Positions 1 to 64,000 of a stretch of DNA of 64,000 nucleotides are shown one piece after another. The notes beneath the pieces were generated by a model. The model had not been told where the DNA came from and searched no databases. It worked only from the letters and a program-made list of their open reading frames with translations. A program made the translations under genes and the position numbers. Source of the DNA: Pararhodobacter zhoushanensis (GTDB taxonomy: Bacteria > Pseudomonadota > Alphaproteobacteria > Rhodobacterales > Rhodobacteraceae); contig NZ_REEZ01000013.1 in assembly GCF_003990445.1 (NCBI RefSeq), forward strand, positions 56,956 through 120,955, in the 5' to 3' direction. How positions within the stretch are numbered: position 1 is the first letter of the stretch; every line of letters starts with the position of its first letter.

Positions 1-685
1 TCCGGGCCACGGCGTAATCATGCTGCGCCTTGCTGATCGTCAGACCCGTGACCTTCAGGCCCCGCTTGCCCGCCGCGTATTCGGCAAACCCGCCCCAGCC
101 GCAGCCGATTTCCAGCACGTGATCGCCGGGCTTCAGCTCGAGCGAGTCCACAAGGGCGGCGTATTTCTGCTCCTGCGCGCTCTCCAGACTTTCCTGCCCG
201 GTTTTGAACAGCGCCGAGGAATAGGTCATGCTGTCATCCAGCCATAGCGAATAAAATTCATTCCCCAAATCATAGTGATGCGCGATGTTCTTGCGTGCCT
301 GCGTCTTCGAGTTTCCGCGCAGCCAGTGCCGGACGCGCTCATACGCCCGCACTAAGGCCATGCCGGTGAATTCGTCCAGCAGCGCCGGGTTGTCGGTGAA
401 AATCACGTCCATCAGCGCCTGCAGGTCGGGCGTGGACCACCAGCCCTCGAGATAGGCATCGGCAAAGCCGAGATCGCCTTCGCGGATCAGCCGGGCAAAG
501 GCGTCAGGATTGTGTACCGTCACCTCGACGGCCTGCCCGGCCTTTGGTCCCTGCGCGCGAAAACGGCGACCGTCAGGCAGGATCACGTCCAGCCGTCCAT
601 AGGTCATCCGGCCAAGTTGGGCGAAAACCGGTTTGAAATACCGCGGCAAACCGCTTTGCCCTTGTGTCGTGGTCAGGATGTCCAT
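1..685 (-). CDS. cfa: Cyclopropane-fatty-acyl-phospholipid synthase, N-terminal part (cut by window edge)
   Basis: SAM-dependent methyltransferase expected to add a methylene group to unsaturated acyl chains of membrane phospholipids. Reading the minus strand from the ATG at 685 gives an uninterrupted frame to the edge (228 codons). It contains the family's N-terminal region, the stretch RKNIAHHYDLGNEFYSLWLD, then DDSMTYSSA and the SAM-binding motif LEIGCGWGGFAEYAA. The C-terminal half lies outside the window. It follows phrB on the same strand with a 74-base gap that holds a possible promoter. In Rhodobacter sphaeroides the phrA-cfaS pair belongs to the RpoE/ChrR singlet-oxygen regulon (established knowledge), so the same pairing here suggests a photo-oxidative stress role. 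That is inference. Confidence 0.9.
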   Translation of the reverse strand, partial: MDILTTTQGQSGLPRYFKPVFAQLGRMTYGRLDVILPDGRRFRAQGPKAGQAVEVTVHNPDAFARLIREGDLGFADAYLEGWWSTPDLQALMDVIFTDNPALLDEFTGMALVRAYERVRHWLRGNSKTQARKNIAHHYDLGNEFYSLWLDDSMTYSSALFKTGQESLESAQEQKYAALVDSLELKPGDHVLEIGCGWGGFAEYAAGKRGLKVTGLTISKAQHDYAVAR

Positions 686-722
686 GATCCCCCCTGTGCT
701 AAGTTCTTCCTTTCTTTACGAA

Positions 723-750
723 AGACTAGCCAAGATGGATGAGTGGTCAA
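723..750 (-). promoter_or_regulatory. Possible promoter of cfa
   Basis: On the minus strand TTGACC (750-745) is followed after 16 bases by TAGTCT (728-723), about 38 bases upstream of the cfa ATG. It resembles a housekeeping promoter. I could not see the TGATC-type -35 element expected for an RpoE-dependent promoter. The assignment rests only on two short matches. Confidence 0.3.
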
Positions 751-759
751 ACCAGAATT

Positions 760-2160
760 TTAACCTTTCCGTAACGACTCGTAGGCGGCGAGCGCGCGTT
801 CGCGGCCGTCGGACAGGCTGATCAGCGGATCCGGATAGGGTTTTGCCGGGTCCAGACCCCAACTGCGCGGCACGGCGTCGAAATATGAAAGCGCTGTCGC
901 GCCAGGTTTTGCGCTGAGTTCGGCGATGAAGGTCTTGCGGTACGTGGCTGTTTTATCGAACTTTTCTGCCTGAGTGGCGGGATTGAAGACGCGGAAATAC
1001 GGCGCGGCATCGGGGCCCGAGCCCGCCACCCATTGCCACCCCATCGCGTTCGAGGCCGGATCCCAGTCGGTCAGACACTCGGCGAACCAGTCCATCCCGA
1101 TTTTCCAGTCCGTCATCAGGTGTTTGGTCAGATAGCTGGCAACGATCATCCGTACGCGATTGTGCATCGTGCCCGTGACGAACATCTCGCGCAGTCCGGC
1201 ATCCACGAAGGGCTCGCCGGTCAGGCCGCGCCGCCATCGTTCGGCACTCTCTGTGTCGCCCTGCCACGCGAACCCGTTCCATTCGTCGCGCCAGTTGCTG
1301 TCGAGCAAATGCGGCGTGTGGAACATCAGGTGATGGGCAAAGTCGCGCCACGCCAGTTCCTTGCGGAAATGCGTGGCGCCCTCGCCGGGAAGCGCCTTGG
1401 CGGCGTGCCAGATCCGGCGCGGGCCGATCTCGCCATAGGTCAGGTTTTCCGACAGGCCCGAGACCGCCTTCAACGCCGGGAAGTCGCGGTCGGTCCGGTA
1501 ATTTTGCACGGTTTCAGCCAGAAAACGGTCCAGCCGCGCCTGCGCTGCGGCTTCGCCGACGACGGCATGAGAGGCCAGTACCGGCGCGCCCCGGTTCATT
1601 GCCGCGCCCAGTCGCCAGCCTGCCAAGGCTTCGCTGCCCGGCCAGTCGGACGGCGCGACAAGGCGTTCAGGCGCTGGCACCGCTTCGGCCACGCCCTGTG
1701 CGTCGAGCGACTTCCAAAACGGGGTATAGACCTTGTACGGCCCGCCGGTCTGAGTGGCGACATCCCACGGTTCTGCCAAGGTGTGCCCGTGAAAGCTGCG
1801 CGCCTCAAGCCCTTGGGATTTCAGGTAATCCTTGATGTCGGTGTCGCGCTCGCGCGAGAACGGATCGTAAAGCCGCGTCCACCAGACGCCGCTCGCGCCG
1901 GTCTGGCTGATTAGCTCCAGCAGCACCGGCAGCGCCGGTCCGCGCCGCAGGATCATGCGCGAGCCCTGCCCGGCCAGTCGCGTGCCGAAACTCTCGACCG
2001 CCTCGCCCATCCGCCAGCGCGCCGCCGCACCGATCCCGGTCACTGAGCCATCGGCGATGAACACGGGGATCAGCGGACGGCCCGTCGCGGCAGCGGCGGC
2101 GAGCATCGGGTTGTCATCAAGCCGCAGGTCGCGGCGGAACCAAAGGATCAGGGGCGTCAT
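760..2160 (-). CDS. phrB: Deoxyribodipyrimidine photolyase (class I photolyase/cryptochrome family)
   Basis: Light-driven repair of cyclobutane pyrimidine dimers using FAD. The 466-residue length fits the family. The N-terminal photolyase domain starts with LILWFRRDLRLDDNPML. The C-terminal FAD-binding region has the signature MHNRVRMIVASYLTKHLM and the near-terminal WDPASNAMGWQWVAGSG. The start ATG overlaps the stop codon of the upstream aminotransferase gene (ATGA at 2157-2160), so the two are probably translationally coupled. cfa lies directly downstream. A cryptochrome-like role cannot be excluded from sequence alone, but the conserved FAD pocket and the pairing with cfa favour a repair or light-stress enzyme. 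Confidence 0.93.
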   Translation of the reverse strand: MTPLILWFRRDLRLDDNPMLAAAAATGRPLIPVFIADGSVTGIGAAARWRMGEAVESFGTRLAGQGSRMILRRGPALPVLLELISQTGASGVWWTRLYDPFSRERDTDIKDYLKSQGLEARSFHGHTLAEPWDVATQTGGPYKVYTPFWKSLDAQGVAEAVPAPERLVAPSDWPGSEALAGWRLGAAMNRGAPVLASHAVVGEAAAQARLDRFLAETVQNYRTDRDFPALKAVSGLSENLTYGEIGPRRIWHAAKALPGEGATHFRKELAWRDFAHHLMFHTPHLLDSNWRDEWNGFAWQGDTESAERWRRGLTGEPFVDAGLREMFVTGTMHNRVRMIVASYLTKHLMTDWKIGMDWFAECLTDWDPASNAMGWQWVAGSGPDAAPYFRVFNPATQAEKFDKTATYRKTFIAELSAKPGATALSYFDAVPRSWGLDPAKPYPDPLISLSDGRERALAAYESLRKG

Positions 2161-3377
2161 AGCACCCGATCTAGCGCGCCGATCAATTGGTCAACCTCGG
2201 CTGCGGTGGTGTAATGCACAAAACTCATGCGCAGCACGCCGCGGTCCAGATCGACCCCCTGCGCATGCAGCGCGCGGTCGGCGTAGAAGGTGCCGCCGCC
2301 GACCATCACGCCCTGCTCGGCCAGGGCCCGCGCCAACTCGTGCCCACTCTCGCCCGCCTGGACTGAGACCGTCGGCGCGCGCAGCGCAGCCGATTTCGGC
2401 CCCAGCAAGCGCAGCTCATTGCGGGTGCCAAGGTAGTCGAGCAACGGCTGCAGGATTGTCGCCTCATGCGCGCGCATCAGGTCATGCACCATCGCCGCGC
2501 GGGCTTTGGGGATCAGATCACCGGCCCCGTGGTGTTCGGCCAGCGCGTCGACGTAATCGGCCATCCCAGCGCACGCGGCGATCTGCGCGTGATCCGGCCC
2601 GGCGGGGGTGAAGCGTTTGTAGAGCACCTCGCCGTTGAAATAATGCCCCTGATTGGGCAGCGCCATGCCCAGCGGGCGGCGGATCACCATGATGCCCTGA
2701 TGCGGCCCGTAAGTTTTATAGGCGGAAAACAGATAGATATCGGCCCCCAGCGCCCCGACGTCGGCAAAGCCGTGCGGCGCGTAGCTGACACCGTCAACGC
2801 AGGTTGCCGCGCCCGCCGCCTGCGCCATCGCGCAGATCTCGGCCACCGGATTGATCTCACCAACCACGTTCGAACAATGCGGAAAGCAGAGCAGCTTTGC
2901 CCCCTTGAGCAGCTCAGGCAGGCGGCCCAGCGGCAAGTGCCCGGTGGTCGGATCGATCTGCCACTCGCGTACCTCAATCCCGGCCTCGGCCAGCCGACGC
3001 CACGGGCCGGTGTTGGCCTCGTGGTCCTGATTGGTCACGATGATCGCATCGCCGGGCGTCAGATGCTGGCGAAACGCCTGCGCCAGAACGTAGGTGTTCG
3101 CGCTGGTCGAGGGGCCAAAGCTGACCTCGTCTGTAGCCACACCCAGCATCAACGCCAGACGCCCGCGCGCCTCATCCATCTCCTCGCCGCCAAGGCGGCT
3201 GGCCTCGAAAGGATAATACGGCTGGACCTTGCGCTGGTGGTAGAACCGGGTCAGCCGGTCGATCACCGGCTTGCAGGTATAACTGCCGCCCGCATTCTCG
3301 AAAAACGCCTGCCCTGCCAGTGATGGCTCGGCAAAAGCCGGGAACTGCGCCCGCACGAAATCCATATCCAGCTGCAT
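2157..3377 (-). CDS. Class V aminotransferase fold protein, cysteine desulfurase-like (VC1184-type)
   Basis: PLP-dependent enzyme of the class V aminotransferase fold, about 406 residues. The N-terminus contains AFFENAGGSYTCKPVIDRL, and the PLP-lysine motif is in LFSAYKTYGPHQG. It resembles the cysteine-desulfurase-like subfamily whose substrate is not established, so I do not assign a reaction. I chose the ATG at 3377 because it follows AAGGA at good spacing and begins the conserved domain. A longer upstream in-frame extension would run through the divergent promoter and operator region. Its stop overlaps the start of phrB. The divergent GntR gene and shared upstream palindromes suggest the GntR protein controls it. 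Confidence 0.82.
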   Translation of the reverse strand: MQLDMDFVRAQFPAFAEPSLAGQAFFENAGGSYTCKPVIDRLTRFYHQRKVQPYYPFEASRLGGEEMDEARGRLALMLGVATDEVSFGPSTSANTYVLAQAFRQHLTPGDAIIVTNQDHEANTGPWRRLAEAGIEVREWQIDPTTGHLPLGRLPELLKGAKLLCFPHCSNVVGEINPVAEICAMAQAAGAATCVDGVSYAPHGFADVGALGADIYLFSAYKTYGPHQGIMVIRRPLGMALPNQGHYFNGEVLYKRFTPAGPDHAQIAACAGMADYVDALAEHHGAGDLIPKARAAMVHDLMRAHEATILQPLLDYLGTRNELRLLGPKSAALRAPTVSVQAGESGHELARALAEQGVMVGGGTFYADRALHAQGVDLDRGVLRMSFVHYTTAAEVDQLIGALDRVL

Positions 3378-3453
3378 AACGAATCCTTTCCGATTGAGGC
3401 AGCCTAACTGTGTCGCAAACCGCCCACCAGAGAGCGTTGCACTCGCCTTGCGA

Positions 3454-3494
3454 TTGACAGTGCCAAGAGCCTCTGGCATCCTATTGCCAGACAA
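3454..3494. promoter_or_regulatory. Divergent operator/promoter region between the aminotransferase and GntR genes
   Basis: Contains TTGACA at 3454-3459 and an inverted repeat TCTGGCA (3472-3478)/TGCCAGA (3485-3491) with a 6-base spacer. An additional TGCCA lies at 3461-3465. TTGCCAGACAA at 3484-3494 is close to the TNGTNNNACNA half-site layout of FadR-type GntR regulators, with one mismatch. It lies just upstream of the GntR start. It is a plausible autoregulatory operator that could also repress the divergent operon. No convincing -10 was found. Confidence 0.5.
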
Positions 3495-3499
3495 TAAAA

Positions 3500-4327
3500 A
3501 TGCACCAAAAGCAGTGGGTTGATGGTATGAGCAGCTTTCCGGCCCGTGATGGCCGTGCCCCAGACCGCGCGAGCGCCATCGCGACGCTTTTGCAAGACAA
3601 CATTGTGTCGGGCCATTACGCCCCCGGTGATCGACTGCCATCTGAGGCGGATCTGTGTGCTCACTTCAAGGTGTCGCGTCCCACGCTGCGTGAAGCCCTG
3701 GGGCGCTTGACCGCGCGCGGGCTGATCACGTCGCGCCGGGGTGCCGGTGGCGGGGCTTTCGTCACCCGCCCCAGCCCAGAGATCGCGGGCGAGCAGATCG
3801 CCGCGCTGATCGCGCTGTCCACCCGCGCCGAGGATAACGCTCATCGCCCCCTGCTGACCGAAGCGCGCATCCAGTTGCAATTGGGCTGTGCCGAGCTGGC
3901 GACGCTGCGCAAGGCCGACATCACCGATCTGCGCGCCGAGATTGACCAGCAATCCGACTTCGCCATTTCGGATGCCGATTTCATCGCCTCGGTACGACGA
4001 ATGAATCTGGCGCTGGCGCTGGCTTCGGGCAATCCGGCGCTGGCGATGCTGACCCAAGGGCTGATCGACGCAGAATTCGCGATTACCGCCGACACTGGCT
4101 ATCCCACCCGCATCCGCGCGCGGTTCCTGTCCTACCATGTGCGCGTTGCCAACGGCATCGCCGGTGGCCGGACCGATGATACCCGCGCGGCTTTGATGGA
4201 GCTGTGGACCTTTGAATCCGAGCGCAGCAACGGCACACCGGACGACGCGCAACCGGTCGAACGCCCTCCCCGGATGCGCGATTTGCGACTGCCGCCGGTC
4301 CAGCGCTTGACCCCGCTGAGCGAGTAA
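3500..4327 (+). CDS. GntR-family transcriptional regulator, FadR subfamily
   Basis: DNA-binding regulator with an N-terminal winged helix-turn-helix. The motif DRLPSEADLCAHFKVSRPTL and the wing sequence with GAGGGAFV are typical of GntR proteins. The all-alpha C-terminal ligand domain (FCD-like) fills the remaining residues up to about 245. Residues 1-9 before a second Met at 3527 may not be translated, since neither start has a strong ribosome binding site. The gene diverges from the aminotransferase-phrB-cfa operon, and palindromic TGCCA/TGGCA repeats lie immediately upstream, so autoregulation and control of the divergent operon are likely. The ligand is unknown. The ion-channel gene follows 7 bases after its stop. 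Confidence 0.88.
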   Translation: MHQKQWVDGMSSFPARDGRAPDRASAIATLLQDNIVSGHYAPGDRLPSEADLCAHFKVSRPTLREALGRLTARGLITSRRGAGGGAFVTRPSPEIAGEQIAALIALSTRAEDNAHRPLLTEARIQLQLGCAELATLRKADITDLRAEIDQQSDFAISDADFIASVRRMNLALALASGNPALAMLTQGLIDAEFAITADTGYPTRIRARFLSYHVRVANGIAGGRTDDTRAALMELWTFESERSNGTPDDAQPVERPPRMRDLRLPPVQRLTPLSE

Positions 4328-4334
4328 CCCTCCG

Positions 4335-5132
4335 GTGCCACAACGCCCTCAGGACCGAACGCTGCGCCGCCGTGTCTCTGCCGCCATCGATCCCGAGATG
4401 CGCGAAGGTCCGGGCCTGTCGCTCTTTAATCGTCTGGTTGTCGCCAGCATTTTGCTGCTGATCGTTGCAGCGGTGGTTGAAACCGAGGTCCATGTGATCC
4501 GGCGCTACGATTGGGCGATGGGCACGCTCAAGGCTGTGCTCTTTGTCTTCTTTGCCGTCGAGTTTCTGCTGCGGGTGTGGGTCGCCACGCTGAACCCGAA
4601 GGTGCGCAGTGTCTGGTCGTATCTTGTCTCGGTCTCGGCCCTTGTGGATCTGGCGGTGCTGGTGACGTTCCTGATGCCGTCTTTCGGATTTGAGGCGTTG
4701 GTGTTTCGCTTGTTGCAGATCACCCGGATCCTGCGGCTGACGCGGCTGGGACGCTACAGCCGGGCGCTGAACCTGCTCTTCGACGCCTTTCGCTCGCGCG
4801 CGACCGAACTGATGCTTAGCGCCATGCTCGCCCTCGCGCTGATGCTCGCGGCAGCGACTTTGCTCTATGTGGTCGAGGCCGACGCCCAGCCCGAAGCCTT
4901 CGGCTCGATCCCGCGCGCGATGTGGTGGGCGGTCGAGACGCTGACAACGGTGGGCTACGGCGATGTTGTGCCGATCACATCGCTGGGCCGGTTTCTGGCC
5001 GCGCTCACGGCGCTCTGCGGTATTGGCATCATCGCCTTGCCGACCGGCGTCTTGGCGGGCGCCTTTTCCGAAGCGATCCGCCGGGCGCGCGAAGACACGT
5101 CGCGTAAGAAGAACAACGAGTACCCCTCTTGA
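4335..5132 (+). CDS. Voltage-gated potassium channel family protein (six-TM ion transporter)
   Basis: Inner-membrane K+ channel. There are six hydrophobic segments between residues 34 and 240. An S4-like segment around residues 124-143 has regularly spaced arginines (FRLLQITRILRLTRLGRYSR). The pore helix and selectivity filter read ETLTTVGYGD, with the filter at residues 204-210. A short cytoplasmic tail follows, with no RCK domain, so it is a compact Kv-type channel. The GTG at 4335 has no clear ribosome binding site. The ATG at 4398 (residue 22) would retain all six membrane segments and is an equally possible start. It closely follows the GntR gene. Its stop codon overlaps the -35 element of the ssrA promoter. 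Confidence 0.88.
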   Translation: MPQRPQDRTLRRRVSAAIDPEMREGPGLSLFNRLVVASILLLIVAAVVETEVHVIRRYDWAMGTLKAVLFVFFAVEFLLRVWVATLNPKVRSVWSYLVSVSALVDLAVLVTFLMPSFGFEALVFRLLQITRILRLTRLGRYSRALNLLFDAFRSRATELMLSAMLALALMLAAATLLYVVEADAQPEAFGSIPRAMWWAVETLTTVGYGDVVPITSLGRFLAALTALCGIGIIALPTGVLAGAFSEAIRRAREDTSRKKNNEYPS

Positions 5133-5157
5133 GAAGCCCTGCGCCCGGCCCTATATA
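5129..5157 (+). promoter_or_regulatory. Promoter of ssrA (tmRNA)
   Basis: TTGAGA at 5129-5134, a 17-base spacer, then TATATA at 5152-5157. This is a near-consensus housekeeping promoter and among the best in the window, as expected for an abundant stable RNA. The -35 hexamer overlaps the stop codon of the channel gene. The predicted start is about 5164. Confidence 0.75.
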
Positions 5158-5164
5158 AGAGGTG

Positions 5165-5478
5165 TTCCCGGCAACGGGATCTATGGACATAAACGCGCTC
5201 GTAATAATCGGATCGGACCCGGGGGCGGTACCCGGCGGCTCCACCAAACACCCGTATTGGCGGGTCATGGGGCCGAAACAGGATCGACGAACGTCTAAAG
5301 GGGTTTGCTTTGTCTCGGTGAGCTACCACCGTTACCGGTGCAAAACGTACAGTTGCCAATGACAACCGTGCTCCGGCAATGGCTCTGGCTGCGTAAGCAG
5401 TTCGAGTCGCCGAACTTAAGCCCTTGCGCCTAGCAGCGTAAGGCGGGGTCCGCAGGCACCTGGCAACAGAAGCCTGCA
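5165..5478 (+). ncRNA. ssrA: Two-piece (circularly permuted) transfer-messenger RNA
   Basis: tmRNA rescues stalled ribosomes and adds a degradation tag. The gene is permuted as in Caulobacter and other alphaproteobacteria. The acceptor piece comes first: a CCCG-GCAA-CGGG hairpin at 5167-5178, a T-arm CCGGG/CCCGG with a 7-base loop, and CGGCTCC-ACCA ending at 5246. A 22-base intervening segment (5247-5268) should be excised. The coding piece starts at 5269 with GGGGCCG, which pairs with CGGCTCC to rebuild the tRNA-like acceptor stem, followed by AAACAGGATCGACG. The tag frame is at 5355-5396, and a final GCAGGC/GCCTGC hairpin ends near 5477. Outer ends are estimated. The strong promoter upstream agrees. 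sspB, 1.7 kb downstream, encodes the adaptor for tagged proteins. Confidence 0.92.
5355..5396 (+). other. tmRNA tag-peptide reading frame (ANDNRAPAMALAA)
   Basis: Resume codon GCC at 5355, then codons for NDNRAPAMALAA and a TAA at 5394. With the alanine carried by the tRNA-like part, the added tag reads AANDNRAPAMALAA. The AND N-terminal part resembles the Caulobacter tag region read by SspB. The terminal LAA is the usual ClpX recognition end. Confidence 0.9.
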
Positions 5479-5601
5479 CTTACTCCCCCCCTCTTGGAAC
5501 GCCATCTGGACACGCCCAGCGTGAATCCGTTTGACTGGCGTCGCGCCGCTGATAACGTCAACGGCACTGACCCCTTTCTCACATTCTTCTATGAGGTTCC
5601 C

Positions 5602-6357
5602 ATGGTTCTGCGTGCCCGGCTCGCGGCCTCTCTGTGTGGTCTTGCTGTTGCGTTCGCCTCGCCGGTTCTGGCCGAGGACGCACTGCCCAAACTCGGCCCT
5701 AACGCCGTGCCGCTCAGCACGGACAGCGCCTATCTGCGCGAGGCTCCGGCGCCCGATTACTGGGTCTTGTCGCCGTTCGCGCGCGCACAGTTCACCAGCT
5801 CGGCCTGCTCGATCGCCGCTGTGACGGCTGCCGTGAACGGGCTGGCGGGTCTCCCCGCGTTGGCCGAGGATACCATCCTGTCCCAGCCCGAGTTGCTGGA
5901 AGCGACCGGCCTGCCGCTCTGGGCCGAACTTTCCGCCGAAGGCGGCGACGGGGTGACCTTCGACCAGCTGGCAGAGTTCACCGCCGCTGCTTTCACCGCG
6001 CGCGAGATGCCCTACGCCGTCACCACGATGCACCCGTCAACCGACGACGCCGCCACGCTCGATGCGCTGCGCGATGCACTGGCTGCGAATGAGGCCAGCG
6101 CCGATGATGCCGTGCTGGTCTATTTCAACCAGGGCGTCGTCACCGGCGACTGGGACGGCCCGCATGTCTCGCCCATCGGCGCCTATGACGCGGCACGCGA
6201 CCGGGTGTTGATTCTGGAAGTCGATCAGGACTGGTACACGCCCTACTGGACGCCCGTTCCGGTGCTGTTGCAAGCCATGCTGCGCCCGGCTCCGGCGGAT
6301 CAGGGTGTGCTTGAAGGCCAGACCGGCGGCCTGGTGATCATCCAGCCGCAAGGCTAA
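5602..6357 (+). CDS. Secreted phytochelatin-synthase-like papain-fold protein
   Basis: Papain-like cysteine enzyme of the phytochelatin synthase family, 251 residues. Prokaryotic members usually hydrolyse glutathione to gamma-Glu-Cys rather than making phytochelatins. It starts with a signal peptide (residues 1-24, ending SPVLA), so it should act in the periplasm. The presumed nucleophile is Cys69 (SSACSIAA) and the histidine is His188 in GPHVSPIGAYD. In the aligned position of the third catalytic residue (plant ILDVARFKYPPHW) this protein has ILEV, a Glu206 for Asp, although Asp208 is close. The ATG at 5602 was chosen because it directly begins the signal peptide and follows an AGG. A secreted vWA protein gene follows. 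Confidence 0.8.
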   Translation: MVLRARLAASLCGLAVAFASPVLAEDALPKLGPNAVPLSTDSAYLREAPAPDYWVLSPFARAQFTSSACSIAAVTAAVNGLAGLPALAEDTILSQPELLEATGLPLWAELSAEGGDGVTFDQLAEFTAAAFTAREMPYAVTTMHPSTDDAATLDALRDALAANEASADDAVLVYFNQGVVTGDWDGPHVSPIGAYDAARDRVLILEVDQDWYTPYWTPVPVLLQAMLRPAPADQGVLEGQTGGLVIIQPQG

Positions 6358-6406
6358 TCACGACTTCGTGATGTCTAATGCCGGCGTGCTGTGTCACGCT
6401 GGCGTG

Positions 6407-7141
6407 ATGAAAGGGATCCTGTGCCTGACCCTGGCAGCCCTGCTCGCGCAACCGGCGCGGGGCTGCGACATCGCGCTGGTTCTGGCGATGGATGTCTCGG
6501 GCTCGGTGGATGCCTATGAATTCCAGCTCCAGGCGCAGGGCGTCGCCAATGCCCTGCGCGACCCCGATGTCGCCGACGCGTTGCTGCGCGGGCGTGTGGC
6601 TTTGGCGGTGGTGCAATGGTCCGGCGCGCTGGAGCAAAGCGTCTCGGTGCCCTGGACCCGGCTGTCCGAACCGGTCGAGGTCAACCGACTGGCGGGTCGG
6701 ATCAGCGGGATGCCCCGTGCCCATGCAGGCGGCAACACGGCGGTGGGCGACGCGATGCAGGTCTCGGTCGATCTGTTCGCGCAGGTTCCTGACTGCGCGC
6801 ATTGGGTCATCGATATGTCCGGCGACGGCGATGAAAACGAAGGCTTCACCGTCGGCCGTGAGCGCAGCGCCGCCTATGCACGGGGAATCACCATCAACGG
6901 ACTGGCAATCGAGGGCGCGGCAACCGGCCAAAGCATCACCAATTTCTACCGCCGTCACGTCGTCACACCCGGTGGATTCGTCATAACTGCCCAGCAACAC
7001 GATGATTTTGAACGCGCCATGCGCGACAAACTGCTGCGCGAGTTGATCCCGCCTGTGGCCTTTGACAGCAGCGGCCCGCCAGAGCCTGAGCAGACACAGC
7101 TTGCCGGGCTGTCGGGTTTTCTGCACCTGCAAACGCGCTGA
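6407..7141 (+). CDS. Secreted von Willebrand factor A domain protein (DUF1194 type)
   Basis: About 244 residues. A short signal peptide (residues 1-18, MKGILCLTLAALLAQPARG) is followed immediately by a vWA domain. The metal-ion adhesion motif is visible as DVSGSVD, with supporting GGNTAVGDAM and DMSGDGDENEG further on. Such proteins are periplasmic metal-dependent binding modules with no assigned reaction. An upstream in-frame ATG at 6368 is possible, but the start at 6407 places the signal peptide at the true N-terminus. It lies 49 bases after the phytochelatin-synthase-like gene on the same strand, and both products are secreted. Whether they act together is unknown. Confidence 0.8.
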   Translation: MKGILCLTLAALLAQPARGCDIALVLAMDVSGSVDAYEFQLQAQGVANALRDPDVADALLRGRVALAVVQWSGALEQSVSVPWTRLSEPVEVNRLAGRISGMPRAHAGGNTAVGDAMQVSVDLFAQVPDCAHWVIDMSGDGDENEGFTVGRERSAAYARGITINGLAIEGAATGQSITNFYRRHVVTPGGFVITAQQHDDFERAMRDKLLRELIPPVAFDSSGPPEPEQTQLAGLSGFLHLQTR

Positions 7142-7207
7142 AGGCTTTTCATCGCCGACGAAAACCCTATGCTGCGCGTAAGGAACCGAAGGGTAGCGAG
7201 GGCTGGC

Positions 7208-7678
7208 ATGGACCGCGGAATCGACTATGGCAATCTGATGCATCAGGCCATGCGCAGCCTGATCCGCGAGGTGCTGACTCGAGTCGGCACCGACGGGTTG
7301 CCCGGCGAGCACCATTTCTTCATCACCCTGACCACCCAGCATCCGGGCGTGCAAATGGCCGACTGGCTGCGTGCGCGCTATCCCGATGAGATCACCATCG
7401 TCGTGCAGCACTGGTTTGAAAACCTTGAGGTTGACGAGAACGGCTTTGCGATCACGCTCAACTTCGGCAACCAGCCCGAGCCGCTGTATATCCCCTTCGA
7501 TGCCATCTCGACCTTTGTCGATCCGTCTGTCGAATTCGGTCTCAAGTTCGAGACCCATTCCGACGAAGACGACGACGAGGATGACGACGACGAAGAAGCG
7601 CCGATGATCCATACCGACACAGATCCCGAGCCGCGCAAGGCCGGTGAGGTTGTCAGCCTGGACCAGTTCCGCAAGTAA
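7208..7678 (+). CDS. sspB: ClpXP adaptor protein SspB (alpha type)
   Basis: Adaptor that binds the ssrA tag and tethers substrates to ClpX. 156 residues; the SspB core covers about residues 1-115 (IDYGNLMHQAMRSLIREVL; EHHFFITLTTQHPGVQM; NLEVDENGFAITLNFG). A very acidic linker (DEDDDEDDDDEEA) follows. The C-terminal tail GEVVSLDQFRK is the probable ClpX-docking segment. The ATG at 7208 lies after GAGGG and starts the conserved domain. The extra upstream frame back to 7169 has no such support. The gene lies 1.7 kb from ssrA, which encodes the tag it reads. Confidence 0.92.
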   Translation: MDRGIDYGNLMHQAMRSLIREVLTRVGTDGLPGEHHFFITLTTQHPGVQMADWLRARYPDEITIVVQHWFENLEVDENGFAITLNFGNQPEPLYIPFDAISTFVDPSVEFGLKFETHSDEDDDEDDDDEEAPMIHTDTDPEPRKAGEVVSLDQFRK

Positions 7679-7762
7679 CGCACCCTGCCCGCCGCACAAA
7701 TACCCGCGCGGGCTTGAGTCCGCGCCTGTCCCTGCCCATCTTGGCCGGGACTGGAGGACGAT

Positions 7763-8227
7763 ATGAGCAAATCTCTGGCGCGCGTCGCCAAAGCCATCGA
7801 CGACATCGGCCTTGAGGCCGAAATCCTGAACCCCGGCGCCAGCCGCACGGCCGAGGATGCCGCCAAGGCCTGTGGCTGCGACTTGGACCAGATCGCCAAG
7901 TCCCTGATCTTTCAGGGCGAAAGCGGCGTGATCTATCTGTTCCTGACCGCAGGCGGCAATCGGTTGGACGGCGACAAGGCTGCAGTGGTGGCGGGTGAAA
8001 CCCTGCAACGCGCCGATGCAGGCACCGTGCGCAAGGTTACCGGTTTCGCCATCGGCGGTGTCTCGCCCCTAGGCCATCTGACCGCGCCGGTGATCTTTGC
8101 CGACCCCCGGCTCAAGGATTTCCAGACCGTCTATGCCGCTGCCGGAACGCCCGACCATGTGTTCGCCGTCGCTCCGGGCGCGCTGTTCATGGCCTGCGGC
8201 GCGCAAGAAGCGGATTTCACCGCATGA
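7763..8227 (+). CDS. YbaK/EbsC-type aminoacyl-tRNA deacylase
   Basis: Predicted cytosolic editing enzyme that hydrolyses mischarged tRNA (for example Cys-tRNAPro or Ala-tRNAPro). 154 residues, a single YbaK/ProX domain. It includes AKSLIFQG with the conserved lysine region, LFLTAGGNRLDGDKAA and the GFAIGGVSPLGH motif. A GGAGG lies just before the start. Its stop overlaps the start of the RDD gene (ATGA), indicating coupling. The exact misacylated substrate cannot be told from the sequence. Confidence 0.85.
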   Translation: MSKSLARVAKAIDDIGLEAEILNPGASRTAEDAAKACGCDLDQIAKSLIFQGESGVIYLFLTAGGNRLDGDKAAVVAGETLQRADAGTVRKVTGFAIGGVSPLGHLTAPVIFADPRLKDFQTVYAAAGTPDHVFAVAPGALFMACGAQEADFTA

Positions 8228-8658
8228 GACTGCCTGATCCAGTCGAGAACCCGGACTTCTACGATCACCTCGTCGCCAAGCGCCTGTTGGCATGGGTGAT
8301 TGATCTTATCGTCACGCTGGGCCTGATGCTGGTTGTGCTGATCGGCACAGCGTTTCTGGCGATCTTCATCTTTCCGCTGGTCTGGAGCGCGATTGCCATC
8401 GCCTACCGCACGGTGATGCTGACGCGCTACGGCGCGACACTGGGGATGATGGTTGCCTCGGTCCAGTTGCGCCAGCTCAATGGTCGCACCCCAAGCCGTG
8501 AAATCGCACTGACGCATTCGATCCTGTATGCGCTGTCGATGGTATTCGTGTTGCCGCAGATCGGCTCGGTCGCGATGATGATGCTCACGCCCTATCGGCA
8601 GGGGTTGAATGACTGGATCTTGGGAACCACAATCATCAACAAATATATGGAAGACTGA
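8224..8658 (+). CDS. RDD family membrane protein
   Basis: 144 residues with three or four hydrophobic segments (about residues 24-60, 90-110 and 118-130). The RDD signature lies in AKRLLAWVIDLIVTLG, with the Arg and Asp at the start of the first membrane helix. Family members are small inner-membrane proteins of mostly unknown function, some linked to ion or solute transport. It is coupled by a 4-base overlap to the YbaK gene. Confidence 0.8.
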   Translation: MRLPDPVENPDFYDHLVAKRLLAWVIDLIVTLGLMLVVLIGTAFLAIFIFPLVWSAIAIAYRTVMLTRYGATLGMMVASVQLRQLNGRTPSREIALTHSILYALSMVFVLPQIGSVAMMMLTPYRQGLNDWILGTTIINKYMED

Positions 8659-8695
8659 TGTTCGCCAAAGCTTTGCGGAACCCTTGCACAAGCTC

Positions 8696-8724
8696 TTGGC
8701 GGATGGCGTTAGCCTTGTTACCTT
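8696..8724 (+). promoter_or_regulatory. Possible promoter of bpt
   Basis: TTGGCG (8696-8701), 17 bases, TACCTT (8719-8724), about 73 bases upstream of the bpt start, in the 138-base gap after the RDD gene. Only moderate matches. Confidence 0.3.
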
Positions 8725-8796
8725 GATGTCGCGCGGCAGCTGACATTGCCGCCATTTTGTTGATTTGCATGCCAGCCAGAAGGACGGGCGCCCATC

Positions 8797-9654
8797 ATGC
8801 GCCATACGCTGCCCATAGCGCCGCAGTTCTACGTCACGGCGCCGCAGCCCTGCCCTTATCTGGCCGGGCAAAGCGAGCGAAAGCTGTTCACGGCTCTGAC
8901 CGGGGATTCAGCGCGCGCGCTCAATGATACCTTGTCCAAACAGGGCTTCCGGCGCTCGCAGAATGTGCTCTATCGGCCTGCATGCTCGGAATGCGCCGCC
9001 TGCCTGTCGGCGCGCATTCGCGTTGCCGATTTCGAACCCTCGCGCAGCCAGCGCCGAAACCTCAAGCGCAACGGCCACCTGAACCGCGAGGCGACGAGCC
9101 CCTGGGCAACCGACGAACAGTTCAGCCTGTTCCGGCGCTATCTGGACAGCCGCCACGCCGATGGCGGCATGGCCGACATGGACATCTTCGAATTCGCCGC
9201 GATGATCGAGGAAACGCCGGTCCGCTCACGCGTTATCGAGTATACCGAGAAGCCCGAAAAGCCTGTGCCCGGCACCAAAGGCTCGGGTCGCACGCTGGCC
9301 GCTGTCTGTCTGACCGATGTGCTCGAAGACGGGTTGAGCCTGGTTTATTCCTTTTATGACCCCGACCGGATCAAGGACGGTCTGGGAACTTATATGATCC
9401 TCGACCATGTGACACTGGCCCGCCAGGTGGGCCTTCCTTACGTCTATCTGGGCTATTGGGTGCCCGGCAGCGTGAAGATGGCCTACAAGGCCAGCTTCGG
9501 CGCGCTTGAGGTTTACCGCGATGGCGAGTGGCGCGAACTGGGCGATCCGGCCGAATACGGCCGCCAGCCGCACCCGCTGTCTGTGCGCCCGATAACCGAG
9601 CAAGTCGCCGCGATTACCCTGCCCCCGACCGAGTCGAAAAACGGGCGCGGGTGA
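8797..9654 (+). CDS. bpt: Aspartate/glutamate leucyltransferase (bacterial N-end rule)
   Basis: Transfers leucine from Leu-tRNA to proteins with N-terminal Asp or Glu, creating an N-degron for ClpS/ClpAP. 285 residues, matching the ATE/Bpt family. It contains the N-terminal cysteine-rich part ([31 protein letters not shown]) and the C-terminal GNAT-like half with [37 protein letters not shown]. It is monocistronic as far as can be seen. With ssrA and sspB it forms a cluster of degradation-tag functions. Confidence 0.92.
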
Positions 9655-9833
9655 CCGGACTCGTCAGGTTTGCGCCCGCCGATCCGCCCTGATTTCTGAA
9701 AATTGCGATATTCTGGCTTTGACGGCAATATTCGCAAAGAAAATCGCCCTTTTGCGACCGGAATCTCTGCCGTTCCCTGTTGACGCTGCTCTGCGGCGCA
9801 CGTAATGTCCGCTCGGAAGCGAAAGGATCAGCG

Positions 9834-9881
9834 ATGAACGCGGTACTTATCAGTTCTGGGGTTGGTAACGGATCGGTCTGA
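9834..9881 (+). CDS. ilvBN leader peptide (MNAVLISSGVGNGSV)
   Basis: A 15-codon frame with an AAGGA ribosome binding site 8 bases before the ATG. It carries Val, Leu and Ile codons in a row near its start (GTA CTT ATC) and two more Val codons (GTT, GTC) later. The stop TGA lies in the loop of a CGGTC-TGA-GACCG hairpin (9874-9886). A terminator hairpin follows 24 bases later, and acetolactate synthase genes come next. This is the arrangement of a branched-chain amino acid attenuator, in which ribosome stalling at Val/Leu/Ile codons permits read-through. Confidence 0.8.
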   Translation: MNAVLISSGVGNGSV

Positions 9882-9905
9882 GACCGGCACCGAACGACCC
9901 CCATG

Positions 9906-9928
9906 ACCCCCCTGACCGGGGGTTTTTT
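9906..9928 (+). terminator. Attenuator terminator of the ilvBN leader
   Basis: ACCCCC (9906-9911), a 6-base loop, GGGGGT (9918-9923), then a run of six T. An upstream copy of ACCCCC at 9897-9902 could compete for the same G tract. CGGTC at 9874-9878 can pair either with GACCG at 9882-9886 or with GACCG at 9914-9918. That provides alternative structures as needed for attenuation. Confidence 0.75.
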
Positions 9929-9986
9929 GTTGCCCAATTGGCTGGCCTGGGGCAAAGGCTGGCGCGAGATAGAGGTGGAGAAGATC

Positions 9987-11741
9987 ATGTCCCAGCAGAT
10001 GACCGGTGCGAAGATGGTCGTTCAGGCGCTCAAGGACCAGGGTGTCGAAGTGGTCTTCGGCTATCCCGGCGGCGCCGTGCTGCCGATTTATGATGAGCTG
10101 TTCCAACAGAACGAGATCCGCCACATCCTCGTGCGGCACGAACAGGGTGCTACGCATATGGCCGAAGGCTATGCGCGCTCGACCGGCAAGCCCGGCGTTG
10201 TTCTGGTGACCTCGGGGCCCGGCGCGACCAATGCGGTCACCGGCATGACCGACGCGCTGATGGACTCGATCCCGCTGGTCGTGCTGTCGGGTCAGGTGCC
10301 GACCTTCCTGATCGGCAATGACGCCTTCCAGGAAGCCGATACCGTTGGCATCACCCGCCCCTGTACCAAGCACAACTGGCTGGTCAAAGACCCCGACAAG
10401 CTGGCCGAGACGATCCATCAGGCGTTCCATGTCGCCACCACGGGCCGCCCCGGTCCGGTGCTGGTCGACATCCCCAAGGACGTCCAGTTCGCCGACGGCA
10501 CCTATACCCCGCCGCAAAAAGCCCGGATCTCGCATTATGCGCCCAAGGTGAAGGGCGATCTCGACGCGATCACCCAGCTGGTCGAGATGCTGGAAGTGGC
10601 CGAGCGCCCGGTGTTCTACACCGGCGGCGGCGTGATTAACTCAGGGCCAGCTGCCGGTCAGCTGCTGACCGAGCTGGCCGAGGCAACCGGAATTCCCGTC
10701 ACCTCGACCCTGATGGGTCTGGGGGCCTATCCGGCCAAGGGCAAGATGTGGATCGGCATGCTGGGCATGCACGGTCTCTATGAAGCCAACATGGCGATGC
10801 ATGATTGCGACCTGATGGTGAACATCGGCGCGCGCTTTGACGACAGGATCACCGGGCGGGTCAACGCGTTCAGCCCCGGCTCGCGCAAGGTGCATATCGA
10901 CATCGACCCGTCGTCGGTCAACAAGGTGATCCGCGTCGATCTGCCGATCATCGGCGATGTCGGTCATGTTCTGGAAGATCTGCTGAAGATCTGGAAATCG
11001 CGCGGTCGCAAGACCAACTCGCCGGCGCTGGCGGCGTGGTGGAAACAGATCGAGGAATGGCGCAAGGTCAATTGTCTGGCCTATCGACAGGAAGGCCCGA
11101 TCATCAAGCCGCAATACGCGCTGCAACGGCTCGAAGCGCTGACCCGCGACTATGACCGCTACATCACCACCGAGGTGGGCCAGCACCAGATGTGGGCCGC
11201 GCAATACCTGAACTTCGACGGCCCGAACCGTTGGATGACTTCCGGCGGTCTGGGCACGATGGGCTATGGCCTGCCCGCCTCGATCGGCGTGCAGGTCGCG
11301 CATCCCGAAGCGCTGGTGATCAACGTCGCCGGTGAGGCCTCGTGGCTGATGAACATGCAGGAGATGGGCACGGCCGTTCAGTTCCGCGCCCCGGTCAAGC
11401 AGTTCATCCTGAACAACGAACGTCTGGGGATGGTCCGCCAATGGCAGCAACTGCTGCACGGCGAGCGCTATTCGCAATCGTGGTCCGAAAGCCTGCCTGA
11501 CTTCGTCAAGCTGGCCGAGGCCTTTGGCTGCAAGGGCATCCGCGTCGACCACCCCGACGATCTGGACGAGGCGATCAAGGAAATGCTGGCCTATGACGGG
11601 CCGGTGATCATGGATTGCATGGTTGAAAAGCACGAGAACTGCCTGCCGATGATCCCCTCGGGCAATGCGCATAACGAGATGCTGCTGCCCGACGGCGATG
11701 TCGGCAATGCCATCCAGGGTGCCGGCGGCGCGCTGGTCTGA
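9987..11741 (+). CDS. ilvB: Acetolactate synthase large (catalytic) subunit
   Basis: ThDP-dependent first common step of valine, leucine and isoleucine synthesis. 584 residues: PYR domain with [15 protein letters not shown] and the catalytic Glu region ([17 protein letters not shown]), a central FAD-binding domain, and a C-terminal PP domain with the sequence [22 protein letters not shown]...M-N-M stretch replaces the usual GDGSFxMN, so the first ligand motif is GEAS rather than GDGS. The start at 9987 follows GGTGGAG. An in-frame extension back to 9903 would run through the attenuator terminator and is not credible. ilvN follows after 104 bases. Confidence 0.95.
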
Positions 11742-11845
11742 GGCTGGGCCAAGGGGTCGGCGCGGGAGACCGCGCTGACCTGCTCGACGTCAAACATCTA
11801 TCAGGCGCGGCTGATCTGCCCGCCGCACAGAGTGAAGGGTTCCCC

Positions 11846-12406
11846 ATGTCCCCGCTACACATCTCGCAAGGCTCGTCCAAGCATTCCGCCTATGAACTCC
11901 GCGATCCCTATGCCGAAGTGATCGAAAGCCACACGCTGGCCGTCATCGTCGATAACGAACCCGGCGTTCTGGCGCGGGTGATCGGGCTGTTTTCCGGGCG
12001 CGGTTACAACATCGAAAGCCTCACCGTCGCCGAAACCGACCACAAGGGCCACCGTTCGCGCATCACCATCGTCACGACTGGTACGCCGCAGGTCATCGAC
12101 CAGATCAAGGCGCAGCTGGGCCGGATTGTCCCGGTACACGAGGTCCACGACCTGACGGTCGAAGGGTCGGCGGTCGAGCGGGAGCTGGCGCTGCTGAAAG
12201 TGTCGGGCAAGGGCGATGCGCGCATCGAGGCGCTGCGTCTGGCCGAGATTTTCCGCGCCAATGTCGTTGATTCCACACTGGAAAGCTTCGTGTTCGAGAT
12301 GACCGGCGCGCCGTCCAAGATCGACGCCTTCGCCGAATTGATGCGCCCGCTGGGCCTGAGCGAAATCGCCCGCACCGGCGTGGCGGCTTTGGCGCGCGGA
12401 GCCTGA
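11846..12406 (+). CDS. ilvN: Acetolactate synthase small (regulatory) subunit
   Basis: Regulatory partner of IlvB that confers feedback inhibition by valine. 186 residues. The N-terminal ACT domain (about residues 30-105) has HTLAVIVDNEPGVLARVIGLFSGRGYNIESL, here described by its key GVLARV and RGYNIESL parts. A second C-terminal ACT-like domain runs to the end (SEIARTGVAALARG). A ribosome binding site (GAAGGG) precedes the ATG. The gene stop TGA is directly abutted by the next start. Confidence 0.94.
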   Translation: MSPLHISQGSSKHSAYELRDPYAEVIESHTLAVIVDNEPGVLARVIGLFSGRGYNIESLTVAETDHKGHRSRITIVTTGTPQVIDQIKAQLGRIVPVHEVHDLTVEGSAVERELALLKVSGKGDARIEALRLAEIFRANVVDSTLESFVFEMTGAPSKIDAFAELMRPLGLSEIARTGVAALARGA

Positions 12407-13057
12407 ATGGCCCCGACGCTGGCCCCGTTGACGCGGATCGCAGGCCATGACGTGCTTTTCGTCATGGCCGCCCGCGCCGAATACGGGCCTGCGCTGCAAG
12501 CGCGCATTACGCCGCTGATCACCGGCGTCGGGCCGGTTGAGGCTGCGGTTGTCACCGCCTCGGCGCTCACCCGGCTGGCGATTGCCGGAACGCTGCCCGA
12601 TCTGGTGGTGTCGCTCGGCTCAGCCGGTTCCGCGCGGCTCGATCACTGTGGTCTGTATCAGGCCAGTCACGTCGCGTGGCGCGACATCGACGCGTCGCCC
12701 TTGGGGTTCGCCAAGGGCACCGTGCCCTTCCTTGATCTGCCCGAGACCATCGCCCTGCCCCATACCCTGCCCGGCGTCGCCACGGCGACCCTGTCCACCG
12801 GCGGCAATATCGTCACGGGTGCGGCCTATGACAGCATCGCGCAGGATATGGTGGATATGGAAACTTACGCCGTCTTGCGCGCCTGCATGCAGGCGAATGT
12901 TCCACTGATCGCGCTGCGCGGGATCTCGGACGGCAAGGCGGATCTGACCGGCCTGCACGACTGGACCGAGTATCTGCACATCATCGACGAAAAACTGGCA
13001 AGCGCGCTGGACCCGTTGGCCAGCGCGCTTGAGGATGGTCTGCTGCGTCAGATGTGA
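12407..13057 (+). CDS. 5'-methylthioadenosine/S-adenosylhomocysteine nucleosidase-like protein
   Basis: Phosphorylase-superfamily nucleosidase, 216 residues. The N-terminal acidic residue region (VMAARAEYGPAL), the substrate loop VDMETYAVLRAC and the C-terminal RGISDGKADL with the catalytic Asp are all recognisable. It would cleave MTA or SAH in the activated-methyl cycle. It starts on the base after the ilvN stop, with no gap, so it is probably translated by coupling. Its last 10 bases overlap the convergent lpdA gene. It is shorter than Escherichia coli MtnN (232 residues) and the substrate remains to be shown. Confidence 0.75.
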   Translation: MAPTLAPLTRIAGHDVLFVMAARAEYGPALQARITPLITGVGPVEAAVVTASALTRLAIAGTLPDLVVSLGSAGSARLDHCGLYQASHVAWRDIDASPLGFAKGTVPFLDLPETIALPHTLPGVATATLSTGGNIVTGAAYDSIAQDMVDMETYAVLRACMQANVPLIALRGISDGKADLTGLHDWTEYLHIIDEKLASALDPLASALEDGLLRQM

Positions 13058-14442
13058 ATCGCGCGGCCGTAGGCTTCCAGCACGCTTTCGTGCATCATCT
13101 CGCTCAGCGTCGGATGCGGGAAGACCGTGTTCATCAGGTCTTCCTCGGTCGTTTCCAGAGTCCGGCCGATCACATAGCCCTGGATCAGCTCGGTCACTTC
13201 CGCACCGATCATATGCGCGCCCAGCAACTCGCCGGTCTTGGCGTCGAAGACGGTTTTCACAAAACCCTCGGCCTCGCCCAGAGCAACCGCCTTGCCGTTG
13301 CCGATGAACGGGAAGCGCCCGACCTTCAGCTCATAGCCCGCCTCTTTCGCCTTGGCTTCGGTCAGTCCGACCGAGGCGACTTGCGGATGGCAATAGGTGC
13401 AGCCGGCAATCGAGTTCGGCTTGATCGCATGCGGATGCCCGCCCCCGATCAGCTCGGCGACCATCACACCCTCATGGCTGGCCTTGTGCGCAAGCCATGG
13501 CGCCCCGGCGATGTCACCGATGGCAAAGATCCCCTCAACCCCGGTGCGGCAGAATTCGTCGGTCACCACATGGGTGCGGTCGACCTTGATGCCCAGCTCT
13601 TCCAGACCCAGACCTTCGACATTGCCGACAATGCCGACGGCGGAGATCACCGTGTCGAAATCTTCGGTCGTGGTCTTGCCACCGGCTTCCAGATGCGCGG
13701 TAACCTTGCCTTTAGAGCGGTCGAGTTTCTTGACCGTGGTCTTCTCACGGATCACCATGCCTTGCTTGGTGAATTGCTTCTTGGCGAAGGCCGAGACCTC
13801 GGCATCCTCGACCGGCAGCACACGGTCCATGACCTCAACCACCGTGGTCTTGGCGCCCAGCGTGTTGAAGAAGCTGGCAAATTCGATACCGATCGCGCCC
13901 GAGCCGATGACCAGCAGGTTCTTGGGCATCCGCTTGGGCACCAGCGCGTCGCGGTAGGTCCAGACCAGATCTCCGTCGCCTTCTAGCCCCGGCAATTCGC
14001 GCGCCCGCGCGCCGGTGGCCAGAATGATGTTCTTTGCCGTCAGCTCCTGCATCCCGGACTGCGTCTTGACCGAGACCTTGCCCTTGGCCGGAATGCTGGC
14101 CGCGCCCATGACGACCTCGACCTTGTTCTTCTTGAGCAGGTGCTTGACCCCGCCCTCCATCTGCTTGGCAACCCCGCGCGAGCGTTTCACCACCGCGTCC
14201 AGATCATAGCCGATCTTGTCAGCGCTCAGGCCATAGTCCTTGGCCCGCTCCATCAGATGAAAGACCTCGGCCGAGCGCAGCAGCGCCTTGGTCGGAATGC
14301 AGCCCCAGTTCAGGCAAATCCCGCCCAGGTTCTCGCGCTCGACGATGGCGACTTTCTTGCCCAGCTGTGCGGCGCGGATCGCGGCCACATAGCCACCGGG
14401 ACCGGCGCCGATAACGACGACGTCAAAGCTCTGATCTGCCAT
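13048..14442 (-). CDS. lpdA: Dihydrolipoyl dehydrogenase
   Basis: E3 subunit of 2-oxoacid dehydrogenase complexes; FAD- and NAD-dependent disulfide oxidoreductase. 464 residues. FAD motif VVIGAGPGGYVAAIRAAQLG at the N-terminus, the redox-active disulfide Cys43/Cys48 in GGICLNWGCIPTK, an NAD motif LVIGSGAIGIEFASFF around residue 180, and the C-terminal HPTLSEMMHESVLEA. The ribosome binding site is GGGAGG. It stands without E1/E2 genes nearby in this window, so which complex it serves is not shown. An 18-base palindrome overlaps its presumed promoter. Confidence 0.95.
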   Translation of the reverse strand: MADQSFDVVVIGAGPGGYVAAIRAAQLGKKVAIVERENLGGICLNWGCIPTKALLRSAEVFHLMERAKDYGLSADKIGYDLDAVVKRSRGVAKQMEGGVKHLLKKNKVEVVMGAASIPAKGKVSVKTQSGMQELTAKNIILATGARARELPGLEGDGDLVWTYRDALVPKRMPKNLLVIGSGAIGIEFASFFNTLGAKTTVVEVMDRVLPVEDAEVSAFAKKQFTKQGMVIREKTTVKKLDRSKGKVTAHLEAGGKTTTEDFDTVISAVGIVGNVEGLGLEELGIKVDRTHVVTDEFCRTGVEGIFAIGDIAGAPWLAHKASHEGVMVAELIGGGHPHAIKPNSIAGCTYCHPQVASVGLTEAKAKEAGYELKVGRFPFIGNGKAVALGEAEGFVKTVFDAKTGELLGAHMIGAEVTELIQGYVIGRTLETTEEDLMNTVFPHPTLSEMMHESVLEAYGRAIHI

Positions 14443-14459
14443 GGAGACCTCCCACTGAA

Positions 14460-14481
14460 AATATAGTTGAGCACTAAACTA
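14460..14481 (-). promoter_or_regulatory. Palindromic operator over the lpdA promoter
   Basis: TAGTTGAG-CA-CTAAACTA (14464-14481) is an 18-base palindrome with one mismatch. On the minus strand a possible -10 TATATT lies at 14465-14460, just before the lpdA ribosome binding site, so the palindrome falls between -35 and -10. This is typical of a repressor site (MarR or similar). No regulator gene lies adjacent. Confidence 0.45.
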
Positions 14482-14530
14482 CTTTTGACCGAAAGGCAAT
14501 CACCCAGCCTTTGCGTCCCGGCTCAGCGGC

Positions 14531-15109
14531 TCATCCGCCCAGCGAGCGCACGATTTCACCATAACCACCGTTCTCAAGGAAGGCGATTTCATCAGGCGAG
14601 CTTTCACGGCTCAGCGCTTCATTGCGGAAGGGAAAGCGGCGGAACTTGCGAATGATGTCGCGGTGCGCGCAAGCATGGACCACGTTGCTGGCGCCGGTTT
14701 CGGGCAGTCGCGAGATCATCAGCGCAACCGCGCGATCCTGATCGAACGAGCTTTCAGAATGCATCAGCGGCAGGTAGAAAAACTGCCGCACCGGCTCGTC
14801 GATGCGCAGATCGGCCTTGTTCTGCCAGGCGTAATGCGCGACCCGGCGCGCGCGCTTGTCTGTGGCAAAGGCCTTGGCCTGACCACGGAACATGTTGCGC
14901 GGGAACTGATCGGTCAGCAGCAGATAGGCCAGAATACCCTCAGGGCACGACATCCACTCAATCAGCGCCCCGGCGTTGGCCTTGTCCCAGTCCCCCTCGA
15001 ACTGATCGCGGATTTCGGCATCCAACGCCTCGCCGCCCGCATACCAACCCTCGGGGCCAAGATCGTTCCAGTAGTGCAGAATGGCGTCGGCGCGGGGGCT
15101 GGTTGTCAT
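14531..15109 (-). CDS. DUF924 family protein
   Basis: 192 residues, matching the DUF924 family of unknown function. Recognisable parts are ILHYWNDLGPEGWYAGGEALD at the N-terminus, LLTDQFPRNMFRG, RRVAHYAW and FFYLPLMHSE. These proteins have a tetratricopeptide-like all-helical fold. A ribosome binding site (AAAGGAGA) precedes the ATG. It lies between lpdA and an MFS gene on the same strand. I do not assign a function. Confidence 0.8.
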   Translation of the reverse strand: MTTSPRADAILHYWNDLGPEGWYAGGEALDAEIRDQFEGDWDKANAGALIEWMSCPEGILAYLLLTDQFPRNMFRGQAKAFATDKRARRVAHYAWQNKADLRIDEPVRQFFYLPLMHSESSFDQDRAVALMISRLPETGASNVVHACAHRDIIRKFRRFPFRNEALSRESSPDEIAFLENGGYGEIVRSLGG

Positions 15110-15174
15110 AGCGGTCTCCTTTCCCTCAAGCCTGCGACGGGTGCAGCGGGTGGGTCAACCCCCACCCGCCCGGC

Positions 15175-16416
15175 TCAGCTGGATTCCGCGTCGTTTTCAT
15201 GCCGTTCGAGCGCTGCCTCAACCGTGACCGCCGAAGCGGTCGGCGACAAGGCAGTGTAGGTACTGCTCGCATCCGGCGTGACCCGGCGCTGCGTCATCCG
15301 CCAGGCGGCATAGCTTGCCAGCACGGCGAAAATGATCGCCATGAACAGGAAGAACCCCGAGGGCCCGATCGCGCCCATCATCCAGCCGGTGATGATCGGC
15401 CCGGAGATCGCCCCCAACCCGTTGATGAACATCAACCCGGCCGATGCCGAGGCCATGTCGGATTTATCCAGATAGTCGTTCACGTATGCCAGCAGCAGCG
15501 AATAGAGCGGGTTGGAAATCCCGCCCATCAGCACGCCGACGACCAGCAAGAACAGGTACGGCACGTCGATCACAACCGGCACCGTCAGCACAACAGCCCC
15601 GGCGGCAGACAGCCCCAGGATCAGCTTGCGGCGGTCCATGCGGTCGCTCAACCAGCCGATGGGGAATTGCAGCACCAGCCCGCCGACATAGATCGAGGCA
15701 ACAAAAACCGATAGGTCGCGGATGTTCAGCTCGGCCTGCGTGCCCCAGACAGCCGCCATGCCGAACTGCGCCGAAAACACCCCGCCCAGCAGGAACATGC
15801 CCACGCAGCCCAGCGGCGAGGCGCTGTAAAGTTGCTTGAAGTTCAGCGGCTTGGTCGACTCAAACGCCGGTGCGGGGGAAATCGCCAGCAGGATCGGCGT
15901 GAACGCCAGCGACACCAGCACCGAGGGAATGACAAACAGGATATAGCCCGACGGGTCGGCGAAGTTCAGCAAGACCTGCGCGGCGATGATGCCGATCATC
16001 TGCACGATCAGGTAAAGCGACAGCGCCTGCCCGCGCGTCTCGTTGGTCGAGGCGTTGTTCAGCCAGCTTTCAGCGGTGATATAGACGCCCGAGAACGAGA
16101 ACCCGATCAGCACGCGCATCAGCGTCCAGGCCATCCAGTCTGGCACGGCGGCGTACAGGATCAGCACGGCCGAGATCATCGACCCCAACGCAGCAAACAC
16201 CCGCACATGCCCGACGCGCCGAATCATCTCGGGCGCAAGGCGCGAGCCGAACAGAAACCCAAGGAAATAAGCCGACATCACGATCGACATTTGCGTCGTG
16301 GTGAAATGCTCTATGGCGCCCCGGATACCCAGCAACGTGCCCTGCATGCCGTTGCCGAGCATGAGCAACATGAGACCCAGCAGCAGCGCCCAGGTGGAGG
16401 AAAATACTTTAATCAT
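15175..16416 (-). CDS. MFS transporter (YcaD-like)
   Basis: Inner-membrane major facilitator permease, 413 residues with twelve predicted membrane segments. The loop between helices 2 and 3 reads GSRLAPEMIRRVGHVRVFA, and the second half repeats a similar loop (GWLSDRMDRRKLILG), both typical of the superfamily. ITAESWLNN after helix 4 is characteristic of the YcaD/TsgA-like subgroup with unknown substrates. The last 40 residues are a hydrophilic tail. It diverges from uvrA. Confidence 0.85.
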   Translation of the reverse strand: MIKVFSSTWALLLGLMLLMLGNGMQGTLLGIRGAIEHFTTTQMSIVMSAYFLGFLFGSRLAPEMIRRVGHVRVFAALGSMISAVLILYAAVPDWMAWTLMRVLIGFSFSGVYITAESWLNNASTNETRGQALSLYLIVQMIGIIAAQVLLNFADPSGYILFVIPSVLVSLAFTPILLAISPAPAFESTKPLNFKQLYSASPLGCVGMFLLGGVFSAQFGMAAVWGTQAELNIRDLSVFVASIYVGGLVLQFPIGWLSDRMDRRKLILGLSAAGAVVLTVPVVIDVPYLFLLVVGVLMGGISNPLYSLLLAYVNDYLDKSDMASASAGLMFINGLGAISGPIITGWMMGAIGPSGFFLFMAIIFAVLASYAAWRMTQRRVTPDASSTYTALSPTASAVTVEAALERHENDAESS

Positions 16417-16754
16417 CGGGTCATTCCGCTTTGGTCGGCCATTCGGGCGTGACCTAACACGTACCCGGCTTGGGGAGGTTGCGAAAGCGGCATGTTCGTG
16501 TCGGAATAAGCCGTTTGCCGCTCATTCGATAAAACCTGTCAGCATGGCGCTGCACCTGCGCGCGGGACCGGTCAGCGAAAGGCCGGTTGACCGCCCGACC
16601 GGCCGCACGATTTCACGCCGATCGACTTGCGGCATCGCAGCATGAATTTGCTGCCGCAGCGATGGTTTACCTTTTGTTCTTACTTTCGCATTGGAGACTC
16701 GAGACAAACGCACTATGTTCAGCGCCAAAGGGCCTTTCGCGCCGGGTGAGAGAT
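16417..16754. other. Intergenic region between the MFS gene and uvrA
   Basis: 338 bases with no credible gene. It should hold divergent promoters for the MFS gene and uvrA. I searched for an alphaproteobacterial SOS box (GTTC-N7-GTTC). Single GTTC sequences occur at 16676-16679 and 16717-16720, but none has a correctly spaced partner. Confidence 0.5.
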
Positions 16755-19619
16755 ATGGCTGAGCAGAAGTTCATCGAGATCAGAGGCGCGCGAGAGCACA
16801 ACCTCAAAGGCATTGACGTCGACATTCCGCGCGACCAGCTGGTCGTGTTAACGGGGCTTTCGGGCTCGGGCAAATCATCGCTGGCGTTCGACACGATCTA
16901 TGCCGAAGGCCAGCGCCGCTATGTCGAAAGCCTGAGCGCCTACGCCCGGCAATTCCTTGATATGATGCAGAAACCCGATGTGGACCATATCGCGGGGCTC
17001 AGCCCGGCGATCTCCATCGAGCAAAAGACCACGTCCAAGAACCCCCGCTCGACCGTCGGCACCGCGACCGAAATCCACGACTACCTGCGCCTGCTCTTTG
17101 CCCGCGCCGGGACGCCCTATTCCCCTGCGACCGGCCTGCCGATCGAGGCGCAGCAGGTGCAGGATATGGTGGACCGCGTGTTGTCGCTTGAAGAGGGAAC
17201 GCGCGCCTTTCTGCTGGCGCCTATCGTCCGCGACCGCAAAGGCGAGTACAAGAAAGAGATGCTGGAACTGCGCAAGCAGGGTTTCCAGCGCGTCAAGGTT
17301 GATGGCGTGTTTCACGATCTGGATTCGCCGCCCGATCTGGACAAGAAATTCCGCCATGACATCGACGTTGTCGTCGACCGTATCGTCGTGCGCCCGGGCA
17401 CCGAAACGCGGCTGGCCGACAGTTTCCGCACCGCGCTGGATCTGGCGGATGGCATTGCGCTCTTGGAGATGGCCTCGGCTCCGGAAGGCGAAGCGCCTGA
17501 ACGGATCACATTTTCCGAGAAATTCGCCTGCCCGGTCAGTGGCTTCACCATCCCTGAGATAGAGCCGCGCCTGTTCTCCTTCAACGCGCCCAACGGCGCC
17601 TGCCCGGCCTGCGATGGTCTGGGGGTTGAGCTGTTCTTCGATGAACGCCTCGTTGTCCCCGATGCCATGCTGCGGCTTGAAGACGGCGCCATCGCCCCCT
17701 GGCGCAAGGGCAAGACGCCCTATTTCCTGCAAACGATCGAGGCACTGGCCAAGCACTATAAGTTCAGCGCCAAGAAACCGTGGCGCGACCTGCCGGATAC
17801 GGTCAAGAATGTGTTGCTGCACGGTTCGGACGGCGAAGAAATCCCCTTCCGCTATGACGATTCCGGCCGCGTCTATTCGGTGACCCGCGCCTTTGAAGGC
17901 GTCATCCCCAATATGATGCGCCGCTACAAGGAAACCGACAGCAACTTCATCCGCGAAGAGTTCGAGCGCTATCAGAACAACCGCCCTTGCTCGACCTGCG
18001 GCGGCGCGCGTCTGAAGCCTGAGGCGCTGGCGGTCAAGATCGGCGGCGACCACATCTCGCATGTCTCGGAACTGTCGATCCGCGACGCGCTTACGTGGAT
18101 CACCGCAGCGCCGGACCATCTGAGTGTGCAGAAAAGCCAGATCGCCGTCGCGATCCTGAAAGAAATCCGCGAACGGCTTGGCTTTCTGGTCAATGTCGGC
18201 CTCGATTACCTGACCCTCAGCCGTGCAGCCGGCACGCTCTCAGGCGGCGAAAGCCAGCGGATCAGGCTCGCCTCGCAGATCGGTTCGGGCCTGACCGGCG
18301 TGCTTTATGTGCTCGATGAACCCTCCATCGGCCTGCACCAGCGCGACAATGACCGCCTGCTGGTGACCTTGCGCAACCTGCGCGACCAGGGCAACAGCGT
18401 GCTGGTCGTCGAACATGACGAAGACGCCATCCGCAGCGCCGATTACGTGCTCGACATCGGCCCCGGTGCGGGCGTTCACGGCGGGCGTATCGTGTCTCAG
18501 GGCACCCCCGACCAGATCGCCGCCGACCCGGGCAGCCTGACCGGCCAATACCTGTCCGGCGCGCGCCGGATCGAGGTTCCGGGCCTGCGGCGTGAGGGCA
18601 ATGGCAAGGCGATCACCATCGTCAAAGCCACCGGCAACAATCTGCAAGAGGTCACCGTCGACTTCCCGTTGGGCAAATTCGTCTGCGTGACCGGCGTTTC
18701 CGGCGGTGGTAAATCCACGCTGACCATCGAGACGCTGTTCAAAACCGCCTCGATGCGTCTGAACGGCGCGCGCCAGACCCCGGCCCCCTGCGAAACCGTG
18801 CAGGGCCTGCAGCACCTCGACAAGGTCATCGACATCGACCAGCGCGCCATCGGCCGCACCCCGCGCTCGAACCCGGCCACCTATACCGGTGCCTTCGGCC
18901 CGATCCGCGACTGGTTCGCCGGCTTGCCTGAATCGAAAGCGCGTGGCTATAAGCCCGGTCGCTTCAGCTTCAACGTCAAGGGCGGGCGCTGCGAGGCCTG
19001 TCAGGGCGACGGCGTGCTGAAAATCGAGATGAACTTCCTGCCCGACGTCTACGTCACTTGCGAGACCTGCAAAGGAAAACGCTATAACCGCGAGACGCTC
19101 GAGGTTTTGTTCAAGGGTAAATCAATTTCCGACGTGCTAGAAATGACGGTAGAGGAAGCGCAGGATTTCTTTACCGCCGTGCCCTCGATCCGCGAAAAAA
19201 TGGACGCGCTGATGCATGTCGGCCTTGGCTATATCAAGGTTGGCCAGCAGGCGACGACGCTTTCGGGCGGCGAGGCGCAGCGCGTGAAGCTGTCCAAGGA
19301 ACTCGCCCGCCGCTCGACCGGCCGCACGCTCTATATCCTTGATGAACCGACCACCGGCCTGCATTTCGAAGACGTCCGCAAACTGCTCGACGTGCTGCAC
19401 GAGCTGGTGGATCAGGGCAATACGGTGATCGTGATCGAACACAACCTTGATGTCGTGAAAACCGCCGACTGGGTGATCGACATCGGCCCCGAGGGTGGCG
19501 ACGGCGGCGGCAAGGTCGTGGCCGAGGGAACACCCGAAGACATCGCCAAGGTCGCCGGCTCCCACACTGGCCACTACCTCGCCCCCCTGCTCAAACGCCG
19601 CCGCTCCGCCGCCGAATAG
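16755..19619 (+). CDS. uvrA: Excinuclease ABC subunit A
   Basis: Damage-recognition ATPase of nucleotide excision repair, 954 residues. Two ABC ATPase halves: the first Walker [10 protein letters not shown] near residue 38, signature LSGGESQRI; the second Walker [10 protein letters not shown], signature [11 protein letters not shown]. The C-terminal zinc finger is intact (CEACQGDG...CETCKG). The first zinc site has ACPVSG...ACPACDG, so one of the usual four cysteines is a serine. The ATG at 16755 follows GAGAG and starts the conserved [14 protein letters not shown]-type N-terminus. The in-frame region upstream is non-coding. A strong terminator follows the stop. Confidence 0.97.
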
Positions 19620-19644
19620 CCCTCTCACCTTGTTTCAAATACTC

Positions 19645-19678
19645 AAAAGCGGCGCGCCCAACAGGACGCGCCGCTTTT
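19645..19678 (+). terminator. Rho-independent terminator after uvrA
   Basis: A perfect 12-base stem, AAAAGCGGCGCG (19645-19656) and CGCGCCGCTTTT (19667-19678), with a 10-base loop. It ends in TTTT and begins with AAAA, so it could act in both directions between uvrA and gcdH. Confidence 0.85.
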
Positions 19679-19709
19679 CATCGTGCCCGAAATGCGCACC
19701 GGGGGGGGG

Positions 19710-19769
19710 TCAAGGGGGGAGCGTGCTCCCCCCTTGAAGCAGGGGGCCCGGGGGGCGGCAGCCCCCCGG
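19710..19769 (-). repeat. Post-stop double-hairpin element after gcdH (simple form)
   Basis: Reading along the gcdH strand from its stop: hairpin 1 CCGGGGGGC-TGCC-GCCCCCCGG (19769-19748), then hairpin 2 with arms TCAAGGGGGGAGC (19710-19722 on the plus strand) and its complement (19725-19737). A C-rich tract and GGTGCGCATTT follow. Order and orientation match the composite elements after ccdA, dctD and coxM. It may act as a terminator or 3'-end stabiliser. Confidence 0.7.
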
Positions 19770-19778
19770 AACCGGTAA

Positions 19779-20999
19779 TCAAAAGAACGCCTGCAATCCG
19801 GTCTGCGCCCGACCCAAAATGAGCGCATGCACGTCATGCGTGCCTTCATAGGTGTTCACCGTCTCCAGGTTCACCATATGGCGAATGACCTGAAATTCCT
19901 CGGAAATCCCGTTGCCGCCATGCATATCCCGCGACACCCGCGCAATATCCAGCGCCTTGCCGCAGTTGTTGCGCTTGATCAGGCTGATCATCTCGGGCGC
20001 CGCCTGTGCCTCGTCCATCAGCCGCCCGACCTGCAGCGCCGCCTGCAGGCCCAGCGTAATTTCGGTCTGCATATCGGCCAGCTTCTTCTGATAAAGCTGC
20101 GTGCCCGCCAGCGGCTTGTCGAACTGCTTGCGGTCCAGCCCGTATTGCCGCGCCGCGTGCCAGCAGAACTCGGCCGAGCCCATCACGCCCCAGGCAATGC
20201 CATAGCGCGCGCGGTTCAGGCAACCGAAGGGCCCTTTGAGCCCTTCGACGTAAGGCAGCAGTGCATCCTCGCCGACCTCGACGCCGTCCATGACGATCTC
20301 ACCCGTGGTCGATGCGCGCAGCGATAGCTTGCCCTCAATCTTCGGCGCGCTCAGCCCCGGCATGCCCTTGTCCAGAACAAAGCCGCGAATGCGCCCGCCA
20401 TGGGCCTCGGATTTCGCCCAGACGACGAATACATCGGCAAACGGCGCGTTCGAGATCCACATCTTCGAGCCGGTCAGCTTGTACCCCGTCTCGGTCTTCA
20501 CCGCGCGGGTCTTCATGCCCGCCGGGTCCGACCCCGCGTCAGGTTCGGTCAGCCCGAAACACCCGATCAGATCGCCCGAGGCCAGCCCCGGCAGATATTT
20601 CATCCGCTGCTCTTCCGACCCGTAGGCATAGATCGGATACATCACCAGCGAGCTTTGCACCGACATCATGCTGCGATAGCCGGAATCGACCCGCTCGATT
20701 TCCCGCGCGACCAGACCATAGGTCACATAGCCCGCGCCCAACCCGCCGTATTCCTCGGGGATCGTCGTGCCCAAGAGGCCTGCATCGCCCATCAGCTTGA
20801 ACACAGACGGGTCCGACAGCTCTTCGCGGTAGGCCTTTATCACGCGCGGCTGCAGCACCGATTGCGCGAATTCCCGCGCGGCGTCGCGCAGCATGCGCTC
20901 GTCCTCGCTCAGCTGGCTGTCCAGACGCAGCGCGTCATCCCATTGGAAACGGCCCAGATCGGGGGCGTCCTTGGCTTTCAGTTTCGGGCGGTCGGTCAT
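19779..20999 (-). CDS. gcdH: Acyl-CoA dehydrogenase, probably glutaryl-CoA dehydrogenase
   Basis: FAD enzyme that oxidises and decarboxylates glutaryl-CoA to crotonyl-CoA in lysine and tryptophan catabolism. About 406 residues. The acyl-CoA dehydrogenase signatures are present ([36 protein letters not shown]). The C-terminal [19 protein letters not shown] supplies the catalytic glutamate in the glutaryl-CoA dehydrogenase context. The start at 20999 follows AGGAGA and begins [14 protein letters not shown]. An upstream frame extension to 21122 would overlap the divergent LysR gene. The adjacent divergent LysR-type gene probably regulates it. Confidence 0.88.
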
Positions 21000-21037
21000 G
21001 GGGTTCTCCTGTCGTTGCGCCTGAAATACCATGCGAC

Positions 21038-21056
21038 AGCGGCGCGAAAAACCGCT
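21038..21056. promoter_or_regulatory. Possible LysR binding site between gcdH and the LysR gene
   Basis: AGCGG-N9-CCGCT, a 19-base inverted repeat in the 86-base divergent gap. The heptamer CCATGCG also occurs twice here (21029-21035 and 21072-21078). These are suitable positions for LysR-type sites controlling both genes. Confidence 0.4.
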
Positions 21057-21085
21057 ATATCGGCATAAAACCATGCGGAAATGGA

Positions 21086-21967
21086 ATGATACAGCGCCGC
21101 CTCCTGCCCAATACCCCGGCACTTCTGGCCTTCGATGCGCTCGCCCGCACTGGCAGCTTCACCGCCGCCGCGCGTGATCTCGGCCAGACGCAGGGGGCCA
21201 TTTCGCGTCAGGTGGCGCAACTGGAGGGACAGCTCGGCGTGCCGCTCGTCGATCGCAGCTCCCGCGCCGCCGGCCTGACCGAGGCCGGCACCGCCTATGC
21301 CCGCGCCACCCGTGCTGCCCTCGACATCCTCGGTCGCGGCGCGATGGAGGCTTTGGGGCGGACGCAGGAACAAGGCCTGCGCCTCGCCATCCTGCCGACC
21401 TTTGGTACGCGATGGCTGATGCCCCGCATCCCCCGATTCGTGCGCCGCCACCCTGAAGTCACGCTGCATTTTACCACCCGCATCGGCCGCTTCGACCTGC
21501 GCGCCGAAGGCATCGACGCCGCCATCCACTCGGGCCGTGGCGACTGGCCCGGCGCGCGCCTCACCCTGCTGATGGCCGAGCACCTGCTTCCAGTTGCCGC
21601 CCCCGGCACCCCTGCCGTGCTCGGCCAGCCGCTGCTCGCCCTGACCAGCCGCCCGCAAGCATGGTCTGACTGGTGGGCGCATGAAAACCAGCCCGGCTCC
21701 CTGCCCGCCCCGTCGATGCGGCTGGAACATGTGGCGACGCTGGCGCAAGCCGCAGCCTCAGGCATGGGCGTCGCCCTGATGCCGGCTTTCCTGATCCGCC
21801 CCGAACTCGACAGCGGCGCGCTCATCGCCCTCGGCCCCGAAACCCCGTCCGGCTTTGGCTACTACTTCGCCGAACCAGACCCGACACCGGGCCACAAACC
21901 CAACCCCGCCGTCGCCCAGCTCCGCGACTGGCTGCTGACCGAGACCGACCGCGACACCGTCGTCTGA
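21086..21967 (+). CDS. LysR-family transcriptional regulator (GcvA-like)
   Basis: 293 residues. The N-terminal winged helix-turn-helix reads [20 protein letters not shown], then [15 protein letters not shown] and [15 protein letters not shown]. The periplasmic-binding-like effector domain occupies residues 95-290. The pattern resembles the GcvA subgroup. It diverges from gcdH with only 86 bases between the starts, so regulation of gcdH is likely. The effector would be a glutarate-pathway intermediate by inference only. Confidence 0.88.
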
Positions 21968-21989
21968 TCCTCACCTTGTCGCAAATACG

Positions 21990-22091
21990 CACCTTTTTTG
22001 GTGAAGGGGGAGGTCCGGAGGGGGAGCCTGCTTCCCCTCCGGGAGGGTGCGGGTGGCAACCCGCGCGGGCGCGAGGGGGGTCAATCCCCCC
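21990..22091 (-). repeat. Post-stop multi-hairpin element after queA (simple form)
   Basis: Read along the queA strand: a G6/C6 hairpin whose loop contains the queA stop codon, then GCGGGT-TGCC-ACCCGC (22064-22049). Hairpin 2 follows with arms starting CCGGAGGGG (22042-22015), then a C-rich tract and a CACC-AAAAAA-GGTG hairpin (22003-21990) leading into GCGTATTTG. The order matches the elements after gcdH, ccdA, dctD and coxM. It could also terminate the convergent LysR transcript. Confidence 0.65.
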
Positions 22092-23151
22092 GAGCGCCCG
22101 CCCCTCCCGGGATCAACAGCGACGCATCGCCATAGGAAAAGAACCGATACCGCCCGGCAATCGCATGGGCATAGACCGCCATCACCGTCTCGAACCCCAT
22201 CAGCGCCGAGACCAGCATCAGCAGCGTCGATTTGGGCAGGTGGAAATTGGTCATCAACCCGTCGACCGCGTGGAAGGTGAAGCCGGGATAGATGAAAATA
22301 TCCGTCTCACCCCGCCACGGCTCGACCACACCCGAGCGCGCCGCGCTCTCGATCAGCCGCAGCGCTGTGGTCCCCACGGCGATCACGCGCCCGCCTGCCG
22401 CTTTCGTCGCGTTGATCTCGGCGGCGGCCTGAGCCGTCACCTCGCCCCATTCAGCGTGCATCCGGTGGGTCGTCACATCCTCGACCTTGACCGGTAGGAA
22501 CGTCCCCGCGCCGACATGCAGGGTCACTTCGGTGAACGCCACGCCCTTGGCGCGCAGAGCCGTCAGCAGATCATTGTCGAAATGCAGGCTGGCCGTGGGG
22601 GCCGCGACAGCGCCGCGGGTGCGGGCAAAGACCGTCTGGTAATCCTCGGCGTCCTGCGCATCGGCGGGGCGGCGGCTCTCGATATAGGGCGGCAGCGGCA
22701 TGCGCCCCGCCAGATCGACCGCCGAGTCAAAATCAGCGCCGGTCAGATCGAACGCCAGCACCGCCTCGGTCTCTTCCTTGCGCGACACAGTCGCATCCAG
22801 CCCCTGCCCGAACGACACCCGGTCCCCCACCGCCAGCTTGCGAAGCGGGCGGGCCAGCACGCGCCAGCCGCCGTCCGGCTCGGGGTTGAGCAGTGTCGCC
22901 TCGATCCGCGCGCGGCCTGAGCCGTCTTTGGTTTCGCGTACCCGCTCGCCAAACAACCGCGCCGGGATTACCCGCGTGTTGTTCAACACCAGCCGGTCAC
23001 CGGGTTGCAGGATCTCCAGCAGGTCCGACACATGCCGGTCGCGCATCGTGTCGCCCTCGACGTGCAGCAAGCGCGCCGCCGGGCGGGGTTTGACCGGCCG
23101 CGTCGCGATCAGCTCTTCGGGCAGGTCGAAATCGAAATCACTCAGTTTCAT
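22081..23151 (-). CDS. queA: S-adenosylmethionine:tRNA ribosyltransferase-isomerase
   Basis: Forms epoxyqueuosine in the wobble position of tRNAs by transferring the ribosyl part of SAM. 356 residues, full length. Signatures include the N-terminal [23 protein letters not shown], the [18 protein letters not shown] motif, [21 protein letters not shown] and the C-terminal [20 protein letters not shown]. It stands alone here. tgt, its frequent neighbour, is not in the window. The stop codon sits in the loop of a G-rich hairpin. Confidence 0.95.
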
Positions 23152-23255
23152 GCACGTCCCGCTCCACGTTCGCCCGGCAGACCATAAACCGTTTCCGTGC
23201 CGCTGCTTTCCAGATGTAGGCTACAGTTTCAACCCGAAGCGACACAGGCTGCACC

Positions 23256-23666
23256 ATGCACCCCACCATCCAAGCCTTCCACGACGCAGTTCTGACCAAG
23301 GACGATACGGGCCTTCTGCCGCTCTTTGCTCAAGATATCCGCTTTTTGCCGCCAACCTACTGGAAGACATGGACCGGCAACCGCGCGGTGGCCGCTGTGC
23401 TCGGCCATGTAAATGCGATCTTTACCGATTTCACCTATCGCCGTGTACTGGGCGACGGGCGCGACTGGATGCTGGAGTTTCACTGCAAGGTTGAGGGGCT
23501 CGATGCCGTCGGCGTCGATTTGATCACGCTGAACGATGACGGTTTGATGCAGGAATTCGAGGTGGTCATGCGACCCTACAAAACAGTCGGCGCTCTGCGT
23601 GAGGCGATGATGGCCCGTATCGCAAAAGACCCGGGCTTCGCCGCCTTCCGCGATGCCATGCGTTAG
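23256..23666 (+). CDS. NTF2-like (SnoaL-type) protein
   Basis: 136 residues with the pattern of the nuclear transport factor 2-like fold: an N-terminal helix (IQAFHDAVLTKDDTGLLPLF), RFLPPTYWKTWTGNRAVAAVLGHV, and beta strands ending in LITLNDDGLMQEFEVVMRPY. Members may be small hydrolases, isomerases or binding proteins, so I do not assign a function. It diverges from queA and is followed by bcp on the same strand after 97 bases. Confidence 0.7.
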   Translation: MHPTIQAFHDAVLTKDDTGLLPLFAQDIRFLPPTYWKTWTGNRAVAAVLGHVNAIFTDFTYRRVLGDGRDWMLEFHCKVEGLDAVGVDLITLNDDGLMQEFEVVMRPYKTVGALREAMMARIAKDPGFAAFRDAMR

Positions 23667-23763
23667 GCGGAAACCCGACGCTTTGCGCTTAAAGTGCTCG
23701 GCTACCCCTTTAACCCTGACCCGCAGGCACTAAAATTAAGCCCAAGGCAACAGGAGTTCCCTC

Positions 23764-24234
23764 ATGATTATCGGCGAAACCGCCCCCGACTTTACCGCCC
23801 CCACCCAGAATGGCGAGGATCTGACCCTGTCGGATCTGCGCGGCCAACCTGTGGTGCTCTATTTCTATCCCAAGGACGACACCCCCGGCTGCACCCAGGA
23901 AGCCAAGGATTTCACCGAACTGGGCCATCAGTTCGAAGCCGCCGGTGCCAAGGTGATCGGCGTCAGCAAGGACACCGTCGCCAAGCACGAAAAATTCGCG
24001 CTGAAATACGATCTGGGGGTCACGCTGGTCTCGGATGCCGAGGGTGAGATCTGCGAGCAATACGGCGTCTGGGGCGAAAAGAAGAACTACGGCAAGACCT
24101 ATATGGGCATCACCCGCGCCACCTTCCTGATCGACGGCGAAGGGCGGCTTGCGCGCGAGTGGCCCAAGGTCAAGGTTGCAGGCCACGCCGAAGAGGTGCT
24201 GGACGCCGTCAAGGAGATGGTCAGCCCCGCCTGA
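23764..24234 (+). CDS. bcp: Thiol peroxidase of the Bcp/PrxQ type
   Basis: Thioredoxin-dependent peroxiredoxin reducing hydroperoxides, 156 residues. The peroxidatic cysteine lies in YPKDDTPGCTQEAKDF. The resolving cysteine found five residues later in E. coli Bcp is replaced (lysine), so this is a 1-Cys-like or atypical form. One other cysteine is in EGEICEQYGVW. The ribosome binding site is CAGGAG. It is a single gene between the NTF2-like gene and prfB. Confidence 0.92.
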   Translation: MIIGETAPDFTAPTQNGEDLTLSDLRGQPVVLYFYPKDDTPGCTQEAKDFTELGHQFEAAGAKVIGVSKDTVAKHEKFALKYDLGVTLVSDAEGEICEQYGVWGEKKNYGKTYMGITRATFLIDGEGRLAREWPKVKVAGHAEEVLDAVKEMVSPA

Positions 24235-24336
24235 TCCCCCTGCCCACCCTTGCCTGCACAGCAAGGGCGTTATATCAGACCGAGCAACGTGTGGGGGCCA
24301 AATCGGCCCCCTCCGCTTTGAGACACAGGTGACCGA

Positions 24337-25461
24337 ATGCGCGCAGAAACCCAGACCACCATCGAGGCGATCCGCAAGTCTCTGAACCTGCTGGCGCAGC
24401 GTATGGACTGGGAAACGGCCAAGCACCGGCTGGAAGAATTCGACGCGATGATCGAAGACCCTAACCTGTGGAACGATCAGGAGCGGGCACAAAAGCTGAT
24501 GCGCGACCGCCAACAGCTGATGGAAGCCCTTGGCACCTACGAGAGCATCGCGCGCGATCTGAGCGACAATATGGAGCTGATCGAGCTGGGCGAGATGGAG
24601 GATGACGACACTGTCGTCGCCGAGGCCGAAGCGGCGCTCAAGAGTTTGGGTGAGAAAGCGGCGGCGAAAGAGCTGGAAGCCTTGCTCGATGGCGAGGCCG
24701 ACAGCAACGACACCTTCCTTGAGATCAACGCCGGTGCTGGGGGGACAGAAGCCTGCGACTGGGCCTCGATGCTGCAACGGATGTATGTGCGGTGGGCTGA
24801 GAAACGCGGCTACAAGGTCGAGCTGCAATCCGAGGAAGCCGGGTCAGAGGCCGGGACCAAGTCCTGCGCCTACAAGATTTCCGGGCATAACGCCTATGGC
24901 TGGCTTAAATCGGAAAGCGGCGTGCACCGGTTGGTGCGGATCTCGCCCTTCGGTAAAGGCACGCGCGAGACGTCTTTTGCCTCGGTCTGGGTCTATCCGG
25001 TGGTCGATGACAACATCGAAATTGAAGTCGCCCCCAACGACATCCGTATCGATACCTATCGCTCATCCGGTGCGGGCGGTCAGCACGTCAACACCACCGA
25101 CTCGGCGGTGCGGATCACCCACCACCCCACCGGCATCGTCGTGACCAGTTCGGAAAAGTCACAGCACCAGAACCGGGACATTGCCATGAAGGCGCTGAAG
25201 TCGCGGCTGTATCAGATGGAGCTGGACAAGCGCAACGCGGCGATCAACGAGGCGCATGAGAGCAAAGGCAGCGCGGGCTGGGGCAACCAGATCCGCAGTT
25301 ATGTTCTGCAGCCCTATCAGATGGTCAAGGATCTGCGGACCAACCACGAAACATCGGATACCCAAGGCGTGCTCGACGGCGCACTGGACGGCTTCATGGC
25401 CGCCACGCTGGCGCAGCAGGTCTCAGGCAAAAGCCGGGCTGACGCGCGCGACGCCGACTAA
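24337..25461 (+). CDS. prfB: Peptide chain release factor 2
   Basis: Recognises UGA and UAA stop codons and triggers peptide release. 374 residues. The stop-reading tripeptide SPF lies in RISPFGKGTRETSF, and the catalytic GGQ is in SSGAGGQHVNTTDSAVR. The frame runs uninterrupted from the ATG at 24337, so the programmed +1 frameshift that autoregulates prfB in many bacteria is absent here. No partner gene is evident. Confidence 0.96.
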   Translation: MRAETQTTIEAIRKSLNLLAQRMDWETAKHRLEEFDAMIEDPNLWNDQERAQKLMRDRQQLMEALGTYESIARDLSDNMELIELGEMEDDDTVVAEAEAALKSLGEKAAAKELEALLDGEADSNDTFLEINAGAGGTEACDWASMLQRMYVRWAEKRGYKVELQSEEAGSEAGTKSCAYKISGHNAYGWLKSESGVHRLVRISPFGKGTRETSFASVWVYPVVDDNIEIEVAPNDIRIDTYRSSGAGGQHVNTTDSAVRITHHPTGIVVTSSEKSQHQNRDIAMKALKSRLYQMELDKRNAAINEAHESKGSAGWGNQIRSYVLQPYQMVKDLRTNHETSDTQGVLDGALDGFMAATLAQQVSGKSRADARDAD

Positions 25462-25468
25462 GGCACGC

Positions 25469-25630
25469 TTACAGCTTGATGCCGGGCAGATGACGGGCAA
25501 GGCGCGAGTAGTCTTGCACTTTCGGCGCCTTGCGGCGGTCGCCCAGCGAGATCGTGGCTTCGATGCGGGTGATGGCCATCAGGTCATCATACAGGTCCAG
25601 AGCGGGGCGGGCGGTGTCTTGGCGAAACAT
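25469..25630 (-). CDS. Small conserved-looking protein, 53 residues
   Basis: Start ATG at 25630, preceded by GGAGA at good spacing; TAA stop at 25469. The product begins MFRQDTARPALDLYDDLMAI and ends SRLARHLPGIKL. It is hydrophilic with no membrane segment. The well-formed ribosome binding site and protein-like composition support a real gene, convergent with prfB and 7 bases from its stop. The function is unknown. Confidence 0.65.
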   Translation of the reverse strand: MFRQDTARPALDLYDDLMAITRIEATISLGDRRKAPKVQDYSRLARHLPGIKL

Positions 25631-25749
25631 GGCAGCGTCTCCGATTTTGGCGCCACCAATCTGGCGCTTGTACCGTAAGAACGTTTGAGAACGCCAAAAG
25701 GTTCAAAAAAACTGTCACATCGGTGTCAAGGTCTTGTGCGCCCTGCCCG

Positions 25750-25911
25750 TCAGACCCCCAACATCCCCCGTATGTCCGGCAGTAACGACGCCGCGATAGC
25801 ACCGATCACCACCCCCAGAATGATCCGAACCATGCCCGAGCGCAGCTTGCCCGCCGCAAAGCTCAGGGCTGCGCAGATCGTCGCGTAGTACACGGCGGTG
25901 ACGGGATCCAT
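25750..25911 (-). CDS. Small membrane protein, 53 residues
   Basis: Start ATG at 25911 with a strong ribosome binding site (AAGGAGAG), TGA stop at 25750. The product begins MDPVTAVYYATICAALSFAA, then GKLRSG, then a second hydrophobic stretch VRIILGVVIGAIAASLLP. Two short membrane helices joined by a positively charged turn are predicted. It diverges from the DUF2189 gene. The function is unknown. Confidence 0.65.
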   Translation of the reverse strand: MDPVTAVYYATICAALSFAAGKLRSGMVRIILGVVIGAIAASLLPDIRGMLGV

Positions 25912-26036
25912 TGGCGCTCTCCTTGAAACGGTGACGCTGCCCAGCTTGCCACGCCCTGCCCGGTTGGCAAAGCTGATTGCGCCCTCTCGGCGGTGTGGTA
26001 GCCTTCTGTCGCGCGCGACTGACCGAGGGAGGCTTC

Positions 26037-26837
26037 ATGACCGACACCCCACACCCCGACCCCAAGCTACGGCCCGTCGAGGCGTCCACCATCCCTGACC
26101 CCGAGCGCATCACGCTGACCAGCCTGCGCGACGTGCTGGTGTTGGGATGGCGCGATTTCGCCCGTGCGCCGCTCTATGGCATCCTGTTCAGCGCGTTCTA
26201 TGTGCTGGGCGGGATCATTCTGTATACGATCTTTTACGCCTCGGCGGCCGAATACTGGTTCATTCCCATCGCCGTGGGCTTTCCCATCCTCGCCCCCTTC
26301 GCCGCGACCGGGCTCTATGAGGTCAGCCGCAGGCTGCACGCGGGCGAGGCACTGGGCCTGACCTCGGTCGCCTCGATCGTCTTTGCACAAAAGGACCGGC
26401 AGGTGCCGTCGATGGCGATGTTCATCCTGCTGGTCTTCATGTTCTGGGTATTCATGGCGCACACGATCTTTGCGCTGTTCTTTGGCCTGTCGCCGATCAC
26501 CGGCTCGACCCTGAGCATGCTGTTCAGCGGCAACGGGCTGACGATGCTGCTTGTCGGCTCGGTCATCGGCGGGGTGATGGCGTCGCTTTTCTTTGCGCTG
26601 ACCGTGGTCAGCCTGCCACTGCTCTTGGACCGCGAGGTCGATTTCATCAGCGCGATGATCGCCAGCTTCGCCTGCGTGACGACCAATCCGCTGGTTATGG
26701 CCCTGTGGGCAGCGATCATTGCGGGGTCGCTGTTCCTCAGCATGGTGCCGCTGTTTCTGGGCCTGTTCATCGCCCTGCCGGTGTTTGGCCACGCGACGTG
26801 GCATCTCTACCGGCGTTTGTTGCCGCAAGACGCCTGA
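26037..26837 (+). CDS. DUF2189 family integral membrane protein
   Basis: 266 residues with about six hydrophobic helices from residue 50 on. The conserved N-terminal region LRDVLVLGWRDFARAPLYG precedes the first helix, and the FGHATWHLYRRLLP end is typical of DUF2189 proteins, some of which are annotated as cytochrome c oxidase subunit I-like. No catalytic residues are seen. The start at 26037 follows GAGGGAGG. It ends in a bidirectional terminator shared with the bactofilin gene. Confidence 0.75.
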   Translation: MTDTPHPDPKLRPVEASTIPDPERITLTSLRDVLVLGWRDFARAPLYGILFSAFYVLGGIILYTIFYASAAEYWFIPIAVGFPILAPFAATGLYEVSRRLHAGEALGLTSVASIVFAQKDRQVPSMAMFILLVFMFWVFMAHTIFALFFGLSPITGSTLSMLFSGNGLTMLLVGSVIGGVMASLFFALTVVSLPLLLDREVDFISAMIASFACVTTNPLVMALWAAIIAGSLFLSMVPLFLGLFIALPVFGHATWHLYRRLLPQDA

Positions 26838-26846
26838 TCCAATGCA

Positions 26847-26875
26847 AAACGGAGGGCCATCAGGCCCCCCGTTTC
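26847..26875. terminator. Bidirectional terminator between the DUF2189 and bactofilin genes
   Basis: AAACGGAGGGCC (26848-26859), loop ATCA, GGCCCCCCGTTT (26864-26875), with one mismatch in the stem. It lies between two convergent stops and carries A and T runs on its outer sides. Confidence 0.75.
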
Positions 26876-26894
26876 AAACTCTGCAAGTCGGAAA

Positions 26895-27530
26895 TTACTG
26901 GCCGGGCTTGGCATCCATCGGCGCCTTGGGCGCTGCCGGGCGCGACGACTCAGCCGGGGCCTGCGGGCGCGACTGCGGAGCCGCAGCGGGCTGCGGGGCT
27001 GGTGCTGCGGGGCGCGGAGCTGCCGATTGTGCCGACGACGCCGACGACTGCGAGCCTGCGGCCAGCGGATCGTCCTGACGCTGCACGGAACCCTCGAAAT
27101 GGGCACCCGATTCGATGGCGATGGTCTTGTGGATGATGTCGCCCTCAACCCGAGCGGTCGAGGTCAGACGCACCTTGAGACCGCGCACGCGGCCAATGAC
27201 GCGGCCGTTGATCACGATGTCATCGGCGACGATCTCACCGCGGATCGTGGCGCTTTCGCCCACGGTCAGCAGATGGGCGCGGATATCGCCATCAACGACA
27301 CCTTCGATAACCACGTCACCCGAGGTGCGCATGTTGCCCGAGATCTGCAAATCAGCCGACAGGACAGAAGCCGCGGGCTTGGGTTTCGGGGCCGACGAGC
27401 TGCCGGCATTGCTGCCCATCTCCATCGAGGGACGCGGAACCGGCGTCGAGGTCGGCGCGGGGCCAGCCTCTGGCGCGCGGGCATTGTCGCTGCGACCCGT
27501 GGATTCGTTGATCCTGCTCTTAGAAAACAT
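26895..27530 (-). CDS. Bactofilin (polymer-forming cytoskeletal protein)
   Basis: 211 residues. The bactofilin beta-helix core spans about residues 57-150 with regularly spaced hydrophobic repeats (SADLQISGNMRTSGDVVIEG; VDGDIRAHLLTVGESATIRG; VINGRVIGRVRGLKVRLTS). It is flanked by a Pro/Ala/Ser-rich N-terminus and a Pro/Ala/Gln-rich C-terminal tail. It should polymerise without nucleotides and organise local cell-wall growth. The start overlaps the end of the M23 peptidase gene by 11 bases, giving a coupled pair known in other bacteria. Confidence 0.9.
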   Translation of the reverse strand: MFSKSRINESTGRSDNARAPEAGPAPTSTPVPRPSMEMGSNAGSSSAPKPKPAASVLSADLQISGNMRTSGDVVIEGVVDGDIRAHLLTVGESATIRGEIVADDIVINGRVIGRVRGLKVRLTSTARVEGDIIHKTIAIESGAHFEGSVQRQDDPLAAGSQSSASSAQSAAPRPAAPAPQPAAAPQSRPQAPAESSRPAAPKAPMDAKPGQ

Positions 27531-28851
27531 TCTGTGCTGCCCTTATGTAAGTCATGGGGTTTATGGGGTTGCCGGCAACGCGGATCTCATAGTGCAGGTG
27601 CACACCCGTGGATCGGCCCGTGTTTCCCATAGCACCAACCCGCTCCCCGCGCGAGACCCTTTGGCCAACGCTCACGGCGATACTACTCATATGCGCATAG
27701 CGCGTCTCAAAACCAAAGTCGTGCTGGACGATGACGATGTTGCCATACCCGCTCTGACGCCCGGCGAAACTGACCGTGCCGTCGGCGGTGCTATGGATCG
27801 GCGTCCCGCGCGAGCCCCCGAAATCCTGACCCGCGTGCAACCGGCGGCCGCCGGTGATCGGATCACGCCGATAGCCAAAGGGCGAATTGACGCGAACATG
27901 GTCCACCGGCAGCGCAAAAGGCGTGCGCCGCAAGGCGATGCGGTAGGTGTCGATCTCTTCGAGCGCGGCCAGAACCGAGTTGGCGCGCACCTCATCCGAC
28001 AGCGGATCCAGCGTTCCCGATGTCGAGATCGAGATCGGCCGCAAGGACGCCGAGCGCGTCTGATAGCCCGCGCGCACCTGCCGCAGCAGCGTTTCGGTGG
28101 ACAGGCCGGCCGCGCTGAACATGCGTTCGAGCGGCTGCATCGACGTCTCGACCGCTTGCTCAAGTTGCGTAAAAATGCGCGTATTACGATCCTGGATCAG
28201 CCGGTATTCCATCGCCAGATGCTGGGCTTCGCGGGTGGCGTCATCGGCCACCGCGCCCATCGATTCGCGCTCAAGCGCGGTACGGTCCAGCGCGGCCAGC
28301 ACGAAGTCGAGCGTTTGCTCGACCTCTTCCAGATGCGCGGTAGTGTCTTCCAGTTCGGAATCGGAATCGCGGGCCTCAAGCTCGGCCAGTTCGGTCGTCG
28401 CCGCATCGCGCTGTTCATTGGTCGTGCGCAGGGTCGCCTGCAACGCGTCGATACCGCGTGCCAGTTCCGCATTGCGCTGCTCGCCTTCCAGCAAGCTGGT
28501 CTGCATATGCCCGACACGGTCCATCGCTTCGCCAAAGCGCTGATGGGCCGCCTGTGCCTCGGACAAGGCCCGGTCACGCTGCGCGGCCATGTCGTTGAGC
28601 CGGGTTTCGAAATAGCTTTGTTCACGCCGCGCACTCTCGCGCAGATCGTTCGATCCGATCACCGAGTAGAACAAGATCGAGGTCGCGATCAGGCTCCACG
28701 CCATATAGCCAGCAGTCCCGGTCAAGATCACGGCCTGGGCAGCGGGTTTCAATCGGACAAAGCGCGTGCTCGTTTCCGAACGCAGGAACAGCCGTTTTTC
28801 AGGCAGATACCGCTCCAGCGTGAGGTTAAGACGGTCGATAAAGGCCCTCAC
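27520..28851 (-). CDS. Membrane-anchored M23 family metallopeptidase
   Basis: 443 residues. A short cytoplasmic N-terminus, one membrane segment (about residues 36-67), a coiled-coil region (70-230) and a C-terminal M23 (LytM) domain from about 315. Metal-binding residues are visible in RLHAGQDFGG (HxxxD) and in GVHLHYEIR (HxH). The domain should therefore be an active peptidoglycan endopeptidase in the periplasm. It is translated just ahead of bactofilin with an 11-base overlap, consistent with bactofilin positioning the enzyme. The upstream 208 bases should hold the promoter. Confidence 0.9.
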   Translation of the reverse strand: MRAFIDRLNLTLERYLPEKRLFLRSETSTRFVRLKPAAQAVILTGTAGYMAWSLIATSILFYSVIGSNDLRESARREQSYFETRLNDMAAQRDRALSEAQAAHQRFGEAMDRVGHMQTSLLEGEQRNAELARGIDALQATLRTTNEQRDAATTELAELEARDSDSELEDTTAHLEEVEQTLDFVLAALDRTALERESMGAVADDATREAQHLAMEYRLIQDRNTRIFTQLEQAVETSMQPLERMFSAAGLSTETLLRQVRAGYQTRSASLRPISISTSGTLDPLSDEVRANSVLAALEEIDTYRIALRRTPFALPVDHVRVNSPFGYRRDPITGGRRLHAGQDFGGSRGTPIHSTADGTVSFAGRQSGYGNIVIVQHDFGFETRYAHMSSIAVSVGQRVSRGERVGAMGNTGRSTGVHLHYEIRVAGNPINPMTYIRAAQNVF

Positions 28852-29059
28852 GGGTCCCCCTACAGCTTGTTCGCCATTGACAATCCCCCGCAGTCACGGC
28901 GCGGGTTATTTCGCGTTTTTGTTAACGACCGCACCACCCGCAGGCAACAACTTAACCCCGGGGTTCCCTGCTCGTAGGCGAATGATCGCCGTATCGGCAA
29001 AAAACCGCCGACTTTGAGTCCCTTACGGACGATCACGCAGGTGTCAGACCCGCGTGGGG

Positions 29060-29908
29060 TTAACGGGTGAGTCGCGCGGCGTTGGCGGGGTGCTCGTCGG
29101 CAAGGGGCCAGTAAAAGTCGGGGGGTATGCCGGCCTCGGCGCGTTTTTCCTCGTTGAACGGCGGCTTCAGCGCGCCGTGGAAATAGCGCCGGACCAGATC
29201 ATGGAAGGCTTCTTTTGGGTCGATGTCGGCACGCCCGCACAGAAAGTGGAACCACTTTGACCCATAGGCAACGTGGCTGACCTCTTCGGCGTAGATGGTC
29301 TCAAGCGCGGCAACGGCAGACTCGACACCCGCCTTGCGGAAAATCTCGATCATGCCGGGGGTCACATCGAGACCGCGCGCTTCCAACACCATGGGCACCA
29401 CGGCAAGCCGCCCAAGGAAGTCATCCTTGGTATCTGCCGCCGCCCGCCACATGGAAGCATGGGCAGGCAGCGCGCCATAATGGCTGCCAAGGCTTTCCAG
29501 AACATCGCAGACAAGGTTGTAATGCTTGGATTCCTCGGCCGCCGATTTCACCCAGTCATCATAGAACCCCATCGGCATCTTGGTGCCGGTGAAGCGCGCG
29601 ATGATGTCCCAATGCAGATCGACCGCGTTCAGCTCGATATGCGCAACCGCATGCAGCAGCGCGATCCGCCCGGCAAGCGAGCCTGTCCGGCGCCGCGGCA
29701 TGTCGCGCGGGTCCAGCAATTCAGGCTGCGCAGGCCGCGCCGGGTTGAGCGGCGGGTTGCCATGCCCGATCGGCATCGGCGTGCCTGCAGCGCGCGCGGC
29801 GAACCACGCCTCGGCGCAGCGTTTTGACAGCGCGGTTTTCTCGCGGCCGTCGGCGGTGTTCAGCACCGCGTCGGCGCAGGCGGCGAGGGTCTGCGGCAGG
29901 TCGGTCAT
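29060..29908 (-). CDS. DUF455 family ferritin-like protein
   Basis: 282 residues. Helical protein with ferritin-like signatures: HAVAHIELNAVDLHWDIIAR (E/H ligands), KSAAEESKHYNLVCDVLESL and LETIYAEEVSHVAYGSKWF. These suggest a di-metal site. Members of this family are often annotated as rhamnosyltransferase by old misnaming. No activity is established. The start at 29908 overlaps the mccA stop by 4 bases (ATGA). It therefore appears to be the last gene of the leucine-catabolism operon, although its role there is not known. Confidence 0.82.
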   Translation of the reverse strand: MTDLPQTLAACADAVLNTADGREKTALSKRCAEAWFAARAAGTPMPIGHGNPPLNPARPAQPELLDPRDMPRRRTGSLAGRIALLHAVAHIELNAVDLHWDIIARFTGTKMPMGFYDDWVKSAAEESKHYNLVCDVLESLGSHYGALPAHASMWRAAADTKDDFLGRLAVVPMVLEARGLDVTPGMIEIFRKAGVESAVAALETIYAEEVSHVAYGSKWFHFLCGRADIDPKEAFHDLVRRYFHGALKPPFNEEKRAEAGIPPDFYWPLADEHPANAARLTR

Positions 29909-31836
29909 TCTTCCTCGGCCAGCGCGATCAGGGCAGCCCCGGCTTCGACCTGCTGGCCCGCCTTGGCCAGCACCTCGGCCACCGTGCCGTCGCGGCCTGC
30001 GGTCAGGGTGTGTTCCATTTTCATCGCCTCCAGAATCGCCAGTCGTGCGCCCTTTTCCACGACATCGCCCGCGTTGACAAACACCGCCTTCACCATGCCC
30101 GGCATCGGTGCCAGCACGATACCCGCCCCTGCCCCGGCGTCGGCATCCACGGCCAGCGGATCGGGCCGGGTGAACTGCACGGTATGCGCGCCGAAGACCG
30201 AGACCGTGTTGCCAACCACCTGCGCGTCGCTGGCGGCGCGCTGGCCGTCGATCCACCACGCACCGGCGCGGCGTTCTGCACTCAGCGTGGCGTCGCCGAC
30301 GCGCACGGCCCACTCCTTCCCGACGCGGGCCACGGCGCAGTCCCAGCGCGCCTCACCGCGTTCCAGCACGACCGTCTGCCAGAGCGGTGTCCACAGCGCG
30401 AAGCCCTGCAGATCGCCCTGCCCTGCGCCCATCGCGGCTAGCGCCGCCAGTGCCACGGTCGCATCGGCAATCGCAGGCTCGGCGGTCAGGGCATCCAGAT
30501 CGCGCCCGATCAGCCCGGTATCCACCTCACCGGCGCGGAACCCTTGGTGCCGGGTCAGCGCACCCAGAAACGCGAGGTTCGTCACCGACCCCGCAACCTG
30601 CGTACCCTCCAGCGCTGCGCGCAGTTTGGACAGGGCGATGGCGCGCGTCGCGCCGTGGGTGATCACCTTGGCGATCATCGGATCGTACCACGGACTGATC
30701 GTATCACCCTCGCGCACGCCGCTGTCGATGCGCGCGTCCGCCGGGAACCGCAAATGCGAGAGCGTGCCGGTGGCGGGCAGAAACCCGGCGGGGACATCCT
30801 CGGCATAGAGCCGGGCTTCGAACGCGTGACCGGTGATCGTCAGATCATCCTGAGCACAGGGCAGGCTCTCGCCCGAGGCCACGCGCAGCTGCCATTCCAC
30901 CAGATCGACGCCGGTGATCGCCTCGGTCACCGGATGCTCGACCTGCAGGCGGGTGTTCATCTCCATGAACCAAAACCCGTCGGGCCGCAGCCCGTTGGAA
31001 CCATCGACGATGAACTCGACCGTGCCCGCGCCCTTGTAGCCAATCGCTTCCGCCGCACGCACGGCGGCGGTGCCCATCGCGGCGCGCATCTCGGCGGTCA
31101 TGCCGGGCGCTGGCGCTTCTTCGATCACCTTCTGGTGGCGGCGTTGCAGCGAGCAGTCGCGCTCGAACAGATGCACCGCGTTTGTGCCATCGCCAAATAC
31201 CTGCACCTCGATGTGGCGCGGCTGCTGGATGTATTTCTCGATCAGCACGGCGGCGTTGCCGAAAGCCGTCGAGGCCTCACCCTGCGCGCTGGCCAGTGCG
31301 TCGGCGAAGTCCTTCGAGCGCTCGACCAGCCGCATGCCCTTGCCGCCGCCGCCCGCGACCGCCTTGATCAGCACCGGATAGCCGATCTTATCGGCGGCAG
31401 CTTGCAGATGGGCAGGCTCTTGATTGCTGCCCATATAGCCCGGCACAATCGGCACGCCCGCTTTTTCCATCAGCGCCTTGGCGGCATCCTTGAGCCCCAT
31501 GGCCCGGATCGCGCTGGCCGAAGGGCCAATGAAGACCAGCCCCGCCGCCTCGACTGCGTCGACGAACTCGGGGTTCTCGGACAAGAACCCATAGCCCGGA
31601 TGGATCGCCTGCGCGCCGGTATCGAGTGCCGCCTGAATGATCCGCTCACCGCGCAGATAGCTGTCAGCCGGGCGCGGGCCACCGATGAGCACCGCCTGAT
31701 CGGCCATCGCCACATGCGCGGCCCCGGCGTCGGCCTCGGAATACACCGCGACGCTGCGCAGGCCCAGAGCACGGGCGCTGCGGATCACGCGGCAGGCGAT
31801 CTCACCCCGGTTGGCGATCAGGATCGTGTCGAACAT
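29905..31836 (-). CDS. mccA: Methylcrotonyl-CoA carboxylase, alpha (biotin) subunit
   Basis: Biotin carboxylase and biotin carrier in one chain; carboxylates 3-methylcrotonyl-CoA with MccB in leucine breakdown. 643 residues. The biotin carboxylase domain begins MFDTILIANRGEIACRVIRS, with the ATP-grasp GGGGKGMRLV and the substrate region EMNTRLQVEHPVTE. The biotinyl lysine lies in EAMKMEH near the C-terminus. An acetyl- or propionyl-CoA carboxylase is the alternative, but linkage to ivd and mccB supports methylcrotonyl-CoA. A 115-base gap precedes it. Confidence 0.92.
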   Translation of the reverse strand: MFDTILIANRGEIACRVIRSARALGLRSVAVYSEADAGAAHVAMADQAVLIGGPRPADSYLRGERIIQAALDTGAQAIHPGYGFLSENPEFVDAVEAAGLVFIGPSASAIRAMGLKDAAKALMEKAGVPIVPGYMGSNQEPAHLQAAADKIGYPVLIKAVAGGGGKGMRLVERSKDFADALASAQGEASTAFGNAAVLIEKYIQQPRHIEVQVFGDGTNAVHLFERDCSLQRRHQKVIEEAPAPGMTAEMRAAMGTAAVRAAEAIGYKGAGTVEFIVDGSNGLRPDGFWFMEMNTRLQVEHPVTEAITGVDLVEWQLRVASGESLPCAQDDLTITGHAFEARLYAEDVPAGFLPATGTLSHLRFPADARIDSGVREGDTISPWYDPMIAKVITHGATRAIALSKLRAALEGTQVAGSVTNLAFLGALTRHQGFRAGEVDTGLIGRDLDALTAEPAIADATVALAALAAMGAGQGDLQGFALWTPLWQTVVLERGEARWDCAVARVGKEWAVRVGDATLSAERRAGAWWIDGQRAASDAQVVGNTVSVFGAHTVQFTRPDPLAVDADAGAGAGIVLAPMPGMVKAVFVNAGDVVEKGARLAILEAMKMEHTLTAGRDGTVAEVLAKAGQQVEAGAALIALAEEE

Positions 31837-31951
31837 GGCGTTGCTCCTTGGCGGATACCGGACAAAAGGGCGTTGCCCCCCGGCGCTGTGATGCCGTGGT
31901 CCGTTCGGGATGTGTCAGGGGAAAAGACGCGCAACGGCGCGGTGCAGCGGC

Positions 31952-32569
31952 TTAACCGGCGCAGTGATCGTGGGGCGTTCGGCGCAGAGCGTGGTTGACC
32001 GAGTGCCCGTCGGCATAGGCGATCGCGACATTGGCATTGGCATTGGGCCGGATGGTGAAATCCAGATCGTCCGCGAACCAGACGCGCAGGCGCAGCGCCG
32101 TTTGGGCGCGGATCCCCGCCCAGGCCTCGGGCAGGCAGCGTGCGCCCAGAATGGGCGCTGCGGGCACGCCCAGAAGCTGGACCGTCACCACGGCATTCGT
32201 CAGCACCTGCGGCTGTTCGCGCGGCGGGGCGACGATGGAGGCAAGGCTGATATCCGTCCGCGTGGCAGGCTCGGGTTCGCCGCATTGCACCAGCAGCGTG
32301 TTGCCGTTGACCACCGACAGCAGACGGCACTCCCGCCCGGTCGATCCGCGCAGTCCGGCCATGAGGTCCAGCAAGGGCGGTGCCACCAGCAGCAACACAG
32401 GGACGAGCAGAAACCAGCGTCGTGACGGTCGCCAGCGAAGAAAGCGGAGCCTTTGGTTGTGAGGCGCATAGCCTTGCCCTGCCGGTCCCCCGCGCGGATC
32501 GAAGGGATCGCCCCGCCCGACTAGCCGGGGTTTTGAGCGTTTCCAAAAGAAGCGGGGCACAAGGGTCAT
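31952..32569 (-). CDS. Hypothetical membrane-anchored protein, degenerate nuclease-like
   Basis: About 205 residues with a basic N-terminus and one membrane segment (around residues 52-69, WFLLVPVLLLVAPPLLDLM). The outer part has CRLLSVVNGNTLLVQC, reminiscent of the VxDGDTL start of staphylococcal-nuclease-like domains. The acidic residues are replaced, and I cannot identify a full active site. It lies between mccB and mccA on the same strand. An upstream in-frame Met at 32638 is an alternative start. The function is unknown. Confidence 0.6.
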   Translation of the reverse strand: MTLVPRFFWKRSKPRLVGRGDPFDPRGGPAGQGYAPHNQRLRFLRWRPSRRWFLLVPVLLLVAPPLLDLMAGLRGSTGRECRLLSVVNGNTLLVQCGEPEPATRTDISLASIVAPPREQPQVLTNAVVTVQLLGVPAAPILGARCLPEAWAGIRAQTALRLRVWFADDLDFTIRPNANANVAIAYADGHSVNHALRRTPHDHCAG

Positions 32570-32796
32570 GATAGCTTTGCTGCCCCGAGTCTTCGGCGAA
32601 AATACGGCGCAAACTGCCTGAAATTTCGAACGCGCCACTCATTGTCGATAAATTCGGTTTAGTGAGCGAGTTATCCGGGGATTTAACCACGACGCCCGAC
32701 AGCGGAGACGAGCGCCAACGCCCGCTGCGCTGCGCGCCGGTTCCGCCTGCAAAGCAATCATTCCATAAGAACCGAGGCTGCTCCATGCCCCTTCCC

Positions 32797-34401
32797 TTAC
32801 ATGCGGAACACGCCAAAGCGCGTGTCCTCAATCGGTGCATTCAGCGCGGCGCTCAGCGACAGTGAGAGCACATCACGGGTGCGGCGCGGGTCGATGATCC
32901 CATCGTCCCACAGCCGGGCCGAGGCATAGAGCGGGTGGCTCTGACGCTCGAACATCTCGATCGTGGGGCGCTTGAACTCCGCCTCTTCCTCGGCCGACCA
33001 GCTGTTTCCCGCGCGCTCGATCCCCTCACGCCGCACGGTGGCCAGCACGCCTGCCGCCTGCTCGCCGCCCATCACCGAGATCCGGCTGTTGGGCCAGCTC
33101 CACAGGAATCGCGGCTGATAGGCGCGCCCGGACATGCCATAGTTGCCTGCCCCGAACGAGCCGCCAACCATCAGCGTGATCTTGGGCACCGAGGTCGTCG
33201 CCACCGCCGTCACCAGCTTGGCCCCGTGGCGCGCGATGCCCTCGTTCTCATATTTCCGACCGACCATGAAGCCGGTGATGTTCTGCAGGAACACCAGCGG
33301 GATCTTGCGCTGCGAGCACAGCTCGACGAAATGCGCGCCCTTCACGGCGGCCTCGGAAAACAGCACACCGTTGTTGGCAATGATGCCGACCGGGCAGCCC
33401 TTCACATGGGCAAAGCCTGTAACCAGCGTCTCGCCAAAGCGCGGCTTGAACTCGTCAAAGCGCGAGCCGTCGACAGTACGGGCGATGATCTCGCGGATGT
33501 CATAGGGCGTGCGCAGATCTGCGGGAACGGCACCGAGGATTTCATCGGGATCATAGGCCGGTTCTTCAACGCTCGCCCATTGGACCGTCTCGGGCTTGCG
33601 GCGGTTAAGATGGCCGATGGCACGGCGCGCCAGTGCCAGCGCATGCGCGTCATCCTCGGCCAGATAATCCGCCACGCCCGACAGCCGCGTGTGCACATCG
33701 CCGCCGCCCAGATCCTCGGCCGTGACCACCTCACCCGTCGCCGCCTTGACCAGCGGCGGTCCGGCCAGAAAGATCGTGCCCTGGTTCTTGACGATGATCG
33801 TCACGTCCGACATCGCGGGCACATAGGCCCCGCCTGCGGTACACGAGCCCATCACCACCGCGATCTGTGGGATGCCGCGCGCCGACATATTGGCCTGATT
33901 ATAGAAGATGCGGCCAAAATGGTCACGGTCGGGGAAGACCTCGTCCTGATTGGGCAGGTTCGCGCCGCCGCTATCGACCAGATAAACGCAGGGCAGATTA
34001 TTTTCCGCCGCGATCTCCTGCGCGCGCAGGTGTTTCTTGACGGTCATCGGGTAATAGGTGCCGCCCTTCACCGTGGCGTCGTTGCACACGACCATGACCT
34101 CATGACCCATCACCCGGCCAATGCCCGCAATCACCCCCGCACCGGGGGCCGCACCGTCATAAAGCCCATGCGCCGCCGTCGCGCCGATCTCAAGGAAGGG
34201 CGAGCCGGGGTCCAGCAGGTTGGCCACCCGATCACGCGGCAGCATCTTGCCCCGGCTGACATGGCGGGCGCGGGCTTTCTCGCCGCCGCCCTGCCCGGCG
34301 GCCTCGGCGGCCGCCTGCACCAGCGCCAGCGCATCCAGATGCGCGGCACGGTTGGCGCGGAAGCTTTCGGAGCCGGTCGTGATTTTCGATGACAGCTTCA
34401 T
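32797..34401 (-). CDS. mccB: Methylcrotonyl-CoA carboxylase, beta (carboxyltransferase) subunit
   Basis: Transfers carboxyl from biotin to 3-methylcrotonyl-CoA. 534 residues with both crotonase-fold halves of the carboxyltransferase domain. Characteristic parts are [14 protein letters not shown]-like [55 protein letters not shown] and [23 protein letters not shown] lies before the start. The start overlaps a 20-codon frame (34398-34460) by 4 bases. It belongs to the ivd operon. Confidence 0.93.
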
Positions 34402-34460
34402 TGGTCAAGCCCCTTCAGATCCAGTCGCGTTTCAGTCGGTGTGGCGGGTGCGCGGGTCAT
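34398..34460 (-). CDS. 20-codon linking frame between the acyl-CoA synthetase gene and mccB
   Basis: ATG at 34460 overlaps the stop of the acyl-CoA synthetase gene (ATGA). The TGA at 34398-34400 overlaps the mccB ATG (ATGA). A GGAGGAG ribosome binding site lies ahead of it. The encoded peptide would be [20 protein letters not shown]. It may be a translated micropeptide or may only carry ribosomes from one gene to the next. No homology can be judged by eye. Confidence 0.4.
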
Positions 34461-36019
34461 GGGTGCTCCTCCATCGCCCTGCGCTTCAAGTCCTTGCGGA
34501 TGATCTTGCCCGTTACAGTCATCGGCAACTCACGCTCAAAGCGGACATCGCGTGGGACTAGGTGCGCGGACAGGCGGGTGCGGATATGGGCCTGCAGGTC
34601 GGCCTCGGTCGCCTCAGCCCCGTCGTTCAGCACGACATGGGCGCGGATGCGTTCGGTGCGCTCAGGGTCGGGCACGCCGATCACGGCGGCCATGGCAACG
34701 GCGGGATGGCGCAGCAGGCAATCCTCGATCTCGGCCGGGCCGATGCGGTAGCCGGCCGAAGTAATCACGTCATCCTCGCGCCCGACAAAGCGCAGATAGC
34801 CCTGCCCCCACAGCCCCCGGTCGCCGGTCAGCATCCAGTCACCGCGGAACTTCTCGGCGCTCGCTTCTGGCCGGTTCCAGTAGCCCAGAAACATCGAGGC
34901 CGAGCCGCGTTTGACCGCGATGTCGCCCTCGATCCCATCGCCAAGCGGGCCGTCTGGTCCCAGCACGGCCAGCGTATGCCCCGGCACCGGCTTGCCGATG
35001 CAGCCTGGGCGCGGCGGGAACAAAGACCCGGCGGAGGAAGCGATCATGTTGCCTTCGGTCTGGCCGTAGAACTCGTTGATCTGCAACCCGAACGCCCGAT
35101 GGCCCCAGTCGAGCATCTCTGCCCCCAGCGGCTCGCCGCCCGAGGCCACCGAGCGCAACCCCGGCAGCGCGATATCCGCCGAGCGCAGCAGTTTCAGCGC
35201 GGTTGGCGGGAAGAACACGTTGCGCACGCCGCCCTCACGGATCACCTCGCGCGCGGCCTCAGCTGTAAACTTGGGCAGACGGGCAGCCACCACCGGCACC
35301 CCCAGCGCCAGCCCCGGCATCAGCACGTCGAACAACCCGCCGATCCACGCCCAGTCGGCTGGGGTCCAGAGCACATCGCCGGGCTGGCCCAGCCGGTCGT
35401 GGCTGATCTCCACACCCGGCAGATGGCCGGTCAGCACGCGGTGGCCGTGCAGCGCGCCCTTCGGTGCGCCCGTGGTGCCCGAGGTGTAGATCAGCACGGC
35501 GGGGTCGTCGGGGCCGGTATCAACGGGCTCAAGATCGGTGTCGTGCAACGCGATCAGCTCGGGAACATGGGCGGTCACATCAAGCGCGCTTAGCAGCGCA
35601 GCCCCTTCGCCATCGGTGACCACATGCCTCACACCGGCATCACCCAGCCGAGTGTGCAGCGCGTCAGGGCCAAAGAGTTTGAACAACGGCAGGCTGATCG
35701 CGCCCAGCGTCCAGATCGCCAGATGCGCAGCGGCGGTCCAGGGATCTTGCGCACGCAGCACGCCAACCCGGTCACCGCGCGTGACGCCCCGGTCGGCCAG
35801 ATAGCCCGCCAGCGCCCGCACCCGCCACGCCAGATCGCCATAGCTGACATCGCGCCGCTCGCCCTGCGACAGGTCAATGAGCGCCAGCCGTTCGGGCTGA
35901 TCCAGCCAGTCGAAACAGGCCTGCCGCGCCATGTTCAGGCGCGCGGGCAAGGCCCAGTCGAAACCGGCACAAAGGACGTCATAGCCGCCGACAGCCGGAA
36001 GCGTCGGACCCCGGCTCAT
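34457..36019 (-). CDS. AMP-binding acyl-CoA synthetase
   Basis: ATP-dependent acyl-CoA ligase of the ANL superfamily, 520 residues. The P-loop-like motif is VLIYTSGTTGAPKGALHGH, then NEFYGQTEGNMI, the MLTGDRGLWGQGYLRFVGRED motif, and a C-terminal domain with MTVTGKIIRKDLKRRA that supplies the catalytic lysine. It lies in the leucine/isovalerate operon downstream of ivd, so it could activate isovalerate or a related short-chain acid. That substrate is inference from context. Confidence 0.88.
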   Translation of the reverse strand: MSRGPTLPAVGGYDVLCAGFDWALPARLNMARQACFDWLDQPERLALIDLSQGERRDVSYGDLAWRVRALAGYLADRGVTRGDRVGVLRAQDPWTAAAHLAIWTLGAISLPLFKLFGPDALHTRLGDAGVRHVVTDGEGAALLSALDVTAHVPELIALHDTDLEPVDTGPDDPAVLIYTSGTTGAPKGALHGHRVLTGHLPGVEISHDRLGQPGDVLWTPADWAWIGGLFDVLMPGLALGVPVVAARLPKFTAEAAREVIREGGVRNVFFPPTALKLLRSADIALPGLRSVASGGEPLGAEMLDWGHRAFGLQINEFYGQTEGNMIASSAGSLFPPRPGCIGKPVPGHTLAVLGPDGPLGDGIEGDIAVKRGSASMFLGYWNRPEASAEKFRGDWMLTGDRGLWGQGYLRFVGREDDVITSAGYRIGPAEIEDCLLRHPAVAMAAVIGVPDPERTERIRAHVVLNDGAEATEADLQAHIRTRLSAHLVPRDVRFERELPMTVTGKIIRKDLKRRAMEEHP

Positions 36020-36058
36020 CCTGCCTGCTCACTCAGCCACGCGGCGCGCATTGCCCTG

Positions 36059-36571
36059 TCACCCTTCGGTCAGCATCTGGCGAAGGCTGCGCAACTGAAT
36101 CGTGCGCTCGGCGGTCATCTGCATCTGGCAATCCGCCCCGGTGATCTGGCGCATGCTTCCGCCACCCCAGACCGCGTATTCCATCGCACAATTGGCGTCC
36201 CGGAACGCAATCCACGCGCGCTGCGCATCGCGCAGGCGGTCCGCGCGAACGGCGAATTCCGGGTTGGCGGGCTGTTCGGCGGCGTCCATCTGGCGCGCAG
36301 CGGTGCGTGCGCTTTGGTATTCCTCGTTCAGAAGCACATCCCACGCGTCGCGCTCGGCCAGCAGGCAGGACATCATCCCGACCGTGCTCTGCCCGCCCGG
36401 CGCCCCGTCCATGCAGGCACCTGATCCGACCCCGATGCAGGCGCGCGCCGCAGCCTCGTCTTCGCTTGCATCAAGGCAGGCAGCAACGCCGGTCATGAAG
36501 CCGGCAAAAGGCTCTTCAGCCTGCGCGGCGGCAGGCATGATCATGGCAACGGCAAGGGCGAGCGCTTTCAT
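36059..36571 (-). CDS. Secreted LprI/DUF1311-like protein
   Basis: 170 residues with a signal peptide ([18 protein letters not shown]). The mature part has six cysteines, enough for three disulfides. An LprI-type helical region lies around residues 75-165 ([34 protein letters not shown]). LprI-type proteins inhibit lysozyme in Mycobacterium; this activity is not shown for the family at large. Its start overlaps the ivd stop (ATGA), which places a secreted protein inside a CoA-pathway operon. Confidence 0.78.
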
Positions 36572-37731
36572 GCCATCGCCCCCATCAGCTCGCGACCTAC
36601 CAGCATGCGGCGGATCTCGGAGGTGCCCGCGCCGATTTCCATCAGCTTGGCGTCGCGGAACAAGCGGCTGACAGCGCTGTCATTCATGAACCCCGCCCCG
36701 CCCATAGCCTGCACAGCCTGATGCGCCTGCACCATCGCCTGTTCGCTGGCATAAAGGCAGCAGGCGGCGGCATCGGCGCGGGTAACCTCGCCCCGGTCGC
36801 AGGCCTTGGCGACCTCGTACACATAGGCGCGGGCGGAATTGAGCGCGGTGTACATATCGGCGATCTTGCCCTGCATCAGCTGGAAATTCCCGATGGGCTG
36901 GCCGAACTGCTTTCGTTCGGTGACATAGGGCATGACCTCATCCAGACAGGCCGCCATGATCCCCGGCCCGATGGCGGCCAGAACGACACGCTCATAATCC
37001 AGCCCCGACATCAGCACCCGCACGCCACGGCCCTCTTCGCCGAGGATGTTCTCGAACGGCACTTCGACGTCTTCAAACACCAGCTCGGCGGTGTTCGACC
37101 CCCTCATGCCCAGCTTGTCGAAATGCGCGCTGGTCGAGAAGCCTTTCATGGTTTTCTCGATCAAGAAGGCCGTGATCCCCTTCGATCCCGCCGCCGGGTC
37201 GGTCTTGGCATAGACGACCAGCGTGTCGGCATCGGGGCCGTTGGTGATCCAGTATTTCGTGCCGTTGAGAACAAAGCGGTCGTTCTTTTTCTCGGCCCGC
37301 AGGGTCATGGACACCACATCCGAACCCGCCCCTGCCTCGGACATCGCCAAAGCACCGACGTGCTTGCCGCTGACCAGACCGGGCAGGTATTTCGCCTTCT
37401 GCTCGTCCGAGCCGTTCAGTTTGATCTGGTTCACGCAGAGATTGGAATGCGCGCCATAGCTCAGGCTGATCGAGGCCGACGCGCGGGCGATTTCCTCGAC
37501 CGCGACGGCGTGGGCCAGATAGCCCATGCCCGCGCCGCCGTATTCCTCGGACACGGTGATGCCCAGCAGACCCATCTCGCCCAGCTCGCTCCAGAGCGCA
37601 TTGGGGAAGGCGTTGGTGCGGTCGGTCTCGGCCGCCAGCGGTTTGATGCGGTCTTGCGCGAAACGGTGCACGGCGTCGCGCAGCGCGTTCACATCCTCGC
37701 CCAGGTCGAATTTCATTGATGCGGTGAACAT
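36568..37731 (-). CDS. ivd: Isovaleryl-CoA dehydrogenase
   Basis: FAD-dependent oxidation of isovaleryl-CoA to 3-methylcrotonyl-CoA in leucine breakdown; matches the substrate of MccAB in the same operon. 387 residues, the usual length. Signatures: [35 protein letters not shown], and [15 protein letters not shown], whose Glu is the catalytic base at the position characteristic of isovaleryl-CoA dehydrogenases. The ATG at 37731 follows GGGAGGGAAG. A clear promoter and operator lie upstream. It is the first gene of the operon. Confidence 0.93.
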
Positions 37732-37752
37732 GGTCGCTTCCCTCCCCGGAAT

Positions 37753-37796
37753 TGAACGCTTGTTCATTAAATACCGGGATGCCCGGATTCGGTCAA
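37753..37796 (-). promoter_or_regulatory. Promoter and operator of the ivd-mcc operon
   Basis: On the minus strand TTGACC (37796-37791), 17 bases, TATTTA (37773-37768). A palindrome TGAAC-N4-GTTCA (37753-37766) lies just downstream of the -10, across the start region, and would suit a TetR-type repressor. No regulator gene is adjacent in the window. Confidence 0.6.
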
Positions 37797-37797
37797 A

Positions 37798-38172
37798 CTA
37801 ATTCCCGTCCCCCTCGGCGGATGGCACGCCGTGACGTAGCGACGCGCGGCGGCGTCCGGGGCGTTCGCCCTCACCAATCGGGGTGGCATCAAGCCAGGCG
37901 CGCTCGTCCGCACGGTCAGCCCGGCGCGCGGCGGCGTTGTCGGTGCCCCAGGCGCGGGGCCGGGTTTTCAGACCTTCGGGCTGCAGCGCCGCGTCTTCCG
38001 GGGCGACGGCCAGCGCCGCCTTGTCCAGACGCCTGAGACTGCGGTTGCCCGCCGCCTTGATCCGCGGGGCATTCTTGCGCGAGGCCTTGTCGGACGAATT
38101 GGAACAGATCTTGCGCTGGCGAGCGTTGGTCTTGGCCTTTTCGCGGGCCGGATCGCGGGGTTTGTCACGCAT
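37798..38172 (-). CDS. Hypothetical basic protein, 124 residues
   Basis: Very rich in Arg, Lys and Ala, with no hydrophobic segment and no recognised domain. It begins MRDKPRDPAREKAKTNARQR and contains RKNAPRIKAAGNRSLRRLDK. The composition resembles small nucleic-acid-binding or ribosome-associated proteins, but nothing more specific can be said. Codon use is normal for the window. It ends just upstream of the ivd promoter, on the same strand. Confidence 0.55.
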   Translation of the reverse strand: MRDKPRDPAREKAKTNARQRKICSNSSDKASRKNAPRIKAAGNRSLRRLDKAALAVAPEDAALQPEGLKTRPRAWGTDNAAARRADRADERAWLDATPIGEGERPGRRRASLRHGVPSAEGDGN

Positions 38173-38234
38173 CTATGTGCCTCCTCGCCCCTCAAAAAGC
38201 CATGCTGCACCCGGCGGCGCAACCAACGATTGCG

Positions 38235-38828
38235 TCAGCGGAAGATCAGCAGGGTCGTGACCGCCAACAACACCGCCATGATGCGCAAGAACACCTTCCA
38301 CGCGGTAGGTGCGGCCAGAAGCGCGGTCAGCAGCGATCCGGCGGCGGTCCAGAACAGGCAGACCATCAGGTTGAGCGACGAAAACGCCGTAGCAAGGCGC
38401 GCGGCCTCGAACCACGCTTCCTGCCCCGCGCCGTAACCGGCCGAGGCGGCGAAGGCGACGGCCCAGACCTTGGGGTTGATCCATTGGAACAGCACCGCGC
38501 CGAAGAACGACAGCGGCTTTTCATCGGGGTCTGCGGCTTTGCGCGGCTTGGACGAGGCTTGCCAGAGTCCCCAGGCCATCCACAGGATGAACCCGCCTGC
38601 CCCCAGCCTGAGCAACAGGTTCAGAAGCGACGACGCCTGCACCGCCGCACCCACCCCCATCGCCGTGACACCGGCGGTGATGCCGACGCCGACCACGACA
38701 CCGAACAGATGCGGCAGCGTGCGCAGGAAGCCAAAGCGCGCACCCGAAGCGGTGAGCATGATCACATTCGGCCCCGGCGTGAACAGGCCGAGAAAGACGA
38801 AGCCATAGAGCAGCGGGTCGAAAAACAT
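38235..38828 (-). CDS. LysE/RhtB family amino-acid exporter
   Basis: 197 residues, six hydrophobic segments. The family signature is GLFTPGPNVIMLTASGARFGF at the N-terminus (seen from residue 13), with LFQWINPKVWAVAFAAS in the middle. Exports amino acids or related compounds across the inner membrane; the substrate is unknown. The ATG at 38828 follows GGAG. A terminator for the upstream TRAP operon lies between the two genes. Confidence 0.85.
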   Translation of the reverse strand: MFFDPLLYGFVFLGLFTPGPNVIMLTASGARFGFLRTLPHLFGVVVGVGITAGVTAMGVGAAVQASSLLNLLLRLGAGGFILWMAWGLWQASSKPRKAADPDEKPLSFFGAVLFQWINPKVWAVAFAASAGYGAGQEAWFEAARLATAFSSLNLMVCLFWTAAGSLLTALLAAPTAWKVFLRIMAVLLAVTTLLIFR

Positions 38829-38842
38829 GGCAGGCTCCATGG

Positions 38843-38871
38843 AAAACGGGCGGCAGGGTGTCTGCCGCCCG
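38843..38871 (-). terminator. Terminator of the TRAP operon
   Basis: On the minus strand CGGGCGGCAG, loop ACACC, CTGCCGCCCG (38871-38847), followed by TTTT. A perfect 10-base stem, 26 bases after the dctM stop. Confidence 0.85.
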
Positions 38872-38896
38872 GATACTGCGTTCAGTGCCCCAAGTT

Positions 38897-40282
38897 CTAA
38901 TCGCCCAGCACGAAACTTGGCAACCACAGAACGATATGCGGGAAGATCACACACAGGATAAGCCCCAGGACCTGCAGCATCACGAAGGGGATGATGCCTT
39001 TGTAGATCATCTGGATCTTGACCTCGGGCGGTGCGACACCTTTGAGATAGAACAGCGCAAAGCCGAACGGTGGGGTCAGGAAGCTGGTCTGCAGGTTCAC
39101 CGCGACAAGGATCAGGAACCAGATCACGATCGGCTCGGAAATCCCCGCCCACGCACCGACATGCCCGCCGAAATCGAGCAGGGCCACGATAGGCGCAAAG
39201 ATCGGCAGCACGATCAGCGTGATCTCGATCCAGTCAAAGAAGAACCCCAGCGCAAAGACCATCGCCATCAGCACGAACAGGATCGACCACGGACCCGCCG
39301 ACGAGTTCTGGATGAACTCGACGATCAGATGCTCGCCGCCGGTTGCCTTGAACACAAAGCTGAACGCCGTGGCGCCGACGAAGATGCCGAACAGCATCGC
39401 CCCGGTCAGGGACGAGCGGTAGCACACATCCTTGAACGTCTCCCAGGTCAGGCGGCGGTTGAACGCGGCCAGCACCACCGACCCTGCCGCGCCCACGCCC
39501 GAGGCCTCGGTTGGCGTGGCAAGCCCGGCAAAGATCGAGCCCAGCACCGCGGTGATCAACAGGATCGGCGGCAGGAACGAGCGGAAGATCATCTTCCACA
39601 GCTCGGCCCGCGTCGAAGGCCCAATGTCATCGGGCATCGGCGGGGCCAGATGCGGCTTCCAGCGGCAGAGCAGGAAGATATAGACGGTGTAGAGCACCGC
39701 CAGCATCAGACCCGGCAAGACGGCGGCAATGAACACCGTGCCGACAGGCACCGACAGCAGGTCGGACATGATGACCAGCATGATCGACGGCGGGATCAGG
39801 ATCCCCAGCGTGCCCGAGGCGGCAATGGTGCCGGTGGCCAGCGGGATCGAGTAATTCGCCTTCATCATGACCGGCAGCGCCATCAGCGTCATCATCACGA
39901 CCGAGGCCCCGATGATGCCCGTTGTCGCGGCCATGATCGTGCCCATCAGCGTAACCGACAGCGCCAATCCGCCCGGCACCCGGCGCAGCAGCACTTGCAG
40001 GGCTTCCAACAAATCCGCCGCGACGCCGGATTTCTCCAGCATAGTGCCCATGAAGGTGAACATCGGGATCGCCACCAGCACCAGACTGGCCATCGTCCCA
40101 CCGTAGATCCTGAGCGGGATCAGCTGGATCTGGTCCAGCCGGAAAACCCCGGCCCAGTCGCCCAGCACCGCAAAGAGCAAGGCAACGCCACCAAGAATGA
40201 AGGCGACCGGGTAGCCGGTGAAAAGCACCACGGCCAGCACGCCGAACATGATCAGCGGCATGAGGTAAATGAGAGTGTCCAT
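38897..40282 (-). CDS. dctM: TRAP transporter large permease subunit
   Basis: Main membrane channel of a tripartite ATP-independent periplasmic transporter, 461 residues with about twelve membrane helices. Characteristic stretches are MFTFMGTMLEKSGVAADLL, ATGTIAASGTLGILIPPS, GLATPTEASGVGAAGSVVL and LQTSFLTPPFGFALFYLKG. It works with the adjacent DctQ and DctP proteins to import an organic acid using the sodium gradient. The gene order is dctP-dctQ-dctM on the minus strand. Confidence 0.92.
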   Translation of the reverse strand: MDTLIYLMPLIMFGVLAVVLFTGYPVAFILGGVALLFAVLGDWAGVFRLDQIQLIPLRIYGGTMASLVLVAIPMFTFMGTMLEKSGVAADLLEALQVLLRRVPGGLALSVTLMGTIMAATTGIIGASVVMMTLMALPVMMKANYSIPLATGTIAASGTLGILIPPSIMLVIMSDLLSVPVGTVFIAAVLPGLMLAVLYTVYIFLLCRWKPHLAPPMPDDIGPSTRAELWKMIFRSFLPPILLITAVLGSIFAGLATPTEASGVGAAGSVVLAAFNRRLTWETFKDVCYRSSLTGAMLFGIFVGATAFSFVFKATGGEHLIVEFIQNSSAGPWSILFVLMAMVFALGFFFDWIEITLIVLPIFAPIVALLDFGGHVGAWAGISEPIVIWFLILVAVNLQTSFLTPPFGFALFYLKGVAPPEVKIQMIYKGIIPFVMLQVLGLILCVIFPHIVLWLPSFVLGD

Positions 40283-40294
40283 GCTTTTCCCCGA

Positions 40295-41299
40295 TCAGGC
40301 CTCGGCCGCCTGGCCGTGTTGGGTGTCACCCGCGTACTGCCCCGATTCAGCGCGCATACTGGCCGGGCCGAACAGATAGACCACGCATTTCAGCGCCGCC
40401 GACAGGCCCGCGAGAGCCACGAAGACGAAGCCGAGCGGCAGCATCCCCTTGATGATGAAGCGATACGGCAAGCCGGTCAGCGCATCCGACCCCTCGCCGA
40501 TGTTATAGGCGCGCAGGGCATTCTCGCTGCCGTATTCGATGACCACGTAGCAATAGGGCACCATGAACAGCAGCGCCCCGAACAGCTCGATCCATGCCCG
40601 TGTGCGCGGGCGCAGCACGTCGCGCACCAGCTCGATGCGCACATGCGCGTCATGGACATAGCCATAGCCCAGAGCCAGCAGGAACAGCGTGGCATGCAGA
40701 TGCCATTCCATTTCCTGCAACCGGGTCGAGGTGAAGGTCTTGTACCAGTCCGTGCTGGTGAAATCCGGGCTCCAGCCAAGGTATTTGCGCTGGATCACGT
40801 CATACAGGATGATCAGCATCATCGGCAGGAACAAAAACGCCGCCGCCTTGCCGACGGTCGTGCAGGCCTTCGCCAGCCCGCGCGAGGCGTCCATCATATA
40901 GCGAAACGTGCCCTGAGCCGCGCCGCGCAAGGCCAGCACGGCGAGCACCAGAAAGAAAATCGTCGCCGCGATCAACAGCGGCGTGGCATAGGGCACCAGC
41001 GGCTCGAAGAAATCGAGCGTGACCTGCGCCTCTTCCCAGCCATCGCGCTGGCGGCGCACCAGTCGGGCCAGCTGGTTCAGCTGGGTCGTGGTCAGGGCCA
41101 GCGGCGTGGAAATCATGATCGACGACCAGCCCAGCAGCGATGCCGCCATGAACCAGCCCGGGGTCGATTTGAGCAACCAGGCCCCGATGTGAGAAACGAT
41201 GATCACACCCAGAGCGTAGAACACCAGCATCGACGTCGGATCGAGGACGACGATGACGGCGGACGCCATCAGGGTAATGATCGACAGTAGCGTGCCCAT
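40295..41299 (-). CDS. dctQ: TRAP transporter small permease with a large N-terminal membrane extension
   Basis: 334 residues, about twice the normal DctQ length. The DctQ domain occupies roughly residues 148-310 with four helices (including DVIQRKYLGWSPDF and HDAHVRIELVRDVLRPRTRAWIEL). Residues 1-145 add three to four extra hydrophobic segments, so the protein may have seven or eight helices in total. Such extended small subunits occur with some TRAP systems. It lies between dctM and dctP. A stem-loop lies between it and dctP. Confidence 0.85.
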   Translation of the reverse strand: MGTLLSIITLMASAVIVVLDPTSMLVFYALGVIIVSHIGAWLLKSTPGWFMAASLLGWSSIMISTPLALTTTQLNQLARLVRRQRDGWEEAQVTLDFFEPLVPYATPLLIAATIFFLVLAVLALRGAAQGTFRYMMDASRGLAKACTTVGKAAAFLFLPMMLIILYDVIQRKYLGWSPDFTSTDWYKTFTSTRLQEMEWHLHATLFLLALGYGYVHDAHVRIELVRDVLRPRTRAWIELFGALLFMVPYCYVVIEYGSENALRAYNIGEGSDALTGLPYRFIIKGMLPLGFVFVALAGLSAALKCVVYLFGPASMRAESGQYAGDTQHGQAAEA

Positions 41300-41335
41300 G
41301 GCGTGCCTGCCCCTTCGATGTCTGCAGAACAGTCA

Positions 41336-41359
41336 GGGCGTCCCGTGACCGGGACGCCC
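41336..41359 (-). other. Intra-operon stem-loop between dctP and dctQ
   Basis: GGGCGTCCC (41336-41344), loop GTGACC, GGGACGCCC (41351-41359): a perfect 9-base stem with no T run. It lies 24 bases after the dctP stop. Such structures often protect the upstream mRNA so that the binding protein is made in excess over the permease. Confidence 0.6.
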
Positions 41360-41382
41360 TTCGGTGTCAGATCGGCAGGCGA

Positions 41383-42414
41383 TCAGTCCAGATAGGCCAG
41401 ATCGCGCCAGCGGACATAGTTCTGGCGGAAGGTGGTGTAGCTCTCGTAGACGCGGGCGAAGTCTTCGTCCTCAGCGACCAGCTCGGCGGCAACCTCGTCC
41501 CAGGCGGCTTGCAGCCCGGCCAGTTCCTCATCCGTCCAGCGGTGGATCTGCACGCCGTGCTCTTCTTCCAGCTCGCGCAGCGCGTCGACCTGAATCGCTT
41601 CGCCCTCGGCCAGACCATAGGCGATGTTGGCGTCGCAGACGGTGTTGATCATCAGCTGCGTGCGCTCGTCCAGGCTTTCCCACAGGTCGAGGTTAATCAT
41701 CAGATCAAAGAAGGTCGACTGCTGGTGCCAGCCCGGGAAGTAATAGTGCGAGGCAACCTGATAGAAGCCGAGGTTAAGGTCGATGGCGGGCATCGAGAAC
41801 TCGGTCGCATCAATGGTGCCCAGTTCCAGCGCCGGGAAGATGTCACCGCCAGCCAGGAGCTGCGTCGACACGCCCATGCGCTCCATGACTTTGGCACCAA
41901 GGCCAAAGAAACGCATGCTCAGACCGCGCAGATCCTCGAGCGAGGTGATCTCTTCGCGGAACCAGCCCGAGGCTTCGGGCGCGATGACGGCGCAGATGAT
42001 CGACTTGATGTTGTGCGGCTCGTACAGTTCTTCAAGGAATTGCTCGCCGCCGCCGAACTTCAGCCAGGCCAGATATTCCGAGGCGCGCGGACCAAAGGGC
42101 ACAGCCGCCAACAGTTGCAGCGCAGGCACGCGTCCCGCCCAGTAACCGGGGGTGGACCAACCGGCTTCAACCGCGCCCGAGCCAACCGCATCGAACACTT
42201 CGAGCGCCGGCACCACGCCGCCCGGGTTCTGGAAGTTCACGGTGATGTCGCCGCCGGTGATCGCGGTGATCTGCTCGGCAATGCGGATGCCCAGCGTGCC
42301 CAGTTGCGGCAGCGAGCCGGGATAGGTGGATTGCAGGTTCCAGGTCTGCTGAGCCTGCGCGCCACCGGCGAACAGGCTGGCGACCAAGGCAGAAGTGGTC
42401 AGAATTTTTTTCAT
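41383..42414 (-). CDS. dctP: TRAP transporter substrate-binding protein
   Basis: Periplasmic binding protein, 343 residues with a signal peptide (MKKILTTSALVASLFAGGAQA). The mature protein shows DctP-family stretches: WNLQSTYPGSLPQLGTLG, LGTIDATEFSMPAIDLNLGFY and MRFFGLGAKVMERMGVSTQ. The ligand arginine typical of DctP proteins appears to be in RFFGLG. The substrate could be a carboxylate, such as a C4-dicarboxylate or 2-oxoacid; I cannot decide. The ribosome binding site is GGGAGAG. Confidence 0.9.
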   Translation of the reverse strand: MKKILTTSALVASLFAGGAQAQQTWNLQSTYPGSLPQLGTLGIRIAEQITAITGGDITVNFQNPGGVVPALEVFDAVGSGAVEAGWSTPGYWAGRVPALQLLAAVPFGPRASEYLAWLKFGGGEQFLEELYEPHNIKSIICAVIAPEASGWFREEITSLEDLRGLSMRFFGLGAKVMERMGVSTQLLAGGDIFPALELGTIDATEFSMPAIDLNLGFYQVASHYYFPGWHQQSTFFDLMINLDLWESLDERTQLMINTVCDANIAYGLAEGEAIQVDALRELEEEHGVQIHRWTDEELAGLQAAWDEVAAELVAEDEDFARVYESYTTFRQNYVRWRDLAYLD

Positions 42415-42600
42415 GTCTCTCTCCCTGAGAGCGGTCATTGTCCAGGCGGAGTTCCCTTCTCCGTCCCAGCGGCCGCCTTTTTTAACGACTGTGAAGGCAA
42501 ACCTTGAGTGATCACCGCCGTGCCCCTCCTCAGGGTGCGCCCGCGTCACAGCCGTCCTCCACACTCAAAGAGGTAAAACTTTCTTACCAATCTGTCCAAG

Positions 42601-42638
42601 AAAAAATTGGCTGTGGTCAGGCTTTCTGACTCAACAGC
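42601..42638 (-). terminator. Probable terminator of the P450 gene
   Basis: On the minus strand a hairpin with stem parts GCTGT/ACAGC and TCAG/CTGA (interrupted by a small internal loop) spans the P450 stop codon. It is followed by AATTTTTT at 42608-42601. Confidence 0.5.
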
Positions 42639-44004
42639 TGCGCGGTGCCAGCGACAGCCAGATCCCGTCTTGCGAGCGCACGGTCAGTTGCGCCACGGGG
42701 CGGGGTGTTTTGCCCTCAACCGTCGCCACGCGCAGTGCCCGCACGATCATTGCCAGCAACAGCGGTCCCTCGACCATGGCGAACCCTGCCCCCGGACAGG
42801 CGCGTGGCCCTGCGGAGAACGGTATGAACCCGTCCCGCGCCGCGACCCGCCCTTCAGGCGTTTGCCAGCGATGAGGGCAAAACGCGTCGGCATCCTTCCA
42901 GATCAGCGGATTGCGCCCCAGATGCCACGGGCTGAGGACCACCTGCGCGCCGGCCTCGACCTTGCGCCCGCGAAATTCCACCGGGCACGACGCTTCACGC
43001 ACCATCATCGGCACGGGCGGATAAAGCCGCAGCGCCTCGCGGAACACATCACGCGCCAGTTTCAGGCGGCTGACCGCGCTGAAATCAGCGGGCCCGCCCA
43101 GCTCTCGCTGCGCTTCCTCGGCCAAACGGTCCTGCAACGCGGGGTCAAGCGCCAGCATGTACAGCGCCCAGCCAAGGGCCGAGGCTGACGTCTCGTAGCC
43201 CGCCAGAAAGAACACCGCCACCTGATCGATCATCTCGGCATCGTCGAAGGGCTTGCCGTCGACCGGGTCCACGGTTGTCATGATCTTGGTCGCCAGATCG
43301 TCTGGCGCCACCCCCGCCGCAATCGCCGCGCGGCGCGCCGAGACCAGCTCGCGGGTCAGCGCGCGGATACGCTGCGCCGCTTTCACCGTCGCACGGCGGT
43401 GAAACTTCGGCATCCAGCGCGGCAATGGCAGGAAGGCGGCAAGGTTCAGCAGCGGCTGCGTGCCCTGATAGGCGCGAAACGCCTGAAACACCGCTGTGGC
43501 CGTAGCGTCCTCGATCGGCACGGAAAACAGGGTGCGAAAGATCACATCCGCCGTCGAATGGCTCATCTGCGCTTCGATATCGAGCGGTCCCTGCCCGGCC
43601 TGTGTTTGCAACCGCGCCACCGTTGCCTCGCCCGCCGCCCAGATCGCAGGGTAGGTATCGCGCAGCCGACCGCCTTCGAACGCCGGGTCGATGATGCGGC
43701 GCTGCCGCTGCCACGCCGCCCCGTTGGTCAGAAAGACACCCTGCCCCAGCAGCGGCTCCAGCCCCGCCACCATGCGCGGGGATTTGGGGAAGTTGAGCGG
43801 CTCTTCGGTCAGAACCCGCCGCCACAGGGACGGCTCGTTTACCAGAAACGTGTGCAGAAACGGGATGCGAAACTCGGCCATCTTGGCGCGGTAGAGACGC
43901 TCGGGGTTCGCCGACAGAATGTCGCGCCGGAACGCGCGCAGATAGCGCCAGAAGGCAAACCGCCCCTCGCGCGCGGGCGGCTTGGGCGGGATGATCAGGC
44001 TCAC
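42631..44004 (-). CDS. Cytochrome P450
   Basis: Heme-thiolate monooxygenase, 457 residues. The heme-binding motif is FSAGPRACPGAGFAM with the cysteine ligand. The ExxR motif is in EALRLYPPVPMMVRE, and the oxygen-activation threonine is in FLAGYETSASALGWALYML. The GTG at 44004 was chosen because it overlaps the stop of the upstream hydrolase gene (GTGA) and follows GGAG. An apparent longer frame upstream lies inside that gene. No ferredoxin or reductase gene is adjacent. Substrate unknown; the coupled hydrolase suggests a lipid or ester. Confidence 0.93.
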   Translation of the reverse strand: MSLIIPPKPPAREGRFAFWRYLRAFRRDILSANPERLYRAKMAEFRIPFLHTFLVNEPSLWRRVLTEEPLNFPKSPRMVAGLEPLLGQGVFLTNGAAWQRQRRIIDPAFEGGRLRDTYPAIWAAGEATVARLQTQAGQGPLDIEAQMSHSTADVIFRTLFSVPIEDATATAVFQAFRAYQGTQPLLNLAAFLPLPRWMPKFHRRATVKAAQRIRALTRELVSARRAAIAAGVAPDDLATKIMTTVDPVDGKPFDDAEMIDQVAVFFLAGYETSASALGWALYMLALDPALQDRLAEEAQRELGGPADFSAVSRLKLARDVFREALRLYPPVPMMVREASCPVEFRGRKVEAGAQVVLSPWHLGRNPLIWKDADAFCPHRWQTPEGRVAARDGFIPFSAGPRACPGAGFAMVEGPLLLAMIVRALRVATVEGKTPRPVAQLTVRSQDGIWLSLAPRSC

Positions 44005-45221
44005 GCAACACTCCGATGCGGCGAGAATGCCCGGCGCTCGACCTGCGGTGAAGGCGCTCGGTCCCGGTAGCGATCGGCCAACAACACCGGGCCTGCGGTG
44101 ATCTGGAAATAGTCGTAGTCGCGGGGCCGGTCGAAGGCCGCAAGGTATTGGAAATGCACCTGAAAGAACTTGCGCCGGATGCGTTGCCATTTCTCGGCGC
44201 TCAGCGCCTCCGAGAACGCGGCCGAGAAGACCAGCGGCTGATGCGTCTGGGCATTGGCCACGCCGCAAACCCGCGCCGGATCGGTCAGCCAGAAGCACAC
44301 GCCATCGCCCTTGGCGCTCACATCAACCCAGGTGATCGCGGCACTTCCGGCCACCTGCTGCACATCCGCCCGCAACCGTTGCGCATCGGGCAGGAAGGCC
44401 TGCATCGGGATCGCCTGACCCAATGTGAGCAGCGCCAGCTGCGCGCCGTTCGCGGGCAGCCCCCGCCGCTCGACCGCCGCCGCCAGCGTCACCGCCAGCG
44501 CGGCCCCTGAGGAATGGCCGATGATCAACACCTCGTCGGTGCCGTCCGTCAGCGCCTCGGTGACCAGATCCGCGAAATGGTCGAGCCGGGCCTGCAGCTC
44601 AGGGCTGTATGCGCCGTTATGCGCGGCGACCTCGGCGAAATCATAGAGCAGGTAATAGGCGTAGAACTTGGCATCCAAGCGACGGAACGCCGCAAGCAGG
44701 CTGCCGACGATCCCCGCGCCCAAAACCGCGCCCAAAAGATGCGCAACCCAGCCCCCGACAAAGGCCGCAAGCCCCCACCACACCATCGCCGCCATAAACA
44801 GCGCGAGCAGCAACTGCCCCAGCAACATCCCCACGGGCCAGGCCGCCGTGAGCATCGACAGGGGCCGGAACCGCAGCATCGCCGGGATCGCGCCGGTACG
44901 CAGGAAGGTCCACAAAGTGCGCACCAAAAGCAGGTAGGTCGCAACGATCCCGCGCTCCATGCTGGCACGGACCAGATCGGCCCAGACCATAACCTCGATC
45001 TGCGCCTCGGTTTCGAAACCGTCGATACTGGTGTGAACCTGCCAGGCGTAGCGCCCTTCGGCCTTGGGCCCAGGGTGCAGAGTGAGCGAATAGCCCGAGA
45101 TTGCCGCCTGCGCCGGTCCCTCGCGCCGGTACAGCTCGCGGTAGCGCCGGGGGGGGAACGGGTCGTACCCGGGCACATAAAACACCCGTCGTCTGCGCAC
45201 TTGTCCCGTCGTGCCGCTCAT
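44001..45221 (-). CDS. Predicted membrane alpha/beta hydrolase
   Basis: 406 residues. The N-terminal part has RVFYVPGYDPFPPRRYREL. Two membrane segments are predicted at about residues 124-148 and 150-176. The C-terminal part carries the nucleophile elbow IIGHSSGAALAV with Ser237. A possible catalytic Asp or His further on is not certain. The hydrolase is inner-membrane associated with an unknown ester or lipid substrate. The stop overlaps the P450 start (GTGA), so the two are co-translated. A composite repeat lies upstream, between it and ccdA. Confidence 0.75.
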   Translation of the reverse strand: MSGTTGQVRRRRVFYVPGYDPFPPRRYRELYRREGPAQAAISGYSLTLHPGPKAEGRYAWQVHTSIDGFETEAQIEVMVWADLVRASMERGIVATYLLLVRTLWTFLRTGAIPAMLRFRPLSMLTAAWPVGMLLGQLLLALFMAAMVWWGLAAFVGGWVAHLLGAVLGAGIVGSLLAAFRRLDAKFYAYYLLYDFAEVAAHNGAYSPELQARLDHFADLVTEALTDGTDEVLIIGHSSGAALAVTLAAAVERRGLPANGAQLALLTLGQAIPMQAFLPDAQRLRADVQQVAGSAAITWVDVSAKGDGVCFWLTDPARVCGVANAQTHQPLVFSAAFSEALSAEKWQRIRRKFFQVHFQYLAAFDRPRDYDYFQITAGPVLLADRYRDRAPSPQVERRAFSPHRSVA

Positions 45222-45287
45222 ACTCGCCCCACATTTTGACAGCTACGCTACGCCAAACACCTGCCGCTGGGAACCCGGAAGCGACGC

Positions 45288-45463
45288 GAGGGGGCCAGCC
45301 CCCTCTGCGCTGACGCGCATTCACCCCCGGGATATTTCAGGAGCAAAGAGGCGCATGGTTAACAGGTCGCTAACTAGCATTTTCTGTCTGTAAATATCCA
45401 CGGGAGGAGTCCAGAGGAGGGGGCGTGCCCCTCCTCTGGCGACGGGGCGCGCAGCCCCCCGCC
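45288..45463 (-). repeat. Composite post-stop hairpin element, copy A (after ccdA)
   Basis: Read from the ccdA stop on the minus strand: hairpin 1 with CGGGGGGC-TGCG arms (45458-45440 region), hairpin 2 with arms CCAGAGGAGGGG (45411-45439), then GTGGATATTTACAGACAG. A central segment with TTAAC-like sequence (45359-45378) follows, then hairpin TGCGC-GTCA-GCGCA (45306-45319) and hairpin GAGGGGG/CCCCCTC (45288-45305). The same order occurs in copies B and C. Confidence 0.75.
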
Positions 45464-46216
45464 TTACCCGATCTGGCCGAGAAACGGGAACACATCCAGC
45501 AGCCAGAACGAGAACGAGGCCATCGCGCCCGTGATCAGCGCAATCCCGACAACCACCAGCAGCACGCCCATGACCTTTTCGATCACGCCCATCCACGGCT
45601 TGATCCGGTTCATCAGCCCGATCGCGCGGGTGATGAAGATCGCGGCCAACAGGAACGGCAGCCCCAGTCCCACCGCATACGCCGCGAGCAGCGCGGTGCC
45701 GCGGGTGACCGAGCCTTCGGAGGCCGCGAGCGAAATGATCATGCCCAGAATCGGGCCAATGCACGGCGTCCAGCCAAAGGCGAAGGCCAGCCCCAGCACA
45801 TAGGCGCCAAAGGCCGAACCGCCGCGATTGCCCGCGTCCAGCCGGGCCTCGCGCATCAGGAAGCCGATCTTGAACAGCCCGAGGAAATGCAGCCCCATGA
45901 CGATCACCACCACCCCGGCGATCTGGGCGAAGGTCTCTCGGTATTCCAGAAACAGCCGCCCAAGGCTAGACGCCGTGAAGCCCAGCAGCAAGAACACCGT
46001 GCTCAGCCCCATCACGAAGAACAGCGCGGGCACAGTCGCTGCACTGGGGCCCTTCTTGCCATCGGTCAGCTCGCGCATCGAAATGCCCGACATATAGGCC
46101 AGATAGGGCGGCACGATGGGCAGCACGCAGGGGCTGAGGAACGACAACAGGCCCGCCAGCAGCGCCACGATGAGTGAGGGCAACAGGGCTGCGTCGAAAA
46201 GGTCGATGCCGAACAT
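45464..46216 (-). CDS. ccdA: Cytochrome c biogenesis protein CcdA
   Basis: Inner-membrane thiol-disulfide transporter passing reductant from thioredoxin to periplasmic cytochrome c maturation factors. 250 residues with six hydrophobic helices. The two redox cysteines are in LSFLSPCVLPIVPPYLAYM and GWTPCIGPILGM. The start at 46216 begins the conserved MFGIDLFD; a short upstream extension is possible but lacks support. The gene is immediately followed by a composite hairpin element. Confidence 0.92.
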   Translation of the reverse strand: MFGIDLFDAALLPSLIVALLAGLLSFLSPCVLPIVPPYLAYMSGISMRELTDGKKGPSAATVPALFFVMGLSTVFLLLGFTASSLGRLFLEYRETFAQIAGVVVIVMGLHFLGLFKIGFLMREARLDAGNRGGSAFGAYVLGLAFAFGWTPCIGPILGMIISLAASEGSVTRGTALLAAYAVGLGLPFLLAAIFITRAIGLMNRIKPWMGVIEKVMGVLLVVVGIALITGAMASFSFWLLDVFPFLGQIG

Positions 46217-46317
46217 GGGCCAGACTCCGCTTGTGGCTTCCACCAATAGAGCCGCGCCCCCCATTCGTCACGGGGGGCGCGGCTCACGTTCGTATCAGTG
46301 CGTCACCGCGTCGCGGT

Positions 46318-49281
46318 TCAGCTTTTGCGGGCCCACCAACCCGCCCGGCGCGGGCGCGCCGGGTCGGTCGCAGGCTCTTCGGTAACCTCGGCGGGTTTCG
46401 GCTCTGCGTCGGCTCCCTTGGCGACCGGCGCCTCGACAGCGACCTCCGCTGCGGGTGCCTCAACAACCGGCACTTCGACAACGGTCGTTGCCGGGGCCTC
46501 AACGGGCGCTTGCGCTGGCACCTCGACCGGTGCTTCCACCGGGGCCTCGGCCGGGGCTTCAACGGGTGCCTCGACAGGCGTTTCGCCGGGCGCTTCAACC
46601 GGGGTTTCCACGGGCGTTTCAACCGGCGCGTCAGTCGCTGCGGCAGCAGTTACCGCCTCTGCCGCTTCCGTCTCGGCCTTGGGCTTGCGGCGCGTGCGCG
46701 TCCGTTTGCGCGGCGCAGCCGTCTCGCCCTCTGCGGTGGCGTCAGCCGGGGCAGCTTCGGCAGCCGGAGCTTCGGCCACGGTCTCGGCGGCGGTTTCGCC
46801 CTCAGCCTCGTCCACCTTGGGTTTGCGGGCCCGCGACCGGCGCTTGCGAACCGGCTTCTCAGGCTCGGCCGGCGCTTCAGCCTCAGCCGGAGCGGCCTCG
46901 ACCGTTTCGGTGGGCGCCTCGGCCGCTACCGGCTCATCGCCCGCCGCGTCCGCACCCTCGGCGTTGCCTGACTCGTCGTCACCGTTCGACTCATCATCTC
47001 CCGTCGACTCGCCGTTCTGACCGCCGCGCCGACGACGCCGACGGCGACGCTTGCGCTTGCTGCCATCACCATCGCCGCGTGCATCACCTGACTCGTCCGT
47101 CGCATCGTCACGGGCCTCCGCGACGGTCTCGGCTTCACCCTCAGCCTCGATCTCATCCTCGACGTAATCCGCCATGGCGTCATCGACCGAGGACATGGTC
47201 AGAGCATCCAAAGACACCACCGGCGTCGAGGGAACACTCACGATCCGCGTAGCGGTCTTGAACTTCTCGATCGAGTAATCCGGACTGACCAGCGACGCGT
47301 CGCCCTCGATCCGGATCGCCATGCCGTAGCGCAGCTCGATCTGGGCCAGATGCTCGCGCTTGGCGTTGAACAGATAGTTCACGATGCCATAGGGCGCTTT
47401 GACCAGCACTTCCTTCGAGCGGTTGCGTGTGCCCTCTTCTTCCAGAGCGCGCAGGATCTGCAGCGCCAGAGAGTTGTCCGAGCGGATCAGGCCCGTGCCG
47501 TGGCAATGCGGGCACGGCTGGGTCGTCGCTTCGATCATGCCGGGGCGCAGGCGCTGACGGCTCATCTCCATCAGGCCAAAGCCCGAGATGCGGCCAACCT
47601 GAATGCGCGCCCGGTCACTGCGCAGCGCGTCTTTCAGACGCTTTTCGACGGCGGCGTTGTTCTTGCGCTCTTCCATGTCGATGAAGTCAATCACGATCAG
47701 ACCGGCAAGGTCACGCAAACGCAACTGGCGGGCGACTTCGTCCGAGGCCTCAAGGTTGGTCTTCAGCGCCGTGTCCTCGATGGACCCTTCACGCGTCGAC
47801 TTGCCCGAGTTGACGTCGATGGCAACCAGCGCCTCGGTCACGCCGATGACGATATAGCCGCCCGATTTCAGCTGAACCGTCGGGTTGAACATCGCGGCCA
47901 GATAGCTTTCCACCTGGAAGCGCGCGAAAAGCGGCATCGCTTCCTGGTAGTGCACAACGCTCTTGGCGTGGGACGGCATGATCATCTGCATGAAGTCCTG
48001 CGCGGTGCGGTAGCCCGCCTCGCCTTCGACCAGAACCTCGTCGATGTCCTTGTTATAGAGATCGCGGATCGACCGCTTGATGAGGTTGCCCTCTTCATAG
48101 ATCGGTGCCGGAGCGATCGAGCGCAGGGTCAGATCGCGGATCTGCTCCCAGACGCGGAACAGGTATTCATAGTCGCGCTTGATCTCGGGCTTGGTGCGGT
48201 TGGCACCCGCCGTGCGGATGATCAGGCCCGCGCCCTCGGGCACGTCGAACTCACCGGCGATTTCCTTGAGCTTCTTGCGGTCGGCGGCATTGGTGATCTT
48301 GCGGCTGATGCCGCCACCGCGCGCGGTGTTGGGCATGAGCACGCAATAGCGACCGGCCAGCGACAGATAGGTGGTCAGGGCAGCGCCTTTGTTGCCGCGC
48401 TCTTCCTTGACGACCTGCACCAGCATGATCTGCCGGACTTTGATGACTTCCTGAATCTTGTAGCGGCGTGCGCGCGAGCGGCGTTGCGGGCGCACTTCGT
48501 CGGACACGTCCTCATCAGCGACCGACTCGATCTGGTCGTCGCGGTCGCTGGCGTTGTCCGCGGCGCGGAACGGCTTCTCGTCGTCGTCGTCGCTGTGGTC
48601 TTCGTCGTCGCCGTCGGCCTCTTCTTCCAGCTCGACGATATCCATGGCGCCATAAGTGCGCAGCTCGGTGCCTTCGGCTTGAGCCGCCATCGGTGCCTTG
48701 GGTTCTGCCGGCGTTTCGGGCTCGGCCTCAGCGGCAGGCGTTTCAGCCGCCGGCGTGTCAACGGCTGCGGGCTCGGCGACGGGGGTCTCTTCCACCACCG
48801 GCGCTTGCGTCACGACCGCAGCGCTTTCGACGGTAGCTTCAGACGGACCCTCCTGCTGGGCGTCCGCGACGGGCTGATCGTCGGCCTGATCCTCGGTGGT
48901 GGCGTCGGCGTTCGCCTCGCCTTTGGCAGGCTTGTCATCGCCACGACGGCGGCGCGACGAGCGGCGGTTGCCCTCATCGTCCTGATCGCGGGCCATGGCG
49001 CGCTCTTCTTCAAGCAGCGCTTTGCGGTCGGCGACGGGGATCTGGTAGTAATCCGGGTGGATCTCGGCAAAGGCCAGAAAGCCGTGACGGTTGCCGCCGT
49101 AATCGACGAAAGCCGCTTGCAACGAGGGTTCGACCCGCGTGACCTTGGCTAGATAGATGTTACCGGCAAGCTGCCGTTTGTGGATGGTCTCAAAGTCAAA
49201 TTCCTCGACCTTGTTGCCGTCCAGAACCACGACGCGGGTTTCTTCCGCGTGCGTGGCGTCGATGAGGAGTTTCTTTCCCAT
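46318..49281 (-). CDS. rne: Ribonuclease E
   Basis: Endoribonuclease of the RNA degradosome, 987 residues. The S1 domain starts near residue 36 (GNIYLAKVTRVEPSLQAAFVDYGGNRHGFLAF). It is split by an acidic, Glu/Asp/Ala/Pro-rich insertion at about residues 95-272, then resumes (KIQEVIKVRQIMLVQVVKEERGNKGAALTTYL). The DNase-I-like active region contains EALVAIDVNSGK and DLAGLIVIDFIDM. The zinc link is CPHCHGTG. The C-terminal third is low-complexity with basic blocks and a Val-Glu-Ala-Pro repeat tract. The ATG at 49281 begins the conserved MGKKLLIDA. A long leader lies upstream. Confidence 0.96.
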   Translation of the reverse strand: MGKKLLIDATHAEETRVVVLDGNKVEEFDFETIHKRQLAGNIYLAKVTRVEPSLQAAFVDYGGNRHGFLAFAEIHPDYYQIPVADRKALLEEERAMARDQDDEGNRRSSRRRRGDDKPAKGEANADATTEDQADDQPVADAQQEGPSEATVESAAVVTQAPVVEETPVAEPAAVDTPAAETPAAEAEPETPAEPKAPMAAQAEGTELRTYGAMDIVELEEEADGDDEDHSDDDDEKPFRAADNASDRDDQIESVADEDVSDEVRPQRRSRARRYKIQEVIKVRQIMLVQVVKEERGNKGAALTTYLSLAGRYCVLMPNTARGGGISRKITNAADRKKLKEIAGEFDVPEGAGLIIRTAGANRTKPEIKRDYEYLFRVWEQIRDLTLRSIAPAPIYEEGNLIKRSIRDLYNKDIDEVLVEGEAGYRTAQDFMQMIMPSHAKSVVHYQEAMPLFARFQVESYLAAMFNPTVQLKSGGYIVIGVTEALVAIDVNSGKSTREGSIEDTALKTNLEASDEVARQLRLRDLAGLIVIDFIDMEERKNNAAVEKRLKDALRSDRARIQVGRISGFGLMEMSRQRLRPGMIEATTQPCPHCHGTGLIRSDNSLALQILRALEEEGTRNRSKEVLVKAPYGIVNYLFNAKREHLAQIELRYGMAIRIEGDASLVSPDYSIEKFKTATRIVSVPSTPVVSLDALTMSSVDDAMADYVEDEIEAEGEAETVAEARDDATDESGDARGDGDGSKRKRRRRRRRRGGQNGESTGDDESNGDDESGNAEGADAAGDEPVAAEAPTETVEAAPAEAEAPAEPEKPVRKRRSRARKPKVDEAEGETAAETVAEAPAAEAAPADATAEGETAAPRKRTRTRRKPKAETEAAEAVTAAAATDAPVETPVETPVEAPGETPVEAPVEAPAEAPVEAPVEVPAQAPVEAPATTVVEVPVVEAPAAEVAVEAPVAKGADAEPKPAEVTEEPATDPARPRRAGWWARKS

Positions 49282-49600
49282 GGTGTCTCGCTGCCCCGCG
49301 CGCCACATCGCCCGGCCCGGAGGGACCGCGCGCCTGAGCATCGGGGGGTAAGGTGGGGGCAATGCCATGCGACAGCGGACGGAGGGCGGCGATTTCGCGC
49401 GTCCCGTTCACGTTCCAAGCTGATGCGCACTCTGGCATCGCGGTTGCAGGCTCCGACGCTGCCTGTGCAGGCAGCGCCCTTTAAAGTCCGGGCCGACACG
49501 AGGGTCTGACCGGGCAATCCGACGGCTTTGAGGGCCGATCCCGCCCAAATCTCACCTTGCGGGAGAGTTGAGCCATGAATTTCGCGCAACAGTCGCGTGA
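49282..49600 (-). other. Probable long 5' leader of rne
   Basis: About 320 bases without a credible gene, upstream of the rne start. It holds a perfect 20-base palindrome, CGCTGCCTG-TG-CAGGCAGCG (49457-49476). Enterobacterial rne is autoregulated through hairpins in a long leader (established knowledge). A comparable function here is inference. Confidence 0.45.
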
Positions 49601-49707
49601 CATGTCGCTAACTCAGCATAGGGGGGAAGCGGACTACTGTTCAATGGGTAAAATGCGACAGGTCCTGCTGTGGCCGCGCATCTCGCGCCGCGACAGCTGA
49701 GAAAAGA

Positions 49708-49892
49708 AGGGGGGCCAGCCCCCCTCTGCGCAAAAGCGCATTCACCCCCCGGGATACTTGGAGACAGAAAATGAACATGGTTAACGTTACGTTAAGCGCA
49801 TTTTCTGTCTGAAAATATCCACGGGGGGTGTCCAGAGGGGGGCGCGTGCGTCCCCCTCTGGCGACGGGGGGCGAGCAGCCCCCCGCCTACCC
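49708..49892 (-). repeat. Composite post-stop hairpin element, copy B (after dctD)
   Basis: Read from the dctD stop on the minus strand: a CGGGGGGC-containing hairpin (49889-49864 region), hairpin 2 with arms CCAGAGGGG (49832-49861) and a GCACGC centre, then GTGGATATTTTCAGACAG. An imperfect palindrome follows around TTAA-CGTTACG-TTAA (49781-49795), then hairpin TGCGC-TTTT-GCGCA (49727-49740) and hairpin GGGGGG/CCCCCC (49708-49725). It is the best-preserved copy. Confidence 0.78.
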
Positions 49893-49893
49893 G

Positions 49894-51267
49894 TCAGACG
49901 TAATCGGCCCGGCTGAGCCCGTATTTCGCCATCTTCTCGTTCAGCGTCCGGCGCGGGAGGCAGAGCTCTTCCATAACCGCGACGATGGACCCCTTGTGGC
50001 GCCGCATCGTGTTGTCGATCAGCGTGCGCTCGAAAGCCTCGACATAGTCCTTCAGCGGCTTGCCTTCGGTTGTCAGCGCGCCGCCGGACGCCTCGTTCTC
50101 GGCCATGACCAGCGACACGACCGAGCCCGAACCACGCCGGTTCTGCAACACGGCCTGTTCGGCAATCGAGATCAGCTGGCGGATGTTGCCCGGCCACGGA
50201 GCCTGCAGCAGATAGGCCGCGTCCTGCGCGCTCAGATCGGGTGCGGGGCAGCCGTACTCTTCCGAATAATCCGTCGCATAGCTTTTGAACAGCGCCAGAA
50301 TATCCTCACCGCGCGTGCGCAAGGGCGGCAGGGTCAGCTTCATCGCAGCCAGCCGGTAGTACAGATCCGGGCGCAGCACGTCTTCCAGAGTTCGTCCCGG
50401 CCCGTGGTCATTGCAGATCGCCACGATTCGCGTCGCGGGCGGAGCGGGCTGGTCGTTGATGAAGGTCAGCAGCCGCCCTTGCAGCGCAGGGCTCAGCGCC
50501 TCGACATCCTCAAGGCACAGCGTACCGCCACGGGCTTCTTCGACCAGCGGCAACCCTCCCAGCGCAACCGGGCCGAACAGACGCGCGGCCAGCGCGTCAT
50601 CCTCGACCCCGGCGCAGGAGACGCTGACGAACTTGCGCCCGGCGCGCGGGCCGACAGCGTGCAGCGCATGGGCGACCAGCGTCTTGCCAGTGCCGGTCTC
50701 GCCGTCGATCAGCACGTGACCGTCAGCCTGCCCGTAGTCCAGCAGATCCTCGCGCAGGCGCACCATTTCTGTTGAGTTACCAACCAGCCGGCGCATCAGC
50801 GTGCTGCCATCAGCCAGTTCGTTGCGCAGCGCGCGGCTTTCCAGCGCCAGCGCGCGCGCTTTCAGCGCAGCGCGGGCCAGATCGGCCATCCGCTCGGGGT
50901 CGAAGGGTTTCTCCAGGAAATCCCACGCCCCCAGCCGCATCGCCTCGACCGCCATGGGCACGTCGCCATGCCCGGTAATCAGGATCACCGGCAGCGTCGC
51001 ATCCAGCCCCATCAGCCGCTTGAGCAGCGCCATGCCGTCCATGCCGGGCATGCGGATGTCGCTGACCACGATGCCGGGGAAATCCGGCCCCAGCACCGAC
51101 AGCGCCTCTTCGGCACTGGCGTAGGTTTCGGGCTGGAAACCCGACAGCGACAGCCATTGGCTGATCGAGGCGCGCATGTCCTGCTCGTCGTCGATGATGA
51201 CAATCCGCGTGGGGCTGCGCAGGGCCTGGGCCGTGGCGGGCGCGACGGCGCTCTCTGGGGCGCTCAT
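49894..51267 (-). CDS. dctD: DctD-like response regulator lacking the GAFTGA loop
   Basis: 457 residues. Receiver domain: acidic pair Asp26-Asp27, phosphoacceptor Asp70 (VVSDIRMPGMDG), Lys120. AAA+ domain: Walker A GETGTGKT (189-196), a Walker B-like GGTLCLED, and the RPDLYYRLA arginine region. Where sigma-54 activators have GAFTGA, after residue 231, this protein has FGPVALGGLPLVEEA, so the sigma-54 contact loop is missing. The C-terminal Fis-type helix-turn-helix reads LCLPRRTLNEKMAKYGLSR. The start at 51267 follows GGAGA. It is paired with dctB. It may act through the main sigma factor, as Rhodobacter NtrC does. Confidence 0.88.
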   Translation of the reverse strand: MSAPESAVAPATAQALRSPTRIVIIDDEQDMRASISQWLSLSGFQPETYASAEEALSVLGPDFPGIVVSDIRMPGMDGMALLKRLMGLDATLPVILITGHGDVPMAVEAMRLGAWDFLEKPFDPERMADLARAALKARALALESRALRNELADGSTLMRRLVGNSTEMVRLREDLLDYGQADGHVLIDGETGTGKTLVAHALHAVGPRAGRKFVSVSCAGVEDDALAARLFGPVALGGLPLVEEARGGTLCLEDVEALSPALQGRLLTFINDQPAPPATRIVAICNDHGPGRTLEDVLRPDLYYRLAAMKLTLPPLRTRGEDILALFKSYATDYSEEYGCPAPDLSAQDAAYLLQAPWPGNIRQLISIAEQAVLQNRRGSGSVVSLVMAENEASGGALTTEGKPLKDYVEAFERTLIDNTMRRHKGSIVAVMEELCLPRRTLNEKMAKYGLSRADYV

Positions 51268-51355
51268 GAATGGTCTCCGTGTGATCTCAAATTCATAGTC
51301 TCTCTGTCGGTCAGTGCTTACAGGGTGCCAGCGCTCAGGCTGTGTGTATACCACG

Positions 51356-53122
51356 TCATGCAACACTTTGTCCGGCGTTCACCAGCACGGGTAACGCAAT
51401 CTCGAACGCGGCGCCGCCTTCGGGCAGGTTATGGGCGGTCAGCCGTCCGCCATGGTCGGCGATAATGCCCGACGAGATCGCCAGCCCAAGGCCAACCCCC
51501 TCGCCCGGTTTCTTGGAGGTATAGAACGGCTCGAAGATCTTTGCGATCTCGGCGATCCCTGCCCCGTTGTCGCGGATGGTCAGGGTGACGGTATCGCCCT
51601 GCGTCAGCAGGATCTCGATCTGTGGCGCGTTGGCCTGACGCGTGGCATCAACCGCATTGCGCATCAGGTTGATGATCACCTGCTCCAGCCGCAGCCGGTC
51701 GCCCATCACCATGGTCGGGTCTTTGGGCAGCGTGCGCACCACCAGCACCCGGCGTTCGCGCAGGCGCGGCTCCATCATCGCCAAGGCCTCGGTCACCGAG
51801 GAGCGCAGGTCCAGGGGGGCAAAGGCGTCGCCCCCCTTGCGCGCGAAGCTTTTCAGCTGGCGGGTGATCGCGCCCATCCGGTCGATCAGGTCGTCGATGC
51901 GCTGGAAACTGACCAGCGCCTCTTCCGAGCGCCGCCGGGTCAGCAACAGCCGTGCCCCGGCCAGATAGGTCTTCATCGCTGCAAGCGGTTGATTGAGTTC
52001 ATGACTGACCGCTGCCGACATCTCGCCCAGCACTGCCAGTTTCGAGGATTGCACCAGCGTCTGTTCCGCGACGTGCAGTTCTTCCTGCACCTTTTCGCGC
52101 GCCGCAATCTCGCGTTGCAGGCGCAGGTTCAGCTGGCGCAGCTCGACCGATTCCTGCTCGAACCGCGCGGATTGCGACCACGCGCGGCGCGAGAAGATAT
52201 AGAACACCATCGCCAGCAGCAGCGCGAAGCCCATGATGATCAGCGCCAACACGCCGTTCACCTTCTCGCGCACGCCGTCATAGGTGGTGAAGCTGATCAG
52301 CCGCCAACCGCGATGCTGCACGCGGCTCTCGGACCGCAGAACCGCCTCGTTCGACAAGAACGCATCCGGTCCGCGGCCGGCCAGATCGGCGGTATAGCGC
52401 AGCGCCCATTCGATGGCCGAGGGCGCGTCACGCAGTTCCAGCGCCTCGGCCTCGGTCCGGCCGCGCCAGCGCGGCTCGGTCGCCAGAATAATCCGGCCTT
52501 CGCTGTCCAGAAGTGCGACGGCATCCGAGAACCCGGCCCACGAGCGTTCGAACTTGGCCAGATCGACCTCGACCGTGACCACGCCCAGCACCTGCCCATT
52601 CGCGCGCAGCGCCCGCGAGTAGCCAAAGCCGTAGCCGCCGGAATCGCGGGGCTGAACGGCGAAGATCGTGTCATTGGCGCGGCGTGCTTCGATGAACAGC
52701 GTTTCCGAGGTACGGGTCACGCCAAGCCGGTTCCGGTCTGTCGCAGCAACGACCCGGCCCGAGATATCGAGAAGTTCGATCGACGCGGCACCAACCTCGG
52801 ATTGCAGGCCGATCAGCAGTTGCGAGATCGAGGCGTAATTGCCGTTTTGCAAGGCTTCGCGCAGCACCGGGTCGCGGGCCAGCAGGATCGGCACGATCTG
52901 CGTGCGCTGCATTTCGGCTTCGATGTTGCCCGCATAGAGAACCAACCGCAATTCGGCGCGGTTGCGCGTGTCGACGGTGAAGCTTTCGCTCAGCCAGTCG
53001 TCCATCACCCAGACGACGGCGACTGCGATCACCAGCAATAGACCAACGACGGCCTTGCCCCATGCTGGCATGCCGCTGCGCAATGCTGCCAAGGGGGCAG
53101 ATAGTCGTGTCTCGTCCGTCAT
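51356..53122 (-). CDS. dctB: DctB-like sensor histidine kinase
   Basis: 588 residues. A membrane helix near residues 21-41, a periplasmic sensor region of the double-PAS type (about 45-285), a second membrane helix (about 288-315), a coiled coil, then the kinase core. The phosphorylatable His is in MSAAVSHELNQPLAAMK. N, G1 and G2 boxes are visible as NLMRNAVDATRQ, IRDNGAGI and GEGVGLGLAIS. DctB proteins sense C4-dicarboxylates. The ligand here is presumed. dctD follows on the same strand. Confidence 0.9.
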   Translation of the reverse strand: MTDETRLSAPLAALRSGMPAWGKAVVGLLLVIAVAVVWVMDDWLSESFTVDTRNRAELRLVLYAGNIEAEMQRTQIVPILLARDPVLREALQNGNYASISQLLIGLQSEVGAASIELLDISGRVVAATDRNRLGVTRTSETLFIEARRANDTIFAVQPRDSGGYGFGYSRALRANGQVLGVVTVEVDLAKFERSWAGFSDAVALLDSEGRIILATEPRWRGRTEAEALELRDAPSAIEWALRYTADLAGRGPDAFLSNEAVLRSESRVQHRGWRLISFTTYDGVREKVNGVLALIIMGFALLLAMVFYIFSRRAWSQSARFEQESVELRQLNLRLQREIAAREKVQEELHVAEQTLVQSSKLAVLGEMSAAVSHELNQPLAAMKTYLAGARLLLTRRRSEEALVSFQRIDDLIDRMGAITRQLKSFARKGGDAFAPLDLRSSVTEALAMMEPRLRERRVLVVRTLPKDPTMVMGDRLRLEQVIINLMRNAVDATRQANAPQIEILLTQGDTVTLTIRDNGAGIAEIAKIFEPFYTSKKPGEGVGLGLAISSGIIADHGGRLTAHNLPEGGAAFEIALPVLVNAGQSVA

Positions 53123-53179
53123 AACGCCAATCTATGCGGCGAAACGGGCGGCCTCAAGCCGCGCCGGGGCGCGCGCGCT

Positions 53180-53848
53180 TCAGGTAAGCGCCAAGGCGCC
53201 CATCAAGCCGTCGAACATCGCCATGCCATCCGTGCCACCATGCTCGGAGCTGATCGCACGTTCAGGGTGCGGCATCAGGCCCAGCACGCGACGGTTTTCC
53301 GACAGAATACCGGCGATGCTGTCCATGGACCCGTTGATGTTCTGCGCATAGCGGAACGCGACGCGGTCTTCACCTGACAGGCGCAGCAGCGTTTCGGGGT
53401 CGGCCTGATAATTGCCGTCATGATGCGCAACCGGGATCACCGCGGTATCGCCAAGGCTGTAGCCCCGGGTAAAGGCACTGTCAGTGGTGGTCACACGCAA
53501 CTCGACAGGCTTGCAGATGAACTTGAGCCCGGCATTGCGCATCAACACGCCCGGCAGCAGACCGGTTTCCACCAGCACCTGAAAGCCGTTGCAGACACCC
53601 AGCACATAGCCGCCACGCTCGGCGTGTTTGATCACGGCCTTGGCGATGGGGGAATGCGCCGCAATCGCGCCGCAACGCAGGTAGTCGCCGAACGAGAAGC
53701 CGCCGGGAATGCCGACGATATCAGTGCCCTCGGGCAGCGCGGCATCCTTGTGCCAGACCCGCGTGACCTCGGCCCCTGCCGCCTCGAAGGCAACGGCAAG
53801 GTCGCGGTCGCAGTTGGAGCCCGGGAAGGTGATGACGGCAGCTTTCAT
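53180..53848 (-). CDS. purQ: Phosphoribosylformylglycinamidine synthase, glutaminase subunit
   Basis: Supplies ammonia from glutamine to PurL in purine synthesis. 222 residues. Class I amidotransferase features: [21 protein letters not shown] at the N-terminus, [20 protein letters not shown], the catalytic cysteine in [12 protein letters not shown], and the His-Glu pair in MPHPERA. In related genomes purS and purL often lie nearby. The 229 bases upstream here hold no purS, and the next gene is the oppositely oriented coxS. Confidence 0.95.
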
Positions 53849-53978
53849 GCGCGCCTCCGCTGGTGTGATGATGGCCTTCCTTACTGCGCCGGGACGCCGG
53901 GGGAAAGAGGGTTTGGCCCGCTTTGCTCAGGCATAGGCACGCCCTGCCCCGCAGTTTCCCTGTGTGGCGCGCATATCA

Positions 53979-54076
53979 GTGTGACTGTCACGTTGCGAAC
54001 GCCTCAGATAGTCCTAAGGTGGCATATCGCCACTTTTTGCAGCGTGCTTACATGCTGCCATCCTAAGGGAGGGATT
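53979..54076 (+). promoter_or_regulatory. Structured 5' leader of the cox cluster
   Basis: Palindrome GTGAC-T-GTCAC (53981-53991). Hairpin GTGGC-ATATC-GCCAC (54019-54033) followed by TTTTT, resembling a terminator. A second hairpin has arms GCAGCGTG/CATGCTGC (54039-54058), ending just before the ribosome binding site. TCCTAAGG occurs twice (54012-54019 and 54061-54068), flanking both hairpins. This could be an attenuating leader or a regulator site. Confidence 0.45.
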
Positions 54077-54077
54077 C

Positions 54078-54563
54078 ATGACCAAGGTTACTTTGACCGT
54101 GAACGGCAAGTCGATGTCGGGCGAGGCCGAAGGCCGCACGCTGCTCGCCTCGTTCCTGCGCGACACGCTGGGCCTGACCGGTACCCATATCGGCTGCGAC
54201 ACCAGCCAATGCGGCGCGTGCGTCGTGCATCTGGACGGCAAGGCGGTGAAAAGCTGCACCCTGCTGGCGATGGATGCCGATGGCGGCAATGTCACCACGA
54301 TTGAGGGCATGGCCAACGCCGACGGCTCGCTGAACACGATCCAGCAGGCGTTTCAGGACCACCACGGCCTGCAATGCGGCTTTTGCACGCCGGGCATGGT
54401 GATGTCGGCCTCGGCTTTGCTGGCTGAGAACCCGAAACCGACTGAATCCGAGATCCGTCATTACCTCGAAGGCAACATCTGTCGCTGCACGGGCTACCAC
54501 AACATCGTCAAGGCGGTGCTGGCAGCGTCAGGACAGGATGCCAACGTCATGGCCGCCGAGTGA
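54078..54563 (+). CDS. coxS: Xanthine-dehydrogenase-family [2Fe-2S] subunit (CoxS)
   Basis: Iron-sulfur subunit of an aerobic CO-dehydrogenase-type molybdenum hydroxylase, 161 residues. The first cluster site is Cys40, Cys45, Cys48, Cys60 (plant-type ferredoxin). The second is Cys100, Cys103, Cys135, Cys137 ([19 protein letters not shown]). Strong GGGAGGG ribosome binding site. First gene of a coxS-x-coxL-coxM cluster. The order S-L-M is that of form II clusters. Confidence 0.93.
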
Positions 54564-54568
54564 TCGCC

Positions 54569-54967
54569 ATGCGCAAACTCGCCCTTGCCGCAGCGTTTGT
54601 CTGTTTGCCCGCGCTGGCACAGGCCGACGGGTTTTACACCAGCGACATGGGCGAAGGCGGTGCACCGGAGGCCTGCATCGCGCGGGCCGAGCGTTCGTTG
54701 AGCGCCTATATCAGGGTAGCGCAAAACGCCGGTGCGACGATGGCCACGGGCTCGTGGTCGGTGGATGCTTACCATCTGCAACCCGGCGACGTGTCGGTGC
54801 AGATCGCCTGCCCTTACCGCGATTCGCATGTCTCGGCTGCGCTGGTAACCGCGTTCAGCACCGGGCCGGAAGCCGACCGCATCACTGCCGTTGAAGCCAT
54901 TGTACAGCGCTGGAATGCGCCCGGTCAGCAGGGCGACGGGCGCGATCCGGGCTCTCCGGGCAAATGA
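54569..54967 (+). CDS. Secreted hypothetical protein within the cox cluster
   Basis: About 132 residues. A signal peptide (MRKLALAAAFVCLPALAQA) precedes a small periplasmic domain with two cysteines (PEACIARAERSLSAY; VQIACPYRDSH), which could form a disulfide. No family recognised. It lies between coxS and coxL. The GTG at 54560 overlapping the coxS stop is an alternative start, but the ATG at 54569 begins the signal peptide. Neighbouring products are cytoplasmic, so its place here is unexpected. Confidence 0.65.
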   Translation: MRKLALAAAFVCLPALAQADGFYTSDMGEGGAPEACIARAERSLSAYIRVAQNAGATMATGSWSVDAYHLQPGDVSVQIACPYRDSHVSAALVTAFSTGPEADRITAVEAIVQRWNAPGQQGDGRDPGSPGK

Positions 54968-55063
54968 TCCCGGCCCCGGCTGCGCCCCACGCGGGAAGGC
55001 CGGCGCCGACAAGACGTGAACCGTAGGCCTCAGGCCTGCACGCAGAGTTTCAGGGAGGAAACT

Positions 55064-57445
<2,382 letters not shown>

Positions 57446-57457
57446 GGGAGCCACGGC

Positions 57458-58246
57458 ATGTATAATTTTGACTTTGTGAAACCATCGAGTGTTGCCGAAG
57501 CCGTCAAGGCGCTCAGCGATGACGAGGCGCAGCCGCTCTCGGGCGGGCAAACCCTGCTGCCGTCGATGAAACAGCGCCTGAACGCCCCCGGGACGCTGGT
57601 CTCGCTGACCGGCATCGCCGAGCTGAAGGGCGTGAAGCGCGAGGGCGACACGCTGGTCATCGGCGCGGCGACGCTGCACGCCACCGTGGCGAAAGAGGCC
57701 GCGGCGCATTACCCGGCGCTGGCGGAACTGGCGGGCCAGATCGGCGACCCGGCGGTGCGCAACCGCGGCACCATCGGCGGCTCGCTGGCCAACAACGACC
57801 CGTCGGCCTGCTATCCGGCGGCGGTGCTGGCCTCGGGCGCGACCATCGTCACCTCGAACCGCGAGATTGCGGCGGATGACTATTTTCAGGGCATGTTCAC
57901 CACAGCCCTGGAACCCGGTGAGATCATCACCGCCGTCCGCTTCCCGATCCCGCAGAAGGCGGCCTATGCCAAGTTCGTGCAACCAGCCTCGCGCTTTGCG
58001 CTGACCGGGGCGTTCGTCGCGCAATACGCCGATGGCGTGCGGGTCGCGATCACGGGTGCCTCCGAGGGCGGCGTGTTCCGCTGGTCCGAAGGGGAAGCGG
58101 CGCTGTCGTCCAACTTCTCGGCCGATGCGCTCAAAGGCATGTCGGGTGAGGCTGAAGGCATGATCGGCGACCTGCACGGAACGCCTGCCTACCGCGCGCA
58201 TCTGGTGGGCGTCATGACCCGCCGGGCTGTTTCGGCGGCGCACTGA
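57458..58246 (+). CDS. coxM: FAD-binding subunit of the molybdenum hydroxylase (CoxM)
   Basis: Medium subunit carrying FAD, 262 residues. FAD contacts lie in LSGGQTLLPSMKQRL and in VRNRGTIGGSLANNDPSACYPA. The C-terminal domain closes the family pattern. It is 12 bases downstream of coxL and completes the S-L-M set. No coxD, coxE, coxF or coxG accessory genes follow. A composite hairpin element begins about 15 bases after its stop. Confidence 0.92.
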   Translation: MYNFDFVKPSSVAEAVKALSDDEAQPLSGGQTLLPSMKQRLNAPGTLVSLTGIAELKGVKREGDTLVIGAATLHATVAKEAAAHYPALAELAGQIGDPAVRNRGTIGGSLANNDPSACYPAAVLASGATIVTSNREIAADDYFQGMFTTALEPGEIITAVRFPIPQKAAYAKFVQPASRFALTGAFVAQYADGVRVAITGASEGGVFRWSEGEAALSSNFSADALKGMSGEAEGMIGDLHGTPAYRAHLVGVMTRRAVSAAH

Positions 58247-58261
58247 CCGGCGGGTTTCGCA

Positions 58262-58488
58262 CCCTGCAGGTGCGGCGCTCGAGGGCATCGAGCCCCCTCG
58301 CGCCGCGTGGGGCTGACCCCACACCCCATCCAAGGAAGGCGCACGCGCCTCCCTTGGAAATCCCTCCGTGGATATTTGAAGACAGAAAATGAAACAGGGT
58401 TAGCGAAACCTTATCATCTGTCCTTAAATATCCTGGGGGGTGAATTGGCCGTAAGGCCAAGAGGGGGGCAAGGCCCCCCTGCCCGATT
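58262..58488 (+). repeat. Composite post-stop hairpin element, copy C (after coxM)
   Basis: Inverted relative to copies A and B on the chromosome but in the same orientation relative to the preceding gene. Hairpins are CGAGGG...CCCTCG near 58279-58300, GTGGGG-CTGA-CCCCAC (58307-58322), and CCAAGG...CCTTGG with a GCACGC centre (58330-58357). Then comes GTGGATATTTGAAGACAG (58368-58385), a central GGGTTAGCGAAACCTTA, hairpin TTGGCC-GTAA-GGCCAA (58445-58460) and hairpin AGGGGGG/CCCCCCT (58462-58480). Confidence 0.75.
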
Positions 58489-58519
58489 TCCTTCATCGCT
58501 GACTTGTTTAAGCCGCCAT

Positions 58520-58646
58520 TGTATACATGCCTGCTTCCGTTTCGTTTGCGCAGCGCGCAAAGCGCTGCACTGCCAGCGACTTGCATCGCGTTAGCGCCCA
58601 CACGCGCTTGTGAAATAATCTTGCGCGGGGTATGCAGCAACGGCAC
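58520..58646 (+). promoter_or_regulatory. Upstream control region of pntAB
   Basis: An 8-base palindrome TGTATACA at 58520-58527 and, downstream, a promoter candidate TTGTGA (58618-58623), 17 bases, TATGCA (58641-58646). The start codon lies about 49 bases further. The palindrome could bind a repressor or activator (GntR-like sites often contain GTATAC), but the protein is unknown. Confidence 0.4.
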
Positions 58647-58694
58647 GAAAACATCGGGCGGCGCCTCGCCCGGCCCTTGCAATGGAGGACCAAC

Positions 58695-60266
58695 GTGAAG
58701 ATCGGGGCACCGAGAGAAATTTACCCGGGTGAAAACCGGGTCGCCATGACGCCGGATTCGGCGTTACTGCTGCAAAAGCTGGGCCACAGCTGCGCGATCG
58801 AGACCGGAGCGGGTGCCGCTTCGGGCTTTGAAGACGCCGCCTATACTGCCGCCGGGGTCGAGATTGTCCCAACGGCCGAAGCCCTTTTCGAGACCGCGGA
58901 TGTGGTCGTCAAGGTCCGCGAGGCGACGATCGAAGAGCTGGGTCGACTGCGCGCCGATCAGACGCTTATCGCGTTCTTCTGGCCTGCCCAGAACCCTGAA
59001 ATGCTGGAACTTGCCAAGCAGCGCGGCACCACCGTCGTTGCCATGGACATGGTCCCGCGGATCAGCCGCGCGCAGAAGATGGACGCGCTGTCGTCGATGG
59101 CCAACATCGCCGGCTACCGCGCCGTGATCGAGGCGGGCAACAACTTTGGCCGTTTCTTCACCGGTCAGGTGACCGCTGCGGGCAAGGTTCCCCCCGCCAA
59201 GGTGCTGATCGTCGGTGCTGGCGTTGCGGGTCTAGCTGCCATCGGCACCGCGACCTCGCTGGGCGCGATCACCATGGCCTTCGACGTGCGGCCCGAAGTG
59301 GCCGAGCAGATCGAATCGATGGGCGCCTCTTTCGTCTATCTCGACTTTGAAGAGGCGCAGGACGGCGCTGCCACCGGCGGTTATGCCGCCCCGTCCAGCC
59401 CCGAGTTCCGCGAAAAGCAACTGGCGAAGTTCCGTGAGCTGGCGCCTGATGTCGACATTGTCATCACCACGGCGCTGATCCCCGGACGCCCGGCACCCAA
59501 GCTGTGGACCGAGGACATGGTTGCGCTGATGAAGCGCGGCTCGGTCGTGGTTGACCTTGCCGCCGAGCGCGGCGGCAACTGCGATCTGACGGTGCCGGAC
59601 GAGAAAATCGTCAGCGCCAATGGCGTGACGATCATCGGCTATACCGACTTCCCCAGCCGGATGGGCACGCAGGCGTCGACGCTTTATTCGAACAATATCC
59701 GTCACATGCTGGCCGATCTTACGCCCGGCAAAGACGGCGTGATCGTCCATAACATGGAAGATGACGTGATCCGCGGCGCGACCGTGGCGCATGGGGGTGA
59801 GATCACCTTCCCGCCGCCGCCGCCCAAGGTGAAGGCCATCGCCGCCGCCAAGCCCAAGGAAAAAGCCAAGGAGCTGACCGTCGAAGAGCGGCGCGCAGCG
59901 GAAGTCGCGGCATTCAAGGCGCAGACCAAGAGCCAGTTCACGCTGCTGGGCGTCGGTGGTGGCCTGTTGCTGCTGGCCGGGTTCTTTGCGCCTGCCAGCT
60001 TCATGTCCCACTTCATTGTCTTCGTGCTGGCCTGTTTCGTCGGGTTCCAGGTCATCTGGAACGTCAGCCACTCGCTGCACACGCCCTTGATGGCGGTGAC
60101 CAACGCGATCTCATCGATCATCATTCTGGGGGCCCTGATGCAGATCGGATCGGGCAGCTGGCTGGTGGTGATCCTTGCGGCGCTGGCGGTGTTCATGGCT
60201 GGGATCAACATCTTTGGTGGCTTCATGGTCACCCGGCGCATGCTTGCCATGTTCCAGAAATCGTAA
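58695..60266 (+). CDS. pntA: NAD(P) transhydrogenase subunit alpha
   Basis: Proton-translocating transhydrogenase subunit that binds NAD(H), 523 residues. Domain I begins [20 protein letters not shown] and contains the NAD motif [17 protein letters not shown]. An Ala/Lys/Pro-rich linker (near 375-425) leads to four C-terminal membrane helices. The GTG at 58695 is preceded by GGAGG and starts at the conserved residue. The longer upstream frame is not supported. It functions with PntB to make NADPH at the expense of the proton gradient. Confidence 0.95.
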
Positions 60267-60278
60267 GGAGAGGCAGCC

Positions 60279-61718
60279 ATGGAATACGGTTTTACCACGG
60301 CAGCCTATGTCGTTGCCGCCGTTCTGTTCATTCTCAGCCTTGGCGGGCTGTCCGGACAGGAAAGCGCCAAGCGCGCGGTCTGGTACGGGATTGTGGGTAT
60401 GGGGCTGGCGGTTCTCGCCACGCTTTATGGACCCGGTTCCGGCAACTGGCTGATCTCGATCGTCATGATCGCGGTTGGCGGTGCGATTGGCTGGGTCGTT
60501 GCACAGCGCGTGCAGATGACCGAGATGCCGCAGCTTGTGGCCGCGATGCACAGCCTCGTCGGTCTGGCGGCGGTGTTCATCGGCTTCAACGGCCATATCG
60601 AGATGGTCCGCGTCGCCGGTCTGCATGACGATCCGGCGGCGCTGGCCGCGCTGACCGGGTTTGCCGCGACGGTCGCCCACAAGACGGCGGCCGAAATCGC
60701 GGTGCTGAAGATCGAGGTGTTCCTCGGCGTCTTCATCGGTGCGGTGACCTTCACCGGCTCGGTCATTGCCTATGGCAAGCTGGCGGGCAAGGTTGACGGC
60801 AAGGCGGCCAAGCTGCCCGGCGGTCACATGCTCAACGCCGGTGCGGCGCTGATCTCGGCCATTCTGCTGGTGCTCTATTTCCAGGGCGCAGGCAGCTGGT
60901 CGCTCTTGTTGATGACGTTGCTTGCGTTCTTCATCGGCTATCACCTGATCATGGGCATCGGCGGCGCCGATATGCCGGTGGTCGTGTCGATGCTCAACAG
61001 CTACTCGGGCTGGGCCGCGGCCGCGATCGGCTTCTCGCTGTCCAATGACCTGCTCATCGTGGTGGGTGCCTTGGTCGGCTCGTCGGGCGCGATCCTGTCC
61101 TACATCATGTGCAAGGCGATGAACCGCTCGTTCATCTCGGTGATCCTGGGCGGCTTTGGCGGCACCACGGGCCCGGCGATGGAGATCGAGGGCGAGCAGA
61201 TCGCCATCGACGCCGACGGCGTGGCCGCAGCGTTGAATGAGGCGGACAGCATCATCATCGTGCCGGGCTATGGCATGGCGGTGGCGCAGGCTCAGCAGGC
61301 GGTCAGCGAACTGACCCGCAAGCTGCGCGCCAAGGGCAAGAATGTCCGTTTCGCCATTCACCCGGTGGCGGGCCGCCTGCCCGGCCACATGAACGTCCTG
61401 CTGGCCGAGGCCAAGGTTCCCTATGACATCGTTCTGGAAATGGACGAGATCAACGAGGACTTCCCGAACACCGACGTGGTGATCGTGATCGGCTCGAACG
61501 ACATCGTGAACCCGGCGGCACAAGAAGATCCCAACAGCCCGATCGCCGGCATGCCGGTGCTCGAAGTCTGGCGCGCCAAGCAGGTCTTCGTGTCCAAGCG
61601 CGGTCAGGGCACGGGCTATTCGGGCATCGAGAACCCGCTGTTCTATAAAGAGAACACGCGCATGTTCTACGGCGACGCCAAGAAGTCGCTGGACGGCCTG
61701 ATGCCGATGATCGACTGA
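60279..61718 (+). CDS. pntB: NAD(P) transhydrogenase subunit beta
   Basis: Membrane and NADP(H)-binding subunit, 479 residues. About nine membrane helices in the first 265 residues, then the soluble domain III with the NADP motif [15 protein letters not shown] and [19 protein letters not shown]. The ribosome binding site is AAGGAGAG, 12 bases after pntA. A strong terminator follows. Confidence 0.96.
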
Positions 61719-61734
61719 TCGCTGCAAGAAACGG

Positions 61735-61762
61735 AAAAAGGGGGGCAAGCGCCCCCCTTTTT
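61735..61762. terminator. Terminator after pntB (bidirectional)
   Basis: AAAAAGGGGGGC, loop AAGC, GCCCCCCTTTTT. A perfect 12-base stem with a T run; it also faces the end of the convergent small membrane gene at 61781. Confidence 0.88.
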
Positions 61763-61780
61763 TTACGCTGACAGTTCCGG

Positions 61781-62005
61781 TCAGGCCAGCGTGATCCCCA
61801 CGATCACCAGCATCAGCCCCAGCACTGACACGAACAGCGACGCCATGTTCCAGATAACGCCCTTTTGCAGCGCCTTGCGCAGCGCCGCGTCGTCCAGTCC
61901 CGAGCGGCGCACCCGCAGCACGTAGACCACGCAGGCGATCAGCCCGACAACGCCCAGCAGTGTCACCACTGCCCCCGCCCAGATCATCAGATCGCCCATT
62001 GCCAT
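61781..62005 (-). CDS. Small two-helix membrane protein, 74 residues
   Basis: Two membrane helices (about residues 8-29 and 51-72) joined by a charged loop (RVRRSGLDDAALRKALQKG). No recognised domain; the loop resembles small inner-membrane proteins of Rhodobacteraceae. A GGAGA lies ahead of the ATG. It is convergent with pntB and divergent from gapR. Function unknown. Confidence 0.7.
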   Translation of the reverse strand: MAMGDLMIWAGAVVTLLGVVGLIACVVYVLRVRRSGLDDAALRKALQKGVIWNMASLFVSVLGLMLVIVGITLA

Positions 62006-62127
62006 CGCCGTCTCCTTTTCGCTCGCCGCCCCTTACCGCGCCCTGCCCGGCCCGGCAAGCATCTTGCCCCGCCCCCGGCGCAAGGCTAGGAACAACGGGT
62101 CCAAAGACCGATCCAAAGAGGCAAGAC

Positions 62128-62382
62128 ATGAGCAGCTCCGATACCGCCTATGACGTGACCGCCGACGAACTGCGCCAGTTCGTCGAGCGCTACGAACATC
62201 TTGAGGCGGAAAAGAAAGACATCACCGAGCAGCAGAAGGAAGTGATGGCCGAGGCCAAGGGCCGTGGCTATGACACCAAGGTGCTGCGCAAGATCATCGC
62301 CCTGCGCAAGCGCGAGCCTGATGACATCGCGGAAGAAGAGGCGATCCTGGATCTGTATAAAGCCGCGCTTGGCATGCAGTGA
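62128..62382 (+). CDS. gapR: GapR, DUF2312 family nucleoid-associated protein
   Basis: 84 residues, full length for the family. Nearly all-helical with the conserved core ELRQFVERYEHLEAEKKDI and MAEAKGRGYDTKVLRKIIAL. In Caulobacter GapR forms tetramers around overtwisted AT-rich DNA and aids replication (established knowledge). The start at 62128 follows GAGG. It is monocistronic. Confidence 0.92.
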   Translation: MSSSDTAYDVTADELRQFVERYEHLEAEKKDITEQQKEVMAEAKGRGYDTKVLRKIIALRKREPDDIAEEEAILDLYKAALGMQ

Positions 62383-62399
62383 GCTAAACCGCCGGCGGG

Positions 62400-63275
62400 T
62401 CACGGCTCGAGCAGCGTGACCCCCGGCATCGATCCGATCAGATCGAGGTCATCATCGTAAAGCGCGCTCAGCCGGTCGACCGTCTCGGCGGTCCAGCCGG
62501 GTAGCAGCGCGTCCTGCTCCAGTTCTTCAGGCTTGGCAAAGCGTTCCAGCAACACGCTGAGCATTTTGCGCCGCGCAAGGTCTTCGGGCGGCGGGTTGGT
62601 TTCAAACCAGCGGCGCAGGGCCGCGTGGCCTTTGGGCGTCACCAGTTCCCAGTACCACGCCAGCCAACCGGACATCTCGTTCTGTGGCGCATGACCTGAC
62701 ACCGCGCGCAGAATTTCGGGCCAGATGAGGGGCGTGTCCTCATAGCTCCACACCGTGATCGGCGCGTCGGGCACGGCGTCGGTCAGACGCGCCAGCAGCG
62801 ATGACCAGCGAAGCGCGCCCGGATCACTGTCCGTGATCTGGGTCAGGATCGACCCCGTCTTGTCGGCCTTGACCATCGCCGGCAGAAAGCTGGCCGGGTT
62901 GCGGATCGCCAGAAACAGCTCGATCCTGGCGTCGGGAAACAGGTTGCGCAGCAGCAACACCCGCTCGGCTGCGGCATGATAGAGCCGACCGTGGCTGACC
63001 GCCCATTTCGGCAGGGACAGAAAGCTGTCTGACGAAAACACCACCCGGCGCACATCGTCGTCGTCCAGAATGCCGTCCAGCAGCATTTCTTGCGTATCCG
63101 CTGTCGTGTCGCGCCCGCGCATCGCAAAGGAGAGCTGACGCAATTGCTGGCGGTAGCGCGCCGGACCGGGAATCGCGATACCCTGTTCGCGCAGAACGGC
63201 ACGGTTTCGCATCAGGCAACGGACCAGATGGTCGTTGTCGGTCTGGTGCACGCCAAGATGCAGGGCAATTTCCAT
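62400..63275 (-). CDS. Sulfotransferase-like protein with a degenerate P-loop
   Basis: 291 residues. The overall pattern resembles bacterial sulfotransferase-like proteins: an N-terminal strand and loop, FSSDSFLSLPKWAV and FLAIRNPASFLPAMVK (3'-PAPS contact region). The usual LHIGTHKTGTTS-type P-loop is altered here to LHLGVHQTDNDHLVR, so PAPS binding is doubtful. The remaining half shows WSYEDTPLIWPEILRAV. It could be a non-catalytic relative or act on another donor. It is convergent with gapR, with 17 bases between stops. Confidence 0.6.
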   Translation of the reverse strand: MEIALHLGVHQTDNDHLVRCLMRNRAVLREQGIAIPGPARYRQQLRQLSFAMRGRDTTADTQEMLLDGILDDDDVRRVVFSSDSFLSLPKWAVSHGRLYHAAAERVLLLRNLFPDARIELFLAIRNPASFLPAMVKADKTGSILTQITDSDPGALRWSSLLARLTDAVPDAPITVWSYEDTPLIWPEILRAVSGHAPQNEMSGWLAWYWELVTPKGHAALRRWFETNPPPEDLARRKMLSVLLERFAKPEELEQDALLPGWTAETVDRLSALYDDDLDLIGSMPGVTLLEP

Positions 63276-63457
63276 ACCAGCGATCTAGCGCGGGGTGCGA
63301 GCAGGTGGCAAGCCCTGTCCGCCTCAGTTGCGTGCACAAGGGGTTGAGCATGCGGGCTATTGGCAAGGGTCTTGTTGGGGGACGGCGAACAAATCCGTCG
63401 TCGCGCGCGTCGGATCGCGCTTGAGCGGCGCGCGCAATGACGCTATCACGACGCCAC

Positions 63458-63533
63458 GCCGGTGTAGCTCAGTTGGTAGAGCAACGCTCTTGTAAAGCGA
63501 AGGTCGGGGGTTCGAGTCCCTTTACCGGCACCA
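63458..63533 (+). tRNA. tRNA-Thr (anticodon UGU)
   Basis: 76 bases including the encoded CCA. Acceptor GCCGGTG/TACCGGC with a G-U pair, D-arm GCTC...GAGC, anticodon loop CTTGTAA with anticodon TGT, T-arm GGGGG-TTCGAGT-CCCTT, discriminator A and CCA at 63531-63533. The first anticodon-stem pair (A-A) is a mismatch. Otherwise it folds normally. Confidence 0.93.
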
Positions 63534-63923
63534 CCCACAGTTTGGGCACTTTGATGACCCTGCTGGCTTAGAGGTGAGGATCGCATTACCGGTCCGGTCA
63601 TCTGCCTGTTGGCAGCCCACCAAGGATCCCTGAATGCAGACTTGAACCCCGGTTGGCGCGCCATAGTGCGCGTTTTCCATTTTTTAGGTTTGGCAGCGCA
63701 GACACGTGAGCGTCCAGAAAGTGCTGCACTTGTGACCAAGCACTTTGGCGCGCACCGGACGTTCCCCTATAAGATGCTTTCCAAGGCCACGGTCCTGCGA
63801 CGCGCCGCTGAGTTGCGTGCAACGCCCGTTTGAAAACAGGTCATACGGACATAGCAAGCGTCGCTGTCGTGCCGCACTTGCACTCTGTCAACATTGCTTG
63901 GTCAGAGTATCTTTGACATTGTC
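63534..63923. other. Gene-free stretch after tRNA-Thr
   Basis: 390 bases with lower GC than the rest of the window. Only short unsupported frames on both strands, no clear ribosome binding sites. It could be the left part of an integrated element or simply degraded sequence. Confidence 0.4.
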
Positions 63924-64000
63924 TGAGCTACTCCCCAACACTTGGACAGATTTCCGGGTTGTTTAAGCTACTGCCTGCACCTGCTGATCGGTTTCAATGC
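63924..64000 (-). mobile_element. Probable insertion-sequence end at the window edge
   Basis: TGAGCTACTCCCCAACACTT (from 63924), followed by GGACAG, resembles the terminal repeat of IS3-type elements. A minus-strand frame ends at a TAA at 63963-63965 with the C-terminal residues IETDQQVQAVA, possibly a transposase end. A different frame ends in a TAG nearby. The element continues beyond the window. Confidence 0.4.

Follow-up and report, generated by a model that had tools for sequence, protein, structure and literature searches.

A large family of modular hairpin repeats located between genes, often directly behind stop codons, in Rhodobacteraceae

Within a 64,000 nucleotide stretch of the Pararhodobacter zhoushanensis genome (contig NZ_REEZ01000013.1, positions 56,956 to 120,955; hereafter the window) three similar composite hairpin elements follow the stop codons of three different genes, raising the question of whether such structures serve mRNA 3' ends or are simply repeats that have settled there. 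An alignment of these copies, A, B and C (alignment A1), confirmed both the positions and the common order of parts given to them in the initial annotation, and when folded against shuffled sequence they returned z values of -5.6, -10.0 and -7.5, with 0 of 200 shuffles equalling any copy. The central segment around TTAA-N7-TTAA, previously listed as a part of its own, is indeed present but is the loop of one long hairpin, in which GTGGATATTT pairs with AAATATCC downstream. In a search that permitted one mismatch, GTGGATATTT had three exact matches in the window, all inside copies A, B and C; as 9 of 100 shuffles contained at least three matches, however, this word by itself is weak evidence. 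The preceding genes had been named ccdA, dctD and coxM. By Pfam the first encodes a DsbD/CcdA-type membrane protein (PF02683) and the third a molybdopterin-dehydrogenase FAD subunit, in keeping with ccdA-like and coxM-like assignments, whilst the second is a sigma-54 response regulator that is dctD-like but not specifically so. Downstream of A, B and C lie a weakly lipase-like gene, RNase E and pntA, respectively. A start within about 20 bases of the stop, as originally described, holds for A and B but not for C when measured to the first modelled hairpin (Table 1); in C an additional hairpin occupies the space between. Stretches resembling this extra module were noticed by eye next to other copies.

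Copies A, B and C are each built of two half-elements in a facing arrangement. Such a half consists of a G/C hairpin (H1), a second hairpin (H2), a C-run and GGATATTT, after which come two free bases and a purine-rich tail word, which is AGACAG, GAGCAAAG or GCATAAAG; elsewhere, GGAGTATTT or GCGTATTT occur as core variants of GGATATTT. In type I halves a G6/C6 hairpin is followed by a hairpin such as CCAAAGGGGGGAGCACGCTCCCCCCTTTGG, a C-run, GT, GGATATTT, the two free bases and the tail, whilst in type II halves the G6/C6 hairpin precedes a short hairpin (e.g. TGGCC-N4-GGCCA), ATTCACCCCCC, GGATATTT, two free bases and the tail. Further hairpin versions, III, IV and some unclassed by our simple sequence rules, occupy the place of the type I hairpin. 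Pairing between the GGATATTT arms makes GTGGATATTT one arm of the central palindrome. Besides facing pairs (composites), halves were also found singly (solos). In facing halves the cores and matching tails can pair into a third, longer hairpin, the arms of which are 83 % complementary in copy B (49745-49773 and 49799-49827); the tails of copy A are mismatched, its type II half carrying GAGCAAAG against AGACAG in type I. Across 1.66 Mb we counted 56 solos and 33 composites, 32 of the latter being type II on one or both sides. The 122 cores in this sequence were followed by AGACAG (71), GAGCAAAG (32), GCATAAAG (16) or another tail (3). Both arms shared the same tail word in 26 of the 33 composites, compared with a chance mean of 14.1, a level reached in 0 of 100,000 permutations. 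Core and tail word are retained in single halves too, where the second arm for pairing is absent.

Table 1. Half-elements and associated hairpins in the window, with model scores (R1, R2 and R3, covariance models described in the text) and distances to stop codons.
Feature	Position	Strand	Basis and remarks
Copy A, type I half (H1, H2, C-run, GGATATTT, tail AGACAG)	45378..45463	-	R1 88.4 bits (in R1 training set); R3 match at 45377-45445, 23.6 bits; 0 nt from ccdA-like stop
Copy A, opposing type II half; tail GAGCAAAG	45285..45351	+	R2 41.2 bits (outside R2 training set); R3 64.8 bits
Copy A, hairpin H2, CCAGAGG type, GCACGC-type centre	45411..45439	-	Fold; coordinates counted from sequence
Copy B, type I half	49799..49887	-	R1 102.7 bits (in training set); R3 31.1 bits; 6 nt past dctD-like stop
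Copy B, type II half; core GGATACTT, tail AGACAG	49704..49773	+	R2 74.4 bits (in training set); R3 59.2 bits
Copy B, central palindrome: both C-run/GGATATTT arms and tails, TTAA-N7-TTAA loop	49745..49827	.	Fold
Copy C, type I half	58304..58391	+	R1 87 bits (in training set); absent among R3 matches; 57 nt past coxM-like stop
Copy C, type II half	58412..58483	-	R2 89.4 bits (in training set); R3 68.5 bits
Copy C, extra G/C hairpin module between stop and H1	58274..58304	+	Sequence and fold
Further single type I half, between convergent genes	19676..19770	-	R1 58.6 bits (outside training set); 8 nt past acyl-CoA dehydrogenase stop
Further weak single half, between convergent genes, no canonical core	21990..22072	-	R1 30.2 bits, E 3e-4; 8 nt past queA stop

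Covariance models were built for the type I half (R1; 18 sequences, including those of A, B and C) and the type II half (R2; 16 sequences, including those of B and C). Each gave at least 150 scored matches in the whole genome, and the many further copies, mostly intergenic, bore out the initial view of a family. E-values from R1 and R2 are rough; rows with E ≥ 0.001 were left out (40 of 49 R1 and 50 of 54 R2 rows being kept), these being repeats of kept halves on the other model or partial matches (model 34-63) on the opposite H2 strand. In 864 kb of unselected sequence (C1:1-800000 plus the window) there were 59 merged halves at 42 places, 32 of type I and 27 of type II, which, scaled by proportion, would correspond to ∼330 to 355 halves per genome. 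The pattern GGATATTTN{0,5}AGACAG occurs 83 times in the genome and its reversed form 0 times; a similar pattern gave 50 matches in the 864 kb, none of them in genes, and one match in reversed form. Genes were called with our own codon-usage caller, by which 89.6 % of bases are coding. Against these calls, the 122 cores in 1.664 Mb divided into 58 in convergent, 59 in tandem and four in divergent intervals, with one, lacking a tail word and probably a chance match, inside a gene. The copies avoid genes and divergent intervals; a location inside or upstream of genes had been named as speaking against a 3'-end role. Convergent intervals hold 58 of the 121 intergenic cores on 14 % of intergenic bases (an enrichment), whilst divergent intervals hold four on 30 % (a depletion). 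Moreover, 20 of the 32 type I halves start within 10 nt of a same-strand stop.

Copies A, B and C do keep one orientation relative to the preceding gene, as had been emphasized, but strict orientation fidelity survives genome-wide only as a bias of type I halves and is not absolute for the family. Only tandem intervals are informative, since in convergent ones a half reads away from a stop whichever way it is turned; a convergent count of 24 of 24 sense is trivial because both flanks there are stops. In tandem intervals, sense and antisense numbered 19 and 3 for type I halves, 5 and 14 for type II, and 7 and 11 for the rest. Tandem solos showed no overall orientation bias (15 of 27 sense, P = 0.70), and a strict 'all sense' orientation was accordingly rejected for them. 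For the 16 tandem composites, the proximal half was type I in eight, type II in four (two of these being II-II) and another kind in four. The first hairpin faces the stop of a same-strand gene in 46 of 59 model matches, comprising 29 convergent cases, where this is automatic, and 17 of 29 tandem ones.

The taxonomic reach of the family was assessed with a third model, R3, derived from 30 genera (our own genus being one of them, with the window copies excluded). In the window its matches covered copies A and B, each in both halves, and copy C in its type II half. Of 149 Rhodobacteraceae genomes, each representing a different genus, 117 had matches with E ≤ 1e-4, at least 87 of these 117 lying outside the training genomes (a count of 31 matches in a genome stands for at least 31), whilst 141 other genomes sampled from the class, at least one of them from the same family, gave 0 matches. 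Similarly, R2 matched all 19 genomes of the genus (with just 4 and 1 matches in two of them) and five of six other family members, with 0 matches in 16 genomes from other families. Type II loci from 30 genera were found in convergent (15), tandem sense (8), tandem antisense (4) and divergent (0) positions, the remainder being within a called gene (2) or at a contig edge (1). The exact core GGATATTTNNAGACAG proved too narrow to serve as a family marker, occurring in 12 of 149 genera, our own included. In named genomes, the Rhodobacteraceae names among which were not checked one by one, the matches listed for GGATATTTNNAGACAG included Gemmobacter, Fertoeibacter, Szabonella, Pseudogemmobacter, Paracoccus, Tabrizicola and others; the isolated matches to Polaribacter, Blautia and further members of unrelated phyla look like chance. 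The family is, then, a large, Rhodobacteraceae-specific set of modular hairpin repeats between genes, often directly behind stops.

Compensatory changes, the absence of which from the stems had been named as evidence against the 3'-end reading, were found in each of three alignments in excess of shuffles. For the second hairpin of type I (A2) there were 33 two-sided changed cells versus 9.9 in shuffles, at 95.8 % paired; for the type II hairpins (A3), 19 versus 5.7, at 97.5 % paired; and for 30 loci taken one per genome and genus (A4), 39 versus 13.5, at 84 % paired. Because the pattern used to select the A4 loci holds TTCACCCCC and GGA-TATTT constant, only their hairpins count as evidence. 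Other measures were weaker: the number of pairs with a two-sided change was reached by 12 of 500 shuffles in A3 and by 34 of 500 in A4, and that of further pair types in A2 by 424 of 500. Sliding the partners produced a clear drop in signal in A2 and A3; A4 retains 21 cells at slide -3.

Amongst known systems, REPs and BIMEs appear most alike in working, being extragenic, mosaic, arranged in facing pairs and near stops in the sections available of PMC2817692 and PMC12306157. Both systems consist of hundreds of extragenic palindromic units, single or in facing pairs, mosaic and often close behind a stop; the half described here differs in being ∼70-95 nt long with two hairpins, in sites that are nearly stable between sister species, in swappable tail words that are matched between arms, and in lacking an associated RAYT (Y1_Tnp) gene in our genome. 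REP-type repeats are defined, in the part of PMC3733652 available, by a GTAG or CGTC tag beside a 20-40 bp palindrome, and CGTC repeats are there reported in all alphaproteobacterial orders. By eye, GTAG was not seen in A2 or A3, and CGTC directly preceded H2 in two of 18 A2 rows, namely window copies A and B, and so not consistently. An overlapping Rhodobacterales family may already be drawn in that paper. The HRC-8-4 motif of Rhodobacterales resembles our element in being structured, intergenic and of the same order; it belongs mainly to one locus, between cco operons, has a terminator-like stem with a U-run, and is not described as a repeat family in the accessible portion of PMC8632094, which describes other Rhodobacterales motifs as well. 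Rfam covariance models gave no match at the copies, neither with gathering scores over the whole window nor, for copy A, with E ≤ 1. ERIC, NEMIS and RIME are likewise palindromic intergenic repeats of one bacterial group that are able to be transcribed. None of these is known to have a two-hairpin half with a swappable tail. ERIC and NEMIS are named in the available text of PMC1590033, which also describes uptake-sequence terminators, similar to our element in that an inverted pair of conserved words forms a stem. Word searches of the main texts of PMC12306157, PMC3733652, PMC2817692, PMC2267715 and PMC1590033 did not return the name Rhodobacter. Among the matches listed in openly licensed literature there was no such Rhodobacteraceae repeat, which is weak evidence of absence, and those listed for sequence words of the element were to unrelated work only; the family is apparently without a name so far.

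The copies, their anatomy, covariation, placement and taxonomic spread, as well as the exchange of tail and hairpin modules at kept sites described below, form the observed basis on which we favour, with moderate confidence, a REP/BIME-like, family-specific interspersed mosaic element that would act as a two-sided 3'-end structure. A transcript passing the stop of either neighbour would meet two or more very stable hairpins; these might set or protect the mRNA 3' end by blocking 3'-to-5' exonucleases, and could help Rho to stop read-through into the opposing gene. Non-allelic gene conversion, and not transposition at the present time, would keep the copies alike. Of the role at mRNA 3' ends suggested initially (termination, stability or sRNA release), the general idea is consistent with intergenic placement, convergent enrichment and compensatory changes, from which we infer the function itself, but termination found no support. 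Like intrinsic terminators, the element places GC hairpins behind stop codons, but its stems are followed, by eye, by C-runs, GTGGATATTT or TGAAT in place of a U-run, and it also occurs beside canonical terminators. Such terminators, some of which lie inside the element itself, were not significantly rarer at ends with a half than at ends without one, either in convergent (8/28 versus 35/88, P = 0.37) or tandem intervals (3/17 versus 47/243, P = 1), and so gave no significant sign that the element replaces intrinsic terminators.

A less likely alternative is that of a functionless selfish MITE-like repeat, spread by some transposase and surviving where it does least harm, behind stops. Hundreds of similar copies and the avoidance of genes and divergent intervals would suit such a repeat, and avoidance of genes and promoters, as relied upon for the 3'-end reading, would be equally expected of tolerated junk. 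It also draws on more distant congeners, in which the full element was seen neither at site A (five congeners recovered) nor at site B (seven recovered), the flanking genes being ∼71-87 % identical; at site A, G149 and G150 have a single type II half in its place, and our reading of G164 and G157 is that only a core-like remnant persists beside the ccdA stop, with a fainter one in G154. Weighing against it is the sister species G166 of the same genus, which is ∼93 % identical to and largely collinear with our genome. The orthologous interval was contained in the sister stretches examined for 39 of the 42 places, and 37 of these 39 had a core-like match in both species (with one mismatch allowed, a pattern that also gives some spurious matches). 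Conversely, 54 of 56 sister halves fell in intervals where our genome holds a copy (24 of 49 sister R2 rows were entered, the remaining 25 duplicating R1 matches), and no clear empty/filled site was seen among the 39 intervals. Covariation of the stems across 30 genera and the matching of tails are further points against a selfish repeat. The RAYT/Y1 transposase (PF01797) had 0 matches in our own genome and was present in 15 of 149 family genomes; since our genome has the most strict-core matches of all 149, a REP transposase was rejected as the present driver. Furthermore, G054 and G029, with 12 and 4 Y1 matches respectively, are without an R3 match. At a separate place (site S, C1:430763), five congeners have a tail that continues into what looks like the start codon of the following gene; this overlap was not found to be general, and a ribosome-binding role for the tail was set aside.

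Whilst the sites are kept, their content is exchanged. Tail class differs between the sisters in nine of 51 comparable halves, and for 17 comparable composites the tails were unchanged in 12, changed in one arm in three and changed in both arms in two. At place #5 the two species share identical flanking stems and differ by a swap of the apical cassette alone, GCATAAAG...CTTTATGC for GAGCAAAG...CTTTGCTC, whilst at places #2 and #4, 22 kb apart, second-hairpin versions are exchanged crosswise between the two species. The H1 hairpins are apparently tandemly multiplied in the sister at #2, #4, #6 and #10. Such constancy of site combined with changing content would be better explained by non-allelic gene conversion than by transposition going on today.

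Such exchange also bears on an explanation that we regard as unlikely, in which the element works at the DNA level as a cruciform, a single-strand hairpin or a protein-binding palindrome, with GGATATTT-NN-tail word as a putative binding site and hairpins copied by template switching or gene conversion; gyrase or IHF binding is reported for BIMEs in the excerpted text of PMC2817692. The replacement of entire apical cassettes between identical flanks at #5 speaks for it, as do the core and tail word kept in unpaired single halves, the dominance of two-sided over one-sided changed cells (33:2 in A2, 19:7 in A3 and 39:12 in A4) and the scarcity of G-U pairs. The latter made up 14 of 509 pairs in second hairpins versus 31 of 485 in 44 canonical terminators (P = 0.006); first hairpins had 16 of 348, and the best hairpins from intervals lacking the element 105 of 961. 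The comparison is confounded by GC content and the relatedness of the copies. With the two-sided excess and few G-U pairs, palindrome copying at the DNA level fits at least as well as selection on RNA pairing, and selection on RNA alone is weakened as an account of the stems, although little weight attaches to the G-U argument because the copies are related and GC-rich. Three tail words and the core variants GGAGTATTT and GCGTATTT, however, weaken the case for a single binding site, and base-by-base comparison of the sister stems yielded, in 15 comparable cases, three two-sided and two one-sided changes, a further 30 differing in stem length.

By analogy with REPs, a hairpin within ∼15 nt of the stop might instead stall ribosomes and lower the output of the gene, which we consider improbable. 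Start positions within 15 nt of a same-strand stop were recorded for 20 of 32 type I and seven of 27 type II halves, and the available part of PMC12306157 lends support to such control; the other 32 of 59 halves are, however, farther off or not behind a same-strand stop, and composites hold more structure than this effect needs. Release of an sRNA from the 3' UTR after processing is very improbable, for although 3'-UTR-derived sRNAs are described in Rhodobacter sphaeroides (available text of PMC8625941) and the tail words are common to many copies, the element has no U-run 3' end and no Rfam match, and the window copies follow unrelated genes.

Returning to the favoured 3'-end structure, it could be extended, speculatively, to a two-sided gene-boundary module operating throughout Rhodobacteraceae, in which hairpin modules I to IV and three tail words would be set around a fixed GGATATTT hinge, and cassettes would be swapped whole, in both arms at once, between identical flanks. 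Conversion of DNA hairpins, or palindrome copying, would in that case maintain structure at hundreds of mRNA 3' ends with no need of a dedicated transposase. Independently of this extension, the sister comparison affords a rare view of bacterial palindrome evolution, with cassettes replaced whole and sometimes in both arms together. Should the 3'-end role prove true, existing RNA-seq data and 3'-end maps would be usable as an immediate test, and the Rhodobacteraceae, a much-studied family including Rhodobacter, Paracoccus and the roseobacters, would possess a shared structured repeat behind several percent of their genes (46 halves behind a same-strand gene per 795 called genes here).

An alternative version of the core, GCGTATTT, with a tail resembling GGCAAGATGAA, is also present in the P. 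zhoushanensis genome, and at some of the sites on contig C1 that carry it (listed in the table below) clear hairpins are absent. Within the interval behind the ccdA-like stop, where this genome holds the composite copy A, the congeners G149 and G150 (loci L276 and L277) have a lone type II half with GCGTATTT or ACGTATTT as its core.

In the sister genome G166, the H1 hairpin unit has apparently been multiplied in tandem behind the stop codon at the orthologues of element places #2, #4, #6 and #10. An additional hairpin module accompanies copy C, and by eye several other copies are flanked by modules resembling it.

Selected features of the window and of contig C1 in the P. zhoushanensis genome (G000)
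Feature	Location	Remark
tmRNA gene	window 5125-5480	alphaproteobacterial (permuted)
Additional hairpin module (GGCGCTCGAGGGCATCGAGCCCCCTCGCGCC)	window 58274-58304	in copy C, separates H1 from the coxM-like stop
Core GCGTATTT sites	G000 C1 88406, 138920, 242433, 337197, 554764	

Searches of the congener genomes returned only four type II matches in G156, the assembly of which is 82 % complete, and one in G163, whereas the 16 remaining congeners had between 42 and at least 122 each, which suggests either loss of the element or wrong placement of these two genomes in the genus.

At C1:430763, in an interval between tandem genes, the tail of a half directly reaches the apparent start codon of the next gene, as it does at congener loci L282-L286; the same interval in G162 (L287) is without the element. 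Given this position in the sequence, the element may therefore contain the ribosome-binding site of the downstream gene at these loci.
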